Translations under genes and position numbers: made by a program
Shown here: positions 1 to 64,000 of the stretch, piece by piece
How positions within the stretch are numbered: the stretch's first letter is position 1
Layout: every line of letters begins with the position of its first letter
Assembly (NCBI RefSeq): GCF_029433105.1
Contig: NZ_JARNTW010000022.1
Location: 1 to 64,000 of the forward strand
DNA length: 64,000 nt
Reading direction: 5' to 3'
Origin: Runella sp. MFBS21
GTDB lineage: Bacteria > Bacteroidota > Bacteroidia > Cytophagales > Spirosomataceae
Notes under the pieces: model-generated
What the model saw: only the letters and a program-made list of their open reading frames with translations
What the model was told of the DNA's origin: nothing
The model's database searches: none

Positions 1-105
1 ATTGGGGGTTGGCCATGTCGCAATTGTACATTAAATTTGGCGATAGATTACAAGCTGACAGAGAAAATTACCTCGGAGGCTGAAAAGGCAAAACTAAAAT
101 CCTGA
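1..105 (+). CDS. Possible 3' end of a gene cut by the window start
   Basis: Frame 1 is open from the first base to a TGA at 103-105 and encodes 34 residues, including GGWPCRNCTLNL and a lysine-rich, helix-like tail. It would converge on the lipoprotein array that ends at 169. No family can be recognised from so short a tail, and chance openness over 100 bases is quite possible, so this is only a candidate partial gene. Confidence 0.35.
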   Translation: MGGWPCRNCTLNLAIDYKLTEKITSEAEKAKLKS

Positions 106-168
106 CACAGTTCAGCGTACACTCCCATATTGCTCAAAAGGGTGTAATCGTTGTGTTCCAGCTTAGGC

Positions 169-585
169 TTAAAACCCATATCCATGTTCCCGAAAGACGA
201 CCTCTATTTTGCCCTTCTTGGCTGTGCCGGGGACGAATTCTAAAGCAAGAATAAGGCCTGCTTGAGTTCCCTCTTCTACTTCTTTAACTTTAATCGAATC
301 TGTATAAACAGGGTACTGTTGCCTAGCTAGACTATCTAATTTAATGGGTCTTTTACGTGCCTTAAATTCAGTAGTGTCGACACAAAGCCCTATACCCAAA
401 AAACCCAAATTTCCATCCATGTATCCTTTTACGTTTATATCTACGATACTATCCTCCCGCTTAATTTTGTAAAAGAAAAACTGGGTTTTGGTCATATCAG
501 TGAAGGTATATGCTTCTATTATGTCTTTTCGTTCGCATCCCATCAGTACCAACAAAATGCCGATAAAAACTCTTTTAATTATCAT
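169..585 (-). CDS. Small lipoprotein, paralogue 1 of 3 (candidate immunity protein)
   Basis: A 138-residue predicted lipoprotein. The N-terminus is a short signal peptide ending in a lipobox (LVLMGC), so Cys17 would be lipidated and the protein anchored in the periplasm or outer membrane. The mature part is beta-rich and the last 20 residues (starting PGTAKKGK and ending HGYGF) are shared by all three paralogues. It is the last and most distal copy downstream of the toxin-like gene at 1562-2917. I know no named family. An immunity or adaptor role is inferred only from the arrangement of several small paralogues behind one toxin-like gene; a family of surface lipoproteins unrelated to toxins is the alternative. 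Confidence 0.8.
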   Translation of the reverse strand: MIIKRVFIGILLVLMGCERKDIIEAYTFTDMTKTQFFFYKIKREDSIVDINVKGYMDGNLGFLGIGLCVDTTEFKARKRPIKLDSLARQQYPVYTDSIKVKEVEEGTQAGLILALEFVPGTAKKGKIEVVFREHGYGF

Positions 586-603
586 TGCCTCTTAGGTACT
601 TAG

Positions 604-640
604 TGCCCCACAAGCCACTCCAGAAACGACCTGTGGGGCA
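604..640 (-). terminator. Hairpin between lipoprotein copies 2 and 1
   Basis: TGCCCCACA (604-612) and TGTGGGGCA (632-640) form a perfect 9-bp stem with a 19-nt loop. A degenerate version (only CCCCA/TGGGG conserved) occurs in the equivalent spacer near 1099-1131. There is no clear T-tract on the minus strand, so it may be a weak terminator or an mRNA-processing or stability hairpin inside a polycistronic message. Confidence 0.45.
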
Positions 641-653
641 TTTGTGAAAAGCC

Positions 654-1079
654 TTAAAATCCATATCCATGTTCCCGAAAGACGACCTCTATTTTGCCCT
701 TTTTGGCTGTTCCAGGAATGAACCCCAATGTAATAAAAAGTCCTGCCTGAGTACCTTCTTCAACCCTTTTAATATTAATTGAATCTGAGTGAATGGAAAG
801 AGTGTTTTTGTTAATGCTATCGAATGGCGGTGCTACGCTGATGGGTATCTGACTTGCTTTGAATTCTGTCGTATCACCACAAATAGTTTTGCCAAACCCC
901 AAACTTCCATCCATGTATCCTTTTATATTTATATCCACGATACTATCCTCTCGTTGGATTTTGTAAAAGAAATACTGGGTTTTGGTCATATCGCCAAAAA
1001 CATACGTCTCTATGATGTCTTTCCGCTCGCATCCCATAAGTACGAATAAAATGCCGATAAGAAACCTTTTAATTATCAT
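654..1079 (-). CDS. Small lipoprotein, paralogue 2 of 3 (candidate immunity protein)
   Basis: 141 residues, the middle copy. Lipobox LVLMGC puts the acceptor at Cys17. It is closest to paralogue 1: both carry FFYKI(K/Q)REDSIVDIN and a GYMDG(N/S)LGF segment, and they differ mainly between residues 75 and 105. The C-terminal 20 residues are the same as in the other two copies. It starts 67 bp downstream of copy 3. The three copies are probably expressed together with the upstream toxin-like gene. Function is not known from the sequence. Confidence 0.82.
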   Translation of the reverse strand: MIIKRFLIGILFVLMGCERKDIIETYVFGDMTKTQYFFYKIQREDSIVDINIKGYMDGSLGFGKTICGDTTEFKASQIPISVAPPFDSINKNTLSIHSDSINIKRVEEGTQAGLFITLGFIPGTAKKGKIEVVFREHGYGF

Positions 1080-1146
1080 TGGCTGTTAGGGACTTAATAC
1101 CCCACAAACTACTCAATAAGTAACCTGGGGGCATTTGTGAAAAGTA

Positions 1147-1572
1147 TTAAAACCCATACCCATGTTCTCGAAAGACTACTTCTATTTTGCCCTTTTTGGC
1201 TGTGCCAGGGATGAATTGTAAACAATACATAGCCCCAGCTTGAGTACCTTCACACCCGCCCTTAGCAATGATAGAATCAGCAAAAATTTTCATGTATTCT
1301 CTTAGATCACTACTGTCAATCTCACTAAGGTTTTTGGCACTATTATATGAGGAAAACTCGTTTTTGTCAAAGCAATTTCCTTCGTAAAAGCCCACAGTTC
1401 CAGCTAAAGTTCCTTTAACTTTATACTCCACTATACTTTGCTCTCTTTGTATGGTATAAAATAAAGATTGAGGCTTAGAAAAATCTGTGATGATGTGCTT
1501 CACTATTATATCTTTTCGCTCGCATCCTACTAATACCAACAAAATGCCGATAAAAACTCTTTTAATTATCAT
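1147..1572 (-). CDS. Small lipoprotein, paralogue 3 of 3 (candidate immunity protein)
   Basis: 141 residues, the copy adjacent to the toxin-like gene. Its ATG lies inside that gene's 3' end (11-bp overlap), which indicates translational coupling. The signal peptide and lipobox (LVLVGC) and the C-terminal tail match the other copies. Residues about 25-115 are strongly diverged and contain extra cysteines (GNCFD, KGGCEG). The coupling makes this copy the most likely partner of the upstream protein; copies 1 and 2 would then be amplified or divergent relatives. This pairing is inference. Confidence 0.82.
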   Translation of the reverse strand: MIIKRVFIGILLVLVGCERKDIIVKHIITDFSKPQSLFYTIQREQSIVEYKVKGTLAGTVGFYEGNCFDKNEFSSYNSAKNLSEIDSSDLREYMKIFADSIIAKGGCEGTQAGAMYCLQFIPGTAKKGKIEVVFREHGYGF

Positions 1573-2917
1573 TGCAAAAACTGGTTGCGGAACTGGTTGG
1601 AATTAAACTGCCTTTTTTTACACCGCTTGTACCTATCGAAAGGCGCTTTCCTTGCTTATTGTATATAGCCTCCAAAACTTTCTGACGTAATAGTACCCCT
1701 CCACAGCCACAGGTTTCAGCCACTTTGCGGCCAAGTTGATTGTTCCATAAATCCATTTGTGCGTCTAAGCTAAACATGTCTTCACTTTCATGATTATCAC
1801 CTATGATTTTTGCTTCTGATGAGCCAAAACTTCTGAAGTTTAGTGCATTCCAATACGCGTGTTTAAACGCATTTTGATTAGTGCCATCTATATCAAGATA
1901 TTGTACTCCATTTTTTTCACACATAAATAAACTTTGAGCCGTACTCTCAGCTAATTTTTTATTGCCCCATGCAGCAGCAACTTTTGTTGGATTGGCCTTT
2001 GCCCATTTAGCTTCTGCCTCATTTAGGCTTCCTAGCCATTGTAAAAAAGCAGTAATTTTATCTTCGGGTACTGCCCATCCCTCTTCAAGTGGGTCTTCAT
2101 TAGTAGTACTGCTACCCCATCCACCCCCACCGCCATTGTCGTAAGGAGAGTAGTCGATGTCGTGTTTACTTTGGCAATCTCCAGTACTTACAGTATAACT
2201 ATAGGTTTCTGAATACATATAGACAGGATCACCACAACCATACCCTGTAACACAAGCCACCGAATAATAATTGATTGTGGTGGTGTAAGTTGTGGTTTGG
2301 CATGTTGTACGTAAATTAGCCTTCCCACCACTTACTTTTGGCAGTAAGGTTTTTATTAAATTCCCATCCTCATACACAAATCCTCTTTTAAAATTCCCTT
2401 CATTATCTTCAAACCAGTGCATACCTGTAAAATCACGATCTTCTGATTTGTTCTTTTTTCGTTTTTGATACGTTGGGTCTGCTTTACTATACATTCGTTC
2501 CAATATTTCTGTTCCCTTTTCATCTTTATAAAGTACTAATTGTAGAGGGGTGACTAATTCTGAAAGGTTCAATTTGCCCTTATCTGGCTCCGCATCAATC
2601 TTAGTCAAAGTAATAGATTCTGGCATTTCAAAAACAGGAACAACTAGTGCTTTTCGTCCTCCCTTGAATTTAAGTTTTTTTGCTCTTTCCCAATCGGGGC
2701 TTTCTTCACGGGCTTTCTTTCTTGCTTTCGAAGAGATTTTGTTAGTCTGTAAGGAATTTTCGTAAATAACCTTTGCTCTCTCAATTGTGACTTCATCTGA
2801 AGTGGTTTCTCCAATTGAAGTTAGAGGAGTTATTAATAATTCTCGACTACACGAAACCCCTGTAAGTAAAATAATAAACAATGCGTTTGAAAGATGCCGA
2901 AGTCGGTTTTTTTTCAT
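1562..2917 (-). CDS. Secreted lipoprotein with C-terminal DUF6973-like (toxin-like) domain
   Basis: 451 residues from the ATG at 2917. A longer open frame to 3010 exists, but it runs through the terminator of the preceding regulator gene, and only from 2917 does the protein begin with a signal peptide and lipobox (TGVSC, Cys23). Residues about 25-250 are a charged, family-less region; a glycine-rich linker at about 260-269 (GGGGGWG) follows. The C-terminal domain carries NAFKHAYWNAL (349-359), HESE (376-379) and MDLWNNQLGR (388-397). These conserved His/Glu/Asn motifs are those I associate with DUF6973, found at the ends of many secreted or polymorphic-toxin-like proteins. Enzymatic activity is not established. 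It overlaps the first of three small lipoprotein genes by 11 bp. Confidence 0.75.
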   Translation of the reverse strand: MKKNRLRHLSNALFIILLTGVSCSRELLITPLTSIGETTSDEVTIERAKVIYENSLQTNKISSKARKKAREESPDWERAKKLKFKGGRKALVVPVFEMPESITLTKIDAEPDKGKLNLSELVTPLQLVLYKDEKGTEILERMYSKADPTYQKRKKNKSEDRDFTGMHWFEDNEGNFKRGFVYEDGNLIKTLLPKVSGGKANLRTTCQTTTYTTTINYYSVACVTGYGCGDPVYMYSETYSYTVSTGDCQSKHDIDYSPYDNGGGGGWGSSTTNEDPLEEGWAVPEDKITAFLQWLGSLNEAEAKWAKANPTKVAAAWGNKKLAESTAQSLFMCEKNGVQYLDIDGTNQNAFKHAYWNALNFRSFGSSEAKIIGDNHESEDMFSLDAQMDLWNNQLGRKVAETCGCGGVLLRQKVLEAIYNKQGKRLSIGTSGVKKGSLIPTSSATSFCNDN

Positions 2918-2961
2918 AATTTTACCTTGGTTTAAATGATTGAACATTGTTTGAACTGTCG

Positions 2962-3000
2962 AAAAGCTCCGCTCGGTCGCCAAACAGATGCGGGGCTTTT
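2962..3000 (-). terminator. Intrinsic terminator after the Crp/Fnr gene
   Basis: AAAAGCTCCGC (2962-2972) pairs with GCGGGGCTTTT (2990-3000), an 11-bp stem with one G-T wobble, and runs into TTTTC on the minus strand. It separates the regulator (stop at 3074) from the toxin-like gene, implying that the latter has its own promoter between about 2961 and 2918. Confidence 0.6.
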
Positions 3001-3073
3001 TCGTATACAAAGGAAAATTAAAGAGACGAGCTTAGATTTGACTCAAATTAAAAAATGGATTGATTAGAATCAA

Positions 3074-3649
3074 TTAGTATGCCTCGTATAATTTTTTTCG
3101 GATTCGACTAAGGGTAGCTGGAGCAAGATTGAGAAATTGAGCAACGTGCTTTACCTGAAGACGGCAGGCTAATCGAGGGTAAAGCTCCAAAAAACCTTGA
3201 TAACGTTTAAGAGCGTCTTTTTCCCGAAAAAGCTGGAGATGGTTATCGTAAGAGATAAGAATATTTTCAAAAATTAACCTAAAAGGCAGATTGAGTTCGG
3301 GGTATTGCGCCAACAATCTTTGTAAATCTTCATATTGGATGGCGATTAGCTGGCTATCTTCCAACAATTCGACATATTCATAAGAAGGTATTTGTCTTAA
3401 AAAGCTCTGTACGGAAAGTACCCATCCACCTTCTTGTTCAAACCAAATACTTACTTCGCGGTGTGTCTCTGTATCATAAAATGCACGTATAAGTCCCGTT
3501 TTTACAAAATATAATTTCTCATTTACTTGACCTGGAATTAACAAAGAGCGACCTGCTTTATAAGATAAGGTATGTGAAACATCACGTACCGCAGATTGAC
3601 ATTGTGGCGAAAGAAACGAAATTTTGGACAAGGCGACGGCTAAAGGCAT
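3074..3649 (-). CDS. Crp/Fnr-family transcriptional regulator
   Basis: 191 residues. Residues about 15-115 form a cyclic-nucleotide-binding-type beta-roll (LIPGQVNEKLYFVKTGLIRAFY), residues about 115-150 the connecting helix, and residues about 150-190 a short winged helix with the recognition helix in LNLAPATLSRIRKKL. This is the usual architecture of the abundant Bacteroidota Crp-like regulators, which generally lack the residues for cAMP binding, so the ligand cannot be inferred. It is a single gene with its own terminator. Its targets are unknown; the divergent gene at 3803 is one possibility. Confidence 0.88.
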   Translation of the reverse strand: MPLAVALSKISFLSPQCQSAVRDVSHTLSYKAGRSLLIPGQVNEKLYFVKTGLIRAFYDTETHREVSIWFEQEGGWVLSVQSFLRQIPSYEYVELLEDSQLIAIQYEDLQRLLAQYPELNLPFRLIFENILISYDNHLQLFREKDALKRYQGFLELYPRLACRLQVKHVAQFLNLAPATLSRIRKKLYEAY

Positions 3650-3749
3650 GGCTGTTAGAGGTTAAGTTTTGAAGTTGCAAAAAAAGTATTTTTTTTGATA
3701 TACAATATAGAGTAAAAATACTTAATTTTCATTTGTTGCTTTGAACTGA

Positions 3750-3779
3750 TTTGATATAAAACAAAACTTTATATATTTG
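3750..3779 (+). promoter_or_regulatory. Bacteroidota-type promoter
   Basis: TTTG at 3750-3753, an 18-nt spacer, then an exact -7 box TATATTTG (3772-3779, consensus TAnnTTTG). It lies 23 bp before the ATG at 3803, so the leader would be short. Confidence 0.65.
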
Positions 3780-3802
3780 TTGTGAACTTAACCATTAGGG
3801 TC

Positions 3803-4111
3803 ATGAAAATAATTCTTACTTGTTTTTTAGTACTGGGAGTCTCGGTAGCTTGGGCCCAAAAGCTAGAATTGAGAATTCCCTCCAAACCCTTAAAAGCCCA
3901 AAAGGCGTATCCCAAATTATATTCGTCCAAGGAATATCGTTTTTCGCAGGATTCGAGCATAGCCTATTCCAATAAGGATAATATGCCCATTCTGTTGGCG
4001 CAATCCAATGACAATATGCCCAATGCTAACTTTAAAATGCACCAAGACAGTGGAAGTGTCTATCGGATGCCGAATCCAATGAGAAGAAGTCGCCGCCCTA
4101 TAAAACCCTAA
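3803..4111 (+). CDS. Small exported protein of unknown function
   Basis: 102 residues from the ATG at 3803; a GTG seven codons earlier is possible but would break the signal peptide. Residues 1-18 are a classic Sec signal ending in AWA-Q. The mature part is basic and low in complexity, with a repeated NDNMP/KDNMP element and an Arg/Pro tail (RRSRRPIKP). No family is recognised. The following DUF3592 gene starts 3 bp after the stop, so the two form an operon driven by the promoter at 3750-3779. Confidence 0.7.
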   Translation: MKIILTCFLVLGVSVAWAQKLELRIPSKPLKAQKAYPKLYSSKEYRFSQDSSIAYSNKDNMPILLAQSNDNMPNANFKMHQDSGSVYRMPNPMRRSRRPIKP

Positions 4112-4114
4112 CCA

Positions 4115-4555
4115 ATGCGTAAATCCTCCAAATCAGTTGCTGCCTTTGTCTTTTTTGTGATAGGTGCCCTTTTTTTAGTGGCAGGATGGAAGTGGTATGC
4201 TTCGCAAGAAAAGTTTTTGGGCACTTCCAAAACAGCAAAGGGGAAGGTGATAGAACTGACTACGGTTGAACGAAATAAAATAGGAAAAAAGAAGAAAAGC
4301 GCACTTTTTCCAGTAGTAAAATTCACTACTTTGGAGGGGCAAACCCAAACTTTTCGCTCCCCAGCGGGGAGTACACCAGCGGCTTATGAAATAGGCGAAA
4401 TCGTAGATGTAGTTTATAACCCACTTTCGCCTTCAGAGGCTCAAATCATGGGATTTTGGAGCATGTGGGGAGGCGGGGTAGTGTGTATAGCGTTGGGAGG
4501 GATTTTGATGATAGTAGGAGTCGCTTTGGGCATTCGCTCTTGGCGCGCTAAGTAA
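4115..4555 (+). CDS. DUF3592-family membrane protein
   Basis: 146 residues with a transmembrane helix at about 8-27 (FVFFVIGALFLVAGW), an extracytoplasmic beta-rich domain at about 30-110 (KGKVIELTTVERNK, FPVVKFTTLEG, YEIGEIVDVVYNP) and a second helix at about 116-140. The V(V/K)F-T-x-G and VxVxYxPxxPxxA pattern is that of DUF3592. Function is unknown. It is co-transcribed with the small exported protein upstream. Confidence 0.85.
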   Translation: MRKSSKSVAAFVFFVIGALFLVAGWKWYASQEKFLGTSKTAKGKVIELTTVERNKIGKKKKSALFPVVKFTTLEGQTQTFRSPAGSTPAAYEIGEIVDVVYNPLSPSEAQIMGFWSMWGGGVVCIALGGILMIVGVALGIRSWRAK

Positions 4556-4580
4556 ATGTAAAACCCTAGTCCTTATAAAA

Positions 4581-4618
4581 TGCCATGCTATCGTTGCTTT
4601 CTGTGGGATAGCATGGCA
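4581..4618. terminator. Bidirectional terminator hairpin
   Basis: TGCCATGCTATC (4581-4592) and GATAGCATGGCA (4607-4618) make a perfect 12-bp stem between the converging DUF3592 and purM genes. Confidence 0.7.
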
Positions 4619-4638
4619 AGAGATTAGAGAAGAAATTT

Positions 4639-5802
4639 CTAATAAACAAACTCCCCAAATTCACTCTGAATGGTCACTTTTTTGCCTTCATTGGCTTCTA
4701 CACGACCAATAACTTGGGCATCAATTCCGAATGATTGTGCAATCTCAATGACGTGTTGGGCATAGGTTTCTGGAAGATATACTTCTAGGCGATGACCCAT
4801 GTTGAATACCTTATACATTTCTTGCCAACTCGTACCACTTTCTGCTTGGATAAGCTTAAAAAGCGGAGGAATAGGGAACAGGTTGTTTTTGATAACGTGC
4901 AGATTATCAATAAAATGCAGGACTTTGGTTTGGGCGCCACCGCTGCAATGCACCATCCCATGTATCTGTGGCCGAAGCTCATCTAAGAGCGTTTTGGCAA
5001 CGGGCGCATAAGTACGAGTAGGAGAGAGAATCAATTTGCCGACATTGACAGGCGTATTGGGTACGGGGTCAGTGAGGCGTTTGGAACCACTATAAACCAG
5101 CGAACTATGTACTTCAGGGTCAAAGCTTTCGGGGTATTTGGGAGCAAGGTAGCTATCAAGCACATCATGACGAGCTGAAGTAAGGCCATTGCTTCCCATG
5201 CCGCCATTATAAGTGTTTTCGTAAGTAGCTTGTCCAAAGGAAGCCAACCCTACAATGACATCGCCGGCTTGAATGTTGTCGTTTGAAATTACTTCCGCAC
5301 GTTTCATCCGCGCAATCACCGTACTGTTGACGGTAATGGTGCGTACCAAATCGCCTACGTCGGCGGTTTCGCCACCAGTACTATATATTTCAACGCCGTG
5401 GCTGCGGAGCATTTCTAGTACTTCTTCGGTACCATTGATGATTTCGGCAATGACTTCTCCCGGGATTTTGTTTTTATTGCGGTCGATACTCGAGGAAATC
5501 AACATCGGACCCGTTGCTCCCACGCAAATCAAATCATCGGTATTCATCACAATCGAATCTTGTGCAATACCACGCCATACCGACAAATCGCCTGTTTCTT
5601 TCCAATACAAATAGGCTAGAGAGGTTTTGGTGCCAGCGCCATCGGCGTGCATGATAGTACAATAGTCGGGATTACCAGCGAGGGTATCAGGCACAATTTT
5701 ACAAAATGCCTTAGGGAAAAGCCCTTTGTCGAGATTGGCAATGGCACGGTGTACGTCTTCTTTTGAAGCCGATACGCCCCGTTGAAGGTAACGTTCAGTC
5801 AT
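4639..5802 (-). CDS. purM: Phosphoribosylformylglycinamidine cyclo-ligase (AIR synthase)
   Basis: 387 residues from the ATG at 5802; extending to 5850 would run through the hairpin at 5815-5853. It belongs to the AIR-synthase/PurM superfamily, which closes formylglycinamidine ribonucleotide to AIR with ATP in purine synthesis. Visible markers are the N-terminal YLQRGVSASKEDVH, the acidic ATP/Mg segment MHADGAGTKTSLAYLYW, VMNTDDLICVGATGP, the glycine-rich STGGETADVGDLV and a C-terminal GHRLEVYLPE. Bacteroidota PurM enzymes are longer and rather divergent from the E. coli type, so I rate the family as certain and the exact reaction as likely. It is monocistronic. Confidence 0.85.
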   Translation of the reverse strand: MTERYLQRGVSASKEDVHRAIANLDKGLFPKAFCKIVPDTLAGNPDYCTIMHADGAGTKTSLAYLYWKETGDLSVWRGIAQDSIVMNTDDLICVGATGPMLISSSIDRNKNKIPGEVIAEIINGTEEVLEMLRSHGVEIYSTGGETADVGDLVRTITVNSTVIARMKRAEVISNDNIQAGDVIVGLASFGQATYENTYNGGMGSNGLTSARHDVLDSYLAPKYPESFDPEVHSSLVYSGSKRLTDPVPNTPVNVGKLILSPTRTYAPVAKTLLDELRPQIHGMVHCSGGAQTKVLHFIDNLHVIKNNLFPIPPLFKLIQAESGTSWQEMYKVFNMGHRLEVYLPETYAQHVIEIAQSFGIDAQVIGRVEANEGKKVTIQSEFGEFVY

Positions 5803-5814
5803 GGGGTTGAAAAC

Positions 5815-5853
5815 AAAATGAGGCGCAAAGTTATCACTTTTGCGCCTCATTTT
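5815..5853 (-). terminator. Intrinsic terminator between the oxidoreductase gene and purM
   Basis: AAAATGAGGCGCAAA (5815-5829) and TTTGCGCCTCATTTT (5839-5853) form a perfect 15-bp stem with a 9-nt loop and A/T-rich flanks on both sides. It ends 13 bp before the purM ATG on the transcribed strand, so it may also lie in the purM leader. Confidence 0.75.
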
Positions 5854-5925
5854 CTAAATTCTTTCCGTTATGTCGGTCTAAATCCCAAAGAGTGCAGCAG
5901 GGGGATTCTTTGTACTCTTACGTTG

Positions 5926-7269
5926 CTATATTTTTGGCAACTGCCAGCCGTTGTTATAATGAGCCTTAATGAGTGCATTGGCTTCAGCATCATTTTTAAA
6001 TGAGCCTGTGGTGGCATCCCAATACACTTTGCGGCCTGTTTTGTAGGCTACATTTCCCATGTGGGCATTGATAGCAGCCACGCTGCCAGTTTCAATACCG
6101 CATTTCAGGATTTTGGGATTATTGTCTTTAATGGCCTGAATAAAATTCTTGGTGTGGTCATTGAGGTAATCACCGTTGCGGGCTTGGTCGGGAATATCTT
6201 CGATTTTATAAACTTTGATACCGTTTTTATTTTGGGTTTCAGGGTGTAATGACCACCCGCCTCGGTGCAATACAAGCGTACCATTATTTCCAATAAAGGC
6301 AATCCCTTCGGTAAGGCCATAATTGCCACCGTCAATGCCTGTAGCATGCTCCCAAAGCATATTAAAGCCTTCGTACTCATAGACGGTTTGCAGAGTATCG
6401 GGTGTTTCAGAAGCATCGTCGGGGTAGGCCAATTTACCGCCCGAAGCCATGACAGATTTAGGGGCTTTGGCGTTCATGGCATACAAGGCAATGTCGATTT
6501 CATGTACACCCCAGTCGGTCATCAAGCCGCCCGCATAATCCCAAAACCAGCGGAAATTGAAGTGAAAACGGTTTGGGTTGAATGGTCGCTTTTTGGCGGG
6601 ACCTAGCCACATGTCATAATCTACGCCGGTCGGTACGGCACTGTCGGGTTTGACCGGAACAGGCTCCATCCAGCCCTGATAGGCCCATACTTTCACTAAA
6701 CGAATATTGCCTAGCTTGCCCGAACGCACATATTCAATCGCTTTTTCGTAATGCGAACCACTGCGCTGCCATTGTCCGATTTGAATGATTTTGTTGGAAC
6801 GTTTGGCGGCTGCCAACATGATGTTACATTCTTCAATGGAATTGGCAAGTGGTTTTTCGCAATACACATGCTTACCCGCAGCCAAGGCATCAGTGAGAGC
6901 GAGGCAATGCCAATGGTCGGGAGTACCGATGATGACCGCATCAATGTCTTTGTTTTCGAGCATTTTGCGGTAATCTTTGAATAGTTGAGGGCGTTTACCC
7001 TGCGCTTTTTCTACGTCTGCCGCGCGGCGGTCGAGTACATTTTGATCCACGTCCGCAAGGGCGATACACTCTACGTCGCTTAGCTGAAGGTGTGAGCGTA
7101 AATCAGACCAACCCATGCCGTTGCAACCGATTACGCCCAGTTGTACTTTCTCGTTGGCCGATACGCGGTTGCGTTGGCTTGCCAGTATTTCTAAAGGAGC
7201 AAATGCAAAGAGGCTGCTTCCGGTCAATACAGAGGCTGAGCGTATGAATTTCCTGCGTGAAGTTTGCAT
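5926..7269 (-). CDS. Gfo/Idh/MocA-family oxidoreductase with Tat signal
   Basis: 447 residues from the ATG at 7269, which puts the twin-arginine motif (SRRKFIRSAS) at the N-terminus; the longer frame to 7293 adds eight residues. After the signal come an NAD(P)-binding Rossmann fold (KVQLGVIGCNGMG, residues about 42-54), the family EKP motif (YCEKPLANS) and the alpha/beta C-terminal domain with GVHEIDIALY. These exported enzymes act on sugars or sugar derivatives; the substrate cannot be read from sequence. It stands alone with terminators on both sides (7341-7382 upstream, 5815-5853 downstream). Confidence 0.88.
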   Translation of the reverse strand: MQTSRRKFIRSASVLTGSSLFAFAPLEILASQRNRVSANEKVQLGVIGCNGMGWSDLRSHLQLSDVECIALADVDQNVLDRRAADVEKAQGKRPQLFKDYRKMLENKDIDAVIIGTPDHWHCLALTDALAAGKHVYCEKPLANSIEECNIMLAAAKRSNKIIQIGQWQRSGSHYEKAIEYVRSGKLGNIRLVKVWAYQGWMEPVPVKPDSAVPTGVDYDMWLGPAKKRPFNPNRFHFNFRWFWDYAGGLMTDWGVHEIDIALYAMNAKAPKSVMASGGKLAYPDDASETPDTLQTVYEYEGFNMLWEHATGIDGGNYGLTEGIAFIGNNGTLVLHRGGWSLHPETQNKNGIKVYKIEDIPDQARNGDYLNDHTKNFIQAIKDNNPKILKCGIETGSVAAINAHMGNVAYKTGRKVYWDATTGSFKNDAEANALIKAHYNNGWQLPKI

Positions 7270-7340
7270 AGGTTTAGTGTGTTTTTTAGGCAAAAGCAGG
7301 AAGAAGAAATAATCTAATGAAAGAATCCAAGAAGAGGGAC

Positions 7341-7382
7341 AAAGTCGCAGATAAAGAATGTTTTATGTGTCTGCGACTTTGC
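7341..7382 (-). terminator. Intrinsic terminator after the serine hydrolase gene
   Basis: CAAAGTCGCAGA (7341-7352) pairs perfectly with TCTGCGACTTTG (7371-7382), 12 bp, starting 7 bp after the stop codon at 7390. Confidence 0.75.
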
Positions 7383-7389
7383 AAAAACA

Positions 7390-8919
7390 CTACTTCTTCA
7401 CTTCTCCGATATGATATTCTTGAATCAAAGGTGAACTTTCGGGCGTAAGTGTAAATGACACCCATAGCGTGGTCTTTTCTCCTTCGATAAGATAACGCCC
7501 TCTCAGTTGATTTTCGGGCACTATTTCTTTGACATTCAAAATTTTTCCAGCTTTAGCAAAGAGGGTATTAGCTTCTTTTTTGAGGGCTTCAAGTGAGTAG
7601 TCCGCAAAGAAGTTTTCGGCGAAAAGACCGCTCGTTTCGGCATTTTTCCAATCTGGCAAGATTTGCGTAAGGTCTTTTTGCCGTTGTTTAAGAATATCAG
7701 AAGCGGGTAATTGGCGAGGTTGTAACTGTGCACTGATGATAAGTGTATCCAAAACCCTGAGATTAATAGGTACAGTAGGGGCGTAAGTAACATTGGCAAA
7801 ACAAACTACACCGATGCCATATTCGGGCAAAAAGCGCCAATTGCTCCCAAAGCCGGGTAAGCCACCACTATGGCCTATATACACACGGTTGTCGCAGTCG
7901 CGCATCCAGTTGAGTCCATAGCAATAGGCAGATACTGTACCACATGTACGACCGCTTGGGTATTTGTATTGGGGTGCGAAACTGCTGATGTTCCAAGGTT
8001 GGTGCATTTCTCGAATCGAACTGCGTTTGAGAGGGCCATTGTCAGTGTCGTCTTTGGGAGGCCATGCCGCCAAGTGCAGCGCCATGTATTTGCTAAAATC
8101 TTCGATTGACGTAATCAAACCTCCCATGGCTCCCCAAGCCCCATCATGAAGCAGGGCCTCTTCGGTCCATTGGCCGTCGCGCCAACGATAGCCGTGGGCG
8201 AGTTTATCGGCTGGAATGTCGGTGTATTCCCACTTAGTATGCGTCATACCGAGGGGTTTGAAAATATTCTCGTTGATAAATTGCTGATAAGTTTTACCCG
8301 ACACTTGTTGAATGATATATCCCAACAGCGTAATTCCAAGATTGCTGTATTCGTACGTAATACCCGGTGTATTGGAAAAGGCAATTTTGCTTTGAAGGAG
8401 TTTAAGTAGTTCCTCGTTCGTATCCGCGAGTTGACGGTCGCCCCAAGGGTTGTCTTCAGGAAATCCCGCTGCGTGGGTCAAAAGGTGCCGAATCGTAATT
8501 GCAGGAGCATCGGCAGTGAGGAGCTTTATGGAAGCAAGCTCTGGGATATACTTACTAGCGGGGTCGTCGAGATTGAGTTTGCCGGCATCACGGAGCTGTA
8601 AAATCGCCATGGTAGTAAAGCTCTTGCTCATTGACGCAATCCTGAAAAGTGACTGAGTGGAAGCGGGGGTTTTCTGAGCGAGATTGGTATAGCCGAGGCT
8701 ATTGGTATGAACCAGCTTTCCATCTACTACGATTCCGTAGGTAAATCCTGGGAAATGATTTTTTTCGGCGTATTCTTTATAGATTTTATCAATGGTCGGA
8801 AAAACAGCTTCGATTTTCTTCATCCTATCCGGGTCGGTAAAGACGGGCGGGCGGTAGGATTGACTATGTGCAATAGAGATAATTGAAACGAAGAAGACAC
8901 ATTGGAAAAAGTTTTTCAT
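7390..8919 (-). CDS. Serine hydrolase, class-C beta-lactamase/esterase family
   Basis: 509 residues. Signal peptide 1-19 (cut near AHS-Q). The penicillin-binding-type catalytic motifs are all present: SMSK (96-99, nucleophile Ser96), YSN (191-193) and HSG (350-352). There is also a C-terminal beta-rich extension of about 100 residues (400-509). The protein is therefore exported and hydrolyses an ester, amide or D-amino-acid peptide bond; genuine beta-lactamase activity is not implied. It begins 37 bp after the reverse transcriptase gene on the same strand, with no terminator between them, but looks functionally unrelated to it. Confidence 0.88.
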   Translation of the reverse strand: MKNFFQCVFFVSIISIAHSQSYRPPVFTDPDRMKKIEAVFPTIDKIYKEYAEKNHFPGFTYGIVVDGKLVHTNSLGYTNLAQKTPASTQSLFRIASMSKSFTTMAILQLRDAGKLNLDDPASKYIPELASIKLLTADAPAITIRHLLTHAAGFPEDNPWGDRQLADTNEELLKLLQSKIAFSNTPGITYEYSNLGITLLGYIIQQVSGKTYQQFINENIFKPLGMTHTKWEYTDIPADKLAHGYRWRDGQWTEEALLHDGAWGAMGGLITSIEDFSKYMALHLAAWPPKDDTDNGPLKRSSIREMHQPWNISSFAPQYKYPSGRTCGTVSAYCYGLNWMRDCDNRVYIGHSGGLPGFGSNWRFLPEYGIGVVCFANVTYAPTVPINLRVLDTLIISAQLQPRQLPASDILKQRQKDLTQILPDWKNAETSGLFAENFFADYSLEALKKEANTLFAKAGKILNVKEIVPENQLRGRYLIEGEKTTLWVSFTLTPESSPLIQEYHIGEVKK

Positions 8920-8956
8920 TGGGAAAGTTTCAAATTAGTTGATGATAGACTTGCTC

Positions 8957-10444
8957 CTAAACCACCTCCCACCATGCTTTATCGTCGTTATTTGAATCTT
9001 GAAAAGGGAGCGATGTGGGAGATATATCTTTAATAGAGGGAGATGTTTTTTCTTTTTTACCAAAAATGGTATCTAACTTTGTTTTGAATTTTGCACCTTG
9101 TTCGGGTTTTATCATACTCACAAAGTTGACATACCCCCTCATAGAAGCTTCTAGGTTTTTACTATTGTTCCAAGTTTTACCTTCTACGCCTGATTGCTCA
9201 ATGTGATGAATAAGGGCACGGAATTTACGTAGCATTTGTCGATCGATACTCACTTTCTCATTTACAATAATGCCTGTTACTCGTTGTTGAGTACCTTTAC
9301 GCATGACTGCTATTTTTTCAGGATGAACGACAAAACCTTCATCTTCAACAATTTTATGGACACTCCAAAGTAATTGTCCTACGAGTTTTGAACCTTCGCT
9401 AGTAGCTGAGAAAGAGAGGTCGTCGGCATATCGACTATAATTGAATCCTAATTTTTGGCCTAATCCTTGAAAACGCAGGTCGAGCCGGTGACAGATAAGG
9501 TTGGTAATAGCGGGGCTGCTGGGTGCTCCTTGCGGAAGCTTTCGGATACTTTTTGCAGTATAATAAATTTGGCTATCAATCTTTACAATATCTACTTCAG
9601 GCTCAGTACAGATTAACGCCAAAATCGTAGCTATCCGTTCGGAATAGCCTAATTTATGATATAAACCTTTGACACGAGGATAGGTGATAGTAGGAAAAAA
9701 ATCTTTTAAATCGATATTAACTACTACTTCTTGACCCGTGTGGTTTTGTGCATTGGAAAGAATGGATTTTTTAGGTACAAACCCATGAGCCGCCTCTGAG
9801 GAGGGTATTTTATAGAGTATATTTTCCAATATCCAGTATTGTGCCTTTTTCAATAAAGGCATAGGAGCTGATATTAATCGTTTACCGCCAGATTTTTTTG
9901 GAAGATAAAAGCGCTTATAATGAGAAATTTTAGAGACAGTTCTATTGAAAGCTAAAAACCGAAGATGGCCTAGAGAAACTCCCATAGCCTGAGCTAATTG
10001 AAAAGGGTTTTCAAAATGTGGCAGCCCTAAGGTATTAAGTTGCTGGAGATTGCTTTGTGTTTGATTCAAGCCTCCAGAAACACCTTCTCCTAAGTATCCA
10101 ATAGAGTATTGTTGTTGAATTTTCCACGCCTCAGCTTTTTGTTGGCGACGCTGCTCATTTTTAGCTTTTGTTTCCTCTCTTCGTTTTTTTGATGCTTCTA
10201 GACGCGACTTACGCATTTCGGCCAGCATGGCCTGTTTATTAGCATAGCGTTGCTGTTTTTGAGAGAGTTCATTTAATTCTCGATAAAGCTCTCCCTGTTT
10301 TGCAATAAGTTGTTCAGAAAGTTGGGGTTGGGCTGCATCAGTTTGCCAGAATCCGAGCCGCTTCATCTCCGAAAAAATGAATTCGTCGCGTGAGGTTTCG
10401 CGAATGCGGTCGTAGATTTGTTGGCGGGTGAGGCGTTCTGACAT
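8957..10444 (-). CDS. Retron-type reverse transcriptase with long N-terminal extension
   Basis: 495 residues, longer than the usual 300-400 for retron RTs. Residues 1-140 are an extension with a highly charged coiled coil at about 45-112 (K/E/Q/R-rich). The RT domain follows: retron-like HGFVPKKS (220-227), catalytic block NIDLKDFFPTI (243-253, Asp245), LPQGAPSSPAITN (303-315), the active-site YADD (339-342) and HPEK (374-377). VTGIIVN (389-395) holds the VTG triplet that retron RTs use to recognise their own msr. The C-terminal tail after about 465 is acidic and low in complexity. The predicted msr-msd RNA lies immediately upstream, as in retrons; it would serve as primer and template for msDNA. 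Group II intron RT and DGR RT are unlikely: no maturase domain, no intron and no variable repeat are visible. Confidence 0.92.
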   Translation of the reverse strand: MSERLTRQQIYDRIRETSRDEFIFSEMKRLGFWQTDAAQPQLSEQLIAKQGELYRELNELSQKQQRYANKQAMLAEMRKSRLEASKKRREETKAKNEQRRQQKAEAWKIQQQYSIGYLGEGVSGGLNQTQSNLQQLNTLGLPHFENPFQLAQAMGVSLGHLRFLAFNRTVSKISHYKRFYLPKKSGGKRLISAPMPLLKKAQYWILENILYKIPSSEAAHGFVPKKSILSNAQNHTGQEVVVNIDLKDFFPTITYPRVKGLYHKLGYSERIATILALICTEPEVDIVKIDSQIYYTAKSIRKLPQGAPSSPAITNLICHRLDLRFQGLGQKLGFNYSRYADDLSFSATSEGSKLVGQLLWSVHKIVEDEGFVVHPEKIAVMRKGTQQRVTGIIVNEKVSIDRQMLRKFRALIHHIEQSGVEGKTWNNSKNLEASMRGYVNFVSMIKPEQGAKFKTKLDTIFGKKEKTSPSIKDISPTSLPFQDSNNDDKAWWEVV

Positions 10445-10463
10445 AGTGTTTATTCAAATAAAA

Positions 10464-10493
10464 CCCCTTTCTTCACTAAGACAAAGAAAGGGG
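10464..10493 (-). terminator. Terminator-like hairpin between msd and the RT gene
   Basis: CCCCTTTCTT (10464-10473) and AAGAAAGGGG (10484-10493) form a perfect 10-bp stem with a 10-nt loop; on the minus strand it is followed by TTTTATTTG. It begins one base after the a2 repeat and lies 20 bp before the RT start codon. It could define the 3' end of the retron RNA and let only part of the transcription continue into RT, which would fit the need for excess RNA. Confidence 0.65.
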
Positions 10494-10494
10494 A

Positions 10495-10727
10495 GCAAAT
10501 TCAAGAAATTTTCTTCGATCATACTCAGGACTAAATCAATCAACTCCAAGAGGGCGCACCCCCATAGGGGCTTTTGCTTCAAGGAAGCCATACTGTGAAA
10601 GCCCCTATGGGGGTGTTGCCCTCACAGTAAAGATTGCATTTAGTGATGCATGTAAAGTCATATTTCACGAACGACGAAACATCGTTCTTTCCTTTCGGAA
10701 TGCAAGATTTTGAATTTCTTGATTTGC
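10495..10727 (-). ncRNA. Predicted retron msr-msd RNA
   Basis: On the minus strand a1 (10727-10713, GCAAATCAAGAAATT) pairs with a2 (10510-10495, AATTTCTTGAATTTGC) over 15 bp with one bulged A, bracketing about 233 nt. Within it, 5' to 3', lie msr-like hairpins: TTCC-GAAA-GGAA (10700-10689), GAACGA/TCGTTC (10687-10669) and a TGCAT/ATGCA stem (10650-10635). Then comes a long msd-like stem: 10552-10574 with 10598-10621, an uninterrupted 18 bp (CACCCCCATAGGGGCTTT and its complement) plus 4 bp beyond a small bulge. Its apical loop contains a second GCTTC/GAAGC hairpin. The usual branching guanosine in an AGC context is not obvious; the first G after a1 is in CTTGCA (minus strand). Position and architecture match retron RNAs; exact ends are predicted. 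Confidence 0.82.
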
Positions 10728-10732
10728 TTGTG

Positions 10733-10762
10733 CAAATTAAAATGTTGATTTGATTTAGCAAA
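10733..10762 (-). promoter_or_regulatory. Predicted promoter for the retron RNA
   Basis: On the minus strand, TTTG (10762-10759), an 18-nt spacer and TTAATTTG (10740-10733, 7 of 8 matches to TAnnTTTG). A start 5-6 nt downstream would be at about 10727, the first base of a1. It lies after the TPR gene stop (10788), so the RNA and RT could be expressed independently of the upstream genes. Confidence 0.6.
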
Positions 10763-10787
10763 CCTTTTCTACAGATTTTTCTAGTCT

Positions 10788-11759
10788 TTATGCGAAAAGG
10801 TTCTGTAAGTCTTTATTGGTCTTGATACCCCGCAAATAATTCCAAGGAGTGGCGCTCATGTGGCCTTTAAACTTTTCAAACTCTTTTTTTGCCAGTGCCT
10901 TTTCTTTCATCAAGTACAGTAAGAAACAAAATTTGTTTTGAATGGGATAGATGATTTCTTTGGGTTCTTGAGTAGGAGAAAATTCATTGTATAATTTGAA
11001 AAAATCAGCCCTGAAATCTTCATTTTTAAGGAAATTATCCAATTTTTCGCGCCCGTTTTCTTCTCGTAAGTACCCCAACGCATCTTCTATAAAACACTCT
11101 AGCATTAAGCTTTTAAAGAAAGGATTTGGATTGTTGGTAATGATTTGATCCACAAACTCGTACATTTCTTGTTTTGACCCTAGCCATTTTTCTTTTAGCG
11201 CATTGAGGGTAGCCGAATGCGCATAGAAATGATTAGGGTCTAGCTGAATCGCACTTTGGAAATGACTTAAAACAGCTTCTTTGTCACTTAATCCCATATA
11301 CATCGGAATCGTACGGGCGTGAGTTTCAGCTTCATAAGGATTTAATTCGAGAGAGGTTTGAAAGTGTTCTTCTGCTTTATATAAATAGTTTAAAAAACCT
11401 TCCCATTGCTCTTCAGTGACATCTTCCGCCCATTTAGCGGTGCGGCTTTCCCAAGCTAAATGTACACAGTTTGCTCCTCTAAATAAATGAGATATGTACG
11501 AATCAGGTTGCGCAGATACCCACTCTAATATTTTAGCACTGTACTGATTCTCAAAGGCTAAGTTTGCTACCAATAAACTTTTTTCCCAAGATTTGCTTTT
11601 CTGATATTGCTCAGTAAGATTGTCAAATTCCCCACTTAATAACAATGATGCTGCTCGGTTGACGGAAGGATTCCCAAAAGAGGGGTCAGGATCACGAGAA
11701 GGATGGGGTTGTATGTTTGAATCTTTAGATTTGCCGAAGCCGAAAAGGGTTTTGAACAT
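10788..11759 (-). CDS. TPR-like helical repeat protein of the retron locus
   Basis: 323 residues, no signal peptide or membrane helix. The N-terminal 30 residues are polar (SKDSNIQPHPSRDPD). Residues about 126-190 contain two TPR-like units: the first holds YLYKAEEHFQTSLELNPYEA, the second AVLSHFQSAIQLDPNHFYAH. The flanking parts are also helical. It starts 18 bp after the SWIM gene and precedes the RNA-containing gap, so it belongs to the operon by position. TPR arrays are protein-binding scaffolds; a role in bridging the RT/msDNA complex to an effector is inference. No catalytic motif is visible. Confidence 0.78.
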   Translation of the reverse strand: MFKTLFGFGKSKDSNIQPHPSRDPDPSFGNPSVNRAASLLLSGEFDNLTEQYQKSKSWEKSLLVANLAFENQYSAKILEWVSAQPDSYISHLFRGANCVHLAWESRTAKWAEDVTEEQWEGFLNYLYKAEEHFQTSLELNPYEAETHARTIPMYMGLSDKEAVLSHFQSAIQLDPNHFYAHSATLNALKEKWLGSKQEMYEFVDQIITNNPNPFFKSLMLECFIEDALGYLREENGREKLDNFLKNEDFRADFFKLYNEFSPTQEPKEIIYPIQNKFCFLLYLMKEKALAKKEFEKFKGHMSATPWNYLRGIKTNKDLQNLFA

Positions 11760-11777
11760 CTTAAAATAAGCTTAGAA

Positions 11778-13427
11778 TTATGAGGGTGTTTTTTTTTCTA
11801 TATATGCGATTCGAGTTGCTAAAATATGCTCGCAGGGACCTTTGTAGAGTTTGTTGCTGATATAAAAGTCACAATCACAGTGAGCTTGTACGAGTCGTTC
11901 GTCATTGTCGATGAAGAGTGATGGTTTAAAAGTACGCCCTCCCGATTTAATCGTTGCCGACATTGATAATCCATGAGAAGAAGACTGAGCGTTTATGTGA
12001 ATATTATTATTTTTTACTAGTAATCTTGCCGCCTCTTCGCGTGGATTGTCGAATCGTAACTTGTGAATGGGTAAAGGGTCTCGCGAAAGCTCCCGAATCC
12101 TGTATACCCCGAGGTTTAAATCAAAGATGGTTTTGCCTGCTTGGGTAAATGTTCCTAAAGCGCCTAATACAGTTTTGGTATCGATATTAAGTCTTTTAGC
12201 TAAATTATCAGGTTTTTCGTACCAGTTTTCACGCAAAGCATTGTAAATAGTCTGAGAGAGAAAACCATCGACTTCTGCTCGCGGAGCCATTAAGTCAAAA
12301 TTGCCTACTCTTGACCAATCGTTGGCTGACCATCCCGAAAGACCCAATGTGAAAGTCATGTCTCCTAAATCAGCTATAAAAAAAGAAGGAAGTCCTGAGC
12401 CGAGTAGGTGTACCGTAAATATTTTAGTGATAGGAATTAATCTTTCTAAAATTAAGAGCCGCCGTCTTCCCCAGACTCTTATAGTTTGAGGGGTTGAGCC
12501 TTTAAATATGGATCTATTGCATACGATTTCTTTATTGAATGGCTCAAAAAGCAATACAATAGGTTCGCCGGGCTTTAAAATAAATTTAATAGACCTTGGT
12601 CCTGTTTTTTCTTTAAATCGCCTCAATAACAAGCAAATATTATAAACATCCATCGGATGTAATTCAAAACTCGTAGTAGGTAGGGTCATGGCTGAACTGA
12701 CCTGTAAAAACCCCCGTACCCAACTATCAGGAACATCAATTTTTACCTCTTTAAATTCGGTTTCGTTCGTAGTTTTGACAGTAAATCCAGTAGGGTCGAT
12801 TTTAAAATCAGTTTCTTTATAGTCTCTTATTTTTTGGAACTCATGATACAGCCCCGACGAATAATCAATGTTAGTAGTGCCACACTGAAATTCGTTAATT
12901 TCTTTGAAAACGTTGTAACTTGACTCAAGTTTTCCGTAAGTAGATTCATCTTGACTGAAACATTCAAAAAATACTTCATCGGGATGTACCGTAATGACGG
13001 GGTCAAGCACCATCCAAGCATCCCGGTCTCTTAGGTAAAGATAGTCAAAATAGCGCCGCTGCGCTCTATAAAAAGGGCTTAGAATTCTGTCTCGTTCCTG
13101 ATTTAGACCTCGCAATTCTTTGCGAATTGCTTCAATGCGTGTTTTGACAGCTTCGACATTATAGGTTTCTAAAAATTCGGCCAAAAATAAGCCTTCTTGC
13201 TGGGCAGCCCATTCTTTATAGGCGGTTTTGTCTTTGGGTTTAAATCTCATATCAGACACCACCACATCATGCAAAGCAGAAATGGCTTCTCGAAACGCTA
13301 TTTTTTTGTTGAGTTTTCCCACAAAATAAGTAGGTTCCCTTAGAGTATCAGGCACAAAAGATACACCTACCGAGTTGGTGTTGCTCACTATTGAGCTGTT
13401 TCCACCATATTTATAACTGAAAAGCAT
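11778..13427 (-). CDS. Winged-helix + SWIM zinc-finger protein (WHSWIM-like)
   Basis: 549 residues. Residues about 1-370 have no recognised family and include a coiled-coil-like stretch near 90-115. Residues about 387-442 look like a winged helix (NLAKRLNIDTKTVLGAL as recognition element). The C-terminus carries a SWIM zinc finger with ligands Cys517, Cys519, Cys532 and His534 (CxC-x12-CxH). SWIM and winged-helix modules bind nucleic acids or proteins. This domain pair is, from memory, the hallmark partner of type XIII retrons; E. coli YehQ is another SWIM protein encoded in a WGR-HEAT neighbourhood. It starts 9 bp after the membrane protein gene. Confidence 0.85.
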   Translation of the reverse strand: MLFSYKYGGNSSIVSNTNSVGVSFVPDTLREPTYFVGKLNKKIAFREAISALHDVVVSDMRFKPKDKTAYKEWAAQQEGLFLAEFLETYNVEAVKTRIEAIRKELRGLNQERDRILSPFYRAQRRYFDYLYLRDRDAWMVLDPVITVHPDEVFFECFSQDESTYGKLESSYNVFKEINEFQCGTTNIDYSSGLYHEFQKIRDYKETDFKIDPTGFTVKTTNETEFKEVKIDVPDSWVRGFLQVSSAMTLPTTSFELHPMDVYNICLLLRRFKEKTGPRSIKFILKPGEPIVLLFEPFNKEIVCNRSIFKGSTPQTIRVWGRRRLLILERLIPITKIFTVHLLGSGLPSFFIADLGDMTFTLGLSGWSANDWSRVGNFDLMAPRAEVDGFLSQTIYNALRENWYEKPDNLAKRLNIDTKTVLGALGTFTQAGKTIFDLNLGVYRIRELSRDPLPIHKLRFDNPREEAARLLVKNNNIHINAQSSSHGLSMSATIKSGGRTFKPSLFIDNDERLVQAHCDCDFYISNKLYKGPCEHILATRIAYIEKKTPS

Positions 13428-13436
13428 ATAAATGTC

Positions 13437-14189
13437 TCATTTAGAATATTTTCTAATATACAATTCAAAGCCCAAACCTAAAAAAAACATGGACAGAAAC
13501 TGACCTACTAAAATTAAGCATGTCGTCATTAGGAAGTTTTCCAAGGCCCATAACATTCGAAATACAAAAAACAAACCACCTAAGTATTTTATGAAAGCAT
13601 ATAGCATGTAAAAAAAACCTCCAACAGTAAGTAAATTAGTAATGAAATTGGCGGGCGTTTTGTCGGAACTTAGTATCTCTACAAAATGTACCGCAAAAGT
13701 CGGAGCCGCTACTAAGAGAATTAGATTGGTAGCAATGATTCCGCAAACGTTTACATTAGTTCCTAGTTTATTGATTAGATTTACTATATCTGTAGGTGGG
13801 GCATCAAAAAAAATAACATCGTGAAATAGATTTGATAAACGACTGTAATCCTGATTGTTGTCTGTAAAAAAATGTAAGAATATTAGAGGAATAATGAACT
13901 TTAAGGATACTAAAAGCAACCTTCTGAAAAGAGGTAGGCCACTCAATGTTGAATCAATTTCTTTTCTCTCCTCTCCCAAATAATAAGCCCCCTCTACTTT
14001 TAATCCCATCCAGTAAGGAATTAAGTTTAGAAAAATGGGCACTTGATTGAAGACTTTGAAATAGAGTGTATAACCCCAGCCCGCCTTAAATCTTATAAAG
14101 TCACAATTGTTGCTTCGGTACAACAAAAACTCAAATAGGCATTTGACTGACAATACTAAGTTGAATAGGATGATAACCCAAAACGCCAT
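13437..14189 (-). CDS. Multi-pass membrane protein of the retron locus
   Basis: 250 residues with five to six predicted transmembrane helices, near 1-20, 42-64, 88-107, 147-171, 180-210 and 214-238. A loop at about 108-145 contains acidic and aromatic residues (FTDNNQDYSRL, VIFFDAPPTD). No family is recognised. It is packed between the SWIM gene (9 bp) and the WGR-propeller gene (6 bp), so it is translated from the same message. Membrane proteins are common effectors in abortive-infection systems, including retrons; calling this the toxin is an inference from context only. Confidence 0.8.
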   Translation of the reverse strand: MAFWVIILFNLVLSVKCLFEFLLYRSNNCDFIRFKAGWGYTLYFKVFNQVPIFLNLIPYWMGLKVEGAYYLGEERKEIDSTLSGLPLFRRLLLVSLKFIIPLIFLHFFTDNNQDYSRLSNLFHDVIFFDAPPTDIVNLINKLGTNVNVCGIIATNLILLVAAPTFAVHFVEILSSDKTPANFITNLLTVGGFFYMLYAFIKYLGGLFFVFRMLWALENFLMTTCLILVGQFLSMFFLGLGFELYIRKYSK

Positions 14190-14195
14190 CTGATG

Positions 14196-15635
14196 CTAGT
14201 TTTGTAGTTTTAGAATATTTCCAAAAACACGGTAAAAGCCTCCCTGTGAAGCTTGCCGTACTTCATCAACTATATATATGGCTCCTTCTTGCCTTAGGTT
14301 TTTAGGGAACTGAACATGCCAATTTTTATTATATCCCTCCGAAATCACTTTTACTCTTAGCTGCCCATTTTCGAGCTGACATTGGAGTTGTACGCCAGTA
14401 TTTGGGTTTTGAGTAGTTTCTAAAACCAATGTATCGTTGATGGTAATAGATGGTGAAAGCTGTGAAGCTGCCACTTTGATGTCTTTGTAAACAGGCACAA
14501 TACCAGATTGTGCATTGAGGATGGCATGTTCGGAGGCATCAATGCATACTAGTGCTCCATCGGTAGTGACTGTATAAAGCTTTTCTTGAAAATACTGCAT
14601 TGATAGAGCCGAACCACAGCCAGTAGCTAATTTCCAAAGACGTTGACCACTCGCGTTGAAACAGTAGATAGAGGAGTAGTTGTCTCCCGCAAAAACATAT
14701 TCGCCGTCTTTTGAAGCAGCGCAAGAATAAACAGTTGCATCGGTTTTATAATCTCTTAAATGTATGCCATTTTTTGAGAAAACTTGTACTAAAGAATGGC
14801 TAGTGGCAACATAGAGGGCATTGTTCTCCATCCAACCAAACAATACCGCTCCGGTGGAATAGTGCTCCCATTCAAATCTACCATCGGGGCCATTAAAGGC
14901 CGTAATTCCGGCGGAGTCTCCGTAAAAAACTTTTCCACGCTCATCACAACGCATCATCCACGCGGCACGGCCGCTTTGCTGTTTGCTCCATTGCTCTTCA
15001 TCTTCGTAGTTGATAATAGTGGCGCGCCCACTAGCATCCGACACCCCAAGCAAGCCATCGTTGATGTCAAGCCAATAAATATCAATTTTTTCGTTAATTT
15101 CATAAGACAGACGAGGCCTTTTACCAGTTAGGTCATACACGTTGCCATCGTCGCATCCCACATAAATCCAGTCACTATCTGCCACAATACACTTTACACT
15201 ATCGGGTAAGCGTTGGTGTAAAGTGAGTTCTCCTTGGTGATTGAGTCTAAAAACATCGCCTTTTTCGTTGCCCACCCAGCAGTTGATATCATCAATGTAT
15301 ATCCCAAATGCCGCCGACTCTGTCTGAAACTTCCACAGGATAGGCAGCTTGTTTTTGATGAGAGAAGGCTTACTTTCAGTGGTTCTGCGGGTGATTGCTC
15401 TTTTTGTACGCACTCCCATTACTGCGGGAGCATATCCTTTTTTGGCTTTTTCTTGAACTTTCTTATTCGCAAATTTGAGGGCTTCTTCGGGGGTGTTGTG
15501 GGTAGCGATTTGGGTTTGGCCTTTATCGCCAATGCGCCCATACCGAATCGTAACGGTTGTGGAATCAATGGTTACTTCATAAAATTTATGTGAAGATCCT
15601 TGGTCTTCCGAGAGCTCTAAATAATGTCTAACCAT
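14196..15635 (-). CDS. WGR domain fused to a beta-propeller (PQQ/WD40-like)
   Basis: 479 residues. Residues 1-80 are a WGR domain with a variant core (RYGRIGDKG, residues 31-39) and the usual C-terminal helix (EEALKFANKKVQEKAKKGY). Residues about 100-400 are six or seven beta-propeller blades with recurring D-x-Y/W-I/V-x-V/A-G patterns (DWIYVGCDDGNVYDL, GEYVFAGDNYSSIYCF, KLYTVTTDGALVCID). A beta-rich tail of about 80 residues closes the protein. WGR domains bind nucleic-acid ends in PARPs and occur in bacterial MolR proteins; propellers are ligand or protein sensors. No enzyme motif is visible. It lies 16 bp after the HEAT gene. Confidence 0.85.
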   Translation of the reverse strand: MVRHYLELSEDQGSSHKFYEVTIDSTTVTIRYGRIGDKGQTQIATHNTPEEALKFANKKVQEKAKKGYAPAVMGVRTKRAITRRTTESKPSLIKNKLPILWKFQTESAAFGIYIDDINCWVGNEKGDVFRLNHQGELTLHQRLPDSVKCIVADSDWIYVGCDDGNVYDLTGKRPRLSYEINEKIDIYWLDINDGLLGVSDASGRATIINYEDEEQWSKQQSGRAAWMMRCDERGKVFYGDSAGITAFNGPDGRFEWEHYSTGAVLFGWMENNALYVATSHSLVQVFSKNGIHLRDYKTDATVYSCAASKDGEYVFAGDNYSSIYCFNASGQRLWKLATGCGSALSMQYFQEKLYTVTTDGALVCIDASEHAILNAQSGIVPVYKDIKVAASQLSPSITINDTLVLETTQNPNTGVQLQCQLENGQLRVKVISEGYNKNWHVQFPKNLRQEGAIYIVDEVRQASQGGFYRVFGNILKLQN

Positions 15636-15651
15636 GACTTAATGTTATATT

Positions 15652-18627
15652 TTAAATTCTATCTTCAAAATCTAGTACCGTTAGAGGGAGAGGTAGGTGC
15701 TCAAATTTAGTTTGTAAATCGCGCATGATGCGAATACATGTGGCTTTGTCTTCAATAGAGGCAGTGGCAGAGATATCTCTGAAAATATCCGAAATTAGAA
15801 TCGCTGCTTCCTCCGATTTGAGTGCTTCTTGATGTAAAAATCGAAACACTCTAGCTTTAGAACTGCGCCCCTTGTTGACTCTCGTAAGTACTGACCTAAA
15901 ATAAAAATTCAAATTTTGAAGTTTAGTAATATCGCCTGCCGCAAAACGTTCTAAATAATTAGTCGCAAAGAGTTGGACACTTGTACTAGGATGTTGGCTC
16001 AATTTGAGTAAGTATTCACTGCCTTGTTCTTCCTCAAAAAAACGGCTAATGAGTTCTTTCCCTAAAGCTTCTATCTCAACTTTTGTAGAATCAGTGATTC
16101 CTATCAATACCTCGGGCGACCAGTCTTCTGCCTCAAATTTTTGACGGAAAAATTGAATCGCAAAAAGCCTGGTATCTTCCCACTTAGAATCTAAGAGTTG
16201 GAGGGCTTCTTCGCGTTCAAATTTTATTCGATTGAGATTTTGCTCGTAATATTGGCAGCACCATCTCCGAAAAACCACTAACTCATGATTGCCCAAATCG
16301 ACGATTTGCTTCATTCTTAGCTGATTTGGATTGACATGTTTTTCTAGCAATAGCGCGCCTAATTCTTGGGCAGGACGATAGTTAGAATGGATCAATCGAA
16401 GAGTAGAAACTAAATTTACTTCGCCAAGATATCGGACTAGTTGAGTACTCAATATCATATAAATATCGTGATGAAGGGCTTCGTCTGATTGTTTACTCAT
16501 CAGTACAGGAACTAGGTAATTGACTAAAAAAGAGCTATAAGCTGGGTCAGCTTGTAGATGTTCTTCTAATTGGATCAATAGCTCGACACCTACCTTACGA
16601 ACGGAAGTATAAGGACTTATTAATAACGAACAAAGAATAACAGCAGAAGGATAAGTATTTTTGAGAATGATAGTTTTGACCACAAAGATTTGAGTGGCTT
16701 CTACTTTGATTGCCAACAAATCAACCAGAATTTGATTGTTTAGTTCGATAAGGGTGTCTTTACAAATTTGTAATAAAATAGAAGTGGCATCTTTAATAAT
16801 ACTGTTGTTTTTGTCGTTTTGCTCTGCTAGTTCAAATAATTCTGCAATAGCTCTCCCTAGCAATAGTTGTTGTTTTGAGATATCAATGGGTGTTTTGATG
16901 AGTATTTTTTTTGCCCAGATTCTAACATCAATGTATGTAGAAAATAATAAGTTTTTAACAAAAATACTTTCTTCAAAATAATTCTCGAGGTCTTTTTCGA
17001 TGATTTTGAATCCTAATTCTCTAGCTTCAGACAAGGGACTTTCGACTAAAGAAAGAACAAGAGAACGATTGGGGTTAATACCTAAATGTTGATTGGCTAG
17101 CCCTAACCCAAACCGAGCTGGTATCAAGTATTCAGAAGCTAGAAATAATCGTATCATTTTTAAGTCAATTCTTTTTCTTATGCTTTCATAATCTGGATGT
17201 TGTGAAAGGTTTTGTAGGGCGAATTGATGGATTTTGTCTACTTTGGCTTGCAGCAATAGCTGAATATAAGCTTGTGGGGTCTTGTCCCATAGGTCGGGAT
17301 ATAGTTCCTCTCGAACTATATTTATTTTTTGAGGAGTAGTATTTTGGGGTTCTCTTGAGGATGTCGAAGTAGCGCTTGGTATAGACAAGGGTTTGTGAGC
17401 AAACAACCCAAAAATGGACTCAAAAACGCGATTTAAAATTCCTCCTGAATCCGTGGAAGGTGACGGTGGTGAGGCTGGTGTACTTGGTGAAGGCTGATAT
17501 CGATTCCAGTTCTGTTGCTGATTTATGGTTTCTACCTGTGTATTTACCCACACTTTGCCCGTGAAAGAGAGTCGATTTCCACCGCCATACAAAATTAAAT
17601 TCATTAAAACAGCGTCATAATAATCAGGATAGTTTTTACGAAGGGTCTCCCAAATTTGAAGTTTTTTAGAATATTGGCTTATTGTATTTGAATAAGCCGC
17701 TTTATAATCGATTTTTGGGTCGTAGGAAATCAAAATGGAGATAGCAAGCTTGATATATTCTGCTCGTTTTTCCTCGCCAAATTCTTTTAACTGCCGCAGG
17801 GATTTACGAATTAAATAGGCTTTGGTTTTATCTGAATAAGCTACACTACTTGTCTTTTTTTGCAATTCGGCTTTTACTCGATAAATTTCTTGATAGCCAT
17901 GCGTTTTGGTCACACGTGGACTTTTATACATAGCGACCGAACGCTCAAATCTGTATGAAAGCAATCCCAATATTTCAAAATCATCTCTTAATTCAGCAAT
18001 TTTTAAAATATGACGCACCGCTCGGAAATAACCGCTTTCTAAAGGTATTTTTTGTAAAATAGAAACTATGATTTTTTTTAATGATTTGTCTTCAACAGAT
18101 AATAGATACAAAGTTTCTAAAAAATCATAATCTGTATGCTTTTTACCGAATAGTTTTTCTTCCAATAAATTACTCAAATCTGTGTAAGAGGTTAATAAAT
18201 TTCTTACATCTTCTGGCAGCTGCTGAATATAATAGTTGAGATGTTCTTCGCGCTCTTTCCCTTCCACTAATTGCAATAATCCTGCTCCAGCAATACGGTT
18301 TATTTTTGTAGAAGCTTTTGGATGATGAAAATAAGTTTTAAGGGGAGCGGAAGCTGCTTTTTCATCACAACGTCCGAGTGTCCATAGAGATGAATAAAGT
18401 TGCATTTCGTCGCCTTTGTCCAATAATCTCAAAACAAAAGGGACCGCTTTTTTGAGGCGCAACTCACCTGCTCTCCAAATGACACGCGAAGGTTTCCATT
18501 GCGTTTTGAATGAATTCTGATTTTCAATAAATCCTTTTAAACGCTTCAAAACAGCTGCTTCAAGAGGATTGTCGGAATAGGTATTATAGGGTAAGTCGGG
18601 AAGCTGTAGCAATAGAAATTGACTCAA
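15652..18627 (-). CDS. HEAT/ARM-repeat protein of the retron locus (MolR-like body)
   Basis: 991 residues if translation starts at the TTG at 18627; no ATG exists in frame until about residue 74, so the start is uncertain. Almost the whole length is helical repeat, with HEAT-like units such as ELRLKKAVPFVLRLLD followed by SSLWTLGRCD. A Ser/Pro/Thr-rich linker at about 380-430 divides two superhelical halves. It corresponds to the ARM component of type XIII retrons and to the HEAT body of MolR-like proteins. The preceding WGR gene overlaps it by 44 bp in another frame, and its own frame stays open further upstream, which raises the question of a split WGR-HEAT fusion. Confidence 0.82.
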   Translation of the reverse strand: MSQFLLLQLPDLPYNTYSDNPLEAAVLKRLKGFIENQNSFKTQWKPSRVIWRAGELRLKKAVPFVLRLLDKGDEMQLYSSLWTLGRCDEKAASAPLKTYFHHPKASTKINRIAGAGLLQLVEGKEREEHLNYYIQQLPEDVRNLLTSYTDLSNLLEEKLFGKKHTDYDFLETLYLLSVEDKSLKKIIVSILQKIPLESGYFRAVRHILKIAELRDDFEILGLLSYRFERSVAMYKSPRVTKTHGYQEIYRVKAELQKKTSSVAYSDKTKAYLIRKSLRQLKEFGEEKRAEYIKLAISILISYDPKIDYKAAYSNTISQYSKKLQIWETLRKNYPDYYDAVLMNLILYGGGNRLSFTGKVWVNTQVETINQQQNWNRYQPSPSTPASPPSPSTDSGGILNRVFESIFGLFAHKPLSIPSATSTSSREPQNTTPQKINIVREELYPDLWDKTPQAYIQLLLQAKVDKIHQFALQNLSQHPDYESIRKRIDLKMIRLFLASEYLIPARFGLGLANQHLGINPNRSLVLSLVESPLSEARELGFKIIEKDLENYFEESIFVKNLLFSTYIDVRIWAKKILIKTPIDISKQQLLLGRAIAELFELAEQNDKNNSIIKDATSILLQICKDTLIELNNQILVDLLAIKVEATQIFVVKTIILKNTYPSAVILCSLLISPYTSVRKVGVELLIQLEEHLQADPAYSSFLVNYLVPVLMSKQSDEALHHDIYMILSTQLVRYLGEVNLVSTLRLIHSNYRPAQELGALLLEKHVNPNQLRMKQIVDLGNHELVVFRRWCCQYYEQNLNRIKFEREEALQLLDSKWEDTRLFAIQFFRQKFEAEDWSPEVLIGITDSTKVEIEALGKELISRFFEEEQGSEYLLKLSQHPSTSVQLFATNYLERFAAGDITKLQNLNFYFRSVLTRVNKGRSSKARVFRFLHQEALKSEEAAILISDIFRDISATASIEDKATCIRIMRDLQTKFEHLPLPLTVLDFEDRI

Positions 18628-18880
18628 ATTGGGATAACTCTTGCTGAGTTTGGTAACCTTTACGTTTTTTTTCTGATTCCAGAGATAAAAAAACTTGCTC
18701 TGCTGAATTCAAACTTATAGGTGTATCGGTTTTGGTTCCTTCTTTTAAAGGATTCCCTCGGCGACCAAAACGAAAATTAACCACATATAAACCATTACTG
18801 ATTTCACATAGGTCTATTTCGTAAATTTTGTCGGAATTGCCTTCTTTAAAAAATAGTTTTGATTGTTTGATAAGCTTCAT
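18584..18880 (-). CDS. Stand-alone WGR-domain protein, first gene of the retron operon
   Basis: 98 residues that are nearly all WGR domain: KLFFKEGNSDKIYEIDLCE, then YVVNFRFGRRGNPLKEGTK (FGR at 38-40) and a helix ending KKRKGYQ. Family members with this N-terminus usually continue into a long HEAT-repeat region in the same polypeptide. Here the frame stops shortly after the domain and the HEAT region continues in another frame, with a 44-bp overlap. It may be a genuine separate subunit translated by coupling, or the N-terminal part of a frameshifted fusion. The A8 run about 70 bp before its stop is one possible slip site. Confidence 0.8.
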   Translation of the reverse strand: MKLIKQSKLFFKEGNSDKIYEIDLCEISNGLYVVNFRFGRRGNPLKEGTKTDTPISLNSAEQVFLSLESEKKRKGYQTQQELSQFESISIATASRLTL

Positions 18881-18982
18881 GGGCTGTAAACAATAGGTGT
18901 AAGGATTTGAAATGGCAAAATATCAAATTGATTTATAATCCCCAAGAGTCTTTATTGTTGTATTTTTACAAAAAAGAAAATA

Positions 18983-19567
18983 ATGCTCTCTTACCTACTT
19001 CAAATCTTTTTCTGGGCGGCTTATGGGGTGTTGCATAGTGTATTGGCAGGTACTAGGGCAAAGCACTTCTTTCAGCAAAAAATGGGAAATAGTTTCCGTT
19101 ATTATCGCCTTATTTACAATGGAATCGCTTTTGTACTACTCATTGCTTTATGGTGGTATCAGCGTAGTCTTCCTACGGACAGGCTTTGGATGGTCGATTT
19201 TCGGGTGGATGTATTGGGTAATATGAGTTTGTTTTTGGGCATGATTGTGGCCTTCTTGGCCCTGAAAGAATATGACATGGGCGAATTTTTGGGGTTGTTA
19301 TTTTGGAAAAAGCAAGCACCCAATCAATTAAAAACCTCAGGGATGCTACATTATGTGAGGCATCCCCTTTATACAGGTACGTTTTTGGTAGTGTGGGGAT
19401 TGTTTTTAAAAGATGCTAGTTTGGCAACCTTGATTATGGCGGCCTGCATCAACATTTATACGCGCATTGGTATCTATTTTGAAGAAAAAAAGCTCATCAG
19501 TAGCTTTGGCGACGACTATCTTGCGTATCGTCGCCGTGTACCGATGTTGTTTCCTAAGATTTTTTAG
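18983..19567 (+). CDS. ICMT/NnrU-like membrane methyltransferase family protein
   Basis: 194 residues with about five transmembrane helices. The C-terminal part carries the isoprenylcysteine/phospholipid methyltransferase signature: VRHPLYTG (about residues 126-133), then an EEKKLISSFGDDYLAYRRRVP segment, which binds S-adenosylmethionine at the membrane surface. The N-terminal FFWAAYGVLHSVLAG resembles NnrU proteins. The methyl acceptor is unknown. It diverges from the retron operon, and its stop overlaps that of the converging sulfatase gene by 4 bp. Confidence 0.82.
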   Translation: MLSYLLQIFFWAAYGVLHSVLAGTRAKHFFQQKMGNSFRYYRLIYNGIAFVLLIALWWYQRSLPTDRLWMVDFRVDVLGNMSLFLGMIVAFLALKEYDMGEFLGLLFWKKQAPNQLKTSGMLHYVRHPLYTGTFLVVWGLFLKDASLATLIMAACINIYTRIGIYFEEKKLISSFGDDYLAYRRRVPMLFPKIF

Positions 19568-21072
19568 AGCCAACTTAGTCCAGGCCAGTTAGCTACTTGG
19601 GTGTAGGGTTGCGGACGGCCTTTGGTACTACGCCCTTCTTGGATATATTTTTTGAGAAGCGTTTTGAGTTGTGCCACTTTTTCGGGGTGTTGGGCATAAA
19701 TATTGTTTTTTTCTTGCGGGTCTTTTTCCAAATCATATAGCTGAATGGCAGGGAGGCCTTCATAATCTTTACCCGGTTTGGGAAAACTCCATCCGCCCGA
19801 ACCCGGCTCTAAAATAAGTTTCCATTGTCCTTGTCTAATCGCAAAAGCACCCTCCACTGCATGGTGTACGGTAGCTTCGCGCAGATTTTTGACCGAAGTT
19901 TTGCCGTACAAAATAGGCGTCAAATCATAGCTATCTTCGGCAGCATTATCGGCCAATTTTTGACTTTGAATACTGGCACAAGTAGCAAAAAAATCGGTGA
20001 GGCAGATAGTTTCTTCGCTTTTAGTGTTGGGTTTGATGCGAGAGGGCCATTTGGCAATAAAAGGTACGCGATGACCTCCTTCGTAGATGTCGGCTTTGTA
20101 GCCTCGGCGGCCATTACTCGAAAAATGTCCCGCTTTTTCCATAAAAGTCGTACCAGCATAAGGGGCACACCCATTGTCGGCGGTAAAGATGAGGAGTGTA
20201 TTTTGGTCTAAGCCATTGTCGATGAGTGCTTTTTGGATTTGGCCAACGGCATGGTCTACCATCAACACAAAATCGCCGTACTCGTTAAGTCCCGACTTCC
20301 CGCGCCATTCGTCAGTGGGTAAAATAGGCGTATGCGGAGCCGCCAACGGAAGATATAAGAAAAAAGGCTCCGATTGATGGGTTTGGATATATTGGATTGA
20401 TTTCTGAATAAAAGTCCCAAGCACTTCTTCATGTTTGAAATCGGCTCCAGTGGGGCCTTTGCGCCACCATCCAAACTCGGTTTTGCTTTCTGTGTCACGA
20501 TTGGGTTGGGCAGTGACGTGGTCGTTTTCTACATATACATAGGGAGGAATATCTAAAGAAGCAGGAATAATAAATGAATAGTCAAATCCATAATAATTGG
20601 GCGTTTTTTTGACAGGTTTAGTGAAATCTACGGGTACTGTGGCATCCTCTTTTCGCGCCCAATTTAGGCCTAAATGCCATTTGCCGATACAAGCGGTTTG
20701 ATAACCATTCTGTTTTAAAAAAGAGGCTACCGTAGGGCGTTTGTCTTCTATAATGGCCGAGTCGTAGCTCCACGTAACTCCTTTTTTGAGGGTACTCCGC
20801 CACGAATATCTGCCCGTCAAAATCCCGTATCTTGTAGGTGTACATACTGCGGAGCCAGAGTGAGCATCTGTAAAGTGGATTCCTTCCGTGGCTAATTTGT
20901 CCAAATGAGGTGTTTTGAATTTTGAGTTTGGATTGTAAGCTGATACATCGCCTGCTCCCATATCATCTGCCAAAATATAAATAATGTTAGGTTTGGTAGG
21001 CGCTTTTTTAATAAACCACTGAGGCAAAGTGCCTACTATTAACGCTAAAATTATGATGTATCGGGATTTCAT
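19564..21072 (-). CDS. Exported sulfatase (arylsulfatase family)
   Basis: 502 residues from the ATG at 21072, which places a signal/anchor helix (YIIILALIVGTLPQWF) at the N-terminus; an ATG twelve codons earlier is possible. Family S1 markers: the NIIYILADDMG metal-binding start (Asp36, Asp37), the maturation motif CTPTR (Cys77, converted to formylglycine) followed by YGILTGR, and the late metal ligands in FTADNGC. It hydrolyses sulfate esters, probably on sulfated glycans. No glycosidase or sulfatase-maturase gene lies beside it, so the substrate is open. Confidence 0.92.
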   Translation of the reverse strand: MKSRYIIILALIVGTLPQWFIKKAPTKPNIIYILADDMGAGDVSAYNPNSKFKTPHLDKLATEGIHFTDAHSGSAVCTPTRYGILTGRYSWRSTLKKGVTWSYDSAIIEDKRPTVASFLKQNGYQTACIGKWHLGLNWARKEDATVPVDFTKPVKKTPNYYGFDYSFIIPASLDIPPYVYVENDHVTAQPNRDTESKTEFGWWRKGPTGADFKHEEVLGTFIQKSIQYIQTHQSEPFFLYLPLAAPHTPILPTDEWRGKSGLNEYGDFVLMVDHAVGQIQKALIDNGLDQNTLLIFTADNGCAPYAGTTFMEKAGHFSSNGRRGYKADIYEGGHRVPFIAKWPSRIKPNTKSEETICLTDFFATCASIQSQKLADNAAEDSYDLTPILYGKTSVKNLREATVHHAVEGAFAIRQGQWKLILEPGSGGWSFPKPGKDYEGLPAIQLYDLEKDPQEKNNIYAQHPEKVAQLKTLLKKYIQEGRSTKGRPQPYTQVANWPGLSWL

Positions 21073-21132
21073 TTGGGTTGGGGTTTGTTGTACTTCCAAA
21101 ATATTCATTACACAATCTTAAAAGAATAAATC

Positions 21133-21843
21133 ATGTCAGAAATACTAAAAACGGCTCTTATCACGGGTGGTACAAAGGGGATTGGCTACGGAATCGCAGA
21201 AATGCTTATCAAAGATGGTGTTAGAGTGGCCATAACAGGCCGGAATGATGAAACTGTACAAGATGCTATCGGGGCATTGAATCAAATCAGAGAAGGATAT
21301 GCTTTAGGTATAGTGGCTGATGTACGTAGTCTTGAATCTCAACAAGAGGCTGTAAAACAAGTGCTTGTGCAATGGGGGCGATTGGATGTATTGGTGGCTA
21401 ATGCGGGCGTGGGGCATTTTGCGTCTATCGGCTCTATGACCCTTGAGCAGTGGCACGAAACTATCGACATCAATTTGACAGGGGTATTTTATAGTGTAAA
21501 AGCTGCTTTGGATGCTTTAAAAGAATCTAAAGGCTATTTGATTACGATAGCAAGCTTGGCGGGTGCCAACTTTTTTGCCAATGGCGCTGCTTATAACGCC
21601 AGCAAATTTGGTTTGGTAGGATTTACGCAGGCGGTCATGCTTGATGTGCGCAACGAAGGTATCAAAGCCACTACTATCATGCCGGGGTCGGTAGCTACGC
21701 ATTTCAATAATCATCAGCCTTCCGAAAAAGATGCATGGAAGATTCAGCCTGAAGATATTGGGCAGATTGTGGTTGATTTATTAAAAATGAACCCTCGCAC
21801 TCTTCCTAGTAAGATTGAAGTTCGGCCTACAAGTCCACAATAA
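21133..21843 (+). CDS. Short-chain dehydrogenase/reductase (classical SDR)
   Basis: 236 residues. Rossmann cofactor motif TGGTKGIGYG (11-20), the NAG motif (90-92), and the catalytic Ser141 with YNASK (Tyr154, Lys158) define a classical NAD(P)H-dependent SDR. Arg37 after beta-2 (ITGRND) suggests an NADP preference. The substrate cannot be told. It is divergent from the sulfatase (24 bp between the start regions if the longer sulfatase start is used). Confidence 0.92.
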   Translation: MSEILKTALITGGTKGIGYGIAEMLIKDGVRVAITGRNDETVQDAIGALNQIREGYALGIVADVRSLESQQEAVKQVLVQWGRLDVLVANAGVGHFASIGSMTLEQWHETIDINLTGVFYSVKAALDALKESKGYLITIASLAGANFFANGAAYNASKFGLVGFTQAVMLDVRNEGIKATTIMPGSVATHFNNHQPSEKDAWKIQPEDIGQIVVDLLKMNPRTLPSKIEVRPTSPQ

Positions 21844-21980
21844 TAGCTAGCGATTTGCTTAAAATACACAAGGTGTGGGGAATTTTTTGCCCAAAAAGAG
21901 GAGATTTTCTATGAGTTGTAAAAGGAATAATTTTTTTGGTATATCTACTACCATCTCAATTGTTTCACTTTTTATCACAT

Positions 21981-22619
21981 ATGAAAAAGGTTCTTTTAGG
22001 CTTATCAATCGTGTGTGCGGCTGTGTATAGCCGCCAAGCCAAAGCGCAAGAAAATGTATCTATCGGTCCTGTAGTAGGGGTTAATTTTTCTCGACTTACG
22101 GGAAATGTACTCTATAATGACTGGAAAACAGGCAATAACGCGGGGATTTTTATCAATTACAGCGGCGAAAGTCGGCTCGGTGTAAACGGGCAAATCCTTT
22201 ACTCTAGACTTGGAGGACAATCTTCTACGGGAGTGTCAAAAGCTCACTTAGACTATATTAGTATTCCAATCATGGGGACTTATTATTTGAATGGTCGTGG
22301 CAACAAACTACGCCCTAAGTTGATGCTAGGGCCGTATGTGGGTTTTTTGGTAAAAGCAGTTAATGAAAGTAACGCCAGTATAAACCCTGAAGGTAATCCT
22401 CGCGCCTACAAAGGTGTAGATGCAGGTGCCGCTATGGGAGCAGGACTCAACTACTCAATAGGTAGAAAAGTATGGCTCAATCTTGATGCTCGTTACAACC
22501 TTGGCTTGACGCAAGTAATGAACACCATACCCGATGTCCGTAATCGCTCATGGGGCATCAATCTTGGTGTTAGTTTTCCGTTGGGAATCTATAGCCCAAG
22601 TACAGGTACATTAAGATAA
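21981..22619 (+). CDS. Outer-membrane beta-barrel protein (PorT-like)
   Basis: 212 residues from the ATG at 21981, where a signal peptide starts (MKKVLLGLSIVCAAVYS, cut near AKA-Q); an upstream ATG at 21936 would bury it. The mature part has alternating amphipathic strands typical of the small Bacteroidota outer-membrane barrels (GPVVGVNFSRL, LGVNGQILYSRLGG, YISIPIMGTYYL, WLNLDARYNLGLTQV) and ends in a strand. Function is unknown. A strong terminator follows. Confidence 0.85.
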   Translation: MKKVLLGLSIVCAAVYSRQAKAQENVSIGPVVGVNFSRLTGNVLYNDWKTGNNAGIFINYSGESRLGVNGQILYSRLGGQSSTGVSKAHLDYISIPIMGTYYLNGRGNKLRPKLMLGPYVGFLVKAVNESNASINPEGNPRAYKGVDAGAAMGAGLNYSIGRKVWLNLDARYNLGLTQVMNTIPDVRNRSWGINLGVSFPLGIYSPSTGTLR

Positions 22620-22641
22620 TATAGTGCTGATTCACCCAAAT

Positions 22642-22681
22642 AGAGGGAGTTATCCACACATCAGTGTGGGCAACTCCCTCT
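22642..22681. terminator. Bidirectional terminator
   Basis: AGAGGGAGTT (22642-22651) and AACTCCCTCT (22672-22681) form the stem base; CCACAC/GTGTGG continues it toward a 4-nt loop. It lies between the converging barrel and VWA genes. Confidence 0.8.
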
Positions 22682-22698
22682 TTGGTTGATATATGTGA

Positions 22699-24537
22699 TT
22701 AATCTTCTTTTTTAGCGATGGTAGTATCCAATGATTGAGAGAGTTTTACTAGTCTAACAAATTCCGAACGATAACCTTCTGGATCATATGAAAGAGCTTT
22801 CTGGGCTATTTCAATGATTTGTTCGTGGTTGGCGTTTCCTTTAAAGTCGGAGTTTCGTAGAAGTAAGCCCCATTCGGCCACTGCCGCTGCAAAACGAAAA
22901 TCAGCAGAAGCTTTTTGAAAAGCGATGGGTTTGTTCGAAACACTAGTTTGAAACAGCTTACTCGTTTCGCTGTCGGGTTTTTTGTAGCGGAGTTTTATAG
23001 TCAGTACTTCGTCCGAATTGTTTTGGACGGGGCTTGTTTTTTGATATTTCAATTCATCCACTTGTTTCAGATATTTACTTTCTACCCCGTTAGGAATAAG
23101 TTCATAGAGCGCTGTCACACTATGCCCGCTGCCCATTTCGCCTGCGTCTTTTTTATCGTCATGAAAATCTTCGTTTTGAAGCATTCGATTTTCATAGCCG
23201 ATGAGGCGATAACCTTTTACAAATTTTGGATTAAACTCTAGTTGTAATTTCACGTCTTTGGCAACGGTAAACAGAGTCCCCCCAAACTCATGTACAAATA
23301 CCTTTTGAGCTTCTTGTAGATTATCGATATAGGCGTAGTTTCCATTTCCTTTATCGGCTAGGGTTTCCATTTTGTTGTCTTTATAATTACCCATTCCAAA
23401 GCCCAATACGCTCAAAAATATACCACTTTTTCGTTTTTCTTCGATAAGTTTTTGGAGTTCTCCTTCGCTTGATATACCCACATTAAAATCGCCGTCGGTG
23501 GCTAAAATCACCCGGTTGTTGCCTTCTTTTATAAAATGTTCTTGTGCTATCTGATAAGCTAGTTTGATACCTTCTCCACCTGCCGTAGAGCCACCCGCCG
23601 ATAGCTTGTCGAGGGCATCTTTGATAGTGGCTTTTTGGTGACCTGAAGTAGAAGGCAACACCGCTCCAGCGGCTCCCGCATATACCACAATCGCTACCTG
23701 GTCTTGAGGCCGAAGTTGATTGACCAATAATTTAAAGGCTTCTTTGACCAGGGGAAGTTTGTTGGCACTATTCATAGAGCCAGAGACATCAATTAAAAAC
23801 ACCAAATTAGAAGCGGGAAGATTATCGGCGGGAATCGTTTGGGCTTGGAGACCTACTTGCAAAAGTTGCAAGCCAGGATTCCAAGGCGACTCTGACAGTT
23901 CTGTTTTGATAGCCACGGGATGCTCACCCTTTGGTTGGGGGTATTGATAATCGAAGTAGTTAATCAGTTCTTCGATACGCACGGCATCTCTTTGGGGAAA
24001 TTGACCTAGATTGAGCATACGGCGCACATTGCTGTAGGAAGCCCTATCTACGTCAATAGAGAAAGTCGTAAGGGGATTTTGTTGGGTATTGTGAAATATG
24101 TTTTCGCCGATAGAGCGATACTCTTCGGTAGAAGGCTCCGAACTCAGTTTCATAAGCGGAGCGGCATAAGCTGCTCTATCTATCGACATATTGGGAGCGG
24201 GATAGCCTTGGGGGTGTGTTGCTATTTGCTCGTGTTTTGTAAACGCTCGATTGAGTTGGACATTGATAATAGAATCCTTAGAAATGGTTTTTTCTAACAA
24301 CTGATAATTTTTCAAGGAAAAAATCAACTTATCTCCTACATGCGCATTGATTTTATAAACGCCTTGGAGGTCGGTGTAAGCAAGGGTAGGCTTGCCTTTG
24401 ATAGCTACCTTCACTCCTAGCAAAGGAGCATGAGTGCTTCCTTCTGATACAGTACCTGTGATAGTGATAGGGCGGCGCTGCGCACAAGCGTACACTGAGA
24501 AAATACTAACTAAGAAGATAAAAAGCGATGGTTTCAT
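22699..24537 (-). CDS. VWA-domain protein with carboxypeptidase-regulatory-like N-terminus (YfbK-like)
   Basis: 612 residues, exported (signal 1-19, cut near ACA-Q). Residues about 25-97 are a carboxypeptidase-D-regulatory-like beta-sandwich (TITGTVSEGS, GVKVAIKG, DLQGVYKINA). Residues about 140-230 match the N-terminal vWF-A-associated segment (TTFSIDVDRASYSNVRRMLN). The VWA domain starts at about 244 with MIDAS DVSGS (250-254), and the DUF3520-like C-terminal domain covers about 440-600. The architecture is that of YfbK-like proteins. Function is probably metal-dependent protein binding at the cell surface; nothing more specific is visible. Confidence 0.88.
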   Translation of the reverse strand: MKPSLFIFLVSIFSVYACAQRRPITITGTVSEGSTHAPLLGVKVAIKGKPTLAYTDLQGVYKINAHVGDKLIFSLKNYQLLEKTISKDSIINVQLNRAFTKHEQIATHPQGYPAPNMSIDRAAYAAPLMKLSSEPSTEEYRSIGENIFHNTQQNPLTTFSIDVDRASYSNVRRMLNLGQFPQRDAVRIEELINYFDYQYPQPKGEHPVAIKTELSESPWNPGLQLLQVGLQAQTIPADNLPASNLVFLIDVSGSMNSANKLPLVKEAFKLLVNQLRPQDQVAIVVYAGAAGAVLPSTSGHQKATIKDALDKLSAGGSTAGGEGIKLAYQIAQEHFIKEGNNRVILATDGDFNVGISSEGELQKLIEEKRKSGIFLSVLGFGMGNYKDNKMETLADKGNGNYAYIDNLQEAQKVFVHEFGGTLFTVAKDVKLQLEFNPKFVKGYRLIGYENRMLQNEDFHDDKKDAGEMGSGHSVTALYELIPNGVESKYLKQVDELKYQKTSPVQNNSDEVLTIKLRYKKPDSETSKLFQTSVSNKPIAFQKASADFRFAAAVAEWGLLLRNSDFKGNANHEQIIEIAQKALSYDPEGYRSEFVRLVKLSQSLDTTIAKKED

Positions 24538-24870
24538 GGTTGTAAAGATTTAGTTACAACTATGGGATGTATTAACAGAGAAGATTCCATAAAATATTTT
24601 CAAAAACTTTTTAAGGAAATATGCCCAATCGTTTTTAGGATAAAAAAATGGCACAATATTTGTCTTATAAGTTTCATATTTCTTCTTTTTGAAGCAAACT
24701 CATTCCTATCGGGTTAAAAAATACCATTACAGTGTATTGTCATGCCCTTTTTAGCAAAACGGTATAGTTTTTGCTACTCTTCACTTTGTTCCCTACTTCG
24801 AAAAAGGTTTTTGCCAAAACCGCACTATTAAGATATTTTCTTACGGTACTGAATAACCTTTCTATTCATT
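24538..24870. other. Non-coding gap between divergent VWA and surface-protein genes
   Basis: A 333-bp AT-rich intergenic region that must hold the promoters of both flanking genes. I see only imperfect -7 boxes (AATATTTG near 24656) and no hairpin, repeat or RNA gene. The short open frame beginning at 24771 is a shadow of the downstream gene region. Confidence 0.6.
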
Positions 24871-27800
24871 ATGAAGCTAAATTTTACTTGGCTAACCTTT
24901 CTTTGTTTGCTGTTGGGGATATACAGCGGGGCGCAAGGACAAGTATCGGGGGTGGTTTTCCGAGATTTCAATGCTAACGGGACACGTGATAGCAGCGCTA
25001 CTTTCTATGAAGTAGGGGTAGCCAATATTACCGTCAAAGCTTTCAACACACTGGGAGTACAGATAGGTGGTACTCAAACCACCAATGCAAATGGAGAATA
25101 TAGCTTCAGTGGTCTTACTTTTCCGGTAAAAATTGAATTCTCTGGATTGCTACAAGGAGATGCTGCTGGTCCACAAGGAAGTAGTAATGCGACAAGTGTG
25201 CAATTTCTGAGCGCCCCTTCGTCTATTTCAAATTTAGGTATCAACTATGCGGGGGATTATTGCGAAACATCAAATCCACGCGTTGCTATTCCGTGCTATG
25301 TCAATGGGGATGGACAAGCTCCTGGAAATTCTGGAGTGTTGGAGACATTGGTAAGTTTTCCCTATGAAAATGGTACTATCAACAAACTAGGCAACGGAGG
25401 TAATACGGGCTCGTTGTGGAGTGTGTCTTTTCATCGCCAATCGGGAAATTTGTTTTCGGCGGCTTTCGGAAAAAGACATGTCAATTGGGGACCTCTAGGA
25501 CCTAATGGTTTGTATGTGACCTCTAATGCCAAAACGGCAAATGATGCCAACTCTAGTGCCAATTTTGTGAACCTCAATGCGGTCAATCCCGCTTTTGATG
25601 CAGGGACGGTTATTCGGAATTTCAAACCAGGCCAAGGAAATCCACTTTTCCCAAGTTACGATGAAAACATGTTTGAGGAGATAGGCAAAGTGGGACTTGG
25701 AGGGATAGACTGCTCTGATGATGGGCAGTATGTATATGTTGTCAATCTAAACGACCGTCAGCTTTGGAGGGTAGAAGTGGGAAAAGACGCTATCCCTCCT
25801 TCTACGGCAGCGCAAATTCAAAATTATCCCGCTTTCCCGACCACCTGCAACAATAGCACCTTTCGGCCTTTTGCGGTAAAAGTATACAAAGGTTTTGTGT
25901 ATGTAGGAGGAATATGTGATGCAGTCAATGGCTCAGCCGTTGACCGCAACAACCTAAGTGCTACCATTTATCGGGCTAGTATTAATGATACGCCTGGTCT
26001 AGCTACTTGGACGAGTGTATTGTCATTCCCGCTGACATTCAACCGAAAGGCAAACATGAATGTAGGTGAAGGCGTAACAGATAGCACTCCTTATGTAGAT
26101 CAAAATGGTACGGATATTAATTTGATACAAGGCTCTTGGCACCCTTGGGTAAGCAACTTTGGAGATTTGTATGGTACAAATCACAAATCACATCCTCAAC
26201 CTATGCTGTCTGATATTGAATTTGATGTAGAAGGGAGTATGATTATGGGTTTTATGGATCGCACGGGACATCAAGTAGGTGTTCAAAACTACGGTACCGA
26301 TACTACAGACAATATATCGCTTTTTACCGCTACCGGTAATGGTGACATCATGAGGGCTTATAACAACAATGGTGTATTTGAATTAGAAAATAATGGAAAA
26401 GAAGGCACCAGTAGTCCTAAAGTAGTTACGGCCGGAGCCGGCAATGAAGATGGCCCTGGTGGTGGCGAGTTTTATCATGAAGACCGCTATGCTGCACCTA
26501 TTGATCCAAACACCGACCCACTGGGACTACTTGCTAATCCGGGGATTCATGATGAAACTAGTATTGGAGGAATCGCTCTACTGGCAGGAAAAGGGACTGT
26601 TCTGAATTCTGTATTTGACCCTCGTCATAGTTTCGATGCTGCTGGGTATTCAAGTGGAGGGGCAAGGTGGTATAGCAACAATACCGGAAATGCTACAGAT
26701 GCTATCACGCTTTACACTGCTAGTTCGCAAGGCGGATTTGGGAAGGCATCGGGATTAGGAGATGTAGAGGTAATGTGCGACGCTGCTCCTATCGAAATCG
26801 GAAACCGAGTATGGTTGGATACCAACAACGACGGGATTCAGGATGCAGGAGAGCCTGCTTTGGCGGGGGTTACGGTTTCTTTATTCAAAAATTGTACAGG
26901 AACGGCGATTGCTACCGCTACTACGGATGCCAACGGCAGTTTCTATTTTTCGTCGGCCGTGGGTACTTCCTCTGGGAGTGTGATTTATAATTTAAGTCTC
27001 GAAAATGATAGTACATATTGTCTCAAAATCACAAGCTTGGGCAATGACCCCTCGGTCGCAGGTTTGGTGTTGACTAATATTCCTCCTGCTCCTGGAGAAA
27101 TAAACGGAAATCTTAACACGGGGACTACCATTAGTAATAATGATGCTTTTATCGAGTCTGGGCAACCTACTATTTCGTTCCAACTAGGAGGCGTAGGACA
27201 AAACAACCATACCTATGATTTTGGGATAAGCCCTTGCATCAACCCTATTCTGACCCCTTTAGTGACCAATAATAGTCTATGTGAAGGAGAGGTTATCGCT
27301 CCATTGGCAGTAAATAGTACCAATGCAGGGTTGACCTATCAGTGGTATGGCCCTTTAGCTGACACTACTACCGATTTTAGTAGTGGGCTTATTGTAGGCG
27401 CAGATTCATCAGTATATGCTTTGGCTTCTAATCAGCTGGCAGTAGGAACCTATTATTATGCAGTGGTGGGGCAAAATGGCGTAGCTACTTGCGCTGATAC
27501 GGCATTTGTTCAAGTTATCGTTAATCTAAAACCTAATGCCGGAAATGACGTAAGTGTGTGTCTACCTACTACTACCGCCCAATTAACGGCAGTCACCCCT
27601 AGTGGAACCTGGGCTCCTGATGCTGCAAATCCTACTTCGGCAACTATCGACAATGCTGGCAATGTGTCGGGGCTTACCGTGGCGGGTACTTACAAATTTA
27701 TTTATACCCTCAATAGCTGCTCTGATACGGCTCAAGTAATACTTAAAGCCAAGCCCAACGCAGGGGCAGACATCATAGGTGCCAATGCCCTTTGTATTTC

Positions 27801-29169
27801 TACTGATACCACACTTGCAGGAGTGCCCTCAGGGGGTAGTTGGAGTTTAGGTAATGCCCCCTTGGGAAATACAGCTATAGTTACTACCACTGGCGCGGTC
27901 AGTGGCCTTAATATAGCCGGAATCTATGAATTGGTTTATGAAGTCGATGGCTGCACAGATACACTTCAGCTCGAAGTAAAAGATTGCTGTATTAAGCCTC
28001 AGTTTGTGGTTTCGAATGAGCCAGTATGTGCTATAGACAACCTTACTTATTCAGTGAGTTTCTCAGTCATAGGGCAGCTTGGTACCATAAAAGTTAGCGC
28101 AGGTACCTTGTCTGGAAATAATCCCTACACCGTGTCGGGGGTGCCAAATTCAGTATCCGTTACAGTAATAGATAGTTTGAGTGCTATCTGTAAATTTGAT
28201 ACGGTGATTGTGGGTCCCAATTGCAACTGCTCACCCCGATTGCCAATTGCCCTTACTCCAAGCCGTACAGTATGTATAGGAGATACTTTCCCTACCTTAC
28301 AAACTACTGTAGTAGGGTTGGCCACGGCTGAGTGGTTTGATACCCCTACGGGGGGGAGCCCTTTGTTTACGGGACTCAATTATAAGCCCAACGGCACAGT
28401 AACTGCCGCTGATACCTTCTACGTGCAAGCCAGAAGCGTTGATGCTGCTTGTCCAGTAGCCATAAGTAGCGAACGCTTGCCAGTATATATTTTGGCACAG
28501 GATTGCAGGGTTGATTTGGCATTGAAAAAATTGATTGATAAAAAAATAGTCCAACTCGGCGATACACTTACTTATACAGTAAAGTTATGGAATGAAAGCT
28601 TAAATCTAGCCACCGGAGTAGAAGTGACGGATTCTATACCTACTACGGTAGAACTACAAACCGTAAGTGTATCGGCGAGTAGAGGAGGCGTGACGTTGGT
28701 TGGAAACACCATAAAATGGAATATAGACTCGGTAGCAGCTAGCGGAGATACCGTGATACTGATCTATAAAGTGAGGGCTGTTAGTCAGGGATTACATTTT
28801 AACAAAGTAGAAATCACCAAAATCAACGAACAAGACACAGACTCTACTCCGGGCAATAATGACGATACGGAAGATGATTTAGATTTTCAGTGCTTTACAG
28901 TACCCCTTAAATTATGTACAGGAGAAGCAGTAGAAGCCAATATTTCGACCCAATATCTCAATGTGCAATGGTTTAAAGATGGGATATTGGCAGGGGCTGG
29001 TAATACTATTTTGCTAAGTGAGCCGGGGCAATACACTTTTACGGCAAGCAATAGTAGCTGTCCTGTGGAGGGGTGTTGCCCGATTATTATCGAAGCAGGC
29101 GAGAACTGCTGTCCTACTAATTTATGTATCCCTTTCACCATTACAAAAACAAAAATTCCATTCGATTAA
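24871..29169 (+). CDS. Large secreted SdrD-like surface protein
   Basis: 1432 residues. Signal peptide 1-23 (cut near AQG-Q). An SdrD B-like domain covers about 24-95 (GVVFRDFNANGTRD). A long region at about 100-630 has propeller-like or lectin-like patterns. A second SdrD B-like domain lies at about 638-760 (IGNRVWLDTNNDGIQDAGEP). Ig-like or PKD-like repeats follow at about 790-1200, including two related units (PNAGNDVSVC, PNAGADIIGA). A DUF11-like domain covers about 1212-1338. A cysteine-rich end (CCPIIIEAGENCCPTNLCIPFTITKTK) closes the protein. The final CIPFTITKTK resembles a C-terminal motif I recall from other Cytophagales surface proteins and may serve sorting; no canonical type IX domain is visible. 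Likely an adhesin or matrix protein. Confidence 0.85.
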   Translation: MKLNFTWLTFLCLLLGIYSGAQGQVSGVVFRDFNANGTRDSSATFYEVGVANITVKAFNTLGVQIGGTQTTNANGEYSFSGLTFPVKIEFSGLLQGDAAGPQGSSNATSVQFLSAPSSISNLGINYAGDYCETSNPRVAIPCYVNGDGQAPGNSGVLETLVSFPYENGTINKLGNGGNTGSLWSVSFHRQSGNLFSAAFGKRHVNWGPLGPNGLYVTSNAKTANDANSSANFVNLNAVNPAFDAGTVIRNFKPGQGNPLFPSYDENMFEEIGKVGLGGIDCSDDGQYVYVVNLNDRQLWRVEVGKDAIPPSTAAQIQNYPAFPTTCNNSTFRPFAVKVYKGFVYVGGICDAVNGSAVDRNNLSATIYRASINDTPGLATWTSVLSFPLTFNRKANMNVGEGVTDSTPYVDQNGTDINLIQGSWHPWVSNFGDLYGTNHKSHPQPMLSDIEFDVEGSMIMGFMDRTGHQVGVQNYGTDTTDNISLFTATGNGDIMRAYNNNGVFELENNGKEGTSSPKVVTAGAGNEDGPGGGEFYHEDRYAAPIDPNTDPLGLLANPGIHDETSIGGIALLAGKGTVLNSVFDPRHSFDAAGYSSGGARWYSNNTGNATDAITLYTASSQGGFGKASGLGDVEVMCDAAPIEIGNRVWLDTNNDGIQDAGEPALAGVTVSLFKNCTGTAIATATTDANGSFYFSSAVGTSSGSVIYNLSLENDSTYCLKITSLGNDPSVAGLVLTNIPPAPGEINGNLNTGTTISNNDAFIESGQPTISFQLGGVGQNNHTYDFGISPCINPILTPLVTNNSLCEGEVIAPLAVNSTNAGLTYQWYGPLADTTTDFSSGLIVGADSSVYALASNQLAVGTYYYAVVGQNGVATCADTAFVQVIVNLKPNAGNDVSVCLPTTTAQLTAVTPSGTWAPDAANPTSATIDNAGNVSGLTVAGTYKFIYTLNSCSDTAQVILKAKPNAGADIIGANALCISTDTTLAGVPSGGSWSLGNAPLGNTAIVTTTGAVSGLNIAGIYELVYEVDGCTDTLQLEVKDCCIKPQFVVSNEPVCAIDNLTYSVSFSVIGQLGTIKVSAGTLSGNNPYTVSGVPNSVSVTVIDSLSAICKFDTVIVGPNCNCSPRLPIALTPSRTVCIGDTFPTLQTTVVGLATAEWFDTPTGGSPLFTGLNYKPNGTVTAADTFYVQARSVDAACPVAISSERLPVYILAQDCRVDLALKKLIDKKIVQLGDTLTYTVKLWNESLNLATGVEVTDSIPTTVELQTVSVSASRGGVTLVGNTIKWNIDSVAASGDTVILIYKVRAVSQGLHFNKVEITKINEQDTDSTPGNNDDTEDDLDFQCFTVPLKLCTGEAVEANISTQYLNVQWFKDGILAGAGNTILLSEPGQYTFTASNSSCPVEGCCPIIIEAGENCCPTNLCIPFTITKTKIPFD

Positions 29170-29274
29170 GGGCTTGTTTGGACGAAGTCAATTATTAATG
29201 GAATAGTAATAACTTGCTGATAAAGCGTTGATTGTTAATATAATTAAGGAATAATCGTGCCGGCGTACTGTAAT

Positions 29275-29282
29275 TAACTTTG
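29275..29282 (+). promoter_or_regulatory. Possible -7 box upstream of the sigma-factor operon
   Basis: TAACTTTG is an exact match to TAnnTTTG. No TTTG occurs at the right distance upstream, so it is a half-match. A start here would give a leader containing the hairpin at 29308-29331. Confidence 0.4.
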
Positions 29283-29307
29283 TGCAAGATTTTAGGATGT
29301 TGGCTGA

Positions 29308-29338
29308 AGGTGATTTGTTAGCAAATCACCTCTTTTTT
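29308..29338 (+). terminator. Intrinsic terminator / possible attenuator
   Basis: AGGTGATTTG (29308-29317) and CAAATCACCT (29322-29331) form a perfect 10-bp stem with a 4-nt loop, followed by a run of six T. It lies 139 bp after the surface-protein stop and 104 bp before the sigma-factor start, so it either ends the former transcript or attenuates the latter. Confidence 0.7.
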
Positions 29339-29441
29339 GTTTTGCTGTTTTGCGTTTTTAGAAAAATAAAAAATAAATTTATGGAAAGGTTATGCCAGAT
29401 GCATCTATTGTCCAAAGGTCCAAAACTAATTTTTACTCAAT

Positions 29442-30026
29442 TTGTTTCTGAAGCTATTTCGTCGTAAAGAAACCCAAACTGATGCTGATTTTGTATCAGA
29501 ATACCGCCGTACGGGCGATTTGGCAGATTTAGGAGAACTTTATCAACGGCATATTGATATGGTGTTTGCGGTGAGTTTTAAATATTTGAGAGATGAGGAT
29601 GATGCCAAAGATGCAGTGATGCAAATATTTGAACAGTTGGTAGAAGATTTAAAAAAACATGAAGTACATCATTTTAAGAGTTGGCTTCATACTCTTACTC
29701 GAAATTATTGCTTGATACAGCTCCGTAACAAACGCATGATAATCGGCGATGAAAGTATTTTTGAAAGTGAATCCTATGAAAGTTTTGTAGCTGATACGAC
29801 AGAAAATGAGGTTTGGGAAGTCGAAAGTCGATGGAATGATTTAGGCGATTGCTTGGAAAACCTTGCGCTCGAACAACGTAAAAGTGTAGAGCTTTTTTAT
29901 TACCAAAAGCTTTGCTATCAGCAAATTGCGGAACAGACAGGCTACGCAATCCAAAAAGTTAAGAGCTACCTTCAGAACGGAAAAAGAAACCTAAAACTTT
30001 GTATGGAGGGCAAACAACATGGCTAG
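29442..30026 (+). CDS. ECF-type RNA polymerase sigma factor
   Basis: 194 residues from a TTG start (29442), chosen because MFLKLFRRKETQTDADFVSEY gives a complete sigma-2 region and no ATG is available before residue 39. Region 2 spans about 25-95 (LYQRHIDMVFAVSFKYLRDEDDAKDAVMQIFEQL); region 4 spans about 128-190 with the helix-turn-helix YQKLCYQQIAEQTGYAIQKVKSYLQNGKRNL. The next gene overlaps by 8 bp and encodes a single-pass membrane protein, the usual place for its anti-sigma regulator. Confidence 0.9.
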   Translation: MFLKLFRRKETQTDADFVSEYRRTGDLADLGELYQRHIDMVFAVSFKYLRDEDDAKDAVMQIFEQLVEDLKKHEVHHFKSWLHTLTRNYCLIQLRNKRMIIGDESIFESESYESFVADTTENEVWEVESRWNDLGDCLENLALEQRKSVELFYYQKLCYQQIAEQTGYAIQKVKSYLQNGKRNLKLCMEGKQHG

Positions 30027-31221
30027 GCAAAAAAAACAAATACAACCTTCTGTGGAGCAGTTACAAAAATATGTGGCTGGAGAAATGTCGTTTGAGGAGC
30101 AGCATGAGATTGAAAAAGCCGCCTTGCAAAATCAGCAGGTAGATGATACTCTTGAAGGATTGTTGCTACTTAAAAAAGCCCATATCGATAGTGAAGCAGT
30201 AGCAAATGAACTGAGAAAGGTCGTCAGACAACGAACCCGAAAAAATGACTTCAAAATAATACCCTTTTATTATGTTTCGGCGGCAGCAGTAGTAGTAGCA
30301 ATAGGGCTAGGATGGTGGTGGACTTTACGTCTAAATGAACCACAGAATGCTATAAAGTATGAAGAAATAGCAACGACTTCTCCAGAATCCAAAGCGCAGC
30401 CTATTCCCCAAACTTCTACGCCACCAGAGGAGTTTGTTAGGGTGCCGCCTCCGACCCATTCAAAACCTATCACAAAACCAAAACTTTCAACCAAAGTTTT
30501 ATCAAAACAAGAAAATATTGCGGCACACCAGTCACTTAGTAGCGAACCAGACGACCTCGCGGCACTTCCGCAGGCAACATCGGCTACTGAAAAGCCTCCT
30601 CGTATAGCTTCGGCAGCAGCGCCTGCTCAGAGTCGTTTGTTGCCGGAAGAGTCGGTATCATTTACTCTAAAAGGAAATATCATAGATGCCGAGACGCAAG
30701 AGAAAATACCAGGAGCCACTATTAGAGTAGAAGTGGAGGACACGTCGGTAAAAAGTGACCCCCAAGGGAATTTTGTGTTGCCCCATGTTCAGAGAAGACA
30801 AAAGATAGAGGTGTCTTTTCCAGACTTTGAATCCCAACAATATGTGGTAGGAGATACGGGAGAGATCACTATTGGATTGTCTAAATCTAATTCGTTGGCA
30901 AAGCGTCCTCTGCCAGCTGCTAGAGCGCAAGCGATGCAGAGGTTACAAGAGCCTATCCCGCCAAAACCTTGGAAAGAATATAAGGCTGATTTGAAAAAAG
31001 CAACGGAGACATTTATCCAACAAAATCCTCAGATAGAAAGAGGCAAAGTACTGGTAGGTTTTATGGTTGAAAATGATGGTAAACTGAGCAGATTTGAAAA
31101 TCTCAATCAAGCTGATGCAAGGCTTTTTGAGGAAGCAGTACGGATTATGGAAGCAGGCGGGAAATGGAAATCTACCTTGACATTTTCATATAAGATGCAA
31201 ATAGAAATTGATTTTGACTAA
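30019..31221 (+). CDS. Single-pass membrane regulator (anti-sigma-like) with carboxypeptidase-like and TonB-C-like domains
   Basis: 400 residues. Residues 1-75 are cytoplasmic and helical (QLQKYVAGEMSFEEQHEIEKAAL), resembling a short anti-sigma domain. A transmembrane helix lies at about 81-103, then a Pro/Thr/Ser-rich periplasmic linker (110-215). A carboxypeptidase-regulatory-like beta-sandwich spans about 218-290 (LKGNIIDAETQEKIPGATIRV), and a TonB-C-like region about 318-400 (GKVLVGFMVENDGKLSRFENL, EEAVRIMEAGGKWKS). Its start overlaps the sigma gene by 8 bp. A role in holding the sigma factor and sensing an envelope signal is inferred from position and topology. Confidence 0.8.
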   Translation: MARQKKQIQPSVEQLQKYVAGEMSFEEQHEIEKAALQNQQVDDTLEGLLLLKKAHIDSEAVANELRKVVRQRTRKNDFKIIPFYYVSAAAVVVAIGLGWWWTLRLNEPQNAIKYEEIATTSPESKAQPIPQTSTPPEEFVRVPPPTHSKPITKPKLSTKVLSKQENIAAHQSLSSEPDDLAALPQATSATEKPPRIASAAAPAQSRLLPEESVSFTLKGNIIDAETQEKIPGATIRVEVEDTSVKSDPQGNFVLPHVQRRQKIEVSFPDFESQQYVVGDTGEITIGLSKSNSLAKRPLPAARAQAMQRLQEPIPPKPWKEYKADLKKATETFIQQNPQIERGKVLVGFMVENDGKLSRFENLNQADARLFEEAVRIMEAGGKWKSTLTFSYKMQIEIDFD

Positions 31222-31343
31222 AACACGTAAAAACACCTAGTAGTAACCCGTATTATTGCGGTAAAAAAATCTTGGTAAAGAATCGAATTTTGTATTCGAA
31301 ATCGCGTTCTTTACAAAAGCTACTCTAAAACCTGTCAATAATT

Positions 31344-32177
31344 ATGAATAAACTCTTTTCTCTAACAGCCCTTGTTACTGTGTGTTTAGTGAGCGTAAGT
31401 CAGGCGCAAAATACGCCTCAACCTACTCAAAGTATGCAGGAGCAGTATGATAAGCTTCATGGTAATACACCTAAAAAAACAACAACACAACCTGCTAAAT
31501 CAAAAACCGAAACGCCGCAAAAGCCCATTTCTAAACCAGTGCCCCAAAAAGAAGTAGCTCAAAAACCCAAGGCGTCGAGTAGTGGTGAAAGTGGAGGATT
31601 TAAGTTTAGTGTGGGAGTGAGAGGAGGGGCCAATTACTCTACCATAAGTGATGTAGCAGATATAAATCCCAAATCCATCATTGGATACCACGGAGGGCTT
31701 ATTTTCAATTTAGGAACTGAAACTTTTTCTGTTCAGCCGGAGGTATTGTATTCACAAGTCGGCTTTAAGTCAGAAACCAATAATTTAGGAGTCTCGGCTT
31801 CTGGTACTACTACTTTCAACACAATTACCGTCCCAGTGCTTTTGAAAGTTGGTTTTGGACCTGAAAACCTAAAAGTGTTTGTCAATGCAGGGGGGTATGG
31901 AAGCTATGCGTTGAATGCCAATGCCAAAATCAAGATTGGCGCAAACACAATCAACGAAGAAATAGACTTTGCCAACAATGAGGGAGGCCGTATCGAATAC
32001 GGTGCTGTAGGTGGCTTAGGTGTGTCATTTGGCTTGGGTGCCGCTAAGTTACTTATCGAGGGGCGTTATTTTTATGGTTTGGGCAACAATTCAAAAAGTA
32101 TCCCTGGCGTAGACAAGTCGTATTTTAGAAATATTCAAGGATCAATAGGTTTATTAATTCCATTAGGAGGGAAGTAA
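31344..32177 (+). CDS. Outer-membrane beta-barrel protein (PorT-like) with Pro/Lys-rich linker
   Basis: 277 residues. Signal peptide 1-21 (cut near SQA-Q). Residues about 22-85 are a low-complexity Lys/Pro/Gln/Thr linker (KPISKPVPQKEVAQKPK), and about 88-277 form a barrel of the PorT/OMP_b-brl_2 kind (FKFSVGVRGGANYSTIS, VQPEVLYSQVGF, LLIEGRYFYGLG, SIGLLIPLGG). It is the third gene after the sigma factor and its regulator, and probably a target of that sigma factor or its signal input. Confidence 0.82.
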   Translation: MNKLFSLTALVTVCLVSVSQAQNTPQPTQSMQEQYDKLHGNTPKKTTTQPAKSKTETPQKPISKPVPQKEVAQKPKASSSGESGGFKFSVGVRGGANYSTISDVADINPKSIIGYHGGLIFNLGTETFSVQPEVLYSQVGFKSETNNLGVSASGTTTFNTITVPVLLKVGFGPENLKVFVNAGGYGSYALNANAKIKIGANTINEEIDFANNEGGRIEYGAVGGLGVSFGLGAAKLLIEGRYFYGLGNNSKSIPGVDKSYFRNIQGSIGLLIPLGGK

Positions 32178-32199
32178 AACACTGCAGTCAAAGATTTAC

Positions 32200-32250
32200 T
32201 TTTACACACCAAGGGCGATGCTACAACAGCATCGCCCTTGGTGTGTAAAA
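32200..32250. terminator. Strong bidirectional terminator
   Basis: A perfect 23-bp stem: 32200-32222 (ending GGGCGATGCT) with 32228-32250 (starting AGCATCGCCC), 5-nt loop ACAAC, T-rich and A-rich ends. It separates the converging barrel and winged-helix genes. Confidence 0.9.
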
Positions 32251-32253
32251 AGC

Positions 32254-32547
32254 TTAATATTGCCCTGTACGGATGAATGCTTCTAAGGCATTGAGGTGAT
32301 TGGTGAATGCTTGTTTGCCTTCAGGAGTGGCGGCGTAGGTAGTGTTTGGCTTACGCCCTACAAATTGCTTCTGAACAATCAAATAGCCTTGTTCTTCGAG
32401 AGCACGCAAGTGAGTAGCAAGATTGCCATCGGTTAGGTTGAGAAGTTCTTTAAGAGAATTGAAACTCAACGACTCATTGACCATCAAAACTGACATAATA
32501 CCAAGTCGCGCTTTACTTTCAAAGGCTTTGTTGAAATGTTCGAGCAT
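32254..32547 (-). CDS. Winged-helix transcriptional regulator (HTH_34-like)
   Basis: 97 residues, a single winged helix: SKARLGIMSVLMVNE, the turn SFNSLKELLNLTDGNLATHLRALEEQGYL and the wing YLIVQKQFVGRKPNTTYAATPEGKQAF. This is the compact PF13601-type regulator of Bacteroidota, which typically controls an adjacent membrane-protein gene. The gene at 32720-33370 on the same strand upstream is the obvious candidate. No ligand domain is present. Confidence 0.88.
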   Translation of the reverse strand: MLEHFNKAFESKARLGIMSVLMVNESLSFNSLKELLNLTDGNLATHLRALEEQGYLIVQKQFVGRKPNTTYAATPEGKQAFTNHLNALEAFIRTGQY

Positions 32548-32719
32548 TCGTTTAAATTAGTCTTTCTTTATGAGCAGTTGTAGACTGCAAGTTGATTATA
32601 TAAATAAAAGATTAAAAATAAAATTTTCGATATATATAGTTCAAGTTTAGTGCTTTTGGGATACAAACATGAAAACTATACAAAACATGAAAAATTGAGG
32701 TTAAAACTTTTATATTTTT

Positions 32720-33370
32720 TTAAGCTTGTGGATGTGAAGAAGTGCGATCATATTTAAAATACATCACTGCTCCATATATAATATGCAATACGCCAAACCC
32801 AAAAGCCCATATCAATAAGTTATACCCTGTTAGGAACAGTGAAAATAGCCCCAAAACTACTTCGGATATTCCTAAATATTCTAAATCGCGGACTGTATAT
32901 TTACTAGCATTGAGTAAAGCAAGCCCATAAAAAATCAACGTAGCTGGAAAACTTACCCATAAAATACCCCGATAAAACATCGCCAAACAGAAAATTCCGC
33001 CTGTTACGAGGGGGATTAATAAACTAATGACGACGCGTTTAGAGGTACTGTTCCATATGGGTTGTCCTGCTTTTTTTGCTTTACGTACCGTAAAAAATAT
33101 CCCAAATCCTATAGCTAAAACCAATACAATCGCTCCATCCAATAGCACAAACTCCATCATTTGGCGACGTGTGAAACCCGCTAACTGAGCGCTTTCTTCG
33201 TCATAGAGGGTATCAGTTTTGAGGCGCAGATACGCAACAGTCGCCCCAATAAGAGCCACTATTCCGGCCGAAATCCCCGATAGTCCACTTAAAGAAAGGA
33301 ACTTAGAGGAACGCTGCATCAAATCCCGGATTTCGTTAAGGGTTTCTAGAGGTTGGTTTGAAGAGTTCAT
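32720..33370 (-). CDS. Integral membrane protein of unknown function
   Basis: 216 residues with six predicted membrane helices (about 28-47, 73-95, 109-130, 132-150, 158-178, 180-200). The N-terminal LETLNEIRDLMQRSSKFLSLSGLSG is a conserved start of a Bacteroidota membrane family usually encoded beside a small winged-helix regulator, as here. Function is unknown. The diacylglycerol kinase gene ends 8 bp before its start, so the two are probably co-transcribed. Confidence 0.8.
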   Translation of the reverse strand: MNSSNQPLETLNEIRDLMQRSSKFLSLSGLSGISAGIVALIGATVAYLRLKTDTLYDEESAQLAGFTRRQMMEFVLLDGAIVLVLAIGFGIFFTVRKAKKAGQPIWNSTSKRVVISLLIPLVTGGIFCLAMFYRGILWVSFPATLIFYGLALLNASKYTVRDLEYLGISEVVLGLFSLFLTGYNLLIWAFGFGVLHIIYGAVMYFKYDRTSSHPQA

Positions 33371-33378
33371 GCTTTGAT

Positions 33379-33759
33379 TTAATGATTGAGCGAATTGACG
33401 GTTAAATAAATTTTAGGCCCAAAAACAGCTATTCCAATTCCCACAGCGGCTAAAGTCATAATTAAAACTCCGGCAGCGGCAAGATCTTTGATTGCCTTAA
33501 TTTGTGGATGTATCTCAGGAGATACCATATCGCACAATTTTTCTAGTGAAGTATTAAACGCCTCAGCTGAGCATACTCCCCCAATAGCAAACGCCACACA
33601 TGCCCATTCTATATTACTAATCTGAAACCATGCACCCGTCAAAACCACCACTATAGCAGCTATGAGATGAAAGCGAGCATTGTTTTCATACTGAAATAGA
33701 GCTTTGGTTCCTTCTATAGCGAAGCCGAAGCTTCGAAGCATTTTGCGTAAATTGACCAT
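33379..33759 (-). CDS. Diacylglycerol kinase family protein (DgkA-like)
   Basis: 126 residues, a three-helix membrane enzyme that phosphorylates diacylglycerol or undecaprenol. Family features are the N-terminal SFGFAIEGTKALFQYENNARFHLIAA, the catalytic segment AEAFNTSLEKLCDM with its Glu/Asn pair, and AIKDLAAAGVLI before the last helix. Gram-positive-like members of this length are often undecaprenol kinases, so the lipid substrate is not settled. It sits between DUF1361 and the six-helix membrane gene. Confidence 0.9.
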   Translation of the reverse strand: MVNLRKMLRSFGFAIEGTKALFQYENNARFHLIAAIVVVLTGAWFQISNIEWACVAFAIGGVCSAEAFNTSLEKLCDMVSPEIHPQIKAIKDLAAAGVLIMTLAAVGIGIAVFGPKIYLTVNSLNH

Positions 33760-33780
33760 TGGTTTTATAAAAAATAACGG

Positions 33781-34422
33781 CTAATTTTTAACTTCTTTAG
33801 GTTTGTAGGTGTACAACCAAAAAGCTGAGTATATAATTAGCAGGGCAAACGAAAATGCTACAGTTAATTTGATCGCAACAGGGTTTTGTAAACTACTCGC
33901 GGTATATCTTACCAGTGAAAAAGGATTTGTAACAATATCCCAGCTATTCCAACGGCCAAAACGCCCTAAATAAATACCATAGCTTGATACAATGAGGCTG
34001 CCTATCATTATCGTCCATGCCCAAATTTGATTGCCTACTTTTTCGATAAGACGATGAATAAGAAGGGCAGAGTATAAACCCGCAAGAAGCCCTGCTAATG
34101 CAAAAGAGAAGCTAAGTAGCGAATCATACCATAGCAGGTAATCAGGCACCTCTTTGAGGTGAATCAGGTCGGTAATAAGATAAGGGGCGTTAGGAAAAAA
34201 CAACAACCAAAATATCACTCCGATGCCAATTCCTATACGAGAAATTATTTTTTGTTGCCACAGTATGCGTGTCAAATAAGCCACTAGTAAAGGAATCCAT
34301 GCTAAAAACAAATTCCAAAATAAACCAAAGTGCCCTAAAGAATCTGTAATAAGGATTCTACCAATAAGCATAGCTACGCCAACCCCCGAAATAAGTGCTA
34401 ATTGTAGTAATTTATTTTGCAT
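33781..34422 (-). CDS. DUF1361 membrane protein
   Basis: 213 residues from the ATG at 34422; a start at 34470 would add a short hydrophilic lead. About six membrane helices with the DUF1361 signatures FPNAPYLITDLIHL and SYGIYLGRFGRWNSWDI. Function is unknown. It is the first gene of the block running to 32254. Confidence 0.85.
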   Translation of the reverse strand: MQNKLLQLALISGVGVAMLIGRILITDSLGHFGLFWNLFLAWIPLLVAYLTRILWQQKIISRIGIGIGVIFWLLFFPNAPYLITDLIHLKEVPDYLLWYDSLLSFSFALAGLLAGLYSALLIHRLIEKVGNQIWAWTIMIGSLIVSSYGIYLGRFGRWNSWDIVTNPFSLVRYTASSLQNPVAIKLTVAFSFALLIIYSAFWLYTYKPKEVKN

Positions 34423-34703
34423 TTTGTGGAAAGAACTTTGTTTTGCAAAGTAATAAAAAAATAAACTCACTATCTAATTAAATGGATAGAAATTTTAGCT
34501 AGGGGTATGACAAGACCTATAGAAAAAAGACGCCCAAAGGTCCAAAAATCTTATTTTGAGGTGATTAAGGTCATTTTTAATCCATTTTTAACCTTCCAAA
34601 TTGCCGTTTTAAGGAGGATAAAGTTTTATTGCTTCTTAAGATAAGTAGAAACATAATTTGGCATATTGTTATGCAAGCAGCATAATTTTAATGTAACTTT
34701 TGT

Positions 34704-34732
34704 TTTGACAATTAATTTATTTGTTATTTTTG
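34704..34732 (+). promoter_or_regulatory. Promoter of the susC/susD-like operon
   Basis: TTTG (34704-34707), a 17-nt spacer and an exact -7 box TATTTTTG (34725-34732). The predicted start gives a leader of about 30 nt before the ATG at 34768, which is preceded by an AAAGG ribosome-binding-like sequence. The rest of the 34471-34767 gap shows no gene. Confidence 0.75.
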
Positions 34733-34767
34733 GCACAGTTATCTTAATCTAAACTAAATTTTAAAGG

Positions 34768-37700
34768 ATGAAAAACAGGTTTACACTGCTAGCTGCAGTA
34801 GCTATGCTATTGTGCAGCTTATCGATGTTTGCCCAAGATCGCACCATTACGGGTAAAGTAACCGCCGACGATGGTTCGGTATTGCCAGGTGTAAGTGTGA
34901 CGGTACGCGGTACGACCCGCGGAGCTACTACCGACGCAGACGGAAGCTACAAAGTATCAGTTCCAAACGGTGCTCAATTGGTGTTTAGCTTTATTGGTTT
35001 TGCCAATCAAGAAGTGACTGTAGGTAGTCAGAGTGTGATTGACATTAAGCTTATTCCTGATGTTTCGCAACTCCAAGAAGTGGTAGTAACTGCCTTGGGT
35101 ATTTCTCGAGACAAACGAGCAATCAACACTTCTGTTCAAGAAATCAAGGCTGATAAGCTAACCGCCGCTCGTGACGCAAACGTAGCCAATGCGCTTGCTG
35201 GTAAAATCGCCGGGGTACAAGTCCTTGGGCAGTCGGGGGCTAAGTTTGGTACGCCCGATATTCGGGTGCGTGGGGTCAATACGCTCACAGGGGGTAGCCC
35301 ACTTTATATTGTTGACGGAACTCCTACCGACATCAACGCCGTAAACATGGACGATGTAGAAAACCTTTCCGTATTGAAAGGACCTGCGGCAACGGCTCTC
35401 TATGGAAACCGTGCTGCGGGTGGGGTGATTTTGATTACCACAAAGCGCGCCAAATCTGGTGAATCTCGCTTAGATATCAATCACAGTACTACATTGGATA
35501 TGGTAGGTCTTCTTCCTAAGTATCAAAATGAGTATGGTGGTGGATATTCACAAGATTGGGAAATTTTTAAGTTTAACCCTGCCATTCACCCTGCTTCTTG
35601 GTCGTCATTTGACGGGCATAAGATGTTAGATTATTCAGCTGATGAAAGCTGGGGACCCAAAATAGACGGTTCTCTGCACCGTTCGGCGTGGTCGTGGCAG
35701 CCTGGCCCTGAATTTGGACAGCTCACTCCTTTTGTAGCTAATCCTAACAACGTTCGCGATTTCTTCGAAAAGCCAGTAAGTCATAACTCAAACATTTCTT
35801 TCTCAAAAGGAGGGGACAATTACCAAACGCGTATCTCTTATACCCACATTATTAATAACGGTATTGTCCCTAATAGTAGCCAAACACGTGACTTTGTAAG
35901 TGCTAAAAACTCTCTAAATGTATTTAAAGGGCTAACGGCTGATTTGAACATCAATTATTCGGCTACTAGAGGGGTAAACATCCCTGCCGATAACTATGGG
36001 TCAAGTGGCGGTAGTAACTCAACAGGATTGGGAGGCGCTATTTTGAATGGATTTAACCAGACAATCGGTTCATTTAATCAATGGTTCCAACGCCAATTGA
36101 GCATTGAAGACTTGAAAAACTATAAGAATGCTGACGGAACTTTCCGTAGTTGGAATATCGGTGGACCATTAGACGCTAAGCCTAAATATTGGGATAGCCC
36201 TTACACTCAAGTGTACGAAAATACCAATAGCCGTCGTGATACTCGTATTTTTGGTGACTTTGGTCTTAACTACAAATTTACAGATTACTTAAAACTAGCT
36301 TTAGTGGCTCGTCGCGACCAACGTCAATACTTCCAAGAGGGACGTATTGCGGCAGGTACTTTGAACGAAGGAGGTAAAGGTGGATACTCAAACTTAGTAC
36401 TTAATTCTCGCGAAAATAACTATGAAGCTCTTTTAAGCTTTAACAAAAACTATGGTAAGCTTTCGGTAGTTGCCAATGCCGGTGGTAATATTCGTTATAA
36501 CCTTTCTGAATATTTTATTCAAGCAACAGTAGGGGGGCTCACTACGCCTGGTTTCTATAATATTGCCGCTTCTAAAGATCGCCCAAGCGTATCTAACGTA
36601 AAAGGAGAACGTCGTATCAACAGCTTGTACGGAAACGTGAGCTTAGGATATAATAATATTTTCTTCTTGGAAGGTTCGTTGCGTAACGACTGGTCATCAA
36701 CATTACCTAAAAACAATAACTCCTATTTATACCCCTCACTCTCTGGAAGTATTGTTTTCTCGGATTTGTTGCCTCATAGCGGTTTCTTGTCATATGGTAA
36801 GATTCGTGGAGGCTATGCACAAGTGGGTACAGATATTGGACCTTACAACACCATGTTGACCTATGGTACTGGAAACCCTTTTGGTTCAAATCCTACCATG
36901 TATCTACCAACTACGCTACCTAACGAAAACTTGAAACCAGGTTTGTCTTCTTCGTACGAAGGTGGTATTGACTTGAAGTTTTTCCGTAATCGTGTTGGTT
37001 TAGAGTTTACTATGTATCAAAACAACAACAAAGATCAGATCATTCCTTTGGCAGTAGCCCCTACGAGCGGTTATAGCAATGCCATTATCAACGCAGGTTT
37101 GATTCGTACTAAAGGTTGGGAGGTGCATATCAATGCCGTTCCAGTGAAAGGAACTAAATTCCAGTGGGAAACTGATTTGAACTTTGACCGTAGTACTTCA
37201 AAAGTAATAGAGTTGGCTCCTGGTTTGACAAATTACCAACTAGGCTCATCGTGGAGAGGTCTCACTATCAATGCGCGTGAAGGCGAAGAATGGGGATTGT
37301 TTTCAGGAAGTAAAATACGCCGTAACGAAGCCGGTCAACCTATTTTGGATGCAAACGGGCTTTATCAATTTGATTTGAATCAACCTTTAGGATCTGTGTT
37401 GCCGAAATTTAAGGGTGGTTTCTTAAACAACTTTACGTACGGAAACTGGAACATGAGAGTCAATACTGACTTTATTGTAGGTGGTAAATTCTTCTCTGTT
37501 ACCAAAATGTTTAATGCGTATGCTGGCTTGGCTGCCGAAACGGCTGGACTTAACGAATTGGGTAAACCAAAGCGCGATCCTGTGTCTGAAGGAGGTGGTA
37601 TTTTGATTGATGGAGTAGGGCCTGACGGAAAAACACCTAATACTGTTCGTGCAGAGACGCAAGCACTCTACGAAGACCGCTTGTTTGCATTACATGACTA

Positions 37701-37944
37701 TTGGATTTTTGATCAAACATTCGTGAAGTTGCGTGAAGTATCAATTGGTTACAACTTCCCTAAAGCTATTTTGGGTAAAGTGATTAAGTCTGCTAATGTG
37801 TCGCTGATTGCACGTAACCCTCTATTGATTTATAGTGCTGTAGGTGGTGGTATTGATATTTCAGAAGCGGAGAGCTACTGGACTGAAGGGGGTCAGTTGC
37901 CTCCTGTACGTTCATTTGGTATCAATCTCCGTTTGGGCTTGTAA
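34768..37944 (+). CDS. SusC/RagA-family TonB-dependent outer-membrane receptor
   Basis: 1058 residues. Signal peptide 1-22 (cut near MFA-Q). A carboxypeptidase-regulatory-like domain spans about 24-105 (ITGKVTADDGSVLPGVSVTV). The SusC-specific TonB box and plug start at about 108 (LQEVVVTALGISRDKRAINTS) and reach about 235, with TPDIRVRGVNTLTGGSPLYIVDG. The 22-strand barrel follows to the end, closing in SFGINLRLGL. With the SusD gene 49 bp downstream it forms a nutrient-uptake pair, normally for glycans or peptides. No glycosidase or peptidase gene follows in the operon, so the substrate is unknown. Confidence 0.96.
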   Translation: MKNRFTLLAAVAMLLCSLSMFAQDRTITGKVTADDGSVLPGVSVTVRGTTRGATTDADGSYKVSVPNGAQLVFSFIGFANQEVTVGSQSVIDIKLIPDVSQLQEVVVTALGISRDKRAINTSVQEIKADKLTAARDANVANALAGKIAGVQVLGQSGAKFGTPDIRVRGVNTLTGGSPLYIVDGTPTDINAVNMDDVENLSVLKGPAATALYGNRAAGGVILITTKRAKSGESRLDINHSTTLDMVGLLPKYQNEYGGGYSQDWEIFKFNPAIHPASWSSFDGHKMLDYSADESWGPKIDGSLHRSAWSWQPGPEFGQLTPFVANPNNVRDFFEKPVSHNSNISFSKGGDNYQTRISYTHIINNGIVPNSSQTRDFVSAKNSLNVFKGLTADLNINYSATRGVNIPADNYGSSGGSNSTGLGGAILNGFNQTIGSFNQWFQRQLSIEDLKNYKNADGTFRSWNIGGPLDAKPKYWDSPYTQVYENTNSRRDTRIFGDFGLNYKFTDYLKLALVARRDQRQYFQEGRIAAGTLNEGGKGGYSNLVLNSRENNYEALLSFNKNYGKLSVVANAGGNIRYNLSEYFIQATVGGLTTPGFYNIAASKDRPSVSNVKGERRINSLYGNVSLGYNNIFFLEGSLRNDWSSTLPKNNNSYLYPSLSGSIVFSDLLPHSGFLSYGKIRGGYAQVGTDIGPYNTMLTYGTGNPFGSNPTMYLPTTLPNENLKPGLSSSYEGGIDLKFFRNRVGLEFTMYQNNNKDQIIPLAVAPTSGYSNAIINAGLIRTKGWEVHINAVPVKGTKFQWETDLNFDRSTSKVIELAPGLTNYQLGSSWRGLTINAREGEEWGLFSGSKIRRNEAGQPILDANGLYQFDLNQPLGSVLPKFKGGFLNNFTYGNWNMRVNTDFIVGGKFFSVTKMFNAYAGLAAETAGLNELGKPKRDPVSEGGGILIDGVGPDGKTPNTVRAETQALYEDRLFALHDYWIFDQTFVKLREVSIGYNFPKAILGKVIKSANVSLIARNPLLIYSAVGGGIDISEAESYWTEGGQLPPVRSFGINLRLGL

Positions 37945-37993
37945 TACCTCGGAGTAGTTTGAACTTCAGTACAATTTCAAAAAGAAACATTTT

Positions 37994-39418
37994 ATGAAAA
38001 ATACAATTTTAAAATCAATTCTTGGGGTGGGGTTGCTATTCTCGGTGACTTCATGTAGTGATTTTGGGGACATGAATGTGAGCCCCAATAGTCCCGCCAA
38101 TCCAAATACGGCTAGTTTGTTGACGGGTGTTTTACGAAATGTGGGAAGCACTAGTACAAATATTATGCCTGCCTTGTATGCACAGCAGTTTGGCGATGTT
38201 ACTTACATTGAAGAATCTCGTTATAAAACCGTACAGGTAGATTATAATGCATTGTACACAGGCCCCCTAAGCAACTTGCAGTATATCATCAAGCTCAATA
38301 CCGATGAAGCTACCAAAAGTACTGCAGCTGCCAATGGCTCTAACGCCAACCAAATTGCAACGGCTCGTATTTTGAAAGCTTACTTTTTGCAGTACATCAC
38401 TGACCGCTGGGGCGATATTCCTTACTCGGAGGCATTGAAAGGAGTTGATAATTTTAGTCCTGCTTTTGATACACAGCAAGCTATTTACAATGACTTGTTT
38501 AAGGAACTAAAAGAAGCACAATCGCAATTTGATGCTGGTAAAACTGTAGTGGGAGATATCCTGCTGAGTGGGAATGTAACCAAGTGGAAAAAGTTTGCTA
38601 ACTCTTTACGTCTTATTGCTGCTCTTCGCTTGTCAAAAGTAGATCCTGCAAAAGGTAAAACGGAATTTGCCGCGGCCTTGGCAGATGGCGTTATTGCTGC
38701 CAATGCCGATAACGTAAAATATGCGTATTTGTCGGAAGCAAATAATGAACATCCACTTTACAATAACTACATCACCACCAATCGTAAGGATTATGCGGTG
38801 AGTAGTACTTTTGTGAATACCTTAGTAAAGCTGAAAGATCCTCGCCTACCAGCAATGGCCGAGAAAAACATTAACGGCGAATATCGCGGTGTGCCTTACG
38901 GGGTGTTTCCAGTGACTTGGAAAGCGCAAGATGTATCTTTAGCGGCGCCTTCTATGCGTCAACAAAATTCCTCTGTCAACGTAATTACGTATGCACAAGT
39001 GTTGTTGGCTCAGGCCGAAGCGGCAGCTTTAGGGTGGACTTCTGGAAACGCCAAAGACTTGTATGAAGCAGCCATTAAGGCTTCTTTAGAACAATGGGGC
39101 GTGTACAACGAAGCTGATTATAAGGCTTACATTGCACAGCCTGACGTAGCTTTTACTTCTGCTAAAGCTATTGAACAAATCAGCGTACAGCGTTGGATTG
39201 CATTGTTTTATCAAGGAAGTGAAGCGTGGGCAGAATGGCGTCGTACTGGCTTCCCAGTATTAACTCCAGCTGCTAATCCATTAAACGGAGGAAAAGATAT
39301 TCCTCGTAGAATGGCTTATCCTGCTACGGAATCAAACCTTAATAAAACCAACTACAATGCAGTAGTAACCAGACAAGGTAAAGATGACCAATACACTCGT
39401 GTATGGTGGGATAAATAA
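37994..39418 (+). CDS. SusD/RagB-like nutrient-binding lipoprotein
   Basis: 474 residues. Lipoprotein signal with Cys21 (SVTSC), then the SusD-like-2 pattern: DFGDMNVSPNSPANPN, ARILKAYFLQYITDRWGDIPYSEAL, KKFANSLRLIAALRLSK and a C-terminal YQGSEAWAEWRRTGFP. Helical TPR-like core. It forms the lid of the SusC barrel encoded just upstream and binds the incoming substrate. Transcription ends at the hairpin at 39430-39479. Confidence 0.94.
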   Translation: MKNTILKSILGVGLLFSVTSCSDFGDMNVSPNSPANPNTASLLTGVLRNVGSTSTNIMPALYAQQFGDVTYIEESRYKTVQVDYNALYTGPLSNLQYIIKLNTDEATKSTAAANGSNANQIATARILKAYFLQYITDRWGDIPYSEALKGVDNFSPAFDTQQAIYNDLFKELKEAQSQFDAGKTVVGDILLSGNVTKWKKFANSLRLIAALRLSKVDPAKGKTEFAAALADGVIAANADNVKYAYLSEANNEHPLYNNYITTNRKDYAVSSTFVNTLVKLKDPRLPAMAEKNINGEYRGVPYGVFPVTWKAQDVSLAAPSMRQQNSSVNVITYAQVLLAQAEAAALGWTSGNAKDLYEAAIKASLEQWGVYNEADYKAYIAQPDVAFTSAKAIEQISVQRWIALFYQGSEAWAEWRRTGFPVLTPAANPLNGGKDIPRRMAYPATESNLNKTNYNAVVTRQGKDDQYTRVWWDK

Positions 39419-39429
39419 ATTTTTGAAGT

Positions 39430-39479
39430 TAGTGCCATAGAAAAAGGGAGCCTTTCAGCTCCCTTTTTCTATGGCACTA
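39430..39479. terminator. Bidirectional terminator overlapping the end of the quinone oxidoreductase gene
   Basis: A perfect 22-bp stem: 39430-39451 with 39458-39479, loop CTTTCA, T5 in one arm and A5 in the other. The right arm includes the last three codons and the stop of the minus-strand gene ending at 39469. Confidence 0.88.
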
Positions 39480-40443
39480 TTACTAGTTTTCCCATTGCTC
39501 GTCTTTGGGTTAAATCATGCAAAGCTTGAGGTGCTTCCGACAAGTTGTAGGTTTTCTGGATATGAGGTTTTAGAATTCCCCTCTGATAAAAATCGAATAA
39601 TTCTTGAATATTTTGAAAGTTGGCTTTGGGCTCTTTCTCTACAAACGCCCCCCAAAAAATACCCATGATAGAGCATCCTTTTAGCAAGGCTAAATTGAGG
39701 GCAATAGAAGGGATTTGGCCTGCGGCAAAACCTACCACTAAGTGGCGACCTTTCCAGTTGAGCGACCGCAGGGCTGGTTCAGTAAATGCTCCTCCTACGG
39801 GATCATAGACTACATCTACTCCGTTACTTTCTGGCAGGTTTTTAAGGGCTTCTCTCAAATCTTGCGTTTGATAATTGATACATTCATCAGCGCCATAAGC
39901 TTTACAAAGTGCAAGTTTTTCATCACTTGAGGCGGCAACTATGACTTTTGCTCCCATGATTTTGCCCAGATTGACAGCCGCCAATCCGACTCCCCCTGCT
40001 GCGCCCAATACGAGCAAGGTTTCGCCAGCTTGAAGCTGGGCTCGATTTTTGAGCGCATGGTACGATGTGCCGTAAGTGTACATAAAAGAAGCCGCTACCG
40101 AATAATCCATCCCCGCAGGCATCCGAAAAACCCGACTCGCATCTACTGCTATTTCTTCGGCAAAGCCTCCCCAGCCTGGCATTGCAAATACACTATCTCC
40201 TATGTTTAGGTGAGACACTTCTTCACCTACTGCCTTGACGACACCCGCAAGCTCCCCGCCGGGCGAAAAAGGAAATGCCGGTTTGAATTGATATTTCCCT
40301 TGGATAATCAAAGTATCAGGAAAATTGACGCCACAGGCTTTTACCGAAATCAAGACTTGCTTTTTGGAGATAGAAGGCGTGGGCACTTCTTCAAGCACTA
40401 AGCTTTCAGGAAGACCATATTGCTTACACAAAAGCGCTTTCAT
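39469..40443 (-). CDS. NADPH:quinone oxidoreductase-like (zinc-free MDR family)
   Basis: 324 residues. GroES-like N-terminal domain (ACGVNFPDTLIIQGKYQ, PGGELAGVVKAVGEEV), then a Rossmann fold with the nucleotide motif LVLGAAGGVGLAAV (about 146-159). The structural-zinc cysteines of alcohol dehydrogenases are missing, as in quinone oxidoreductases. It reduces quinones or alpha,beta-unsaturated carbonyls with NADPH; the exact substrate is unknown. It is the last gene of a minus-strand block, 6 bp after the CocE-like gene. Confidence 0.9.
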   Translation of the reverse strand: MKALLCKQYGLPESLVLEEVPTPSISKKQVLISVKACGVNFPDTLIIQGKYQFKPAFPFSPGGELAGVVKAVGEEVSHLNIGDSVFAMPGWGGFAEEIAVDASRVFRMPAGMDYSVAASFMYTYGTSYHALKNRAQLQAGETLLVLGAAGGVGLAAVNLGKIMGAKVIVAASSDEKLALCKAYGADECINYQTQDLREALKNLPESNGVDVVYDPVGGAFTEPALRSLNWKGRHLVVGFAAGQIPSIALNLALLKGCSIMGIFWGAFVEKEPKANFQNIQELFDFYQRGILKPHIQKTYNLSEAPQALHDLTQRRAMGKLVIVP

Positions 40444-40449
40444 AGAGGA

Positions 40450-42321
40450 TTACTTTAAAATTTCAACTTCGATTCCACTGGCGGAGTTGGCTTGATGATA
40501 CACTCGATGAGTCGCTTTGATAAAATCCTTTTCATCGGCCAAGTAAATATTGGGAACGTATTTCTGCGGATTGCGGTCAAACAGCGGAAATGCAGTACTT
40601 TGTACTTGAACTTGGATACGATGTCCCTTTTTGAAAGTATGCAGTACATCTTGTAAACGGAATTTAATATCTGTGACTTTATTGGGGGTAAGTGGTTCGG
40701 GTTTTTCAAATGAATTACGGAAGCGCGCCCGCATAATTTCGCTTCTTACCATTTGGTGATAATTGCTCAAAATCACGTTTTTATGAGGCATATAAGCATG
40801 ATTTGGTTCATCACCTGGATACACATCAATAAGCTTTACAAAAAAATCAGCATCGCTACCGGTAGTGCTGGCTTTGAGTTTGACGGTTATTTCGCCACCC
40901 AGTGTTATGTTTTCTGTCAAAGGTTCCGTTTCAAACACAAGTACATCCGTACGTCGGGCCGCAAATCGTTGGTCGTCCGACATATAAGTGAACGGGGTGA
41001 ATCCCAAGGTTTGGGTATTGTCTTCTACGTAGGGGACTGGCTTGAGAGGATCGCTGATGTATTCACTAAAAGCCGCAATGGCTTTGGGAGCTTCGAAAGC
41101 TAATTTACCACTAGGCTGAAAATAAAGCGTCTTTTTCTCACTTTTGTTGGTAGGCCACTGCTCAAATTTTTCCCATACTTTTTTGCCAGTATCAAATAGA
41201 TAGGCATCTGGCAGGCCCGTTTTGCCATCAGCAGCTCCTTTTAAGAAATGATGAAAAAAAGTGGTTTCTATTTCACGTTGATAAAAAGTAGCGATGCTAT
41301 CCCCAAAATAAACATTGCTGTGGAGGGTATGCCCTGTTTCTTGTGACCAACGACCGTGTCCGAAAGGCCCCATCACAAGGGTATTGTAAGTACCGGGATT
41401 GTTGCGCTCAAGGGTTTTGTAAACAGTGAGAGGACCATACAAATCTTCGGCATCAAACCACCCACCTACGGTCATGATAGCATGTTTGACATTTTTGAGA
41501 TGAGGTACAATACTTCTTTTTTGCCAGAATTCATCATAGTTTGGATGCTCTTTGTGTTCTTGCCAAAAGAAGTTGTCTTTATAGTACTGGTCAAAATTTT
41601 TGAGAGGCCCTAAGTCTAGGTTAAATTGGTAACCGTCCTTGGTTTTGGGTTGCATCATCCCTGAGAGCCACCAATTGTCGGTAGTGGGCTTAGCATGTTG
41701 GATACCAAATACCGGGAATGTCATAAAATAACCTTGCGTAAAAGCACCATTGTGATGAAAGTCGTCAAAAAAGAAATCCGAAACAGGCGCTTGCGGAGAA
41801 GATGCCTTCAAGGCAGGGTGCTGACTTAAGGCGCCTGCTACTGTATAAAAACCAGGATAGCTAATGCCCCATTGCCCTACTCTTCCGTTGTTGTTAGGGA
41901 TGTTTTTCAACAGCCACTCAATCGTATCATAGGTGTCCGACGATTCGTCTACTTGTGTTTTGCTAGTTTTGTTAGGGATTTGGGGCGTCATATTGGTCCA
42001 AGTACCCTCACTCAGGTAGCGGCCTCGCACATCTTGATACACAAAAATGTATTTGTCTTCCATCAAAAATTTGTTGGGACCTAATCTACCTGCATATTTA
42101 TCTATCCCATAAGGTGCTACACTGTAGCAAGTACGTTGCATCAAAAAAGGATAAGATTTGGAAGCATCTTTGGGCGAGTATACAATCGTATGGAGCTTGG
42201 TACCATCTCGCATCGGAATATCATATTCGGCTTTTTGGTAGTGCTCTTTGACCCATTCTACTTGTGAAAAAGCGTTTAAAGAGCACAAAATAAGTCCGTA
42301 GATGAAGAGAAGAGTTTTCAT
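40450..42321 (-). CDS. CocE/NonD-family hydrolase (Xaa-Pro dipeptidyl-peptidase S15 type)
   Basis: 623 residues, exported (signal 1-19, cut near AFS-Q). The alpha/beta-hydrolase domain includes the acyl-pocket tyrosine region (MRDGTKLHTIVYSP), the nucleophile elbow GQWGISYPGFYT (Ser about 150) and the late acid/histidine region (VGGWFDAED, GPFGHGRWS). The C-terminal jelly roll (about 400-620) is typical of CocE and PepX proteins. It cleaves esters or acyl-peptide bonds; substrate unknown. Its start overlaps the upstream membrane-protein gene by 4 bp (translational coupling). Confidence 0.9.
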   Translation of the reverse strand: MKTLLFIYGLILCSLNAFSQVEWVKEHYQKAEYDIPMRDGTKLHTIVYSPKDASKSYPFLMQRTCYSVAPYGIDKYAGRLGPNKFLMEDKYIFVYQDVRGRYLSEGTWTNMTPQIPNKTSKTQVDESSDTYDTIEWLLKNIPNNNGRVGQWGISYPGFYTVAGALSQHPALKASSPQAPVSDFFFDDFHHNGAFTQGYFMTFPVFGIQHAKPTTDNWWLSGMMQPKTKDGYQFNLDLGPLKNFDQYYKDNFFWQEHKEHPNYDEFWQKRSIVPHLKNVKHAIMTVGGWFDAEDLYGPLTVYKTLERNNPGTYNTLVMGPFGHGRWSQETGHTLHSNVYFGDSIATFYQREIETTFFHHFLKGAADGKTGLPDAYLFDTGKKVWEKFEQWPTNKSEKKTLYFQPSGKLAFEAPKAIAAFSEYISDPLKPVPYVEDNTQTLGFTPFTYMSDDQRFAARRTDVLVFETEPLTENITLGGEITVKLKASTTGSDADFFVKLIDVYPGDEPNHAYMPHKNVILSNYHQMVRSEIMRARFRNSFEKPEPLTPNKVTDIKFRLQDVLHTFKKGHRIQVQVQSTAFPLFDRNPQKYVPNIYLADEKDFIKATHRVYHQANSASGIEVEILK

Positions 42322-43931
42322 AAAACTGTTTTTTTGATAAGTAAATAATCCCCTTCTGAATTGGTTTTTAGCTTGGCGAAACCCTCAGCAGAGTGATTTT
42401 TTAAAAATGCTTGAAAGCCTTCGTCTTTTTCAAAATAGGCTTGCATATCGTGAGTCATCAGAATAAAATTGACATCCTTTTCCTTCACAAAGTTTGAGAA
42501 GTTGTTGGAGGTATATTCTTCCACATGTATCCAGTCAGAGCTTTCTTTCAAAAATACCCGATACCAATCGCGTTCTAATACCCGAAGACGAATCTTAGGG
42601 GTGATTTTGGTAATAAAACGTACATTGTCGGCAGAAGGAGTAGGTTTTGGCTGATGATATTCCCACACTTTTATTCCTAAAAACAAAACCAGCGCACTTG
42701 TCAAAAAAATGGTTGGGGCATTGACTGGCCAAAGGGCTATTTTCCTAAATGAAAGAGCATTAATAAGATAAGTCAGTAGCCATAAAATTAAAATCAAATG
42801 GAAAACTAAGTAATGTGTGCGAGGATAAATAAGTAAAGTGGCAATGAGAGTGGGTAAAATAAGAACAATCAGGGCGATAAATCCCCATAAGTCAAAGGGT
42901 GACTTTCGGATATTTTGCCAAGTATTGCGATAGTTTATAAGACTTAAACCTAAAATTACAAAAATCCCTGCCAATGCTGTTCGCCAAGGAGAGTACCAAC
43001 CCCTAAAAAGTGTATGATAAAAAGTATCAACCACATTGTGGAGGTTAGCGGTAAGGGTATGGATAAGATTAGTAAATACATGTTTGATAGCCCATGAAGG
43101 CTGATGCACAAGCGCATCGGTGAAGGTATTGACATCATCGCCTAGTACTTGATGAAACAACTTGAGTTGTGCTTCTATCGTACTTGGTTCGGGTTGGTGC
43201 TGCCAAGCCGAGTAGTTTACAATGAAATGTTGTTGAAAAGCTACGGCGCTACGACTACTATCTCCACTAAAAAGGGGGTTTTCAAATAGCACATGTAACA
43301 ACACCACAAGTACACTAAAGGTAGCTATAATGCCCCAAAATGTTTTGTGCATGAGCATTCTCTCTTTCCATATCCAAAAAACACTTAATACTACCCCCAA
43401 AAGAAAAGATACATAAAACTCAGGGCGAATGTATGCACATACCAGCCCTATCAACGAAACCAAAAGAAACTGGAAGGATTTAGGCCAAAACTGGCCGTTG
43501 AAATAAATAGCCGCCAAAGTACCCACAATCAAACAAAAAGGAGCGATGGAGATTTTGGGGTTGAGAGGTAGATTTTGGGTAGAATATAAAAATAAAATTG
43601 CCAACCAAAGGCTCGCCCAAAAAGGGAGCGTTTGTGAGCGAAAAAATAAAAAGACCACAAGCCCCGCCAAAATGCTCAATAAACCCCAATTAAAATAATA
43701 TAAGTCTAGGGTATTGGGAACAAACAAATGCCAAAAAGCATACCATGCTGCATAAAGCGGCCCCCATTGTGCCCCCCCTTTGAAAGGGATAGAAAAGGCT
43801 AGCCCCGACCCTAAATAAGTAGTTTCATCGCCAAATTCAACATCTTTCCAAGCACTTAGATTATGTACGAGAATAACCCCCGCAATAAGTATAATAAGGA
43901 AACCGAGCCAATTAATACGCATAATATTCAA
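42318..43931 (-). CDS. Multi-pass membrane protein, glycosyltransferase (GT39/ArnT-like) candidate
   Basis: 537 residues, about ten to twelve membrane helices. The first extracytoplasmic loop after helix 1 contains acidic residues (DVEFGDETTYLGSG), as in GT-C enzymes such as ArnT/PMT, and the C-terminal 110 residues form a soluble domain. I infer a lipid-linked sugar transferase; the family match is weak. An alternative ATG three codons in is possible. The CocE gene follows with a 4-bp overlap. Confidence 0.7.
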   Translation of the reverse strand: MNIMRINWLGFLIILIAGVILVHNLSAWKDVEFGDETTYLGSGLAFSIPFKGGAQWGPLYAAWYAFWHLFVPNTLDLYYFNWGLLSILAGLVVFLFFRSQTLPFWASLWLAILFLYSTQNLPLNPKISIAPFCLIVGTLAAIYFNGQFWPKSFQFLLVSLIGLVCAYIRPEFYVSFLLGVVLSVFWIWKERMLMHKTFWGIIATFSVLVVLLHVLFENPLFSGDSSRSAVAFQQHFIVNYSAWQHQPEPSTIEAQLKLFHQVLGDDVNTFTDALVHQPSWAIKHVFTNLIHTLTANLHNVVDTFYHTLFRGWYSPWRTALAGIFVILGLSLINYRNTWQNIRKSPFDLWGFIALIVLILPTLIATLLIYPRTHYLVFHLILILWLLTYLINALSFRKIALWPVNAPTIFLTSALVLFLGIKVWEYHQPKPTPSADNVRFITKITPKIRLRVLERDWYRVFLKESSDWIHVEEYTSNNFSNFVKEKDVNFILMTHDMQAYFEKDEGFQAFLKNHSAEGFAKLKTNSEGDYLLIKKTVL

Positions 43932-43961
43932 AACACAGCCAATAAAAAAGAGCTAAAAATT

Positions 43962-44399
43962 TTAGATTGAGTTATCGCTATCAGGTTGTACGGGTTGGGG
44001 ACGAGGGGTGGGCACGATAGGCTGAACTTGTTGAGGTATCAATTCTACACTCACCACAAAGTACTTAGTGTCGCCGTTCCAAGGGAGTTGGAAAAATTTT
44101 TCTTCATAATGAACAGAGACCCGTTGTCCAGTACGTTGAGATTGTTCAAGGGCTGCAATCGCTTCTTTATTATCATCATCGACCGAAAAATCCCAAGTGG
44201 TAGAATTAAAAGTACCAGTACCATCCGACATACCTCCTACCATTAATTGTCCTTCATGAGTTTTGAAAATATAACCACGGCGGCTAATTTTTACCAATGA
44301 ACCTACACGGGTGCCGTCACTGAAAGAACCAAATGAAACATAGTACAAAATACCACCTACAATGAGCAGAAAAATCGTTAAGAAAACCCACTTACGCAT
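43962..44399 (-). CDS. Small membrane-anchored protein of unknown function
   Basis: 145 residues from the ATG at 44399, which starts a signal-anchor helix (MRKWVFLTIFLLIVGGILYYV); the longer frame to 44516 adds a non-conserved lead. The periplasmic beta-rich part (GSFSDGTRVGSLVKISRRGYIFKTHEGQL split around residue 40, then WNGDTKYFVVSVE) belongs to a Bacteroidota family that I recall being mislabelled 6-phosphogluconate dehydrogenase in databases; no dehydrogenase motif is present. The C-terminus is Pro/Gln-rich (TPRPQPVQPD). Confidence 0.78.
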   Translation of the reverse strand: MRKWVFLTIFLLIVGGILYYVSFGSFSDGTRVGSLVKISRRGYIFKTHEGQLMVGGMSDGTGTFNSTTWDFSVDDDNKEAIAALEQSQRTGQRVSVHYEEKFFQLPWNGDTKYFVVSVELIPQQVQPIVPTPRPQPVQPDSDNSI

Positions 44400-44616
44400 G
44401 ATTTTAAAAGTTTGATGATTGATGGTTTGATTTGAAATACGCTGACAATAGTAAAAAAAATACTGTTCAAAAATTTCGGGATGATTTGAGAAATAATGCT
44501 CTACCTCTAAAAACAAAAAAGAAATAAATTGGCAAGGGCGTTGCTACTTCCCAAAGACGAACTTCGTAAAAGTACGGCGATTTTGCAACAGTCGTCTATT
44601 TGTCTTTAAAAATTAC

Positions 44617-44624
44617 TACTTTTG
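44617..44624 (+). promoter_or_regulatory. -7 box upstream of glmM
   Basis: TACTTTTG, an exact TAnnTTTG, 37 bp before the GTG start. A TTTG lies only 14 nt upstream, shorter than the usual spacing, so only the -7 half is convincing. Confidence 0.45.
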
Positions 44625-44661
44625 AGCCTGTCATTAATCCATCATAAAGCAGATTTTAAAA

Positions 44662-46053
44662 GTGGCCTTAATCAAATCTATTTCTGGTATTCGTGGTACA
44701 ATCGGGGGCAAAACAGGCGATTCGCTAACACCCATTGATGTATTGAAGTTTTCTGCCGCCTTCGGAACTTGGCTCAAACGCAAAAATCCCACGAGTCATA
44801 CAATTGTTGTCGGACGAGATGCTCGCCTTTCGGGGGATATGGTAAGCAAATTGGTAGTTTCTACTTTACAAGGTGTAGGGCTTAATGTTATCGATTTGGG
44901 TCTTTCTACTACCCCTACTGTCGAAATCGCCGTTCCTCTTGAAGGGGCAGCGGGAGGTATCATTCTTACAGCGAGCCATAATCCTATCCAATGGAATGCC
45001 CTCAAGCTGCTGAATAGTCAAGGTGAGTTTATTTCAGGTGAAGATGGTGCCGAAGTATTGGCGTTGGCAGAAACCGAAGACTTTGATTTTGTAGAAGTAC
45101 GCAAGCTAGGAAAATATGTCGTCGATCATTCTTATTTCCAAAAACATATAGACATGATATTGGCGCTTCCTTTGGTAGATAAAGAAGCGATTACGGCTAA
45201 AAATTTTAAAATAGTCATTGATGCTGTCAATTCTACGGGAGGAATTGTGATTCCGTTGCTATTGGAAGCATTGGGCGTAAAAAAAGAAAATATCAAGCTC
45301 ATCAATTGTGAACCTACGGGTGATTTTGCCCATAATCCAGAACCTCTTCCCGAAAATCTGATTGAAATTAGTCGTGAACTCAAGCGCGGCGATTATGATT
45401 TGGGAATTGTGGTGGACCCTGACGTAGATCGCTTGGCGTTGATTTGTGAAGATGGTACGGCTTTTGGTGAAGAATATACCCTTGTATCAGTGGCCGATTA
45501 TGTACTCAAACATACCCTAGGCAATACTGTTTCTAATCTTTCTTCCACAGGCGCACTGCGAGATGTGACGCTTAAAGCGGGAGCACAGTACTTTGCTTCG
45601 GCGGTGGGTGAAGTCAATGTAGTTGAAATGATGAAGGCTCAAAATGCGGTCATTGGAGGTGAAGGCAATGGTGGAGTGATTTATCCCGCTTTGCATTATG
45701 GCAGGGATGCACTCGTGGGGATAGCTTTGTTTTTGAGTCATTTGTCCAAATTTGGTAAATCTATCTCAATCCTTCGCAGAATCTATCCCAATTATCATAT
45801 TTCAAAAAACAAAATCGAGCTTACTCCTGATATAGATGTAGATCTTGTTTTAGAAAAAATCAAACAGAAATACGCCAAAAACCCTGTCAATAGTATTGAC
45901 GGAGTGAAGATTGAGTTTAATAAAGAATGGGTTCATCTTCGTAAATCTAATACAGAACCTATCATTCGGATTTATTCAGAATCCGAAACCGCCGCCACTG
46001 CCGATTATTTGGCTCAAAAAATAATCTCAGATATCAAGGAAGCAATTCATTAG
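44662..46053 (+). CDS. glmM: Phosphoglucosamine mutase (alpha-D-phosphohexomutase family)
   Basis: 463 residues from a GTG start that aligns with the family N-terminus (SISGIRGTIGG). Catalytic phosphoserine loop TASHNP (103-108, Ser105), metal loop DPDVDRLAL, sugar loop GEGNGGVIYP and phosphate loop RKSNTEPIIRIY. It interconverts glucosamine-6-P and glucosamine-1-P on the way to UDP-GlcNAc. Bacteroidota GlmM is assigned from the same fold; phosphomannomutase activity cannot be excluded from sequence. The carbonic anhydrase gene follows 11 bp later. Confidence 0.88.
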   Translation: MALIKSISGIRGTIGGKTGDSLTPIDVLKFSAAFGTWLKRKNPTSHTIVVGRDARLSGDMVSKLVVSTLQGVGLNVIDLGLSTTPTVEIAVPLEGAAGGIILTASHNPIQWNALKLLNSQGEFISGEDGAEVLALAETEDFDFVEVRKLGKYVVDHSYFQKHIDMILALPLVDKEAITAKNFKIVIDAVNSTGGIVIPLLLEALGVKKENIKLINCEPTGDFAHNPEPLPENLIEISRELKRGDYDLGIVVDPDVDRLALICEDGTAFGEEYTLVSVADYVLKHTLGNTVSNLSSTGALRDVTLKAGAQYFASAVGEVNVVEMMKAQNAVIGGEGNGGVIYPALHYGRDALVGIALFLSHLSKFGKSISILRRIYPNYHISKNKIELTPDIDVDLVLEKIKQKYAKNPVNSIDGVKIEFNKEWVHLRKSNTEPIIRIYSESETAATADYLAQKIISDIKEAIH

Positions 46054-46064
46054 TTTGTTTTTGG

Positions 46065-46562
46065 ATGAAAAAACATAAAGCTGTTTTTATTGCTCCTACC
46101 GCCTCGGTGATGGGGGAGGTTACTTTGGGAGAAAGTAGTTCTGTGTGGTATGGAGCAGTAATACGGGCGGATGTCGAAAAAATAATAATAGGTGACCGCA
46201 CCAATATCCAAGACACGGCCGTTTTGCATGCAGATTTAGGATCTCCTACTATCATTGGAAATAATGTTACGGTAGGGCATGGGGCTATTGTTCATGGTGC
46301 TATAGTGGGTGATGGCTCTTTAGTAGGAATGAGAGCAACGATTCTCAACAATGCCCAGATTGGTAAGTTTTGTATTGTCGGAGCTCATGCGCTAGTGACT
46401 GAAGGAATGCAAGTGCCAGACTATTCGATGGTCTTGGGCGTGCCAGCCAAAATAGTAAAACAGATTCCTGAAGATTACGCACAGAAACTTCTTGAAAGCG
46501 CCGCTCATTATGTAGAAATGGGACGTAAACACGCCAGGGGAGAATATCCAATAATAGACTGA
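46065..46562 (+). CDS. Gamma carbonic anhydrase-like hexapeptide protein
   Basis: 165 residues, a left-handed beta-helix of hexapeptide repeats (GEVTLGESSSVWYGAVIRAD). The three zinc-ligand histidines of the gamma class are present at His55, His72 and His77 (LHADLG, GHGAIVH). It forms trimers and may hydrate CO2 or act as a YrdA/PaaY-like protein. It is in an operon with glmM and is followed by a strong terminator. Confidence 0.9.
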   Translation: MKKHKAVFIAPTASVMGEVTLGESSSVWYGAVIRADVEKIIIGDRTNIQDTAVLHADLGSPTIIGNNVTVGHGAIVHGAIVGDGSLVGMRATILNNAQIGKFCIVGAHALVTEGMQVPDYSMVLGVPAKIVKQIPEDYAQKLLESAAHYVEMGRKHARGEYPIID

Positions 46563-46580
46563 TAGTTTAAGACTTAGAGA

Positions 46581-46637
46581 TACAAATAGCCCAGTTCAGA
46601 AACAAATTGGCATTGTTTTTGAACTGGGCTATTTGTA
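46581..46637 (+). terminator. Intrinsic terminator
   Basis: A perfect 18-bp stem (46581-46598 with 46620-46637) extended after a 1x1 internal loop by AAACAA/TTGTTT, so 24 bp in all. Confidence 0.85.
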
Positions 46638-46679
46638 TTTATAATACTTCCTAAAAGTTTGTTATTACGACAATAAGGT

Positions 46680-48059
46680 ATGAAAAAATTATACTCTTTT
46701 TTTTCGCCCCAAAACCATACGAAACTCATCGTATTGGTGATTTTATTTATCTATGGATGCCGTACTTCCAACGACCCTACTACTCCAGACAATGTATCTA
46801 AAACTGCCGATACCTATAATGCTGACGTGGCCCTCAAATGGGCGGAGATGAGCTTAAAGCTTACTCGATTTACGCCAGGCTTCACGCCTCCTGTGGCATC
46901 AAGGGCTTTTGGATATGCAGGGGTAGCCATGTATGAGTCAGTGGTACCAGGTATTAAAGCGCACCGTTCGTTAGCAGGGCAACTTAATGGTCTACAAGCC
47001 CTCCCTGTGCCTGAAGCAGGTAAAGAATACAACTGGGCTGCAAGTGCCAATGCAGGTCAATTGTATATGGCCAAAAACCTATGGCCCAATGCAACCGAAG
47101 CGGCTAAAAAATCGGTTGATTCATTGGCTCAGGCTTTCCGGGTCGTTTTTGAAGCTGAAAGTAACAAGGAGATTATAGAGCGCTCGGAGGCTTTTGGCGA
47201 ATCGGTAGCAAAAGCTATTTTTGAATGGTCAAAAACAGACGGAGGTCATGAAGGGTATAATCGTAATTTTCCTGCCGATTTTAAAGTGCCGATTGCGCCG
47301 GGGTCATGGCAGCCCACTGAAAATGGTCGCGTGATTCCGATGCAGCCTTATTGGGGACGAAATCGCACCTTTATTACTGCTAATTCTACTCTGCCAATGC
47401 CCTTGCCTTTGGAAGTTTCGACCAAGCAAGATTCTCCCTATTTTCAGCAATATTATGATGTTTATAAGAAAAACATCAGCCTTACTCAGCTCGAAAAAGA
47501 AATCTCAATTTGGTGGGCAGACGATCCAAGTGAGACTTTTACGCCTCCAGGCCACTCTTATAACATCGCTCGCATTGCTGTCAAAACTAGCAATGCCAAA
47601 CTAGACAAAGCCGTTGAAGCTTTTGCTCGAACAGGTATAGCTGTAGCCGATGCTTTTGTGCTGTGTTGGAAATGTAAATATGTTTTTAACAATGAGCGCC
47701 CCTATACTTTTATACGCCGAGCGGTAGATCCTCGGTGGGTTCCTTTCTGGCCTGCACCGCCTTTTCCAGGCTATTCTTCAGGGCATTCTACGCAGTCTTC
47801 TGCTTCGGCAGTGGCCATGGAAGGTTTGTTTGGAACTGATTTTGCCTTTGTGGACGATTCACATATAGGCCGGGTGCGTGATACCAAACGAAACGTAGAT
47901 TTCAAGGCACGTTCGTTTAAGTCGTTGTGGGCGGCAGCCGAAGAATCAGCCTATTCTCGGTTTTTAGGAGGAATTCATACTTTTCAAGACAATGACACTG
48001 GTTTGAAAGAAGGCCGTAAAATGGGGCAAAATATTAATGCTCTTCGGTGGACAGAGTAA
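46680..48059 (+). CDS. Vanadium-haloperoxidase/PAP2-like lipoprotein
   Basis: 459 residues. Lipoprotein signal (LFIYGC). The C-terminal half carries the acid-phosphatase/haloperoxidase active site in order: K..NNERPYTFIRR (Lys-x6-Arg-Pro), YSSGHST (about 373-379) and SRFLGGIHTFQDN (Arg and His). This binds vanadate or phosphate. Bacteroidota homologues are annotated as vanadium-dependent haloperoxidases, but phosphatase activity is equally compatible. It is monocistronic with its own terminator. Confidence 0.88.
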   Translation: MKKLYSFFSPQNHTKLIVLVILFIYGCRTSNDPTTPDNVSKTADTYNADVALKWAEMSLKLTRFTPGFTPPVASRAFGYAGVAMYESVVPGIKAHRSLAGQLNGLQALPVPEAGKEYNWAASANAGQLYMAKNLWPNATEAAKKSVDSLAQAFRVVFEAESNKEIIERSEAFGESVAKAIFEWSKTDGGHEGYNRNFPADFKVPIAPGSWQPTENGRVIPMQPYWGRNRTFITANSTLPMPLPLEVSTKQDSPYFQQYYDVYKKNISLTQLEKEISIWWADDPSETFTPPGHSYNIARIAVKTSNAKLDKAVEAFARTGIAVADAFVLCWKCKYVFNNERPYTFIRRAVDPRWVPFWPAPPFPGYSSGHSTQSSASAVAMEGLFGTDFAFVDDSHIGRVRDTKRNVDFKARSFKSLWAAAEESAYSRFLGGIHTFQDNDTGLKEGRKMGQNINALRWTE

Positions 48060-48084
48060 TATTTTAGCCAAATACATACATTAG

Positions 48085-48134
48085 AATTCGTCTGTTGTTT
48101 AGCTTTTACGAGTCAGCAGACGAATTTTTTTTTA
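48085..48134 (+). terminator. Intrinsic terminator
   Basis: AATTCGTCTGTTG (48085-48097) pairs with CAGCAGACGAATT (48114-48126; one G-T wobble) and is followed by a run of eight T. Confidence 0.85.
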
Positions 48135-48151
48135 AGGTAAGCTATTATTTA

Positions 48152-48159
48152 TAACTTTG
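48152..48159 (+). promoter_or_regulatory. -7 box upstream of the OmpH-like gene
   Basis: TAACTTTG, an exact TAnnTTTG match just after the preceding terminator; no clear TTTG at -33. The leader to the GTG at 48283 would be about 118 nt. Confidence 0.45.
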
Positions 48160-48282
48160 CCGCTGTGTTGTCATTGTTCCCAAAAAAGGGTCACTTTGTT
48201 GATTATCACTGCTTTATCAATAATTTTTTAATGGCTAACCAATATTTATTAAATTTCATAAAACTTAAAAACAATTTTTACG

Positions 48283-48891
48283 GTGAAAAACGGACTACTT
48301 ATTTGGAATGCAGTTTTGACCTTGGCAGTAGCTTTTTTAGGATATCAACACTTTTCACATCACTCGTCGGATAGTGGGAGTAGTAGTGTGAGTGAGGCTT
48401 CAAAAGGTAAAAAAATCGTCTATGTACAAGCAGATAGTTTGCTCAAAAACTATGACTATTACAAAGACTTTCAGAAAGAATTTGAAAGTAAAGGCTTTCA
48501 ATTAGAAAATGATTTGGCAAACAAAGGCCGTACTTTTCAAAACAAAATAGCCTTTTTTCAGCAACGTGCTCAACAAGGAGCCTTGTCGCAAGATCAAGCT
48601 CAGGCAGCTCAAGCTCAGCTAGGAAAAGAAGAGCAAGAAATTGCTAAATACCGTGATGACCAATTGCGTAAATTGGACGAAGAGCGCATCAAAAAAACAG
48701 AAGAGTTTTATACCAATATCTTTGATTATATCAAGCGTTACAACAAAGACAATGGATATGAGTTTGTACTAGGATATAGCAAAGGGGGAGGAATTTTGTT
48801 TGCGGATGCTAGCTTAGATGTGACCCAAAAAATGGTGGAAGGCCTAAACAAAGAATATAAAGATAAGGCTGCCGCTCCTGCTAAGAAATAA
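48283..48891 (+). CDS. OmpH/Skp-family periplasmic chaperone
   Basis: 202 residues from a GTG start that begins an N-terminal membrane anchor (LLIWNAVLTLAVAFLGY). KKIVYVQADSLLKNYDYYKDFQKEF starts the OmpH domain. A long coiled coil at about 75-140 (QNKIAFFQQRAQQGALSQDQAQAAQ) forms the tentacle, and the C-terminal strand GYEFVLGYS-GGILFADASLDVT closes the trimer body. It holds unfolded outer-membrane proteins. Unlike E. coli Skp it seems to keep its N-terminal anchor. Confidence 0.9.
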   Translation: MKNGLLIWNAVLTLAVAFLGYQHFSHHSSDSGSSSVSEASKGKKIVYVQADSLLKNYDYYKDFQKEFESKGFQLENDLANKGRTFQNKIAFFQQRAQQGALSQDQAQAAQAQLGKEEQEIAKYRDDQLRKLDEERIKKTEEFYTNIFDYIKRYNKDNGYEFVLGYSKGGGILFADASLDVTQKMVEGLNKEYKDKAAAPAKK

Positions 48892-48913
48892 ATTTTGGCA
48901 ATAGTATTTTACG

Positions 48914-48951
48914 AAGTAGCCGTTGGATACCCCCCAACGGCTACTTTTTTT
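48914..48951 (+). terminator. Intrinsic terminator
   Basis: AAGTAGCCGTTGG (48914-48926) and CCAACGGCTACTT (48934-48946), a perfect 13-bp stem, 7-nt loop, then a T run to 48951. Confidence 0.88.
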
Positions 48952-49063
48952 GTTTTTGAATAAACAATTTTCTATAAATCACGGGCGTTAACAAACAAAT
49001 CCCTTCGCCTTATCATTTGCTATATGATACTTGTTTTACCTATTTTTTCTTACCACCTAACTG

Positions 49064-50284
49064 ATGATTTTAATGAACAAGGTAAAACTTATCCTAGCAC
49101 TCGTATGCTTAGCTGCTTGCCATCAAGAGAGTGAAGATCCTGAGCCATCAGCGGATTGTCTGGTGGCGGCTTCGGCGGTAAATGGGCAAATTATTGAAGG
49201 AGAATACATCATAAGCCTGTCAGAGGTAGCTACTTCTTCAATCTCTTCCAATGCCCGTTTGCAAACTTTGACCGAAAGTATTCTGAATAAATACCAAGTC
49301 GATACCAAATCCCTCAAAACAACCTTTGTGGGGGTGAGGAGAGGGTTTGTCGCTAAACTTAGCTTGGATGAAGTGGCTTCTTTGCAGAAAGAAGCGGCGG
49401 TAGAGACTATCGAACCCGACCGTAGAGTAAGCATATGCTCATGTGTCGATGTAGTAGCACCCGCTTCGGTATCTTGGAGTGTGAAAAAAACAGGTTATGG
49501 CAACGGGCTTAATTTTAGTGATAAAACAGTATGGGTAATTGATACAGGGGTAGACCTTGATCACCCCGACTTGAATGTAGATACCCAACGGAGCCTTTCG
49601 TTTATTAGTGGACAAACCTCCGCCGACGACAACAACGGGCATGGCACGCACGTAGCAGGGATTATCGGGGCAATCAACAACACTATCGGAATCGTAGGAG
49701 TAGCCTCAGGGGCTAAGATTGTAGCGCTCAAAGTACTTGATCAGCTGGGTGAAGGTAGACTGTCGAGTGTGATTGCGGCGGTGGCGCATGTTAGCCAAAA
49801 TGCTACAGCGGGAGATGTAGTCAATATGAGTTTGGGATTAGATGGTACCTCCGCTGCACTAGACAGGGAAGTTCAGGCAGCTGCCAACAAAGGTATCCTT
49901 TTTGCAATAGCCGCAGGCAACGATGCCAAGCAAGCCAACGGATACTCGCCAGCAAGGGTCAATCATGCCAATGTATTTACGGTGTCGGCGGTAGATAGCA
50001 CAGGGCGATTTGCTAGTTTCTCCAATTATGGTAACGATGTCGTAGATGTAGCAGCCTATGGTGTCAGGATACGTTCGACCTATTCAAACGGACGCTACGC
50101 TACTTTGTCCGGGACTTCTATGGCAGCACCTCATGTAGCGGGTTTATTGTTTATTAGAGGAGCAAATATTCCTACTTTTGGCACCGCTTTAAATGACCCC
50201 GACGGCACTGCTGACCCTATTGCACGCGAAAAAAATGCCCAAGCTGTGGCAAATATTACTAGTCTTCTAAAACATTCGCAATAA
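49064..50284 (+). CDS. Subtilisin-like serine protease (S8), lipoprotein with inhibitor-I9-like prodomain
   Basis: 406 residues; a second ATG three codons later is an equal choice. Lipobox LAAC (Cys19). Residues about 45-125 resemble an I9 propeptide (GEYIISLSEVATSS, VEPDR-type end). Catalytic triad: Asp160 (VIDTGVD), His193 (NGHGTHVAG) and Ser352 (SGTSMAAPHVAG); oxyanion Asn286. An outer-membrane or periplasmic endopeptidase. Its last 26 bp overlap the converging BatA gene. Confidence 0.93.
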   Translation: MILMNKVKLILALVCLAACHQESEDPEPSADCLVAASAVNGQIIEGEYIISLSEVATSSISSNARLQTLTESILNKYQVDTKSLKTTFVGVRRGFVAKLSLDEVASLQKEAAVETIEPDRRVSICSCVDVVAPASVSWSVKKTGYGNGLNFSDKTVWVIDTGVDLDHPDLNVDTQRSLSFISGQTSADDNNGHGTHVAGIIGAINNTIGIVGVASGAKIVALKVLDQLGEGRLSSVIAAVAHVSQNATAGDVVNMSLGLDGTSAALDREVQAAANKGILFAIAAGNDAKQANGYSPARVNHANVFTVSAVDSTGRFASFSNYGNDVVDVAAYGVRIRSTYSNGRYATLSGTSMAAPHVAGLLFIRGANIPTFGTALNDPDGTADPIAREKNAQAVANITSLLKHSQ

Positions 50285-51287
50285 AAACCACCTTCAAAAA
50301 TAACATGAACAAGAAGAAGGAAATGGCCCAGTTGAGGTATATTCTATAATAATCTTTGACTTCCTGAAACCGCCGATTTTTTACTTTTACCCTTTCCAAA
50401 CGGTCTATTAATGTAAATATTCCTCGCAGGGTAGAATTGTCGGCAGCTCTAAAAAATTGTCCATTGGTAGATTTAGCAATGGTTTTTAGGGTGCCTTCAT
50501 CGGTAGAACCTAAATTAAGAGCTACATTGAGGGTATCTTTGAGCGCAGGAGCGGCGGTAAATTTACCCACTGCAATCGTGTATACTTTGATTCCAAACGC
50601 TTTGGCAAGTTTGGCTGCGGTAATAGGATCTAAGTTGCCTGCGGTATTTTCGCCGTCACTGAGTAAAATGACTACTTTCGATTTGGCCTGACTTTCTCGT
50701 AATCGGTTGATACATACTGCTAAAGCACTACCAATGGCTGTTCCAGAAGTAGCAATCATTTTGCTATTAATTTCTTCCAAGAAACCATATAACAAGTCAT
50801 AATCATTGGTAAGTGGACAATACGTAACAGCCTCACCCGCAAACACTACCAAACCGATACGGTCTTGAAGACGCCCACTAATGAATGATTTGGCGACTGA
50901 TTGGGCCGCTGCCAAACGGTTTGGAAGAAGGTCTTTTTCTAGCATCGAACTAGAAATATCAAGTGCAAGCATAATGTCGATGACTTCGGCGTCGCGTTCG
51001 GTGACATTTCGGATGAGTTGGGGGCGAGCCAAGGCAATTAGTATACAGCTCAAAGATAAAAATGCCGCAATTGGGAAAAGCCACCTCAACCATACCGACC
51101 AACTACTAGAAGGGTCGTGGCGGACAAATGTAAAGCTCAACCTTTGAAATGCTCCTGCGTGGAAAGCATTGCGGAGCCAAAATAAAATTGGAATGGCTAA
51201 AATCCCGTACAAAAAATAAGGATATACCCAAGTAAAAGCTCTAAACTTAGAGAGTGAAAACCATTCAATAGAAAGCCAATCCCACAT
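50259..51287 (-). CDS. batA: BatA-like VWA membrane protein
   Basis: 342 residues. Two N-terminal helices (about 22-38, 66-86), then a VWA domain with MIDAS DISSSM (110-115) and later LLSDGENTAG, and a C-terminal helix (about 318-338). This topology is that of Bacteroides aerotolerance BatA, a Mg-dependent protein-binding membrane factor. The rest of a bat operon (MoxR ATPase, batB/C/D) is not adjacent here. The 3' end overlaps the S8 protease gene on the other strand. Confidence 0.85.
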   Translation of the reverse strand: MWDWLSIEWFSLSKFRAFTWVYPYFLYGILAIPILFWLRNAFHAGAFQRLSFTFVRHDPSSSWSVWLRWLFPIAAFLSLSCILIALARPQLIRNVTERDAEVIDIMLALDISSSMLEKDLLPNRLAAAQSVAKSFISGRLQDRIGLVVFAGEAVTYCPLTNDYDLLYGFLEEINSKMIATSGTAIGSALAVCINRLRESQAKSKVVILLSDGENTAGNLDPITAAKLAKAFGIKVYTIAVGKFTAAPALKDTLNVALNLGSTDEGTLKTIAKSTNGQFFRAADNSTLRGIFTLIDRLERVKVKNRRFQEVKDYYRIYLNWAISFFLFMLFLKVVFIANVLED

Positions 51288-51372
51288 GTGTGTTTAAAAG
51301 CAAATCGCTGATTTAGGCCAAATTTGGCATTATTCTCAAAAATGGGAATTTCTCAGCGAAAAAGTGCTTCTG

Positions 51373-51612
51373 CTAGTCTTTTATTTCTTCATAATCTACA
51401 TATTCGCCGCCTTTGAAGCGAGAGGAGTCATCTTTGGAGGTGGGGCGTTCAACCCTAACATCTCCTTCGCGTCTTTGGGGCTGGCGATTGGCTTTCTTTT
51501 GTTCTTTTATCAATTGCCGCCCTACCAAAAGCCAAAACATGAACCTGCGGAACGCTGGTACAAAGGCAATTAAGAACACAAAAACCAAGAGTATATTGAA
51601 TAGTATTTTCAT
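51373..51612 (-). CDS. DUF4834-like small membrane protein
   Basis: 79 residues from the ATG at 51612, the first Met before the single membrane helix (ILFNILLVFVFLIAFVPAFRRFMFWLLVG); the longer frame to 51723 runs back into the transporter gene. The tail is charged and ends GGEYVDYEEIKD, as in the DUF4834 family. Function is unknown. Confidence 0.75.
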   Translation of the reverse strand: MKILFNILLVFVFLIAFVPAFRRFMFWLLVGRQLIKEQKKANRQPQRREGDVRVERPTSKDDSSRFKGGEYVDYEEIKD

Positions 51613-51692
51613 TGTTTTTTCAAAAATTAGATGCTTTCTACTAAAAGACCGTAAGGGGGAAGTTTCTTTAGTATCACAGAAACGATAATCTT

Positions 51693-54035
51693 CTAAAGGA
51701 CAATTTTTTTGTGATTTATCCAAAATAAAAACGCTGGGAGCAAAATTAAATTGGATATTACCCCCATCAACAAAGTTATTGCAACCAAAATTCCTAAGTA
51801 AACCGTGCCCTGAAACGTAGATGCAGTAAAAGTAATAAATCCTATAAAGAGAACAATGGCCGTTTGTAGCATACTTATACCCGTAAGCCGAATCGTGTCA
51901 GTGATATGTTGGCTACTATTATGATGATGAGAGTTTCTTATTTCGTCTTTGTATCGTGTGAGGAAATAAATGGTAGCATCGGTCGAAAGACCAAACGCAA
52001 TACTAAAAATAAGAATTGTGGAAGGCTTGAGGGGTATCCCCGCTAGACCCATAATCCCCGCTGTAATAATCAAGGGAACTAAGCTCGGAACAACCGCTAC
52101 TAAAATCATACGCCAACTACCAAAAAGCACAATCATCAGTACCGAAATCATCCCCACCGCTAGCAGTGTGCTTTGGATTAGATTTTGGAGTAGGTATTCA
52201 TTTCCTTTCGTAAAAACCACGCTATTGCCCGTGATTTTGGCTTGGTAGGCCTCCTCTTTATCCACCCATGTGCCAGTAGTTGGGTCAATGTTGAAAATAC
52301 TGTCGATTTTGGGCTGAAGACTATTATAGAGACTCGAAATTCGAGGGGTGCCAATATCACCTATTTGAAAGCTTATGCGGGTATGTCGGTGCGTTTTGTC
52401 TAAAAAAATATTGGTTTGGAGAAAATTTTTCTGAGTGGTGTCGAGAAATTGTTCCAGTTTTTTTAGCTCAAGGGCATCGGGCAATACAAAGTATTTGGGC
52501 TGCCCACCCCTATATGCTTGGTAAACAAATTTCACAGCTTCTACCAAAGAAATAGGCTTTGTAAATTCGGGGTGTTTGGCTATTTCTTTTTGTAAAATTT
52601 TGATTTTGGTTAAGGTTTGAGGGGTCAAAACCCTGCCAGGGCGTCCTGTGTCTATGTTGATTTCAAAAGGCAAGACCCCTTTAAAATGTTTTTCAAAAAA
52701 TTTGAGATCAGTATAAAGTACATCTTCTTTGGGTATATCATCTACCACATATCCTATGGCTTTGATTTGGGTAAAACCAATGATAGAAATCCCCACCAAA
52801 ATGACCACACACACATAGATTTGTCGTCGTTTAAACTGGACCCATTCGGTAATTTTGCCCAAAAATTTTTGAAGAAAAACGTTTTCAGTATGTGATAATT
52901 GAGCAGTTTTTGGGGGAGAGAAATAGGAGTACAAAATTGAAATCAAAATCAAACAAAGTACATAAGTGCTCAATACACCTAGGGCCGCTACTATTCCAAA
53001 CTCCAAAAGCATTTTGCTGCCCGTAATGCATAGTACCCCAAAACCAATGGCAGTGGTGATATTTGCCCAAAATGTTGTTTCTCCAATTTTTTCTGTCGCA
53101 ACGGCGATTGCATTTCTTTGAATTTGGGCTAAACGGAGTTGCTCGTAATATTTATTAGTTAAAAAAATCGCATTGGGTACACCTATTACTACTATAAGAG
53201 GTGGTATCAGGGAGGTCAAGAGAGATATTGGGAAACCCAATAAGACCATATAGCTCATACTCCATACTACGCCTATTAGTACAACGCTTAAAGAAATAGC
53301 CACTACTCGCCATGATCTAAAAAGGAGTAGTAGGATAAGGCCTGTTACGAAGAGCGACAAAGCTGTAAATAGCACAACCTCCTGGGCTACACGGGTGGCA
53401 AAGGCGGTACGAATATAGGGCAATCCAGAAAAGTGTACAGGTATGCGATGCTTTTGCCCAAACTGTTCTACTTCTTGTTTTATCTTCTGATTGATTTTAA
53501 TCAAACTTGGTGCATTGAGTTCACTAGGCTCAATGATGACACCCATTAAATGTGCCTTTTGGGAAGGGCTTATCAGGAGGTCTTGATAAAAAGGAAGATG
53601 ATTAATAATGATTTGCAGGGAATCTAAATCTTGTTGAGAATTAGGAACATGAGTCAATAGCTTCTTGGCTTGCATACGCTTGAGGCTATCATTTCTAACG
53701 ATGGTGATAATAGTCGCATTTGAAATCACCTCTTTTACTCCTTTGAGTAGTTTGAGCCGCTGATTTAGACTGTACCAATCTTTAAAAACTGGAATGCTGA
53801 ACAATTTGCTGGTTTCAATCCCGACCACAGTGAGGTTGCCGTCTTCGCCATATCGTGCTTTGAAAGCCTCATAAAGCTGGTAATCGGGGTTGTTTTCGGG
53901 CAGAATCTTAGGTAATTCGTAAGAAAACTGGATTTTTGAAACTTGATAACCCATCAAAACCGTTAGCCCTATCAAAAGGCTGAAAAGCTGTAAGCGGTTT
54001 TTGAGAATAAAGGAAGAAACTTTTTTCCAAAACAT
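51693..54035 (-). CDS. MMPL/RND-family transporter (patched-like)
   Basis: 780 residues with two repeats, each of one helix, a large periplasmic loop and a five-helix bundle. Helix 1 is FSLLIGLTVLMGYQV; bundle 1 spans about 210-380; bundle 2 is at the C-terminus. The first loop opens with SYELPKILPENNPDYQLYEAFKARYG, and the bundles carry RND-type motifs (GVPNAIFLTNKYYEQ, FGLSTDATIYFLTRYKDE). Likely proton-driven export of lipids or other hydrophobic compounds; no periplasmic adaptor or outer-membrane gene is adjacent, which favours MMPL over HAE-RND. Confidence 0.88.
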   Translation of the reverse strand: MFWKKVSSFILKNRLQLFSLLIGLTVLMGYQVSKIQFSYELPKILPENNPDYQLYEAFKARYGEDGNLTVVGIETSKLFSIPVFKDWYSLNQRLKLLKGVKEVISNATIITIVRNDSLKRMQAKKLLTHVPNSQQDLDSLQIIINHLPFYQDLLISPSQKAHLMGVIIEPSELNAPSLIKINQKIKQEVEQFGQKHRIPVHFSGLPYIRTAFATRVAQEVVLFTALSLFVTGLILLLLFRSWRVVAISLSVVLIGVVWSMSYMVLLGFPISLLTSLIPPLIVVIGVPNAIFLTNKYYEQLRLAQIQRNAIAVATEKIGETTFWANITTAIGFGVLCITGSKMLLEFGIVAALGVLSTYVLCLILISILYSYFSPPKTAQLSHTENVFLQKFLGKITEWVQFKRRQIYVCVVILVGISIIGFTQIKAIGYVVDDIPKEDVLYTDLKFFEKHFKGVLPFEINIDTGRPGRVLTPQTLTKIKILQKEIAKHPEFTKPISLVEAVKFVYQAYRGGQPKYFVLPDALELKKLEQFLDTTQKNFLQTNIFLDKTHRHTRISFQIGDIGTPRISSLYNSLQPKIDSIFNIDPTTGTWVDKEEAYQAKITGNSVVFTKGNEYLLQNLIQSTLLAVGMISVLMIVLFGSWRMILVAVVPSLVPLIITAGIMGLAGIPLKPSTILIFSIAFGLSTDATIYFLTRYKDEIRNSHHHNSSQHITDTIRLTGISMLQTAIVLFIGFITFTASTFQGTVYLGILVAITLLMGVISNLILLPAFLFWINHKKIVL

Positions 54036-54170
54036 TAGGGGTACTCAGTAAAAGAAAGTGCGCAAATCTAAACAATATCAACCTAGAATCACTTTCAATT
54101 AACGAAGTTATGTCTATTGTAGTTTAAAAAGGCTTAATTTGACTCAAAAATAGGCTAGCTGTAAAGGAGG

Positions 54171-54178
54171 TATTTTTG
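54171..54178 (+). promoter_or_regulatory. -7 box upstream of the fRMsr gene
   Basis: TATTTTTG, an exact TAnnTTTG, 20 bp before the ATG at 54199. The nearest TTTG is 29 nt upstream, too far for a standard -33. Confidence 0.5.
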
Positions 54179-54198
54179 AAAAGTTATTTAAAAACAAC

Positions 54199-54684
54199 AT
54201 GGCTGAAACTCTTTATCTTCCCGATACTAAAAACAGGGAAGCTTTGTACGAAAGTCTGGTGCCGCAGATTGCGGCGCTAGTGGAAGGCGAAAATGATCTT
54301 ATTGCCAACTTGGCCAATATTGCAGCCGCATTGCGTGAGGCATTTGGCTTTTTTTGGGTAGGCTTTTATCTAAAAAAAGAAAATCAACTTGTATTGGGAC
54401 CCTTTCAAGGGCCGATTGCGTGTACTCGTATCCATTTTGATAAAGGAGTATGCGGCGCGAGTTATACACAGCAGAAAACCCTTATTGTACCTGATGTGGA
54501 GCAGTTTCCGGGGCATATTGCTTGCAGCTCCGCGTCCAAGTCAGAGATTGTAGTTCCGGTATTTGCTCCTGACCGAAGTGTGGCGATGGTACTGGATGTA
54601 GATAGTGATGTACTCGATGATTTTAGCGAAATCGATGCAGAGTGGCTAAAAAAAGTGGTAGAATTGATAGAACAAAAACTCTAG
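54199..54684 (+). CDS. msrC: Free methionine-R-sulfoxide reductase (GAF domain)
   Basis: 161 residues, a single GAF domain of the fRMsr type. The three redox cysteines are Cys75, Cys85 and Cys109, with the same spacing (10 and 24) as Cys84/94/118 of the E. coli enzyme, in IACTRIHFDKGVCGASY and GHIACSSASKSEIVVP. It reduces free methionine-R-sulfoxide in the cytoplasm. Monocistronic. Confidence 0.94.
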   Translation: MAETLYLPDTKNREALYESLVPQIAALVEGENDLIANLANIAAALREAFGFFWVGFYLKKENQLVLGPFQGPIACTRIHFDKGVCGASYTQQKTLIVPDVEQFPGHIACSSASKSEIVVPVFAPDRSVAMVLDVDSDVLDDFSEIDAEWLKKVVELIEQKL

Positions 54685-54698
54685 GCTGTCATTGGCTT

Positions 54699-55685
54699 TT
54701 ATTGCCACCGTTGATGCTTCAACTCTTTGATTTCAAACTGAAAAGATAATTCATTCATGCATTTGAAATGCCCTTTAGGGCAGCGTTTTGCCCCAATTTT
54801 GGAACATGGACGGCAAGAAAGCTGACGATTTTCGAGCAACACAAAATGGGTATTGTAAGGGTACATTCCAAACTCTGGAATAGTATTGCCCCAGATAGAG
54901 TATACTTTCTTTTTGAAGGCAGCAGCTACGTGCATTAAGCCAGTATCGTGGCTAAATACCAACTTCGACTGCTGAATCAAGGAAGCTGATTGATTGAAGT
55001 TACATTTGCCACAAGCATTGTAAATCAGCCTGCTACCGATTGCTTTTTCAATGATTTCACCATTGGCAGCGTCTTCTTTTCCGCCTAATAGCACAATAGG
55101 AAAATTGATTTTCTCGCAAAGCTCTATCATTCGATTGAGGGGGAGCTTTTTTGTTTCGTGTTGGCCTCCTATGGCATAGGCTACATATCCTTTTTGATGG
55201 CTTTCGGGTAGCCAATCAGGTTCTATAATATCGCGATAAGGGATAAAATAATCGAGCCCGCGGTCGTCGTTTACTACTCCTAATGAATGTAAGGTATGAA
55301 GATAACGATCTACAATATGAACATTGGGAAGAGCGTTGATTTTAAAATTGACGAGTAGCCATTTTTCCCAGTTTAGTTTGTTGAAACTAATGGCCTGAAC
55401 TCCAAGCCCTAATTTAATTTGAAGGGTGCGAAGATTGTGATGCAGGTCAATGATTAAATCGAATTTTTCTTCACGGAGAGGTTTGATAAGCTTCCAAAGA
55501 CTACTTTCAAGGGTGTGTATGCGGTCGATGTAAGGATTGTCGACCAAGAGGTATTGATAAGAAGCTTTGGTGAGGTAGTGAATCTCTACATCGGGGCGTT
55601 GGGTTTTGAGGCAGCGCACCACGGGAGTTGTCAAAATAATGTCCCCGATTGAGGAAAAGCGAATCACCAAAACTTTTAAAGGCAT
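54699..55685 (-). CDS. Glycosyltransferase family 9 (heptosyltransferase-like)
   Basis: 328 residues of the GT-B fold. LVIRFSSIGDIILTTPVVRCLK opens the N-terminal Rossmann domain, YDLIIDLHHNLRT-like FDLIIDLHHNLRT follows, and the donor-binding C-terminal domain has VLLGGKEDAANG and FSHDTGLMHVAAAF. These enzymes add heptose or related sugars to lipopolysaccharide core. A cysteine-rich tail (SCRPCSKIGAKRCPKGHFKCM) is common in Bacteroidota members. The sugar is not predictable. Confidence 0.92.
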   Translation of the reverse strand: MPLKVLVIRFSSIGDIILTTPVVRCLKTQRPDVEIHYLTKASYQYLLVDNPYIDRIHTLESSLWKLIKPLREEKFDLIIDLHHNLRTLQIKLGLGVQAISFNKLNWEKWLLVNFKINALPNVHIVDRYLHTLHSLGVVNDDRGLDYFIPYRDIIEPDWLPESHQKGYVAYAIGGQHETKKLPLNRMIELCEKINFPIVLLGGKEDAANGEIIEKAIGSRLIYNACGKCNFNQSASLIQQSKLVFSHDTGLMHVAAAFKKKVYSIWGNTIPEFGMYPYNTHFVLLENRQLSCRPCSKIGAKRCPKGHFKCMNELSFQFEIKELKHQRWQ

Positions 55686-55766
55686 GAAACGTATAAGGGT
55701 TGTAAATGGTATTTGACTTTGATTACAAAAATATATAATTTTACTGAAAATCAGCCTTCTACCGAT

Positions 55767-56090
55767 ATGGACGATAAACTTTTTGATATAAAAAATGACC
55801 GACGCCTGAGTGTGTATTTATACCGAATGGGATTTGGTATGTGGTTGGTATATATATTGTTGGGTGCAAGCTTTTTACATCCATATGTTATTTATCGTAC
55901 TCATTGTGCTATTATGTGTGCTATTTTGATGGTCTTTGGTTTGTCCGCTTCTATGTATTATGATTACTATCACCACCATCAAGAGTTTGAACAAAAGAAA
56001 AAATGGCTGATTTTGAGTTATATGGTGTTGGCGGGCTTGATTTATTTTTTCATTCTTAAAGACAAACCTCTGCCATTGGATTTGTTTTGA
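55767..56090 (+). CDS. Small three-helix membrane protein of unknown function
   Basis: 107 residues from the ATG at 55767; a frame start at 55713 would add 18 residues that lack family character. Helices at about 20-38, 45-62 and 82-98; the central His/Tyr-rich loop is SMYYDYYHHHQEFEQKKKW. No family is recognised. It diverges from the GT9 gene and converges on the siroheme gene. Confidence 0.6.
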   Translation: MDDKLFDIKNDRRLSVYLYRMGFGMWLVYILLGASFLHPYVIYRTHCAIMCAILMVFGLSASMYYDYYHHHQEFEQKKKWLILSYMVLAGLIYFFILKDKPLPLDLF

Positions 56091-56097
56091 AAAGCGG

Positions 56098-56664
56098 TCA
56101 TTTCATGACTTTTGTGATTTCATTCAATTTTTCAAGTTTCTCCTGAAAATCGCCTTTTAACTTGTTTCTTATGAGTTGGAGATTATCCAAAATTTCTTGT
56201 AAGGTATCTGGCAATATCTCCTCCAAAACCTCTCTAAAACGCTTGGCAAAGGTAGGTGATTTGCCATTGGTCGAAATGGCAATTTTTAAATCTCCTTTTT
56301 TGACGACTGAGCTCAGGTAAAAATCGCATAAGTCGGGCGTGTCGGCTACGTTGACTAGTATCCCTTTGGTTTTACAATCTTGTTGTACTTGTTTGTTTAC
56401 TTCTTTATCGTTGGTACCCACAATCACCAAGTCTTTATTGTCGAGGTAGGGTAGGGCATAGGTGTCTAAAATCAGCCGAACGTTTGGGTTCTCAGATGCT
56501 ATTTCTTTGATTTCTGTCCTGATTTCGGGGGCTACCAAATATACCTCGGTAGCCGGAGAATTTGCCAAAACTGCCGTAAGTTTTTCGAGTCCGACATAGC
56601 CACCTCCTACAATCAAAACACGGAGCTGTTCGAGCTTCAAAAAAATCGGAAAGAGATTATTCAT
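56098..56664 (-). CDS. Siroheme synthase N-terminal type: precorrin-2 dehydrogenase/ferrochelatase
   Basis: 188 residues. Rossmann motif VLIVGGGYVGLEK (16-28), then the CysG/Met8 pattern NVADTPDLCDFYLSSVVKKGDLKIAISTNGKSP with the catalytic Asp in DTPDLCDF. It oxidises precorrin-2 to sirohydrochlorin with NAD and may insert iron to give siroheme for sulfite or nitrite reductase. No uroporphyrinogen methyltransferase gene is adjacent. Confidence 0.92.
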   Translation of the reverse strand: MNNLFPIFLKLEQLRVLIVGGGYVGLEKLTAVLANSPATEVYLVAPEIRTEIKEIASENPNVRLILDTYALPYLDNKDLVIVGTNDKEVNKQVQQDCKTKGILVNVADTPDLCDFYLSSVVKKGDLKIAISTNGKSPTFAKRFREVLEEILPDTLQEILDNLQLIRNKLKGDFQEKLEKLNEITKVMK

Positions 56665-56717
56665 TATAAATTAAATTTTTTGAGTGTATCAAGTTTCAAA
56701 ATAGCGTTTGAGAAAGC

Positions 56718-56761
56718 TTGGCCTATTTGTAGTCAAATTTAAATACCTACAAATAGGCCAA
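56718..56761 (-). terminator. Intrinsic terminator
   Basis: TTGGCCTATTTGTAG (56718-56732) and CTACAAATAGGCCAA (56747-56761), a perfect 15-bp stem, 5 bp after the DUF2147 stop on the minus strand. Confidence 0.8.
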
Positions 56762-56765
56762 TTAT

Positions 56766-57206
56766 TTATTTGACTCTTGTCCAGCTATCTGTACGTCCCA
56801 TCAAAGATACGCCAATATATCCTCTTACATCTAAATGGTTGGCATCTATGAGCTTCATTTTGCAACTATATTCTTTGCCATTTTCGGGGTCATAAATTTT
56901 TCCGTCATTCCAAGTATTGGCCCCGTCGTATTTAAAATCGCGAAGATTTACTAATCCCAACAAAGGACGGGTCTTTTTCTGCGCATCGCTATTGTTGATG
57001 TCGGTGCGGGGTTGTCCGGTTGTGGGGTTATTAGGTTCTTTGAGCCATACAATTTTTCCAAAATATTTATCGCCTTGTTTGTAGATTTGAACGTGACCTT
57101 TTTTAGAGCCAGTCAGCCAAGTACCTACGCAAGCATCTGGGTTGTTTTGGGCTTTAGTATTCATCCATAATAACATGCTGAAGAGAAATAACCATGATGT
57201 TTTCAT
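56766..57206 (-). CDS. DUF2147 secreted protein
   Basis: 146 residues. Signal peptide 1-19 (cut near TKA-Q). The mature protein has the DUF2147 pattern: VGTWLTGSKKGHVQIYKQGDK, GKIVWLKEPNNPTTG, GLVNLRDFKYDGANTWNDGKIYDPENGKEYS and a final DVRGYIGVSLMGRTDSWTR. A lipocalin-like beta-barrel is expected. Function is unknown. Monocistronic. Confidence 0.92.
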   Translation of the reverse strand: MKTSWLFLFSMLLWMNTKAQNNPDACVGTWLTGSKKGHVQIYKQGDKYFGKIVWLKEPNNPTTGQPRTDINNSDAQKKTRPLLGLVNLRDFKYDGANTWNDGKIYDPENGKEYSCKMKLIDANHLDVRGYIGVSLMGRTDSWTRVK

Positions 57207-57378
57207 CTGAAATATTGGTTTTGGTTTATGAAGAAACGTAAATAAGTAATCGTAAAATTTTAATTTGCTAATATTTTTTTTGCCTTAAGGTGTACCGAGT
57301 ATCAGAAACCCCAAGTTTTTTTACTATTTTCTCTGAAACTCTGTGTAAATTTCCTTTTACGCCGTTATTCAAAAGGGC

Positions 57379-57405
57379 AAAAAAAAAGCCGACAAAGCCG
57401 GCTTT
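57379..57405 (-). terminator. Intrinsic terminator of the 56-residue membrane protein gene
   Basis: AAAGCCG (57385-57391) and CGGCTTT (57399-57405) with a 7-nt loop. On the minus strand it ends in nine T (57387-57379), starting 26 bp after the stop at 57432. Confidence 0.8.
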
Positions 57406-57431
57406 ATATCTATTTACCCAAAATAGGAGGG

Positions 57432-57602
57432 TTAAATTTCTTTGTGAAGGGAATTGTGGTAACCCGCAAAAATTAAAGCTTGAATAAGGGTACCTACAAT
57501 GGCCACAAGTGTATCGCCAAAGGCAAATAATAAAGTAACAATAATCAAAAAGTAGGCTAGTAACCAGCCCCAGTGAACTTCCTGTTCTTTGTGCGCTTCC
57601 AT
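57432..57602 (-). CDS. 56-residue membrane protein (two helices)
   Basis: The frame from an ATG at 57602 to TAA at 57432 encodes 56 residues: a charged start (MEAHKEQEVHWGW), then two hydrophobic segments (LLAYFLIIVTLLFAFGD and TLVAIVGTLIQALIFAGY) and a polar end (HNSLHKEI). A classical terminator follows 26 bp downstream, which strongly supports it as a real transcribed gene. No family is recognised. The gap at 57603-57660 shows no other feature. Confidence 0.7.
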   Translation of the reverse strand: MEAHKEQEVHWGWLLAYFLIIVTLLFAFGDTLVAIVGTLIQALIFAGYHNSLHKEI

Positions 57603-57660
57603 GTGAAAACGGTGTTTATTGAATGATTATCTAAAAAATACGCCGCAAGTTAGGGATAAA

Positions 57661-59160
57661 TCATCCTTTGTCAAAGGGCTTAGGCATTGATTTTTTCAAG
57701 TTTGCTTCCCACTTGGCATAGTTTTCGGCATATTGTGGTTGCAGGCTAGCATCAGGCTCAAATGTGGCGATTTGGGAAAGACCTTCAAATGCCGACTTAA
57801 AATCATAGACTCCTACGCCTACTCCTGCCGCGCGGGCGGCTCCTTGTGCGCCATCGGTATCGTATAGCTCAATGGTAGCACCAGTGGTATTGGCAAATGC
57901 TTCGCGGAAAAGTGGACTTAAAAACAAATTGGCATGTCCTGCTCTTACAGTTTGGGTCTGAACGCCCATTTCTTGCATTACTTGTAAGCCATATTGGAGG
58001 GCAAATACAATCCCTTCTTGTGCCGCTCTGAATACATGCGAAGCTGAGTGGATATTGAAATTGAGTCCTTGAAGTTGGCCACCTACCAATTGATTTTCTA
58101 ATACGCGTTCTGCTCCATTTCCAAATGGCAAAAAGATAAGTCCGTCGGCTCCAATAGGAGTTTGGGCAGCGAGCTGATTCATTTCGTCGTAACTGATGCC
58201 GCCAGCCAGTTTTCGTACCCAGCTATTAAGAATACCCGTCCCATTGATACAAAGTAATACCCCATTGCGCGGGGCTTCAGTGGTACTGTTGACATGAGCA
58301 AAAGTATTGACTCTCGAAAGAGGGTCGGAGGTGGCTTGTGCATTGATACCATATACCACCCCCGAAGTACCCGCAGTAGTAGCTACTTCGCCAGGGTTAA
58401 GTACATTGAGTGAGAAGGCGTTGTTGGGTTGGTCTCCAGCGCGGTAGGCTATGGGTGTACCCGCTTTAAGGCCTAAATCGGCGGCTGCCGAAGCAGAAAG
58501 CTGGCTTTGTGGAGAAAATGTATCCACCACTTGTGGAATCATTGAGGAATCGAGCCCGTAAAGATTTAGGAGTTTTTGCGAAATTTTCTGTTCGGCAAAA
58601 TCCCAAAATATTCCCTCAGACAAACCCGAAACGGTGGTTTGAGGAGTGCCTGTCATACGTAAAGCAAGGTAGTCGCCAGGGAGCATAAAATACTTAATTT
58701 GTTCAAATATCTGCGGCTCGTTGTCTTTGACCCATTTGAGTTTGGAGGCGGTGAAATTACCGGGCGAATTGAGCAAATGTTGTAAGCTGTAATCTGCCCC
58801 AAGCTCAGCAAATGCTTTGTTGCCGATTTCGACGGCACGGCTATCGCACCAAATAATCGACGGACGGAGAGGTTGCAGATTTTTGTCAACCACCACAAGT
58901 CCGTGCATTTGGTAGGAAATCCCAATGCCTGCTACAAGAGAGGCATCAAAAGAATACTTTGTACGTAATTTATGAGTGGCGGTGATCGCCTCTTGCCACC
59001 AGCTATCAGGGTGCTGCTCGGCCCAGCCAGCTTCGTGAGCAATCATCCCCATTTCTTGGTCGGGAGAGGTGGCAGTTGCGAGTGCCTTGCCAGTTTCGAT
59101 GTCTAATAAAGCAACTTTGATGGACGAGCTGCCTACGTCATAGCCTAACAGATATTTCAC
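57661..59160 (-). CDS. xylB: Xylulokinase (FGGY family)
   Basis: 499 residues. N-terminal ATP/phosphate loop YLLGYDVGSSSIKVALLD, substrate signature SYQMHGLVVVDKNLQPLRPSIIWCDSRA (in which the QMHG motif is typical of xylulokinases), the second FGGY domain with GTSGVVYG and LPFGNGAERVLENQ. It phosphorylates D-xylulose for the pentose phosphate pathway. No xylose isomerase gene is adjacent. Confidence 0.9.
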   Translation of the reverse strand: MKYLLGYDVGSSSIKVALLDIETGKALATATSPDQEMGMIAHEAGWAEQHPDSWWQEAITATHKLRTKYSFDASLVAGIGISYQMHGLVVVDKNLQPLRPSIIWCDSRAVEIGNKAFAELGADYSLQHLLNSPGNFTASKLKWVKDNEPQIFEQIKYFMLPGDYLALRMTGTPQTTVSGLSEGIFWDFAEQKISQKLLNLYGLDSSMIPQVVDTFSPQSQLSASAAADLGLKAGTPIAYRAGDQPNNAFSLNVLNPGEVATTAGTSGVVYGINAQATSDPLSRVNTFAHVNSTTEAPRNGVLLCINGTGILNSWVRKLAGGISYDEMNQLAAQTPIGADGLIFLPFGNGAERVLENQLVGGQLQGLNFNIHSASHVFRAAQEGIVFALQYGLQVMQEMGVQTQTVRAGHANLFLSPLFREAFANTTGATIELYDTDGAQGAARAAGVGVGVYDFKSAFEGLSQIATFEPDASLQPQYAENYAKWEANLKKSMPKPFDKG

Positions 59161-59345
59161 AGGTGGAGTTGAGATTGGTGGTTAATGTACTTCAAAATAA
59201 GGGTAAAAATAAGATATTTTATTTTAAATAAAGACAATCATCTTTATAGCTCTCTTAAGCGGGCTTAAGACGGATTTAAAATGAGCATCTGATTTCTATC
59301 TTCTATCATTCTTGTTATTTTCGTAGAAAAAATAGTTTTAAACAA

Positions 59346-60200
59346 ATGTTGGAGTTTTTTACAACAGAACGGCTTATCTGGATAGGTGGTATTTATATAC
59401 TACTGTGTATAGTTGCTTATTTGATTCAGGGGAAGTTTATTTTTAAACCAGAGAAATTACCACAAGATTTTGAATATAGATATGATGACTTGTTTGAGGA
59501 GTTGTTTTTTGAGCCAGAGCCTAATGTCCGTATCAATGCTTTGCGTTTTTATCAAGAAGAGGATTCGCGGGGGCTGGTGATTTATTTTCACGGAAATACC
59601 CGTAGTATCAAGGGATGGTCCAAATATGCTAAAGATTTTACCCAATATGGCTACGACGTGTTGATGATTGATTATCGGGGTTTTGGCAAAAGCGTAGGGA
59701 AACAGACGGAAGAAGGAATCAAAAATGACGCGCAGTACATTTACAACAAAATGCGGTCTAAATATGGTTATCAAGAAGATAAAATGGTAGTGTATGGGCG
59801 GTCTTTAGGCTCGGGTTTTGCGACTAAGCTAGCCTCGGTCAATCACCCCAAAATGTTGATTTTAGACGCACCCTATTATAGCTTTACCCGTCTTACTACA
59901 AGGTTTTTGCCTTTTTTACCCGTATCATATATCCTCAAGTTTTCGATTCGGACAGACGTATGGATTAAGTATGTCAAATGTCCAATTTATATCATTCATG
60001 GAACCAAAGACTTATTGATTCCTTTTAGGTCAAGTGTGAGGCTGGCCAATTTGGTACCGCAGTCAGCACGTTTGATTCCAATTTATGGAGGAGGCCACAA
60101 CAACCTCCCCGATTTTGCAGAATATCATAAACACATTGAAGATATTCTTAACGATCGTTTTGACTTGATTTTTGATAAGTACGAGAAGAAGCGGGAGTAG
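59346..60200 (+). CDS. Alpha/beta hydrolase with N-terminal membrane anchor
   Basis: 284 residues. A membrane helix at about 10-28, then an alpha/beta-hydrolase domain: oxyanion segment VIYFHGNTRSIKGW, the strand VLMIDYRGFGKS, nucleophile elbow YGRSLGSGFA (Ser about 158), an acid near GTKDLLIPF and the final His in GGGHNNL. It belongs to the BEM46-like group. Substrate unknown. Its last 53 bp overlap the converging gene. A near-match -7 box (TATTTTCG) lies 23 bp upstream. Confidence 0.88.
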   Translation: MLEFFTTERLIWIGGIYILLCIVAYLIQGKFIFKPEKLPQDFEYRYDDLFEELFFEPEPNVRINALRFYQEEDSRGLVIYFHGNTRSIKGWSKYAKDFTQYGYDVLMIDYRGFGKSVGKQTEEGIKNDAQYIYNKMRSKYGYQEDKMVVYGRSLGSGFATKLASVNHPKMLILDAPYYSFTRLTTRFLPFLPVSYILKFSIRTDVWIKYVKCPIYIIHGTKDLLIPFRSSVRLANLVPQSARLIPIYGGGHNNLPDFAEYHKHIEDILNDRFDLIFDKYEKKRE

Positions 60201-61086
60201 CTTGGGCAATTTCGATACGGCGGTGGCGATAACTTTGAAGGGCAACTTCTCTTAAAATATTGAGCGAATCGGCAGTATTGAAAGAGGCTAGTCCTCCATA
60301 TATTAAACTATCAATGGATTTTAGGGCTTCGGCCAATTGGGCGTTAGATAGATTGTCGGTGATTTCTTTTGTAGTATAGGTAGCATAGGGTTTTCGTTCC
60401 AATCTTTGTAAATACTTTTTCCAAAGAATTACGGCTTTTTCGACATTGTCAATTCCCTTAACCCCATTGACATCTCGCGTAAAACGGGTAAAATTCTTCA
60501 CAAATTCTTGATTGCGGCGAAACATCAAAAACAGTTCCCATTGCTTGGTAATAGATTCTCCAAAAAGCAAATACACGCCTGTCCCAATCATCAAAATCAA
60601 CAGCGACACTAGCAACATAAAAGGAAAATTGGGCTGACGACGCAACGGCACAATCTGGGTATCTGTTTGAAGACGAAGGGTATCTATGGCATCAGGGCTA
60701 ATCAATTCGCGAAGCCTGATAGAGTCCATTTGGGAATAAACGGCCGTACAATCTCTCCCTGTCAATGTCCATACAGGAACTTCTAAAGTTTGAATCTTAT
60801 TGAGTTCAAAAGTCACCAACGTATAGACCGCACTATCCAAACTGCCCCTAGAAGTAGTTTCGGTAGGGAAATACTCTAATTTAATAACCTGAAATGGCCG
60901 AAAATCAGCACTTGTATCAGGGAAAAACACATCGACTTGTGAAGAATGACGAAAACTTAGGGCGTATTGAAAAGGCTTACCTACCTCAATGCTATCGGTC
61001 AAAAAGCGACCTTGAGGCTGTTGGGCAGCAGCTTCTAAAAAGCAGCAAAAAAAAGTAAAAAGTAAAAAAGAAAGTAAGCGCCGCAC
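60148..61086 (-). CDS. Exported, membrane-anchored protein of unknown function
   Basis: 312 residues from a GTG at 61086. That start begins a signal peptide (RRLLSFLLFTFFCCFLEAAAQ) and lies just downstream of the icd terminator; the longer frame to 61215 would run through that terminator and into icd. A periplasmic beta-domain spans about 25-140 (SIEVGKPFQYALSFRHSS, PVWTLTGRD), then a membrane helix at about 160-180 (FPFMLLVSLLILMIGTGVYLLF) and a cytoplasmic helical tail. The layout recalls BatD-like proteins, but I cannot assign a family. Confidence 0.72.
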   Translation of the reverse strand: MRRLLSFLLFTFFCCFLEAAAQQPQGRFLTDSIEVGKPFQYALSFRHSSQVDVFFPDTSADFRPFQVIKLEYFPTETTSRGSLDSAVYTLVTFELNKIQTLEVPVWTLTGRDCTAVYSQMDSIRLRELISPDAIDTLRLQTDTQIVPLRRQPNFPFMLLVSLLILMIGTGVYLLFGESITKQWELFLMFRRNQEFVKNFTRFTRDVNGVKGIDNVEKAVILWKKYLQRLERKPYATYTTKEITDNLSNAQLAEALKSIDSLIYGGLASFNTADSLNILREVALQSYRHRRIEIAQATPASSRTYQKSSQNDR

Positions 61087-61101
61087 ATTGAAAAAAAATA
61101 A

Positions 61102-61132
61102 CCCCCTTCTTTTCCTAAAAGAGAGAAGGGGG
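61102..61132 (-). terminator. Intrinsic terminator of icd
   Basis: CCCCCTTCT (61102-61110) and AGAAGGGGG (61124-61132); on the minus strand it is followed by TTATTTTTTTT. It lies 9 bp after the icd stop. Confidence 0.85.
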
Positions 61133-61141
61133 TGAGGAGAT

Positions 61142-62359
61142 TTATTTAGCCAATTTTGCTTGCAAATTAGCGTCAAGTACATCCAAAAACTCTTCGGTGT
61201 AGAGGTAATGCTCACCGTGGTTTACTTTGTTGCCGTGGATACATACGGCCAAGTCTTTGGTCATTTTGCCACTTTCTACTGTTTCGACACAGACTTGTTC
61301 CAAAGCTTCGCAAAAATCAACCAAAGGCTGATTGCCGTCTAGTTTGCCACGGAAAGCGAGGCCGCGTGTCCAAGCAAAGATAGAAGCGATAGGGTTTGTA
61401 GAAGTAGGTCTGCCTTTTTGATGCTCACGGTAGTGGCGAGTCACGGTTCCGTGGGCGGCTTCTGCTTCCATTACTTGTCCGCTAGGAGTAAGAAGTACGG
61501 ATGTCATCAACCCTAATGAGCCAAATCCTTGGGCTACAGTATCAGATTGTACGTCGCCGTCATAGTTTTTACAAGCCCATACGAAGTTTCCGTTCCATTT
61601 CAAGGCCGATGCCACCATGTCGTCGATGAGGCGGTGCTCATAATGAACGCCTTGCGACTTAAATTCGGCTTCGTAAATTTCTTGGAAAATATCTTTGAAA
61701 CGGCCGTCGTATTTTTTCAAGATGGTATTTTTTGTGGAAAGATAAACAGGCCATCCTTTTTGCAAACCTACTTGGAAGCAAGAACGTGCAAATCCACGGA
61801 TTGATTCATCGGTGTTGTACATGGCCAATGCTACACCATCACCTTTGAAGTTATATACTTCATACTCGGTTACGGTGCCATCTTCACCTTCAAACTTAAT
61901 GGTAAGTTTTCCTTTGCCCTTGGTTACGAAATCCGTAGCGCGGTATTGGTCTCCAAACGCATGACGGCCAACGATGATAGGAGAATCCCAGTTGGTCACA
62001 AGACGAGGTACATTTTGGCACACGATAGGCTCGCGAAAAACCGTACCGTCCAAAATGTTACGAATCGTTCCGTTGGGAGATTTCCACATTTGTTTGAGAT
62101 TAAACTCTTTCACGCGGTCTTCGTCAGGCGTGATAGTTGCACATTTGATACCTACACCGTATTCTTTGATGGCGTTGGCAGCATCTATGGTTACTTGGTC
62201 GTTGGTTTCGTCACGATACTCAATACCAAGGTCATAATATTTAATATCAACGTCTAAGTAAGGAAGGATGAGTTTATCTTTGATAAAACGCCAGATGATA
62301 CGCGTCATTTCGTCGCCGTCTAGTTCGACTACGGGGTTTGCAACTTTGATTTTTTCCAT
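61142..62359 (-). CDS. icd: NADP-dependent isocitrate dehydrogenase (eukaryote-like type)
   Basis: 405 residues, matching the length and sequence type of mitochondrial/cytosolic [23 protein letters not shown], then [38 protein letters not shown] with the substrate-phosphate serine and arginines. Metal-binding Asp residues lie in the [10 protein letters not shown] segment, and the NADP-specific region is [20 protein letters not shown]. It converts isocitrate to 2-oxoglutarate in the TCA cycle. Monocistronic; a -7 box lies 45 bp upstream. Confidence 0.96.
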
Positions 62360-62403
62360 GTTAACGACATAAAATTGGGATAGTGAAGACTAAATTAAGG
62401 ATG

Positions 62404-62411
62404 CAAATATA
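62404..62411 (-). promoter_or_regulatory. -7 box of icd
   Basis: On the minus strand TATATTTG, an exact TAnnTTTG, 44 bp before the icd ATG. The -33 position falls in the end of the upstream gene and has no clear TTTG. Confidence 0.5.
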
Positions 62412-62422
62412 ACCAACTATGT

Positions 62423-63814
62423 TTAGGAAGCCTTACGTATTTGCAACCAATTTACAGCAATAATCAATAAAGCGGGTAAAGCGTTGTACAAGAAAAATTG
62501 TACCAATACCGATAAACTAAGTAGTAAAGTGGCACTAAAAAGTAACATCAAATAAAAAAAACAAGCAGAGACGATGGGATTGATAGAGAGCGTTTGCTGG
62601 AAGGCGTGGTTGAGCCACCTACACCCTCTACCAAATATAAAATGGCCCACAAAGACCAATAGATAGCCTCCATTGAAGAAAAGCTCTCCTGCCACTGGAA
62701 TTACCTTATCCTGAGAAACATAGGTGTAATTATGGAAAGATAAATTGTAAATGTAAGGACCACTTTGTTCTCTGAAGTCTTTGCCCATGACCGGAACGGG
62801 ATCCAGTAAAGAAGCTAATAAAGTAGAAGAAGGGGGGGGGATATGTAATAGTGGGGTGATTTGATAAGGACTGCCCAAATAAAGTTGATGGGCAAACCAT
62901 ACATAATCAGTATCTTCAACATAATGCTTGAAAAGCGTTTCTATAGATTGGAAATCTAAGAAAGGCTGTACCCGTATATATCCAAAGAAAAACAATATTA
63001 AAATTCCTAATTCAATCACTAACAAGATTTTCCATTTATAACGAACCTTCCACTGTGCCCCCAGAATACTCATAAAAGCTAATAAAGGGTAAAGCATATT
63101 GGAGCGATTGCTGCTTAGAATACCCATCATACATAGCGGTAGCCAAAAGACAAAAGTGAAAAGAGAGGGTTGGGGGCGGGAGGTAGGGGTAGTTTTATAC
63201 CATAAAAGCATAATTCCGAAAGGCCAGAATTTTTGGCCAAGATTGGCAATTAAACCCAGTGGAGAACCTGAATGGTGTTCTAAAATTTCTTGCGTAACGT
63301 ACGAAAAAAAAGACCCTTCTATGTATTTTTGAAGAGAGCCATAGAGAATAATAAGTGAGGTTATTGAAATTGTCAAATAAATGAAAATGAGGGTATTAGT
63401 TAAGTTTGGAGAATGAAATGTAGGGATTTTGATGCCTTTGCTCTTAAATTCCCAGCCCCAAAGAAAACTCACAAAAGAAACGATATAAATACTAACTTCG
63501 GTCAAAATAGTTTGATTATCATAATAGGTGGGCAATATCTTATTACCCACCAACAATAGCTCAATCGGAATAACAATAAATTTATGAAACCATATCAAAA
63601 GCATGATATTTTTGGGTGTAATGAGGGCTGGGTCGCTATCTAAAATATGGAAGTTGCCCTTGAAACATCCCCACACAAAAGGCAGAAGTAAAATAAAAGG
63701 AGTAGGAGAGGTATTGAAAATAGAGTCAGACACCAACGAAATCCAGACCGCTGTTACAATAAGCCCTATGACAGCAAGCTGTCCCCACCAAGTGCGTTTT
63801 ATCGTAATTTTCAA
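62423..63814 (-). CDS. Multi-pass membrane protein, oligosaccharide-polymerase-like (Wzy candidate)
   Basis: 463 residues with about eleven membrane helices and a large periplasmic loop in the C-terminal half (about 280-370, with HQLYLGSPYQITPLLHIPPP and FREQSGPYIYN). The SSNRSNMLYPLLAF segment is like the conserved Arg-containing helix region of O-antigen polymerases and oligosaccharide repeat unit polymerases. No polysaccharide cluster is visible in the window, so this stays a topology-based guess. Confidence 0.6.
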   Translation of the reverse strand: MKITIKRTWWGQLAVIGLIVTAVWISLVSDSIFNTSPTPFILLLPFVWGCFKGNFHILDSDPALITPKNIMLLIWFHKFIVIPIELLLVGNKILPTYYDNQTILTEVSIYIVSFVSFLWGWEFKSKGIKIPTFHSPNLTNTLIFIYLTISITSLIILYGSLQKYIEGSFFSYVTQEILEHHSGSPLGLIANLGQKFWPFGIMLLWYKTTPTSRPQPSLFTFVFWLPLCMMGILSSNRSNMLYPLLAFMSILGAQWKVRYKWKILLVIELGILILFFFGYIRVQPFLDFQSIETLFKHYVEDTDYVWFAHQLYLGSPYQITPLLHIPPPSSTLLASLLDPVPVMGKDFREQSGPYIYNLSFHNYTYVSQDKVIPVAGELFFNGGYLLVFVGHFIFGRGCRWLNHAFQQTLSINPIVSACFFYLMLLFSATLLLSLSVLVQFFLYNALPALLIIAVNWLQIRKAS

Positions 63815-63943
63815 AAGTTAACAAAATTTGTAGTGCCATTTGCCCCTTTTTTTGACCAGAAAATAAAAGAAAGTCACCATTTGATGAAACGGGGTTGCGA
63901 ATGGAGCTAGAGCTGTATATTTTCGTAAAAAAATTTGAACGAT

Positions 63944-64000
63944 ATGACAAAGAAAAAAACAACCCCTCCGGAGAGCGCCGAAAAGCCGCGCGTTCATAAA
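63944..64000 (+). CDS. 5' end of a gene cut by the window end
   Basis: ATG at 63944 opens a frame of 19 codons to the last base (MTKKKTTPPESAEKPRVHK), a basic, Pro-rich start. It is divergent from the polymerase-like gene. A -7-like TATTTTCG lies about 20 bp upstream (63918-63925). No family can be named. Confidence 0.55.
   Translation, partial: MTKKKTTPPESAEKPRVHK

Follow-up and report, generated by a model that had tools for sequence, protein, structure and literature searches.

The window analysed here, a stretch of 64,000 nucleotides from Runella sp. MFBS21, carries at positions 8957-18880 an operon of about 10 kb in which seven open reading frames (ORFs) follow one another in the same direction, all on the minus strand. 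In operon order they encode a WGR domain, a HEAT/ARM repeat protein, a WGR-beta-propeller protein, a membrane protein, a SWIM protein and a TPR-like protein and then, beyond a gap of 343 nt, a retron reverse transcriptase (RT). The ORF listing and the PADLOC matches bear out the packed, co-directional arrangement with an RT and a SWIM gene that the original prediction had described from the sequence, and Pfam together with hydrophobicity does the same for the WGR-propeller fusion, the multi-pass membrane protein and the TPR-like protein.

Table 1. Genes and RNA of the retron operon in the window, with the evidence for each assignment.
Feature	Position	Strand	Evidence and remarks
WGR domain ORF, 98 aa	18584..18880	-	PADLOC WGR_XIII positions 1-84, E 2e-41
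HEAT/ARM repeat ORF, 991 aa	15652..18627	-	PADLOC WGR_XIII from position 87, E 3e-279
WGR-beta-propeller protein, 479 aa	14196..15635	-	Pfam WGR E 2e-19; propeller predicted from model and sequence
Multi-pass membrane protein, 250 aa	13437..14189	-	five hydrophobic segments (Kyte-Doolittle scan)
SWIM_XIII protein, 549 aa, type XIII core	11778..13427	-	PADLOC SWIM_XIII E 9e-233
TPR-like protein, 323 aa, SWIM/RNA slot	10788..11759	-	Pfam DUF4034 E 7e-11; DUF4034/TPR
Predicted msr-msd RNA	10473..10746	-	coordinates span the aligned stretch and do not mark mapped RNA ends; conserved core 10513-10706
Retron RT, 495 aa	8957..10444	-	RT_XIII E 3e-186; C-terminal tail ...SNNDDKAWWEVV

The check by retron and defence profiles that had been proposed assigned RT_XIII, SWIM_XIII and WGR_XIII to the locus. 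RT_XIII is the best of 49 PADLOC matches for the window RT, at 618 bits against 320 for the next; the protein has NAxxH at residue 231, YADD at 339 and VTG at 389, which we take to be retron RT motifs, and its closest match in the PDB is the Ec86 retron RT. With an RT, a structured RNA beside it, a SWIM partner and a WGR-HEAT partner (broken) all present, the locus is very probably a type XIII retron, a class that reportedly goes back to Mestre et al. 2020. It has in common with the PADLOC definition the RT_XIII, SWIM_XIII and WGR_XIII/HEAT-ARM_XIII proteins and the RNA before the RT, but adds three genes in two slots and has its WGR-HEAT gene split by a frame shift. WGR and HEAT had been counted as additions to the type; since they already belong to it, as its ordinary WGR-HEAT partner, the expansion comes down to three genes (propeller, membrane and TPR). 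The finding is a genuine, enlarged member of a type that is already known and little studied; as a retron it is a probable anti-phage system that would copy a small RNA into DNA.

The stand-alone WGR protein of the original prediction had to be given up as a further component: it is the N-terminal part of a WGR-HEAT gene that has lost a short piece of its linker and is broken there. The Runella zeae locus (L056/L133) has the gene content, order and flanks of the window, at 92% identity over 18 kb, but there WGR and HEAT form one intact ORF of 1077 aa, whereas in the window a few bases deleted in the linker have shifted the frame, and the HEAT ORF has a TTG start overlapping the WGR ORF. The 973-position WGR_XIII profile of PADLOC spans both ORFs, and WGR sequence stands at the start of the HEAT ORF in 23 of 24 other HEAT loci compared, as judged by eye over the first 130 aa, the 24th beginning at a contig edge. 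On this comparison of sequences the window locus goes back to six genes, of which one is now in two pieces. The split could be genuine or an error of the draft, and with the gene broken this copy of the retron may be inactive. Broken genes were also seen in relatives: HEAT in L057 and L165, SWIM and RT in L071, and RT in L185.

SWIM_XIII occurs in two of the seven Runella genomes of our order sample. In all five Runella genomes without SWIM that were searched the operon is missing as one unit and its flanking genes adjoin: the genes at 7390-8919 and 18983-19567 of the window are separated there by 219 to 825 bases, counted from one aligned end to the other, compared with about 10 kb in the window, so that the operon is the main difference at this site. 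Between the window and R. zeae, dN/dS (computed on aligned codons only) is 0.05 for the propeller, 0.06 for SWIM, 0.065 for the RT, 0.12 for TPR, 0.18 for HEAT and 0.24 for the membrane gene. The operon genes other than WGR-HEAT have open frames, and these ratios indicate purifying selection on them.

In the gap before the RT, the predicted structure of the window RNA is closed by an a1/a2 stem and has two short hairpins in the msr and a long one in the msd. Ten aligned relatives give 64 pairs, 33 of them with compensatory change. The covariation score is 0.383 compared with 0.172 in shuffles, with none of 500 shuffles as high; none of the 500 reached any of five measures, and all slid versions scored lower, the consensus structure having been derived from the same alignment on which it was counted, which favours it over the slid versions. 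Compensatory pairs and the shuffle test both bear out the msr-msd RNA that had been predicted, and by this covariation evidence it is real. A model of the msr part (R1) matches an RNA in 65 of 79 sources at E <=0.1, ten of these being its own training rows, and finds none in the other 14 at the same threshold. Rfam gave no match to the window RNA, in which the branching G was not located.

The window has one copy of the RNA. Two copies are present in L040, L044, L045, L048 and L052 and three in L166; in L195 two copies are joined by a weak third (E 0.66, also picked up by pattern and repeats), L036 has a weak second copy, and repeats point to three copies in L177 and two in L182. The copies in L045 are 92% identical, and their differences fall chiefly in the msd stem, where both arms have changed together. 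Tandem RNA genes whose msd stems differ would allow one RT to serve several msDNAs, which bears on recognition and on multiplexed DNA production; a search of the PubMed Central literature for several RNAs per retron found no retron paper.

A further feature of these systems lies at the end of the RT. Specifically, 67 of 83 type XIII-like RTs have WW-x-hydrophobic within their last 14 residues, and since the WW pairs in all 83 proteins also total 67, the pair is found nowhere else in these RTs. The tail is absent in all six cyanobacterial RTs and in ten others of the 83, and in the 30 tails inspected it is preceded by a low-complexity linker. By analogy with the SSB tip or with clamp-binding motifs, it may be a terminal docking peptide.

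How constant the core is can be seen from 78 loci with HEAT, SWIM and RT, of which 65 have the order HEAT-SWIM-RT and 13 the order RT-HEAT-SWIM. Not counted are 36 partial loci in which HEAT and RT were not both within reach, many being truncated at the end of a contig; they include two pairs of the same contig (L041/L150 and L051/L144). L104-L120 also lie outside the count. L056, L037, L046, L042, L039, L043 and L054 were dropped as copies before the core, RT-tree and RT-tail counts, in which other close relatives were retained. A same-strand gene of at least 100 aa stands between core genes in 11 of the 78 (the window, L133, L136, L137, L138, L140, L141, L049, L196, L199 and L212) and is absent in the remaining 67. 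The full gene set of the window is not found in any of these loci outside Runella. By these counts the suggestion of a larger retron subtype holds only in part, and a strict subtype in which all seven genes co-occur falls away, the full set being found only in the window and in R. zeae. In the cyanobacterial loci L196, L199 and L212 the sequence, read by eye, suggests an NYN-like plus RNase III-like gene; one RNase III-like protein from these loci had no PADLOC match.

The core can also come apart. Fourteen SWIM loci, all with more than 6 kb of sequence on each side, have no recognised RT within 6 kb on either side: two are split systems, four have a distant SWIM and eight are cyanobacterial. 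SWIM, and in some loci HEAT, can stand without an adjoining RT.

Among the three added genes, the WGR-propeller gene is an optional partner that recurs, and the membrane and TPR genes are local. The propeller gene is matched in 41 of the 390 genomes of the order sample (E <=0.001) and near full length in 15, where it lies beside SWIM and RT in six, beside an RT only in two and elsewhere in seven. In G024 and G040 the propeller adjoins the RT while HEAT-SWIM is about 63 kb off on the same contig; in these genomes the RNA model matches weakly (E 0.004-0.013) directly behind SWIM and has no match ahead of the RT. No type XIII gene is present in the stretches, 18-19 kb long, that surround the seven solo propellers. 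A long SWIM is present in 11 of the 15 propeller genomes compared with 29 of the 375 others (Fisher p 3e-9, kinship ignored), where the long-SWIM list consists of 40 genomes hand-picked at E 1e-133 or better from 65 with any match. The original prediction had named, as a sign of chance adjacency, RT and RNA without the extra genes and the latter elsewhere without RT. Part of this is found: RT and RNA are often present where the extras are missing, and the propeller is solo in seven of 15 genomes. Its adjacency to type XIII genes in the other eight is nevertheless not to be expected by chance.

The association is nevertheless one-sided. Among 41 genomes that have a SWIM_XIII locus with no propeller between its core genes (four of these being partial loci without a recognised RT, and L191 left out), the propeller is absent genome-wide at E <=1e-20 in 40, which tells us that the core does not need it; the exception is a Trichocoleus in which it is encoded on the opposite strand, 3.4 kb beyond the RT. 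In a phylum sample of 345 genomes the propeller is present in one, the window's own (E <=1e-40), and SWIM in 11 (E <=1e-60). A general partnership in trans is unsupported by either set. In a tree of 20 propellers, from which L056, L037 and L046 were left out as copies, the retron label (13 rows) needs three changes, and in a tree of 83 RTs the propeller label (12 rows) needs six. We read the propeller as an optional partner that was gained or lost several times, and consider it likely to be a working partner of the type XIII retron where it occurs. Its structural model, built from nine sequences, has a mean pLDDT of 71.4. The idea that solo propellers belong to another defence operon was dropped, since ten neighbours scanned at four of the seven loci are mostly housekeeping genes; the rest of the ten encode an SNF2 helicase, a pentapeptide-repeat, a VanW-like and a zinc-ribbon protein.

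Two places in the operon, between HEAT and SWIM and between SWIM and the RNA, are slots that hold other genes in relatives. One case is a pair of contigs from metagenome-assembled genomes (MAGs), L134 and L135, which are 95.5-96% identical in propeller, SWIM and RNA while no other stretch aligns; the comparison covers these three features, as the loci are cut by contig ends before HEAT and RT become comparable. L134 has a Fic/DUF4172 gene, which matches PADLOC SoFic at E 6e-45, and a gene of 268 aa without a Pfam match. L135 has a gene of 195 aa, one of 209 aa whose product contains two hydrophobic segments, one that is transglutaminase-like, and a DUF4034 gene, which is homologous to the window TPR gene (148 bits) and lies in the same slot. 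A constant core with slots that are exchanged in this way would account for one sensor carrying different effectors.

A DUF4034 gene was found in a type XIII locus in the two Runella and in the one MAG. The TPR gene as such is matched in 29 of the 390 order genomes. Besides the two Runella copies, relatives scoring at least 43 bits occur at 12 places with 23-33% identity, none of them at a type XIII locus: they lie on other contigs, in genomes without SWIM_XIII or more than 1 Mb away. The membrane protein has no PADLOC, Pfam or NCBIfam match up to E 0.1, and its gene was found in two of 12 chosen genomes and one of 76 family genomes, in the two Runella only. Arcicella (L136) has a 248-aa membrane gene in the corresponding slot, for which homology to the window protein is unsupported (hhalign probability 1.2%, E 0.04; blastp E 0.015-0.025). 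Whether the membrane and TPR genes are part of the retron system we regard as an even bet.

The SWIM_XIII protein is predicted to consist of a PCNA-like clamp (about residues 34-365) with a helical insert, a winged-helix-like part and a C-terminal SWIM zinc finger, whose ligands C517, C519, C532 and H534 are invariant in 45 sequences. The AlphaFold2 model built from these 45 sequences is of medium confidence (mean pLDDT 66.9), with ten-residue means of 46-77 over residues 141-250 and of 79-95 over 251-360 except for one block of 63. By our own judgement, the succession of strands and helices in it matches that of a clamp, and does so twice. In a Foldseek search of the PDB with this model, the 50 matches listed were all PCNA (of 446 at E <=0.001), with a best E of 1.5e-9 and a target TM of up to 0.74, and in a viral structure library its matches were mostly PCNA and beta clamps (best E 1e-8). 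The model shares with PCNA sliding clamps a repeated strand-helix-strands pattern, but differs by its long helical insert, winged-helix-like part and zinc finger, and there is no match in sequence: a PDB sequence search found no clamp up to E 1, and no PCNA or beta clamp family is among 25 of the 33 Pfam families listed for the 45 SWIM members. From the model, SWIM_XIII is likely to have a PCNA-like fold. If its core is indeed like a sliding clamp, this would connect retrons with the replication machinery and point to a direct way of sensing phage replication.

Taken as a whole, the locus is best explained as a type XIII retron that was acquired or kept in Runella as one insertion, with accessory cargo in two slots; we put the probability of this reading at about 0.6. 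Whether the cargo matters can be disputed, as 67 of the 78 full-core loci do without any such gene, the propeller and DUF4034 genes also occur away from retrons, the solo propellers at the four scanned loci have mostly housekeeping neighbours, and the membrane gene is confined to Runella in the genomes searched, all of which would fit three passenger genes without a part in retron action. Passengers would however hardly account for a propeller that is found beside type XIII RTs in separate RT clades and at differing places in the operon, and that keeps its place next to the RT when HEAT-SWIM is about 63 kb distant. Purifying selection, as seen from the dN/dS of the two Runella, and the DUF4034 gene that L135 has in the same slot also argue against passengers, and we consider this reading unlikely. 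Slightly more weight, though still well short of the preferred reading, goes to the view that the window copy is a decaying retron which no longer works owing to its split WGR-HEAT gene. The frame shift in the linker, a HEAT dN/dS above those of SWIM, RT and propeller, and the broken genes that recur in L057, L165, L071 and L185 are consistent with decay, but the break is located between domains and not inside one, translation of the HEAT ORF could begin at its overlapping TTG, the remaining ORFs are open, and a sequencing error is possible in a draft of 72 contigs.

The other two alternatives see a second system in the operon. The hybrid of two conflict systems that had been proposed would combine the retron with a MoxR/VWA-type system, of which the yeh/MolR cluster of E. 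coli, with a MoxR ATPase and a VWA protein in the operon, is said to be an example. What stood of this proposal is a SWIM and WGR module shared with loci lacking an RT. A shorter SWIM protein from an RT-less cluster (L117, 446 aa) is homologous to the window SWIM over residues 141-542 (hhalign 99.3%, E 4e-20), and in L113 and L115 short SWIM genes adjoin a WGR protein of about 1050 aa (by Pfam WGR in the former, by a profile match in the latter). These clusters resemble the window in having a homologous SWIM and a WGR-bearing partner, but no RT is labelled there, the L113 protein matches SWIM_XIII only from position 100 on, and the scanned WGR partners carry other domains (DUF6493/DUF7824/DUF7825) without a match to the type XIII HEAT profiles. 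Neither the seven window proteins nor 11 neighbouring proteins scanned at a subset of such loci include a MoxR or VWA family, and the hybrid is very improbable; a search of the PubMed Central literature for WGR, SWIM, MoxR and VWA together returned only unrelated work. An independent defence system nested in the retron operon is hardly more probable. It could draw on the SoFic-like gene in the L134 slot, SoFic having a PADLOC model of its own, but none of the seven solo propeller stretches matches the membrane or TPR profile.

For the retron with cargo in two slots we can sketch how the parts might work together. What has to be accommodated is a core of RT, RNA, SWIM and WGR-HEAT, a propeller that recurs with type XIII RTs, and varied slot genes around near-identical parts of the core. 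The RT would copy the RNA into msDNA, and msDNA, RT, clamp-shaped SWIM and WGR-HEAT could assemble into a complex that is stationed on DNA or monitors it (WGR and SWIM are DNA-binding kinds of domain) and to which the RT is attached by the WW tail at its C-terminus. A phage that interferes with the DNA or with the complex might then cause the release of the complex and a stop of growth. The propeller would probably be a WGR-tethered adaptor, and the slot genes (the membrane protein in the window, Fic in a relative) would be added effectors. Because most compared loci have nothing else between their core genes, the bare core must be able to act alone. As a guard mechanism in exactly this form the proposal is tentative, and the odds are rather against it. 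The same holds for its generalization to the whole type as a speculative clamp-tethered DNA surveillance, in which a PCNA-like SWIM would keep the complex on DNA, the RT would dock by its WW tail, msDNA (in some lineages several, with differing stems, made from tandem RNA genes) would set what is sensed, two slots would take effectors (membrane, Fic, DUF4034 or transglutaminase-like) and a WGR-propeller would serve as adaptor. Beyond this locus, the comparison is of wider interest for type XIII itself, where it brought out a core protein that is predicted to resemble a clamp, a putative docking tail on the RT, cargo slots whose genes are exchanged, and RNA genes in tandem.

Searches of the PubMed Central literature brought up no work on how type XIII retrons act, which is weak evidence given that most subscription papers lie outside it, and nothing relevant, among the titles and abstracts listed, on a retron with SWIM, WGR, WHSWIM or a sliding clamp. 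For a retron with a beta-propeller accessory they gave other systems only, and a term search of PMC12548924 gave no mention of type XIII. The type was met in that literature as an entry in the defence-system list of a Variovorax. Among plasmid records, a single one carries a SWIM relative.

The extreme C-terminus of the type XIII RT carries a WW-x-hydrophobic peptide in 67 of the 83 RTs compared, and this peptide is missing from all six cyanobacterial RTs in the comparison. For eight SWIM_XIII relatives (see table), the 6 kb flanking each side contain no gene recognised as an RT; judging from their record titles, most of these come from cyanobacteria.

Two or three msr-msd RNA copies in tandem precede a single RT at four loci (see table); at L045 the copies differ mainly in the msd stem, both arms of which are altered in concert. 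In the split systems a weak RNA match is found behind SWIM, and none ahead of the RT. Because core genes are broken at further type XIII loci (see table), decay or draft errors are not rare among these retrons.

Residues 404-477 of the WGR-beta-propeller protein recur, often in two copies, in ORFs of approximately 620-640 aa in other genomes. One ORF adjoining the Trichocoleus retron resembles, by reading of its sequence, a VWA protein.

Features in the window and in the compared loci (L-numbers)
Feature	Location	Remark
WW-x-hydrophobic peptide, RT C-terminus	window 8957-8989	conserved among type XIII RTs
Propeller protein C-terminal part	window 14196-15635; L205:7396-9234	residues 404-477 of the window protein; recurs elsewhere
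Tandem msr-msd RNA	L045:3686-4209; L166:4447-5157; L195:5382-6359; L177:11736-12747	
NYN-like and RNase III-like genes between SWIM and RT	L196:12263-14245; L199:8508-10168; L212:12493-14183	cyanobacterial type XIII loci; identified by eye
SWIM_XIII relatives lacking a recognised RT nearby	L184, L191, L192, L193, L194, L197, L203, L206	
Split type XIII system	L111, L112 with L032, L033	WGR-propeller and RT ~63 kb from HEAT-SWIM
Broken core genes	L057, L071, L165, L185
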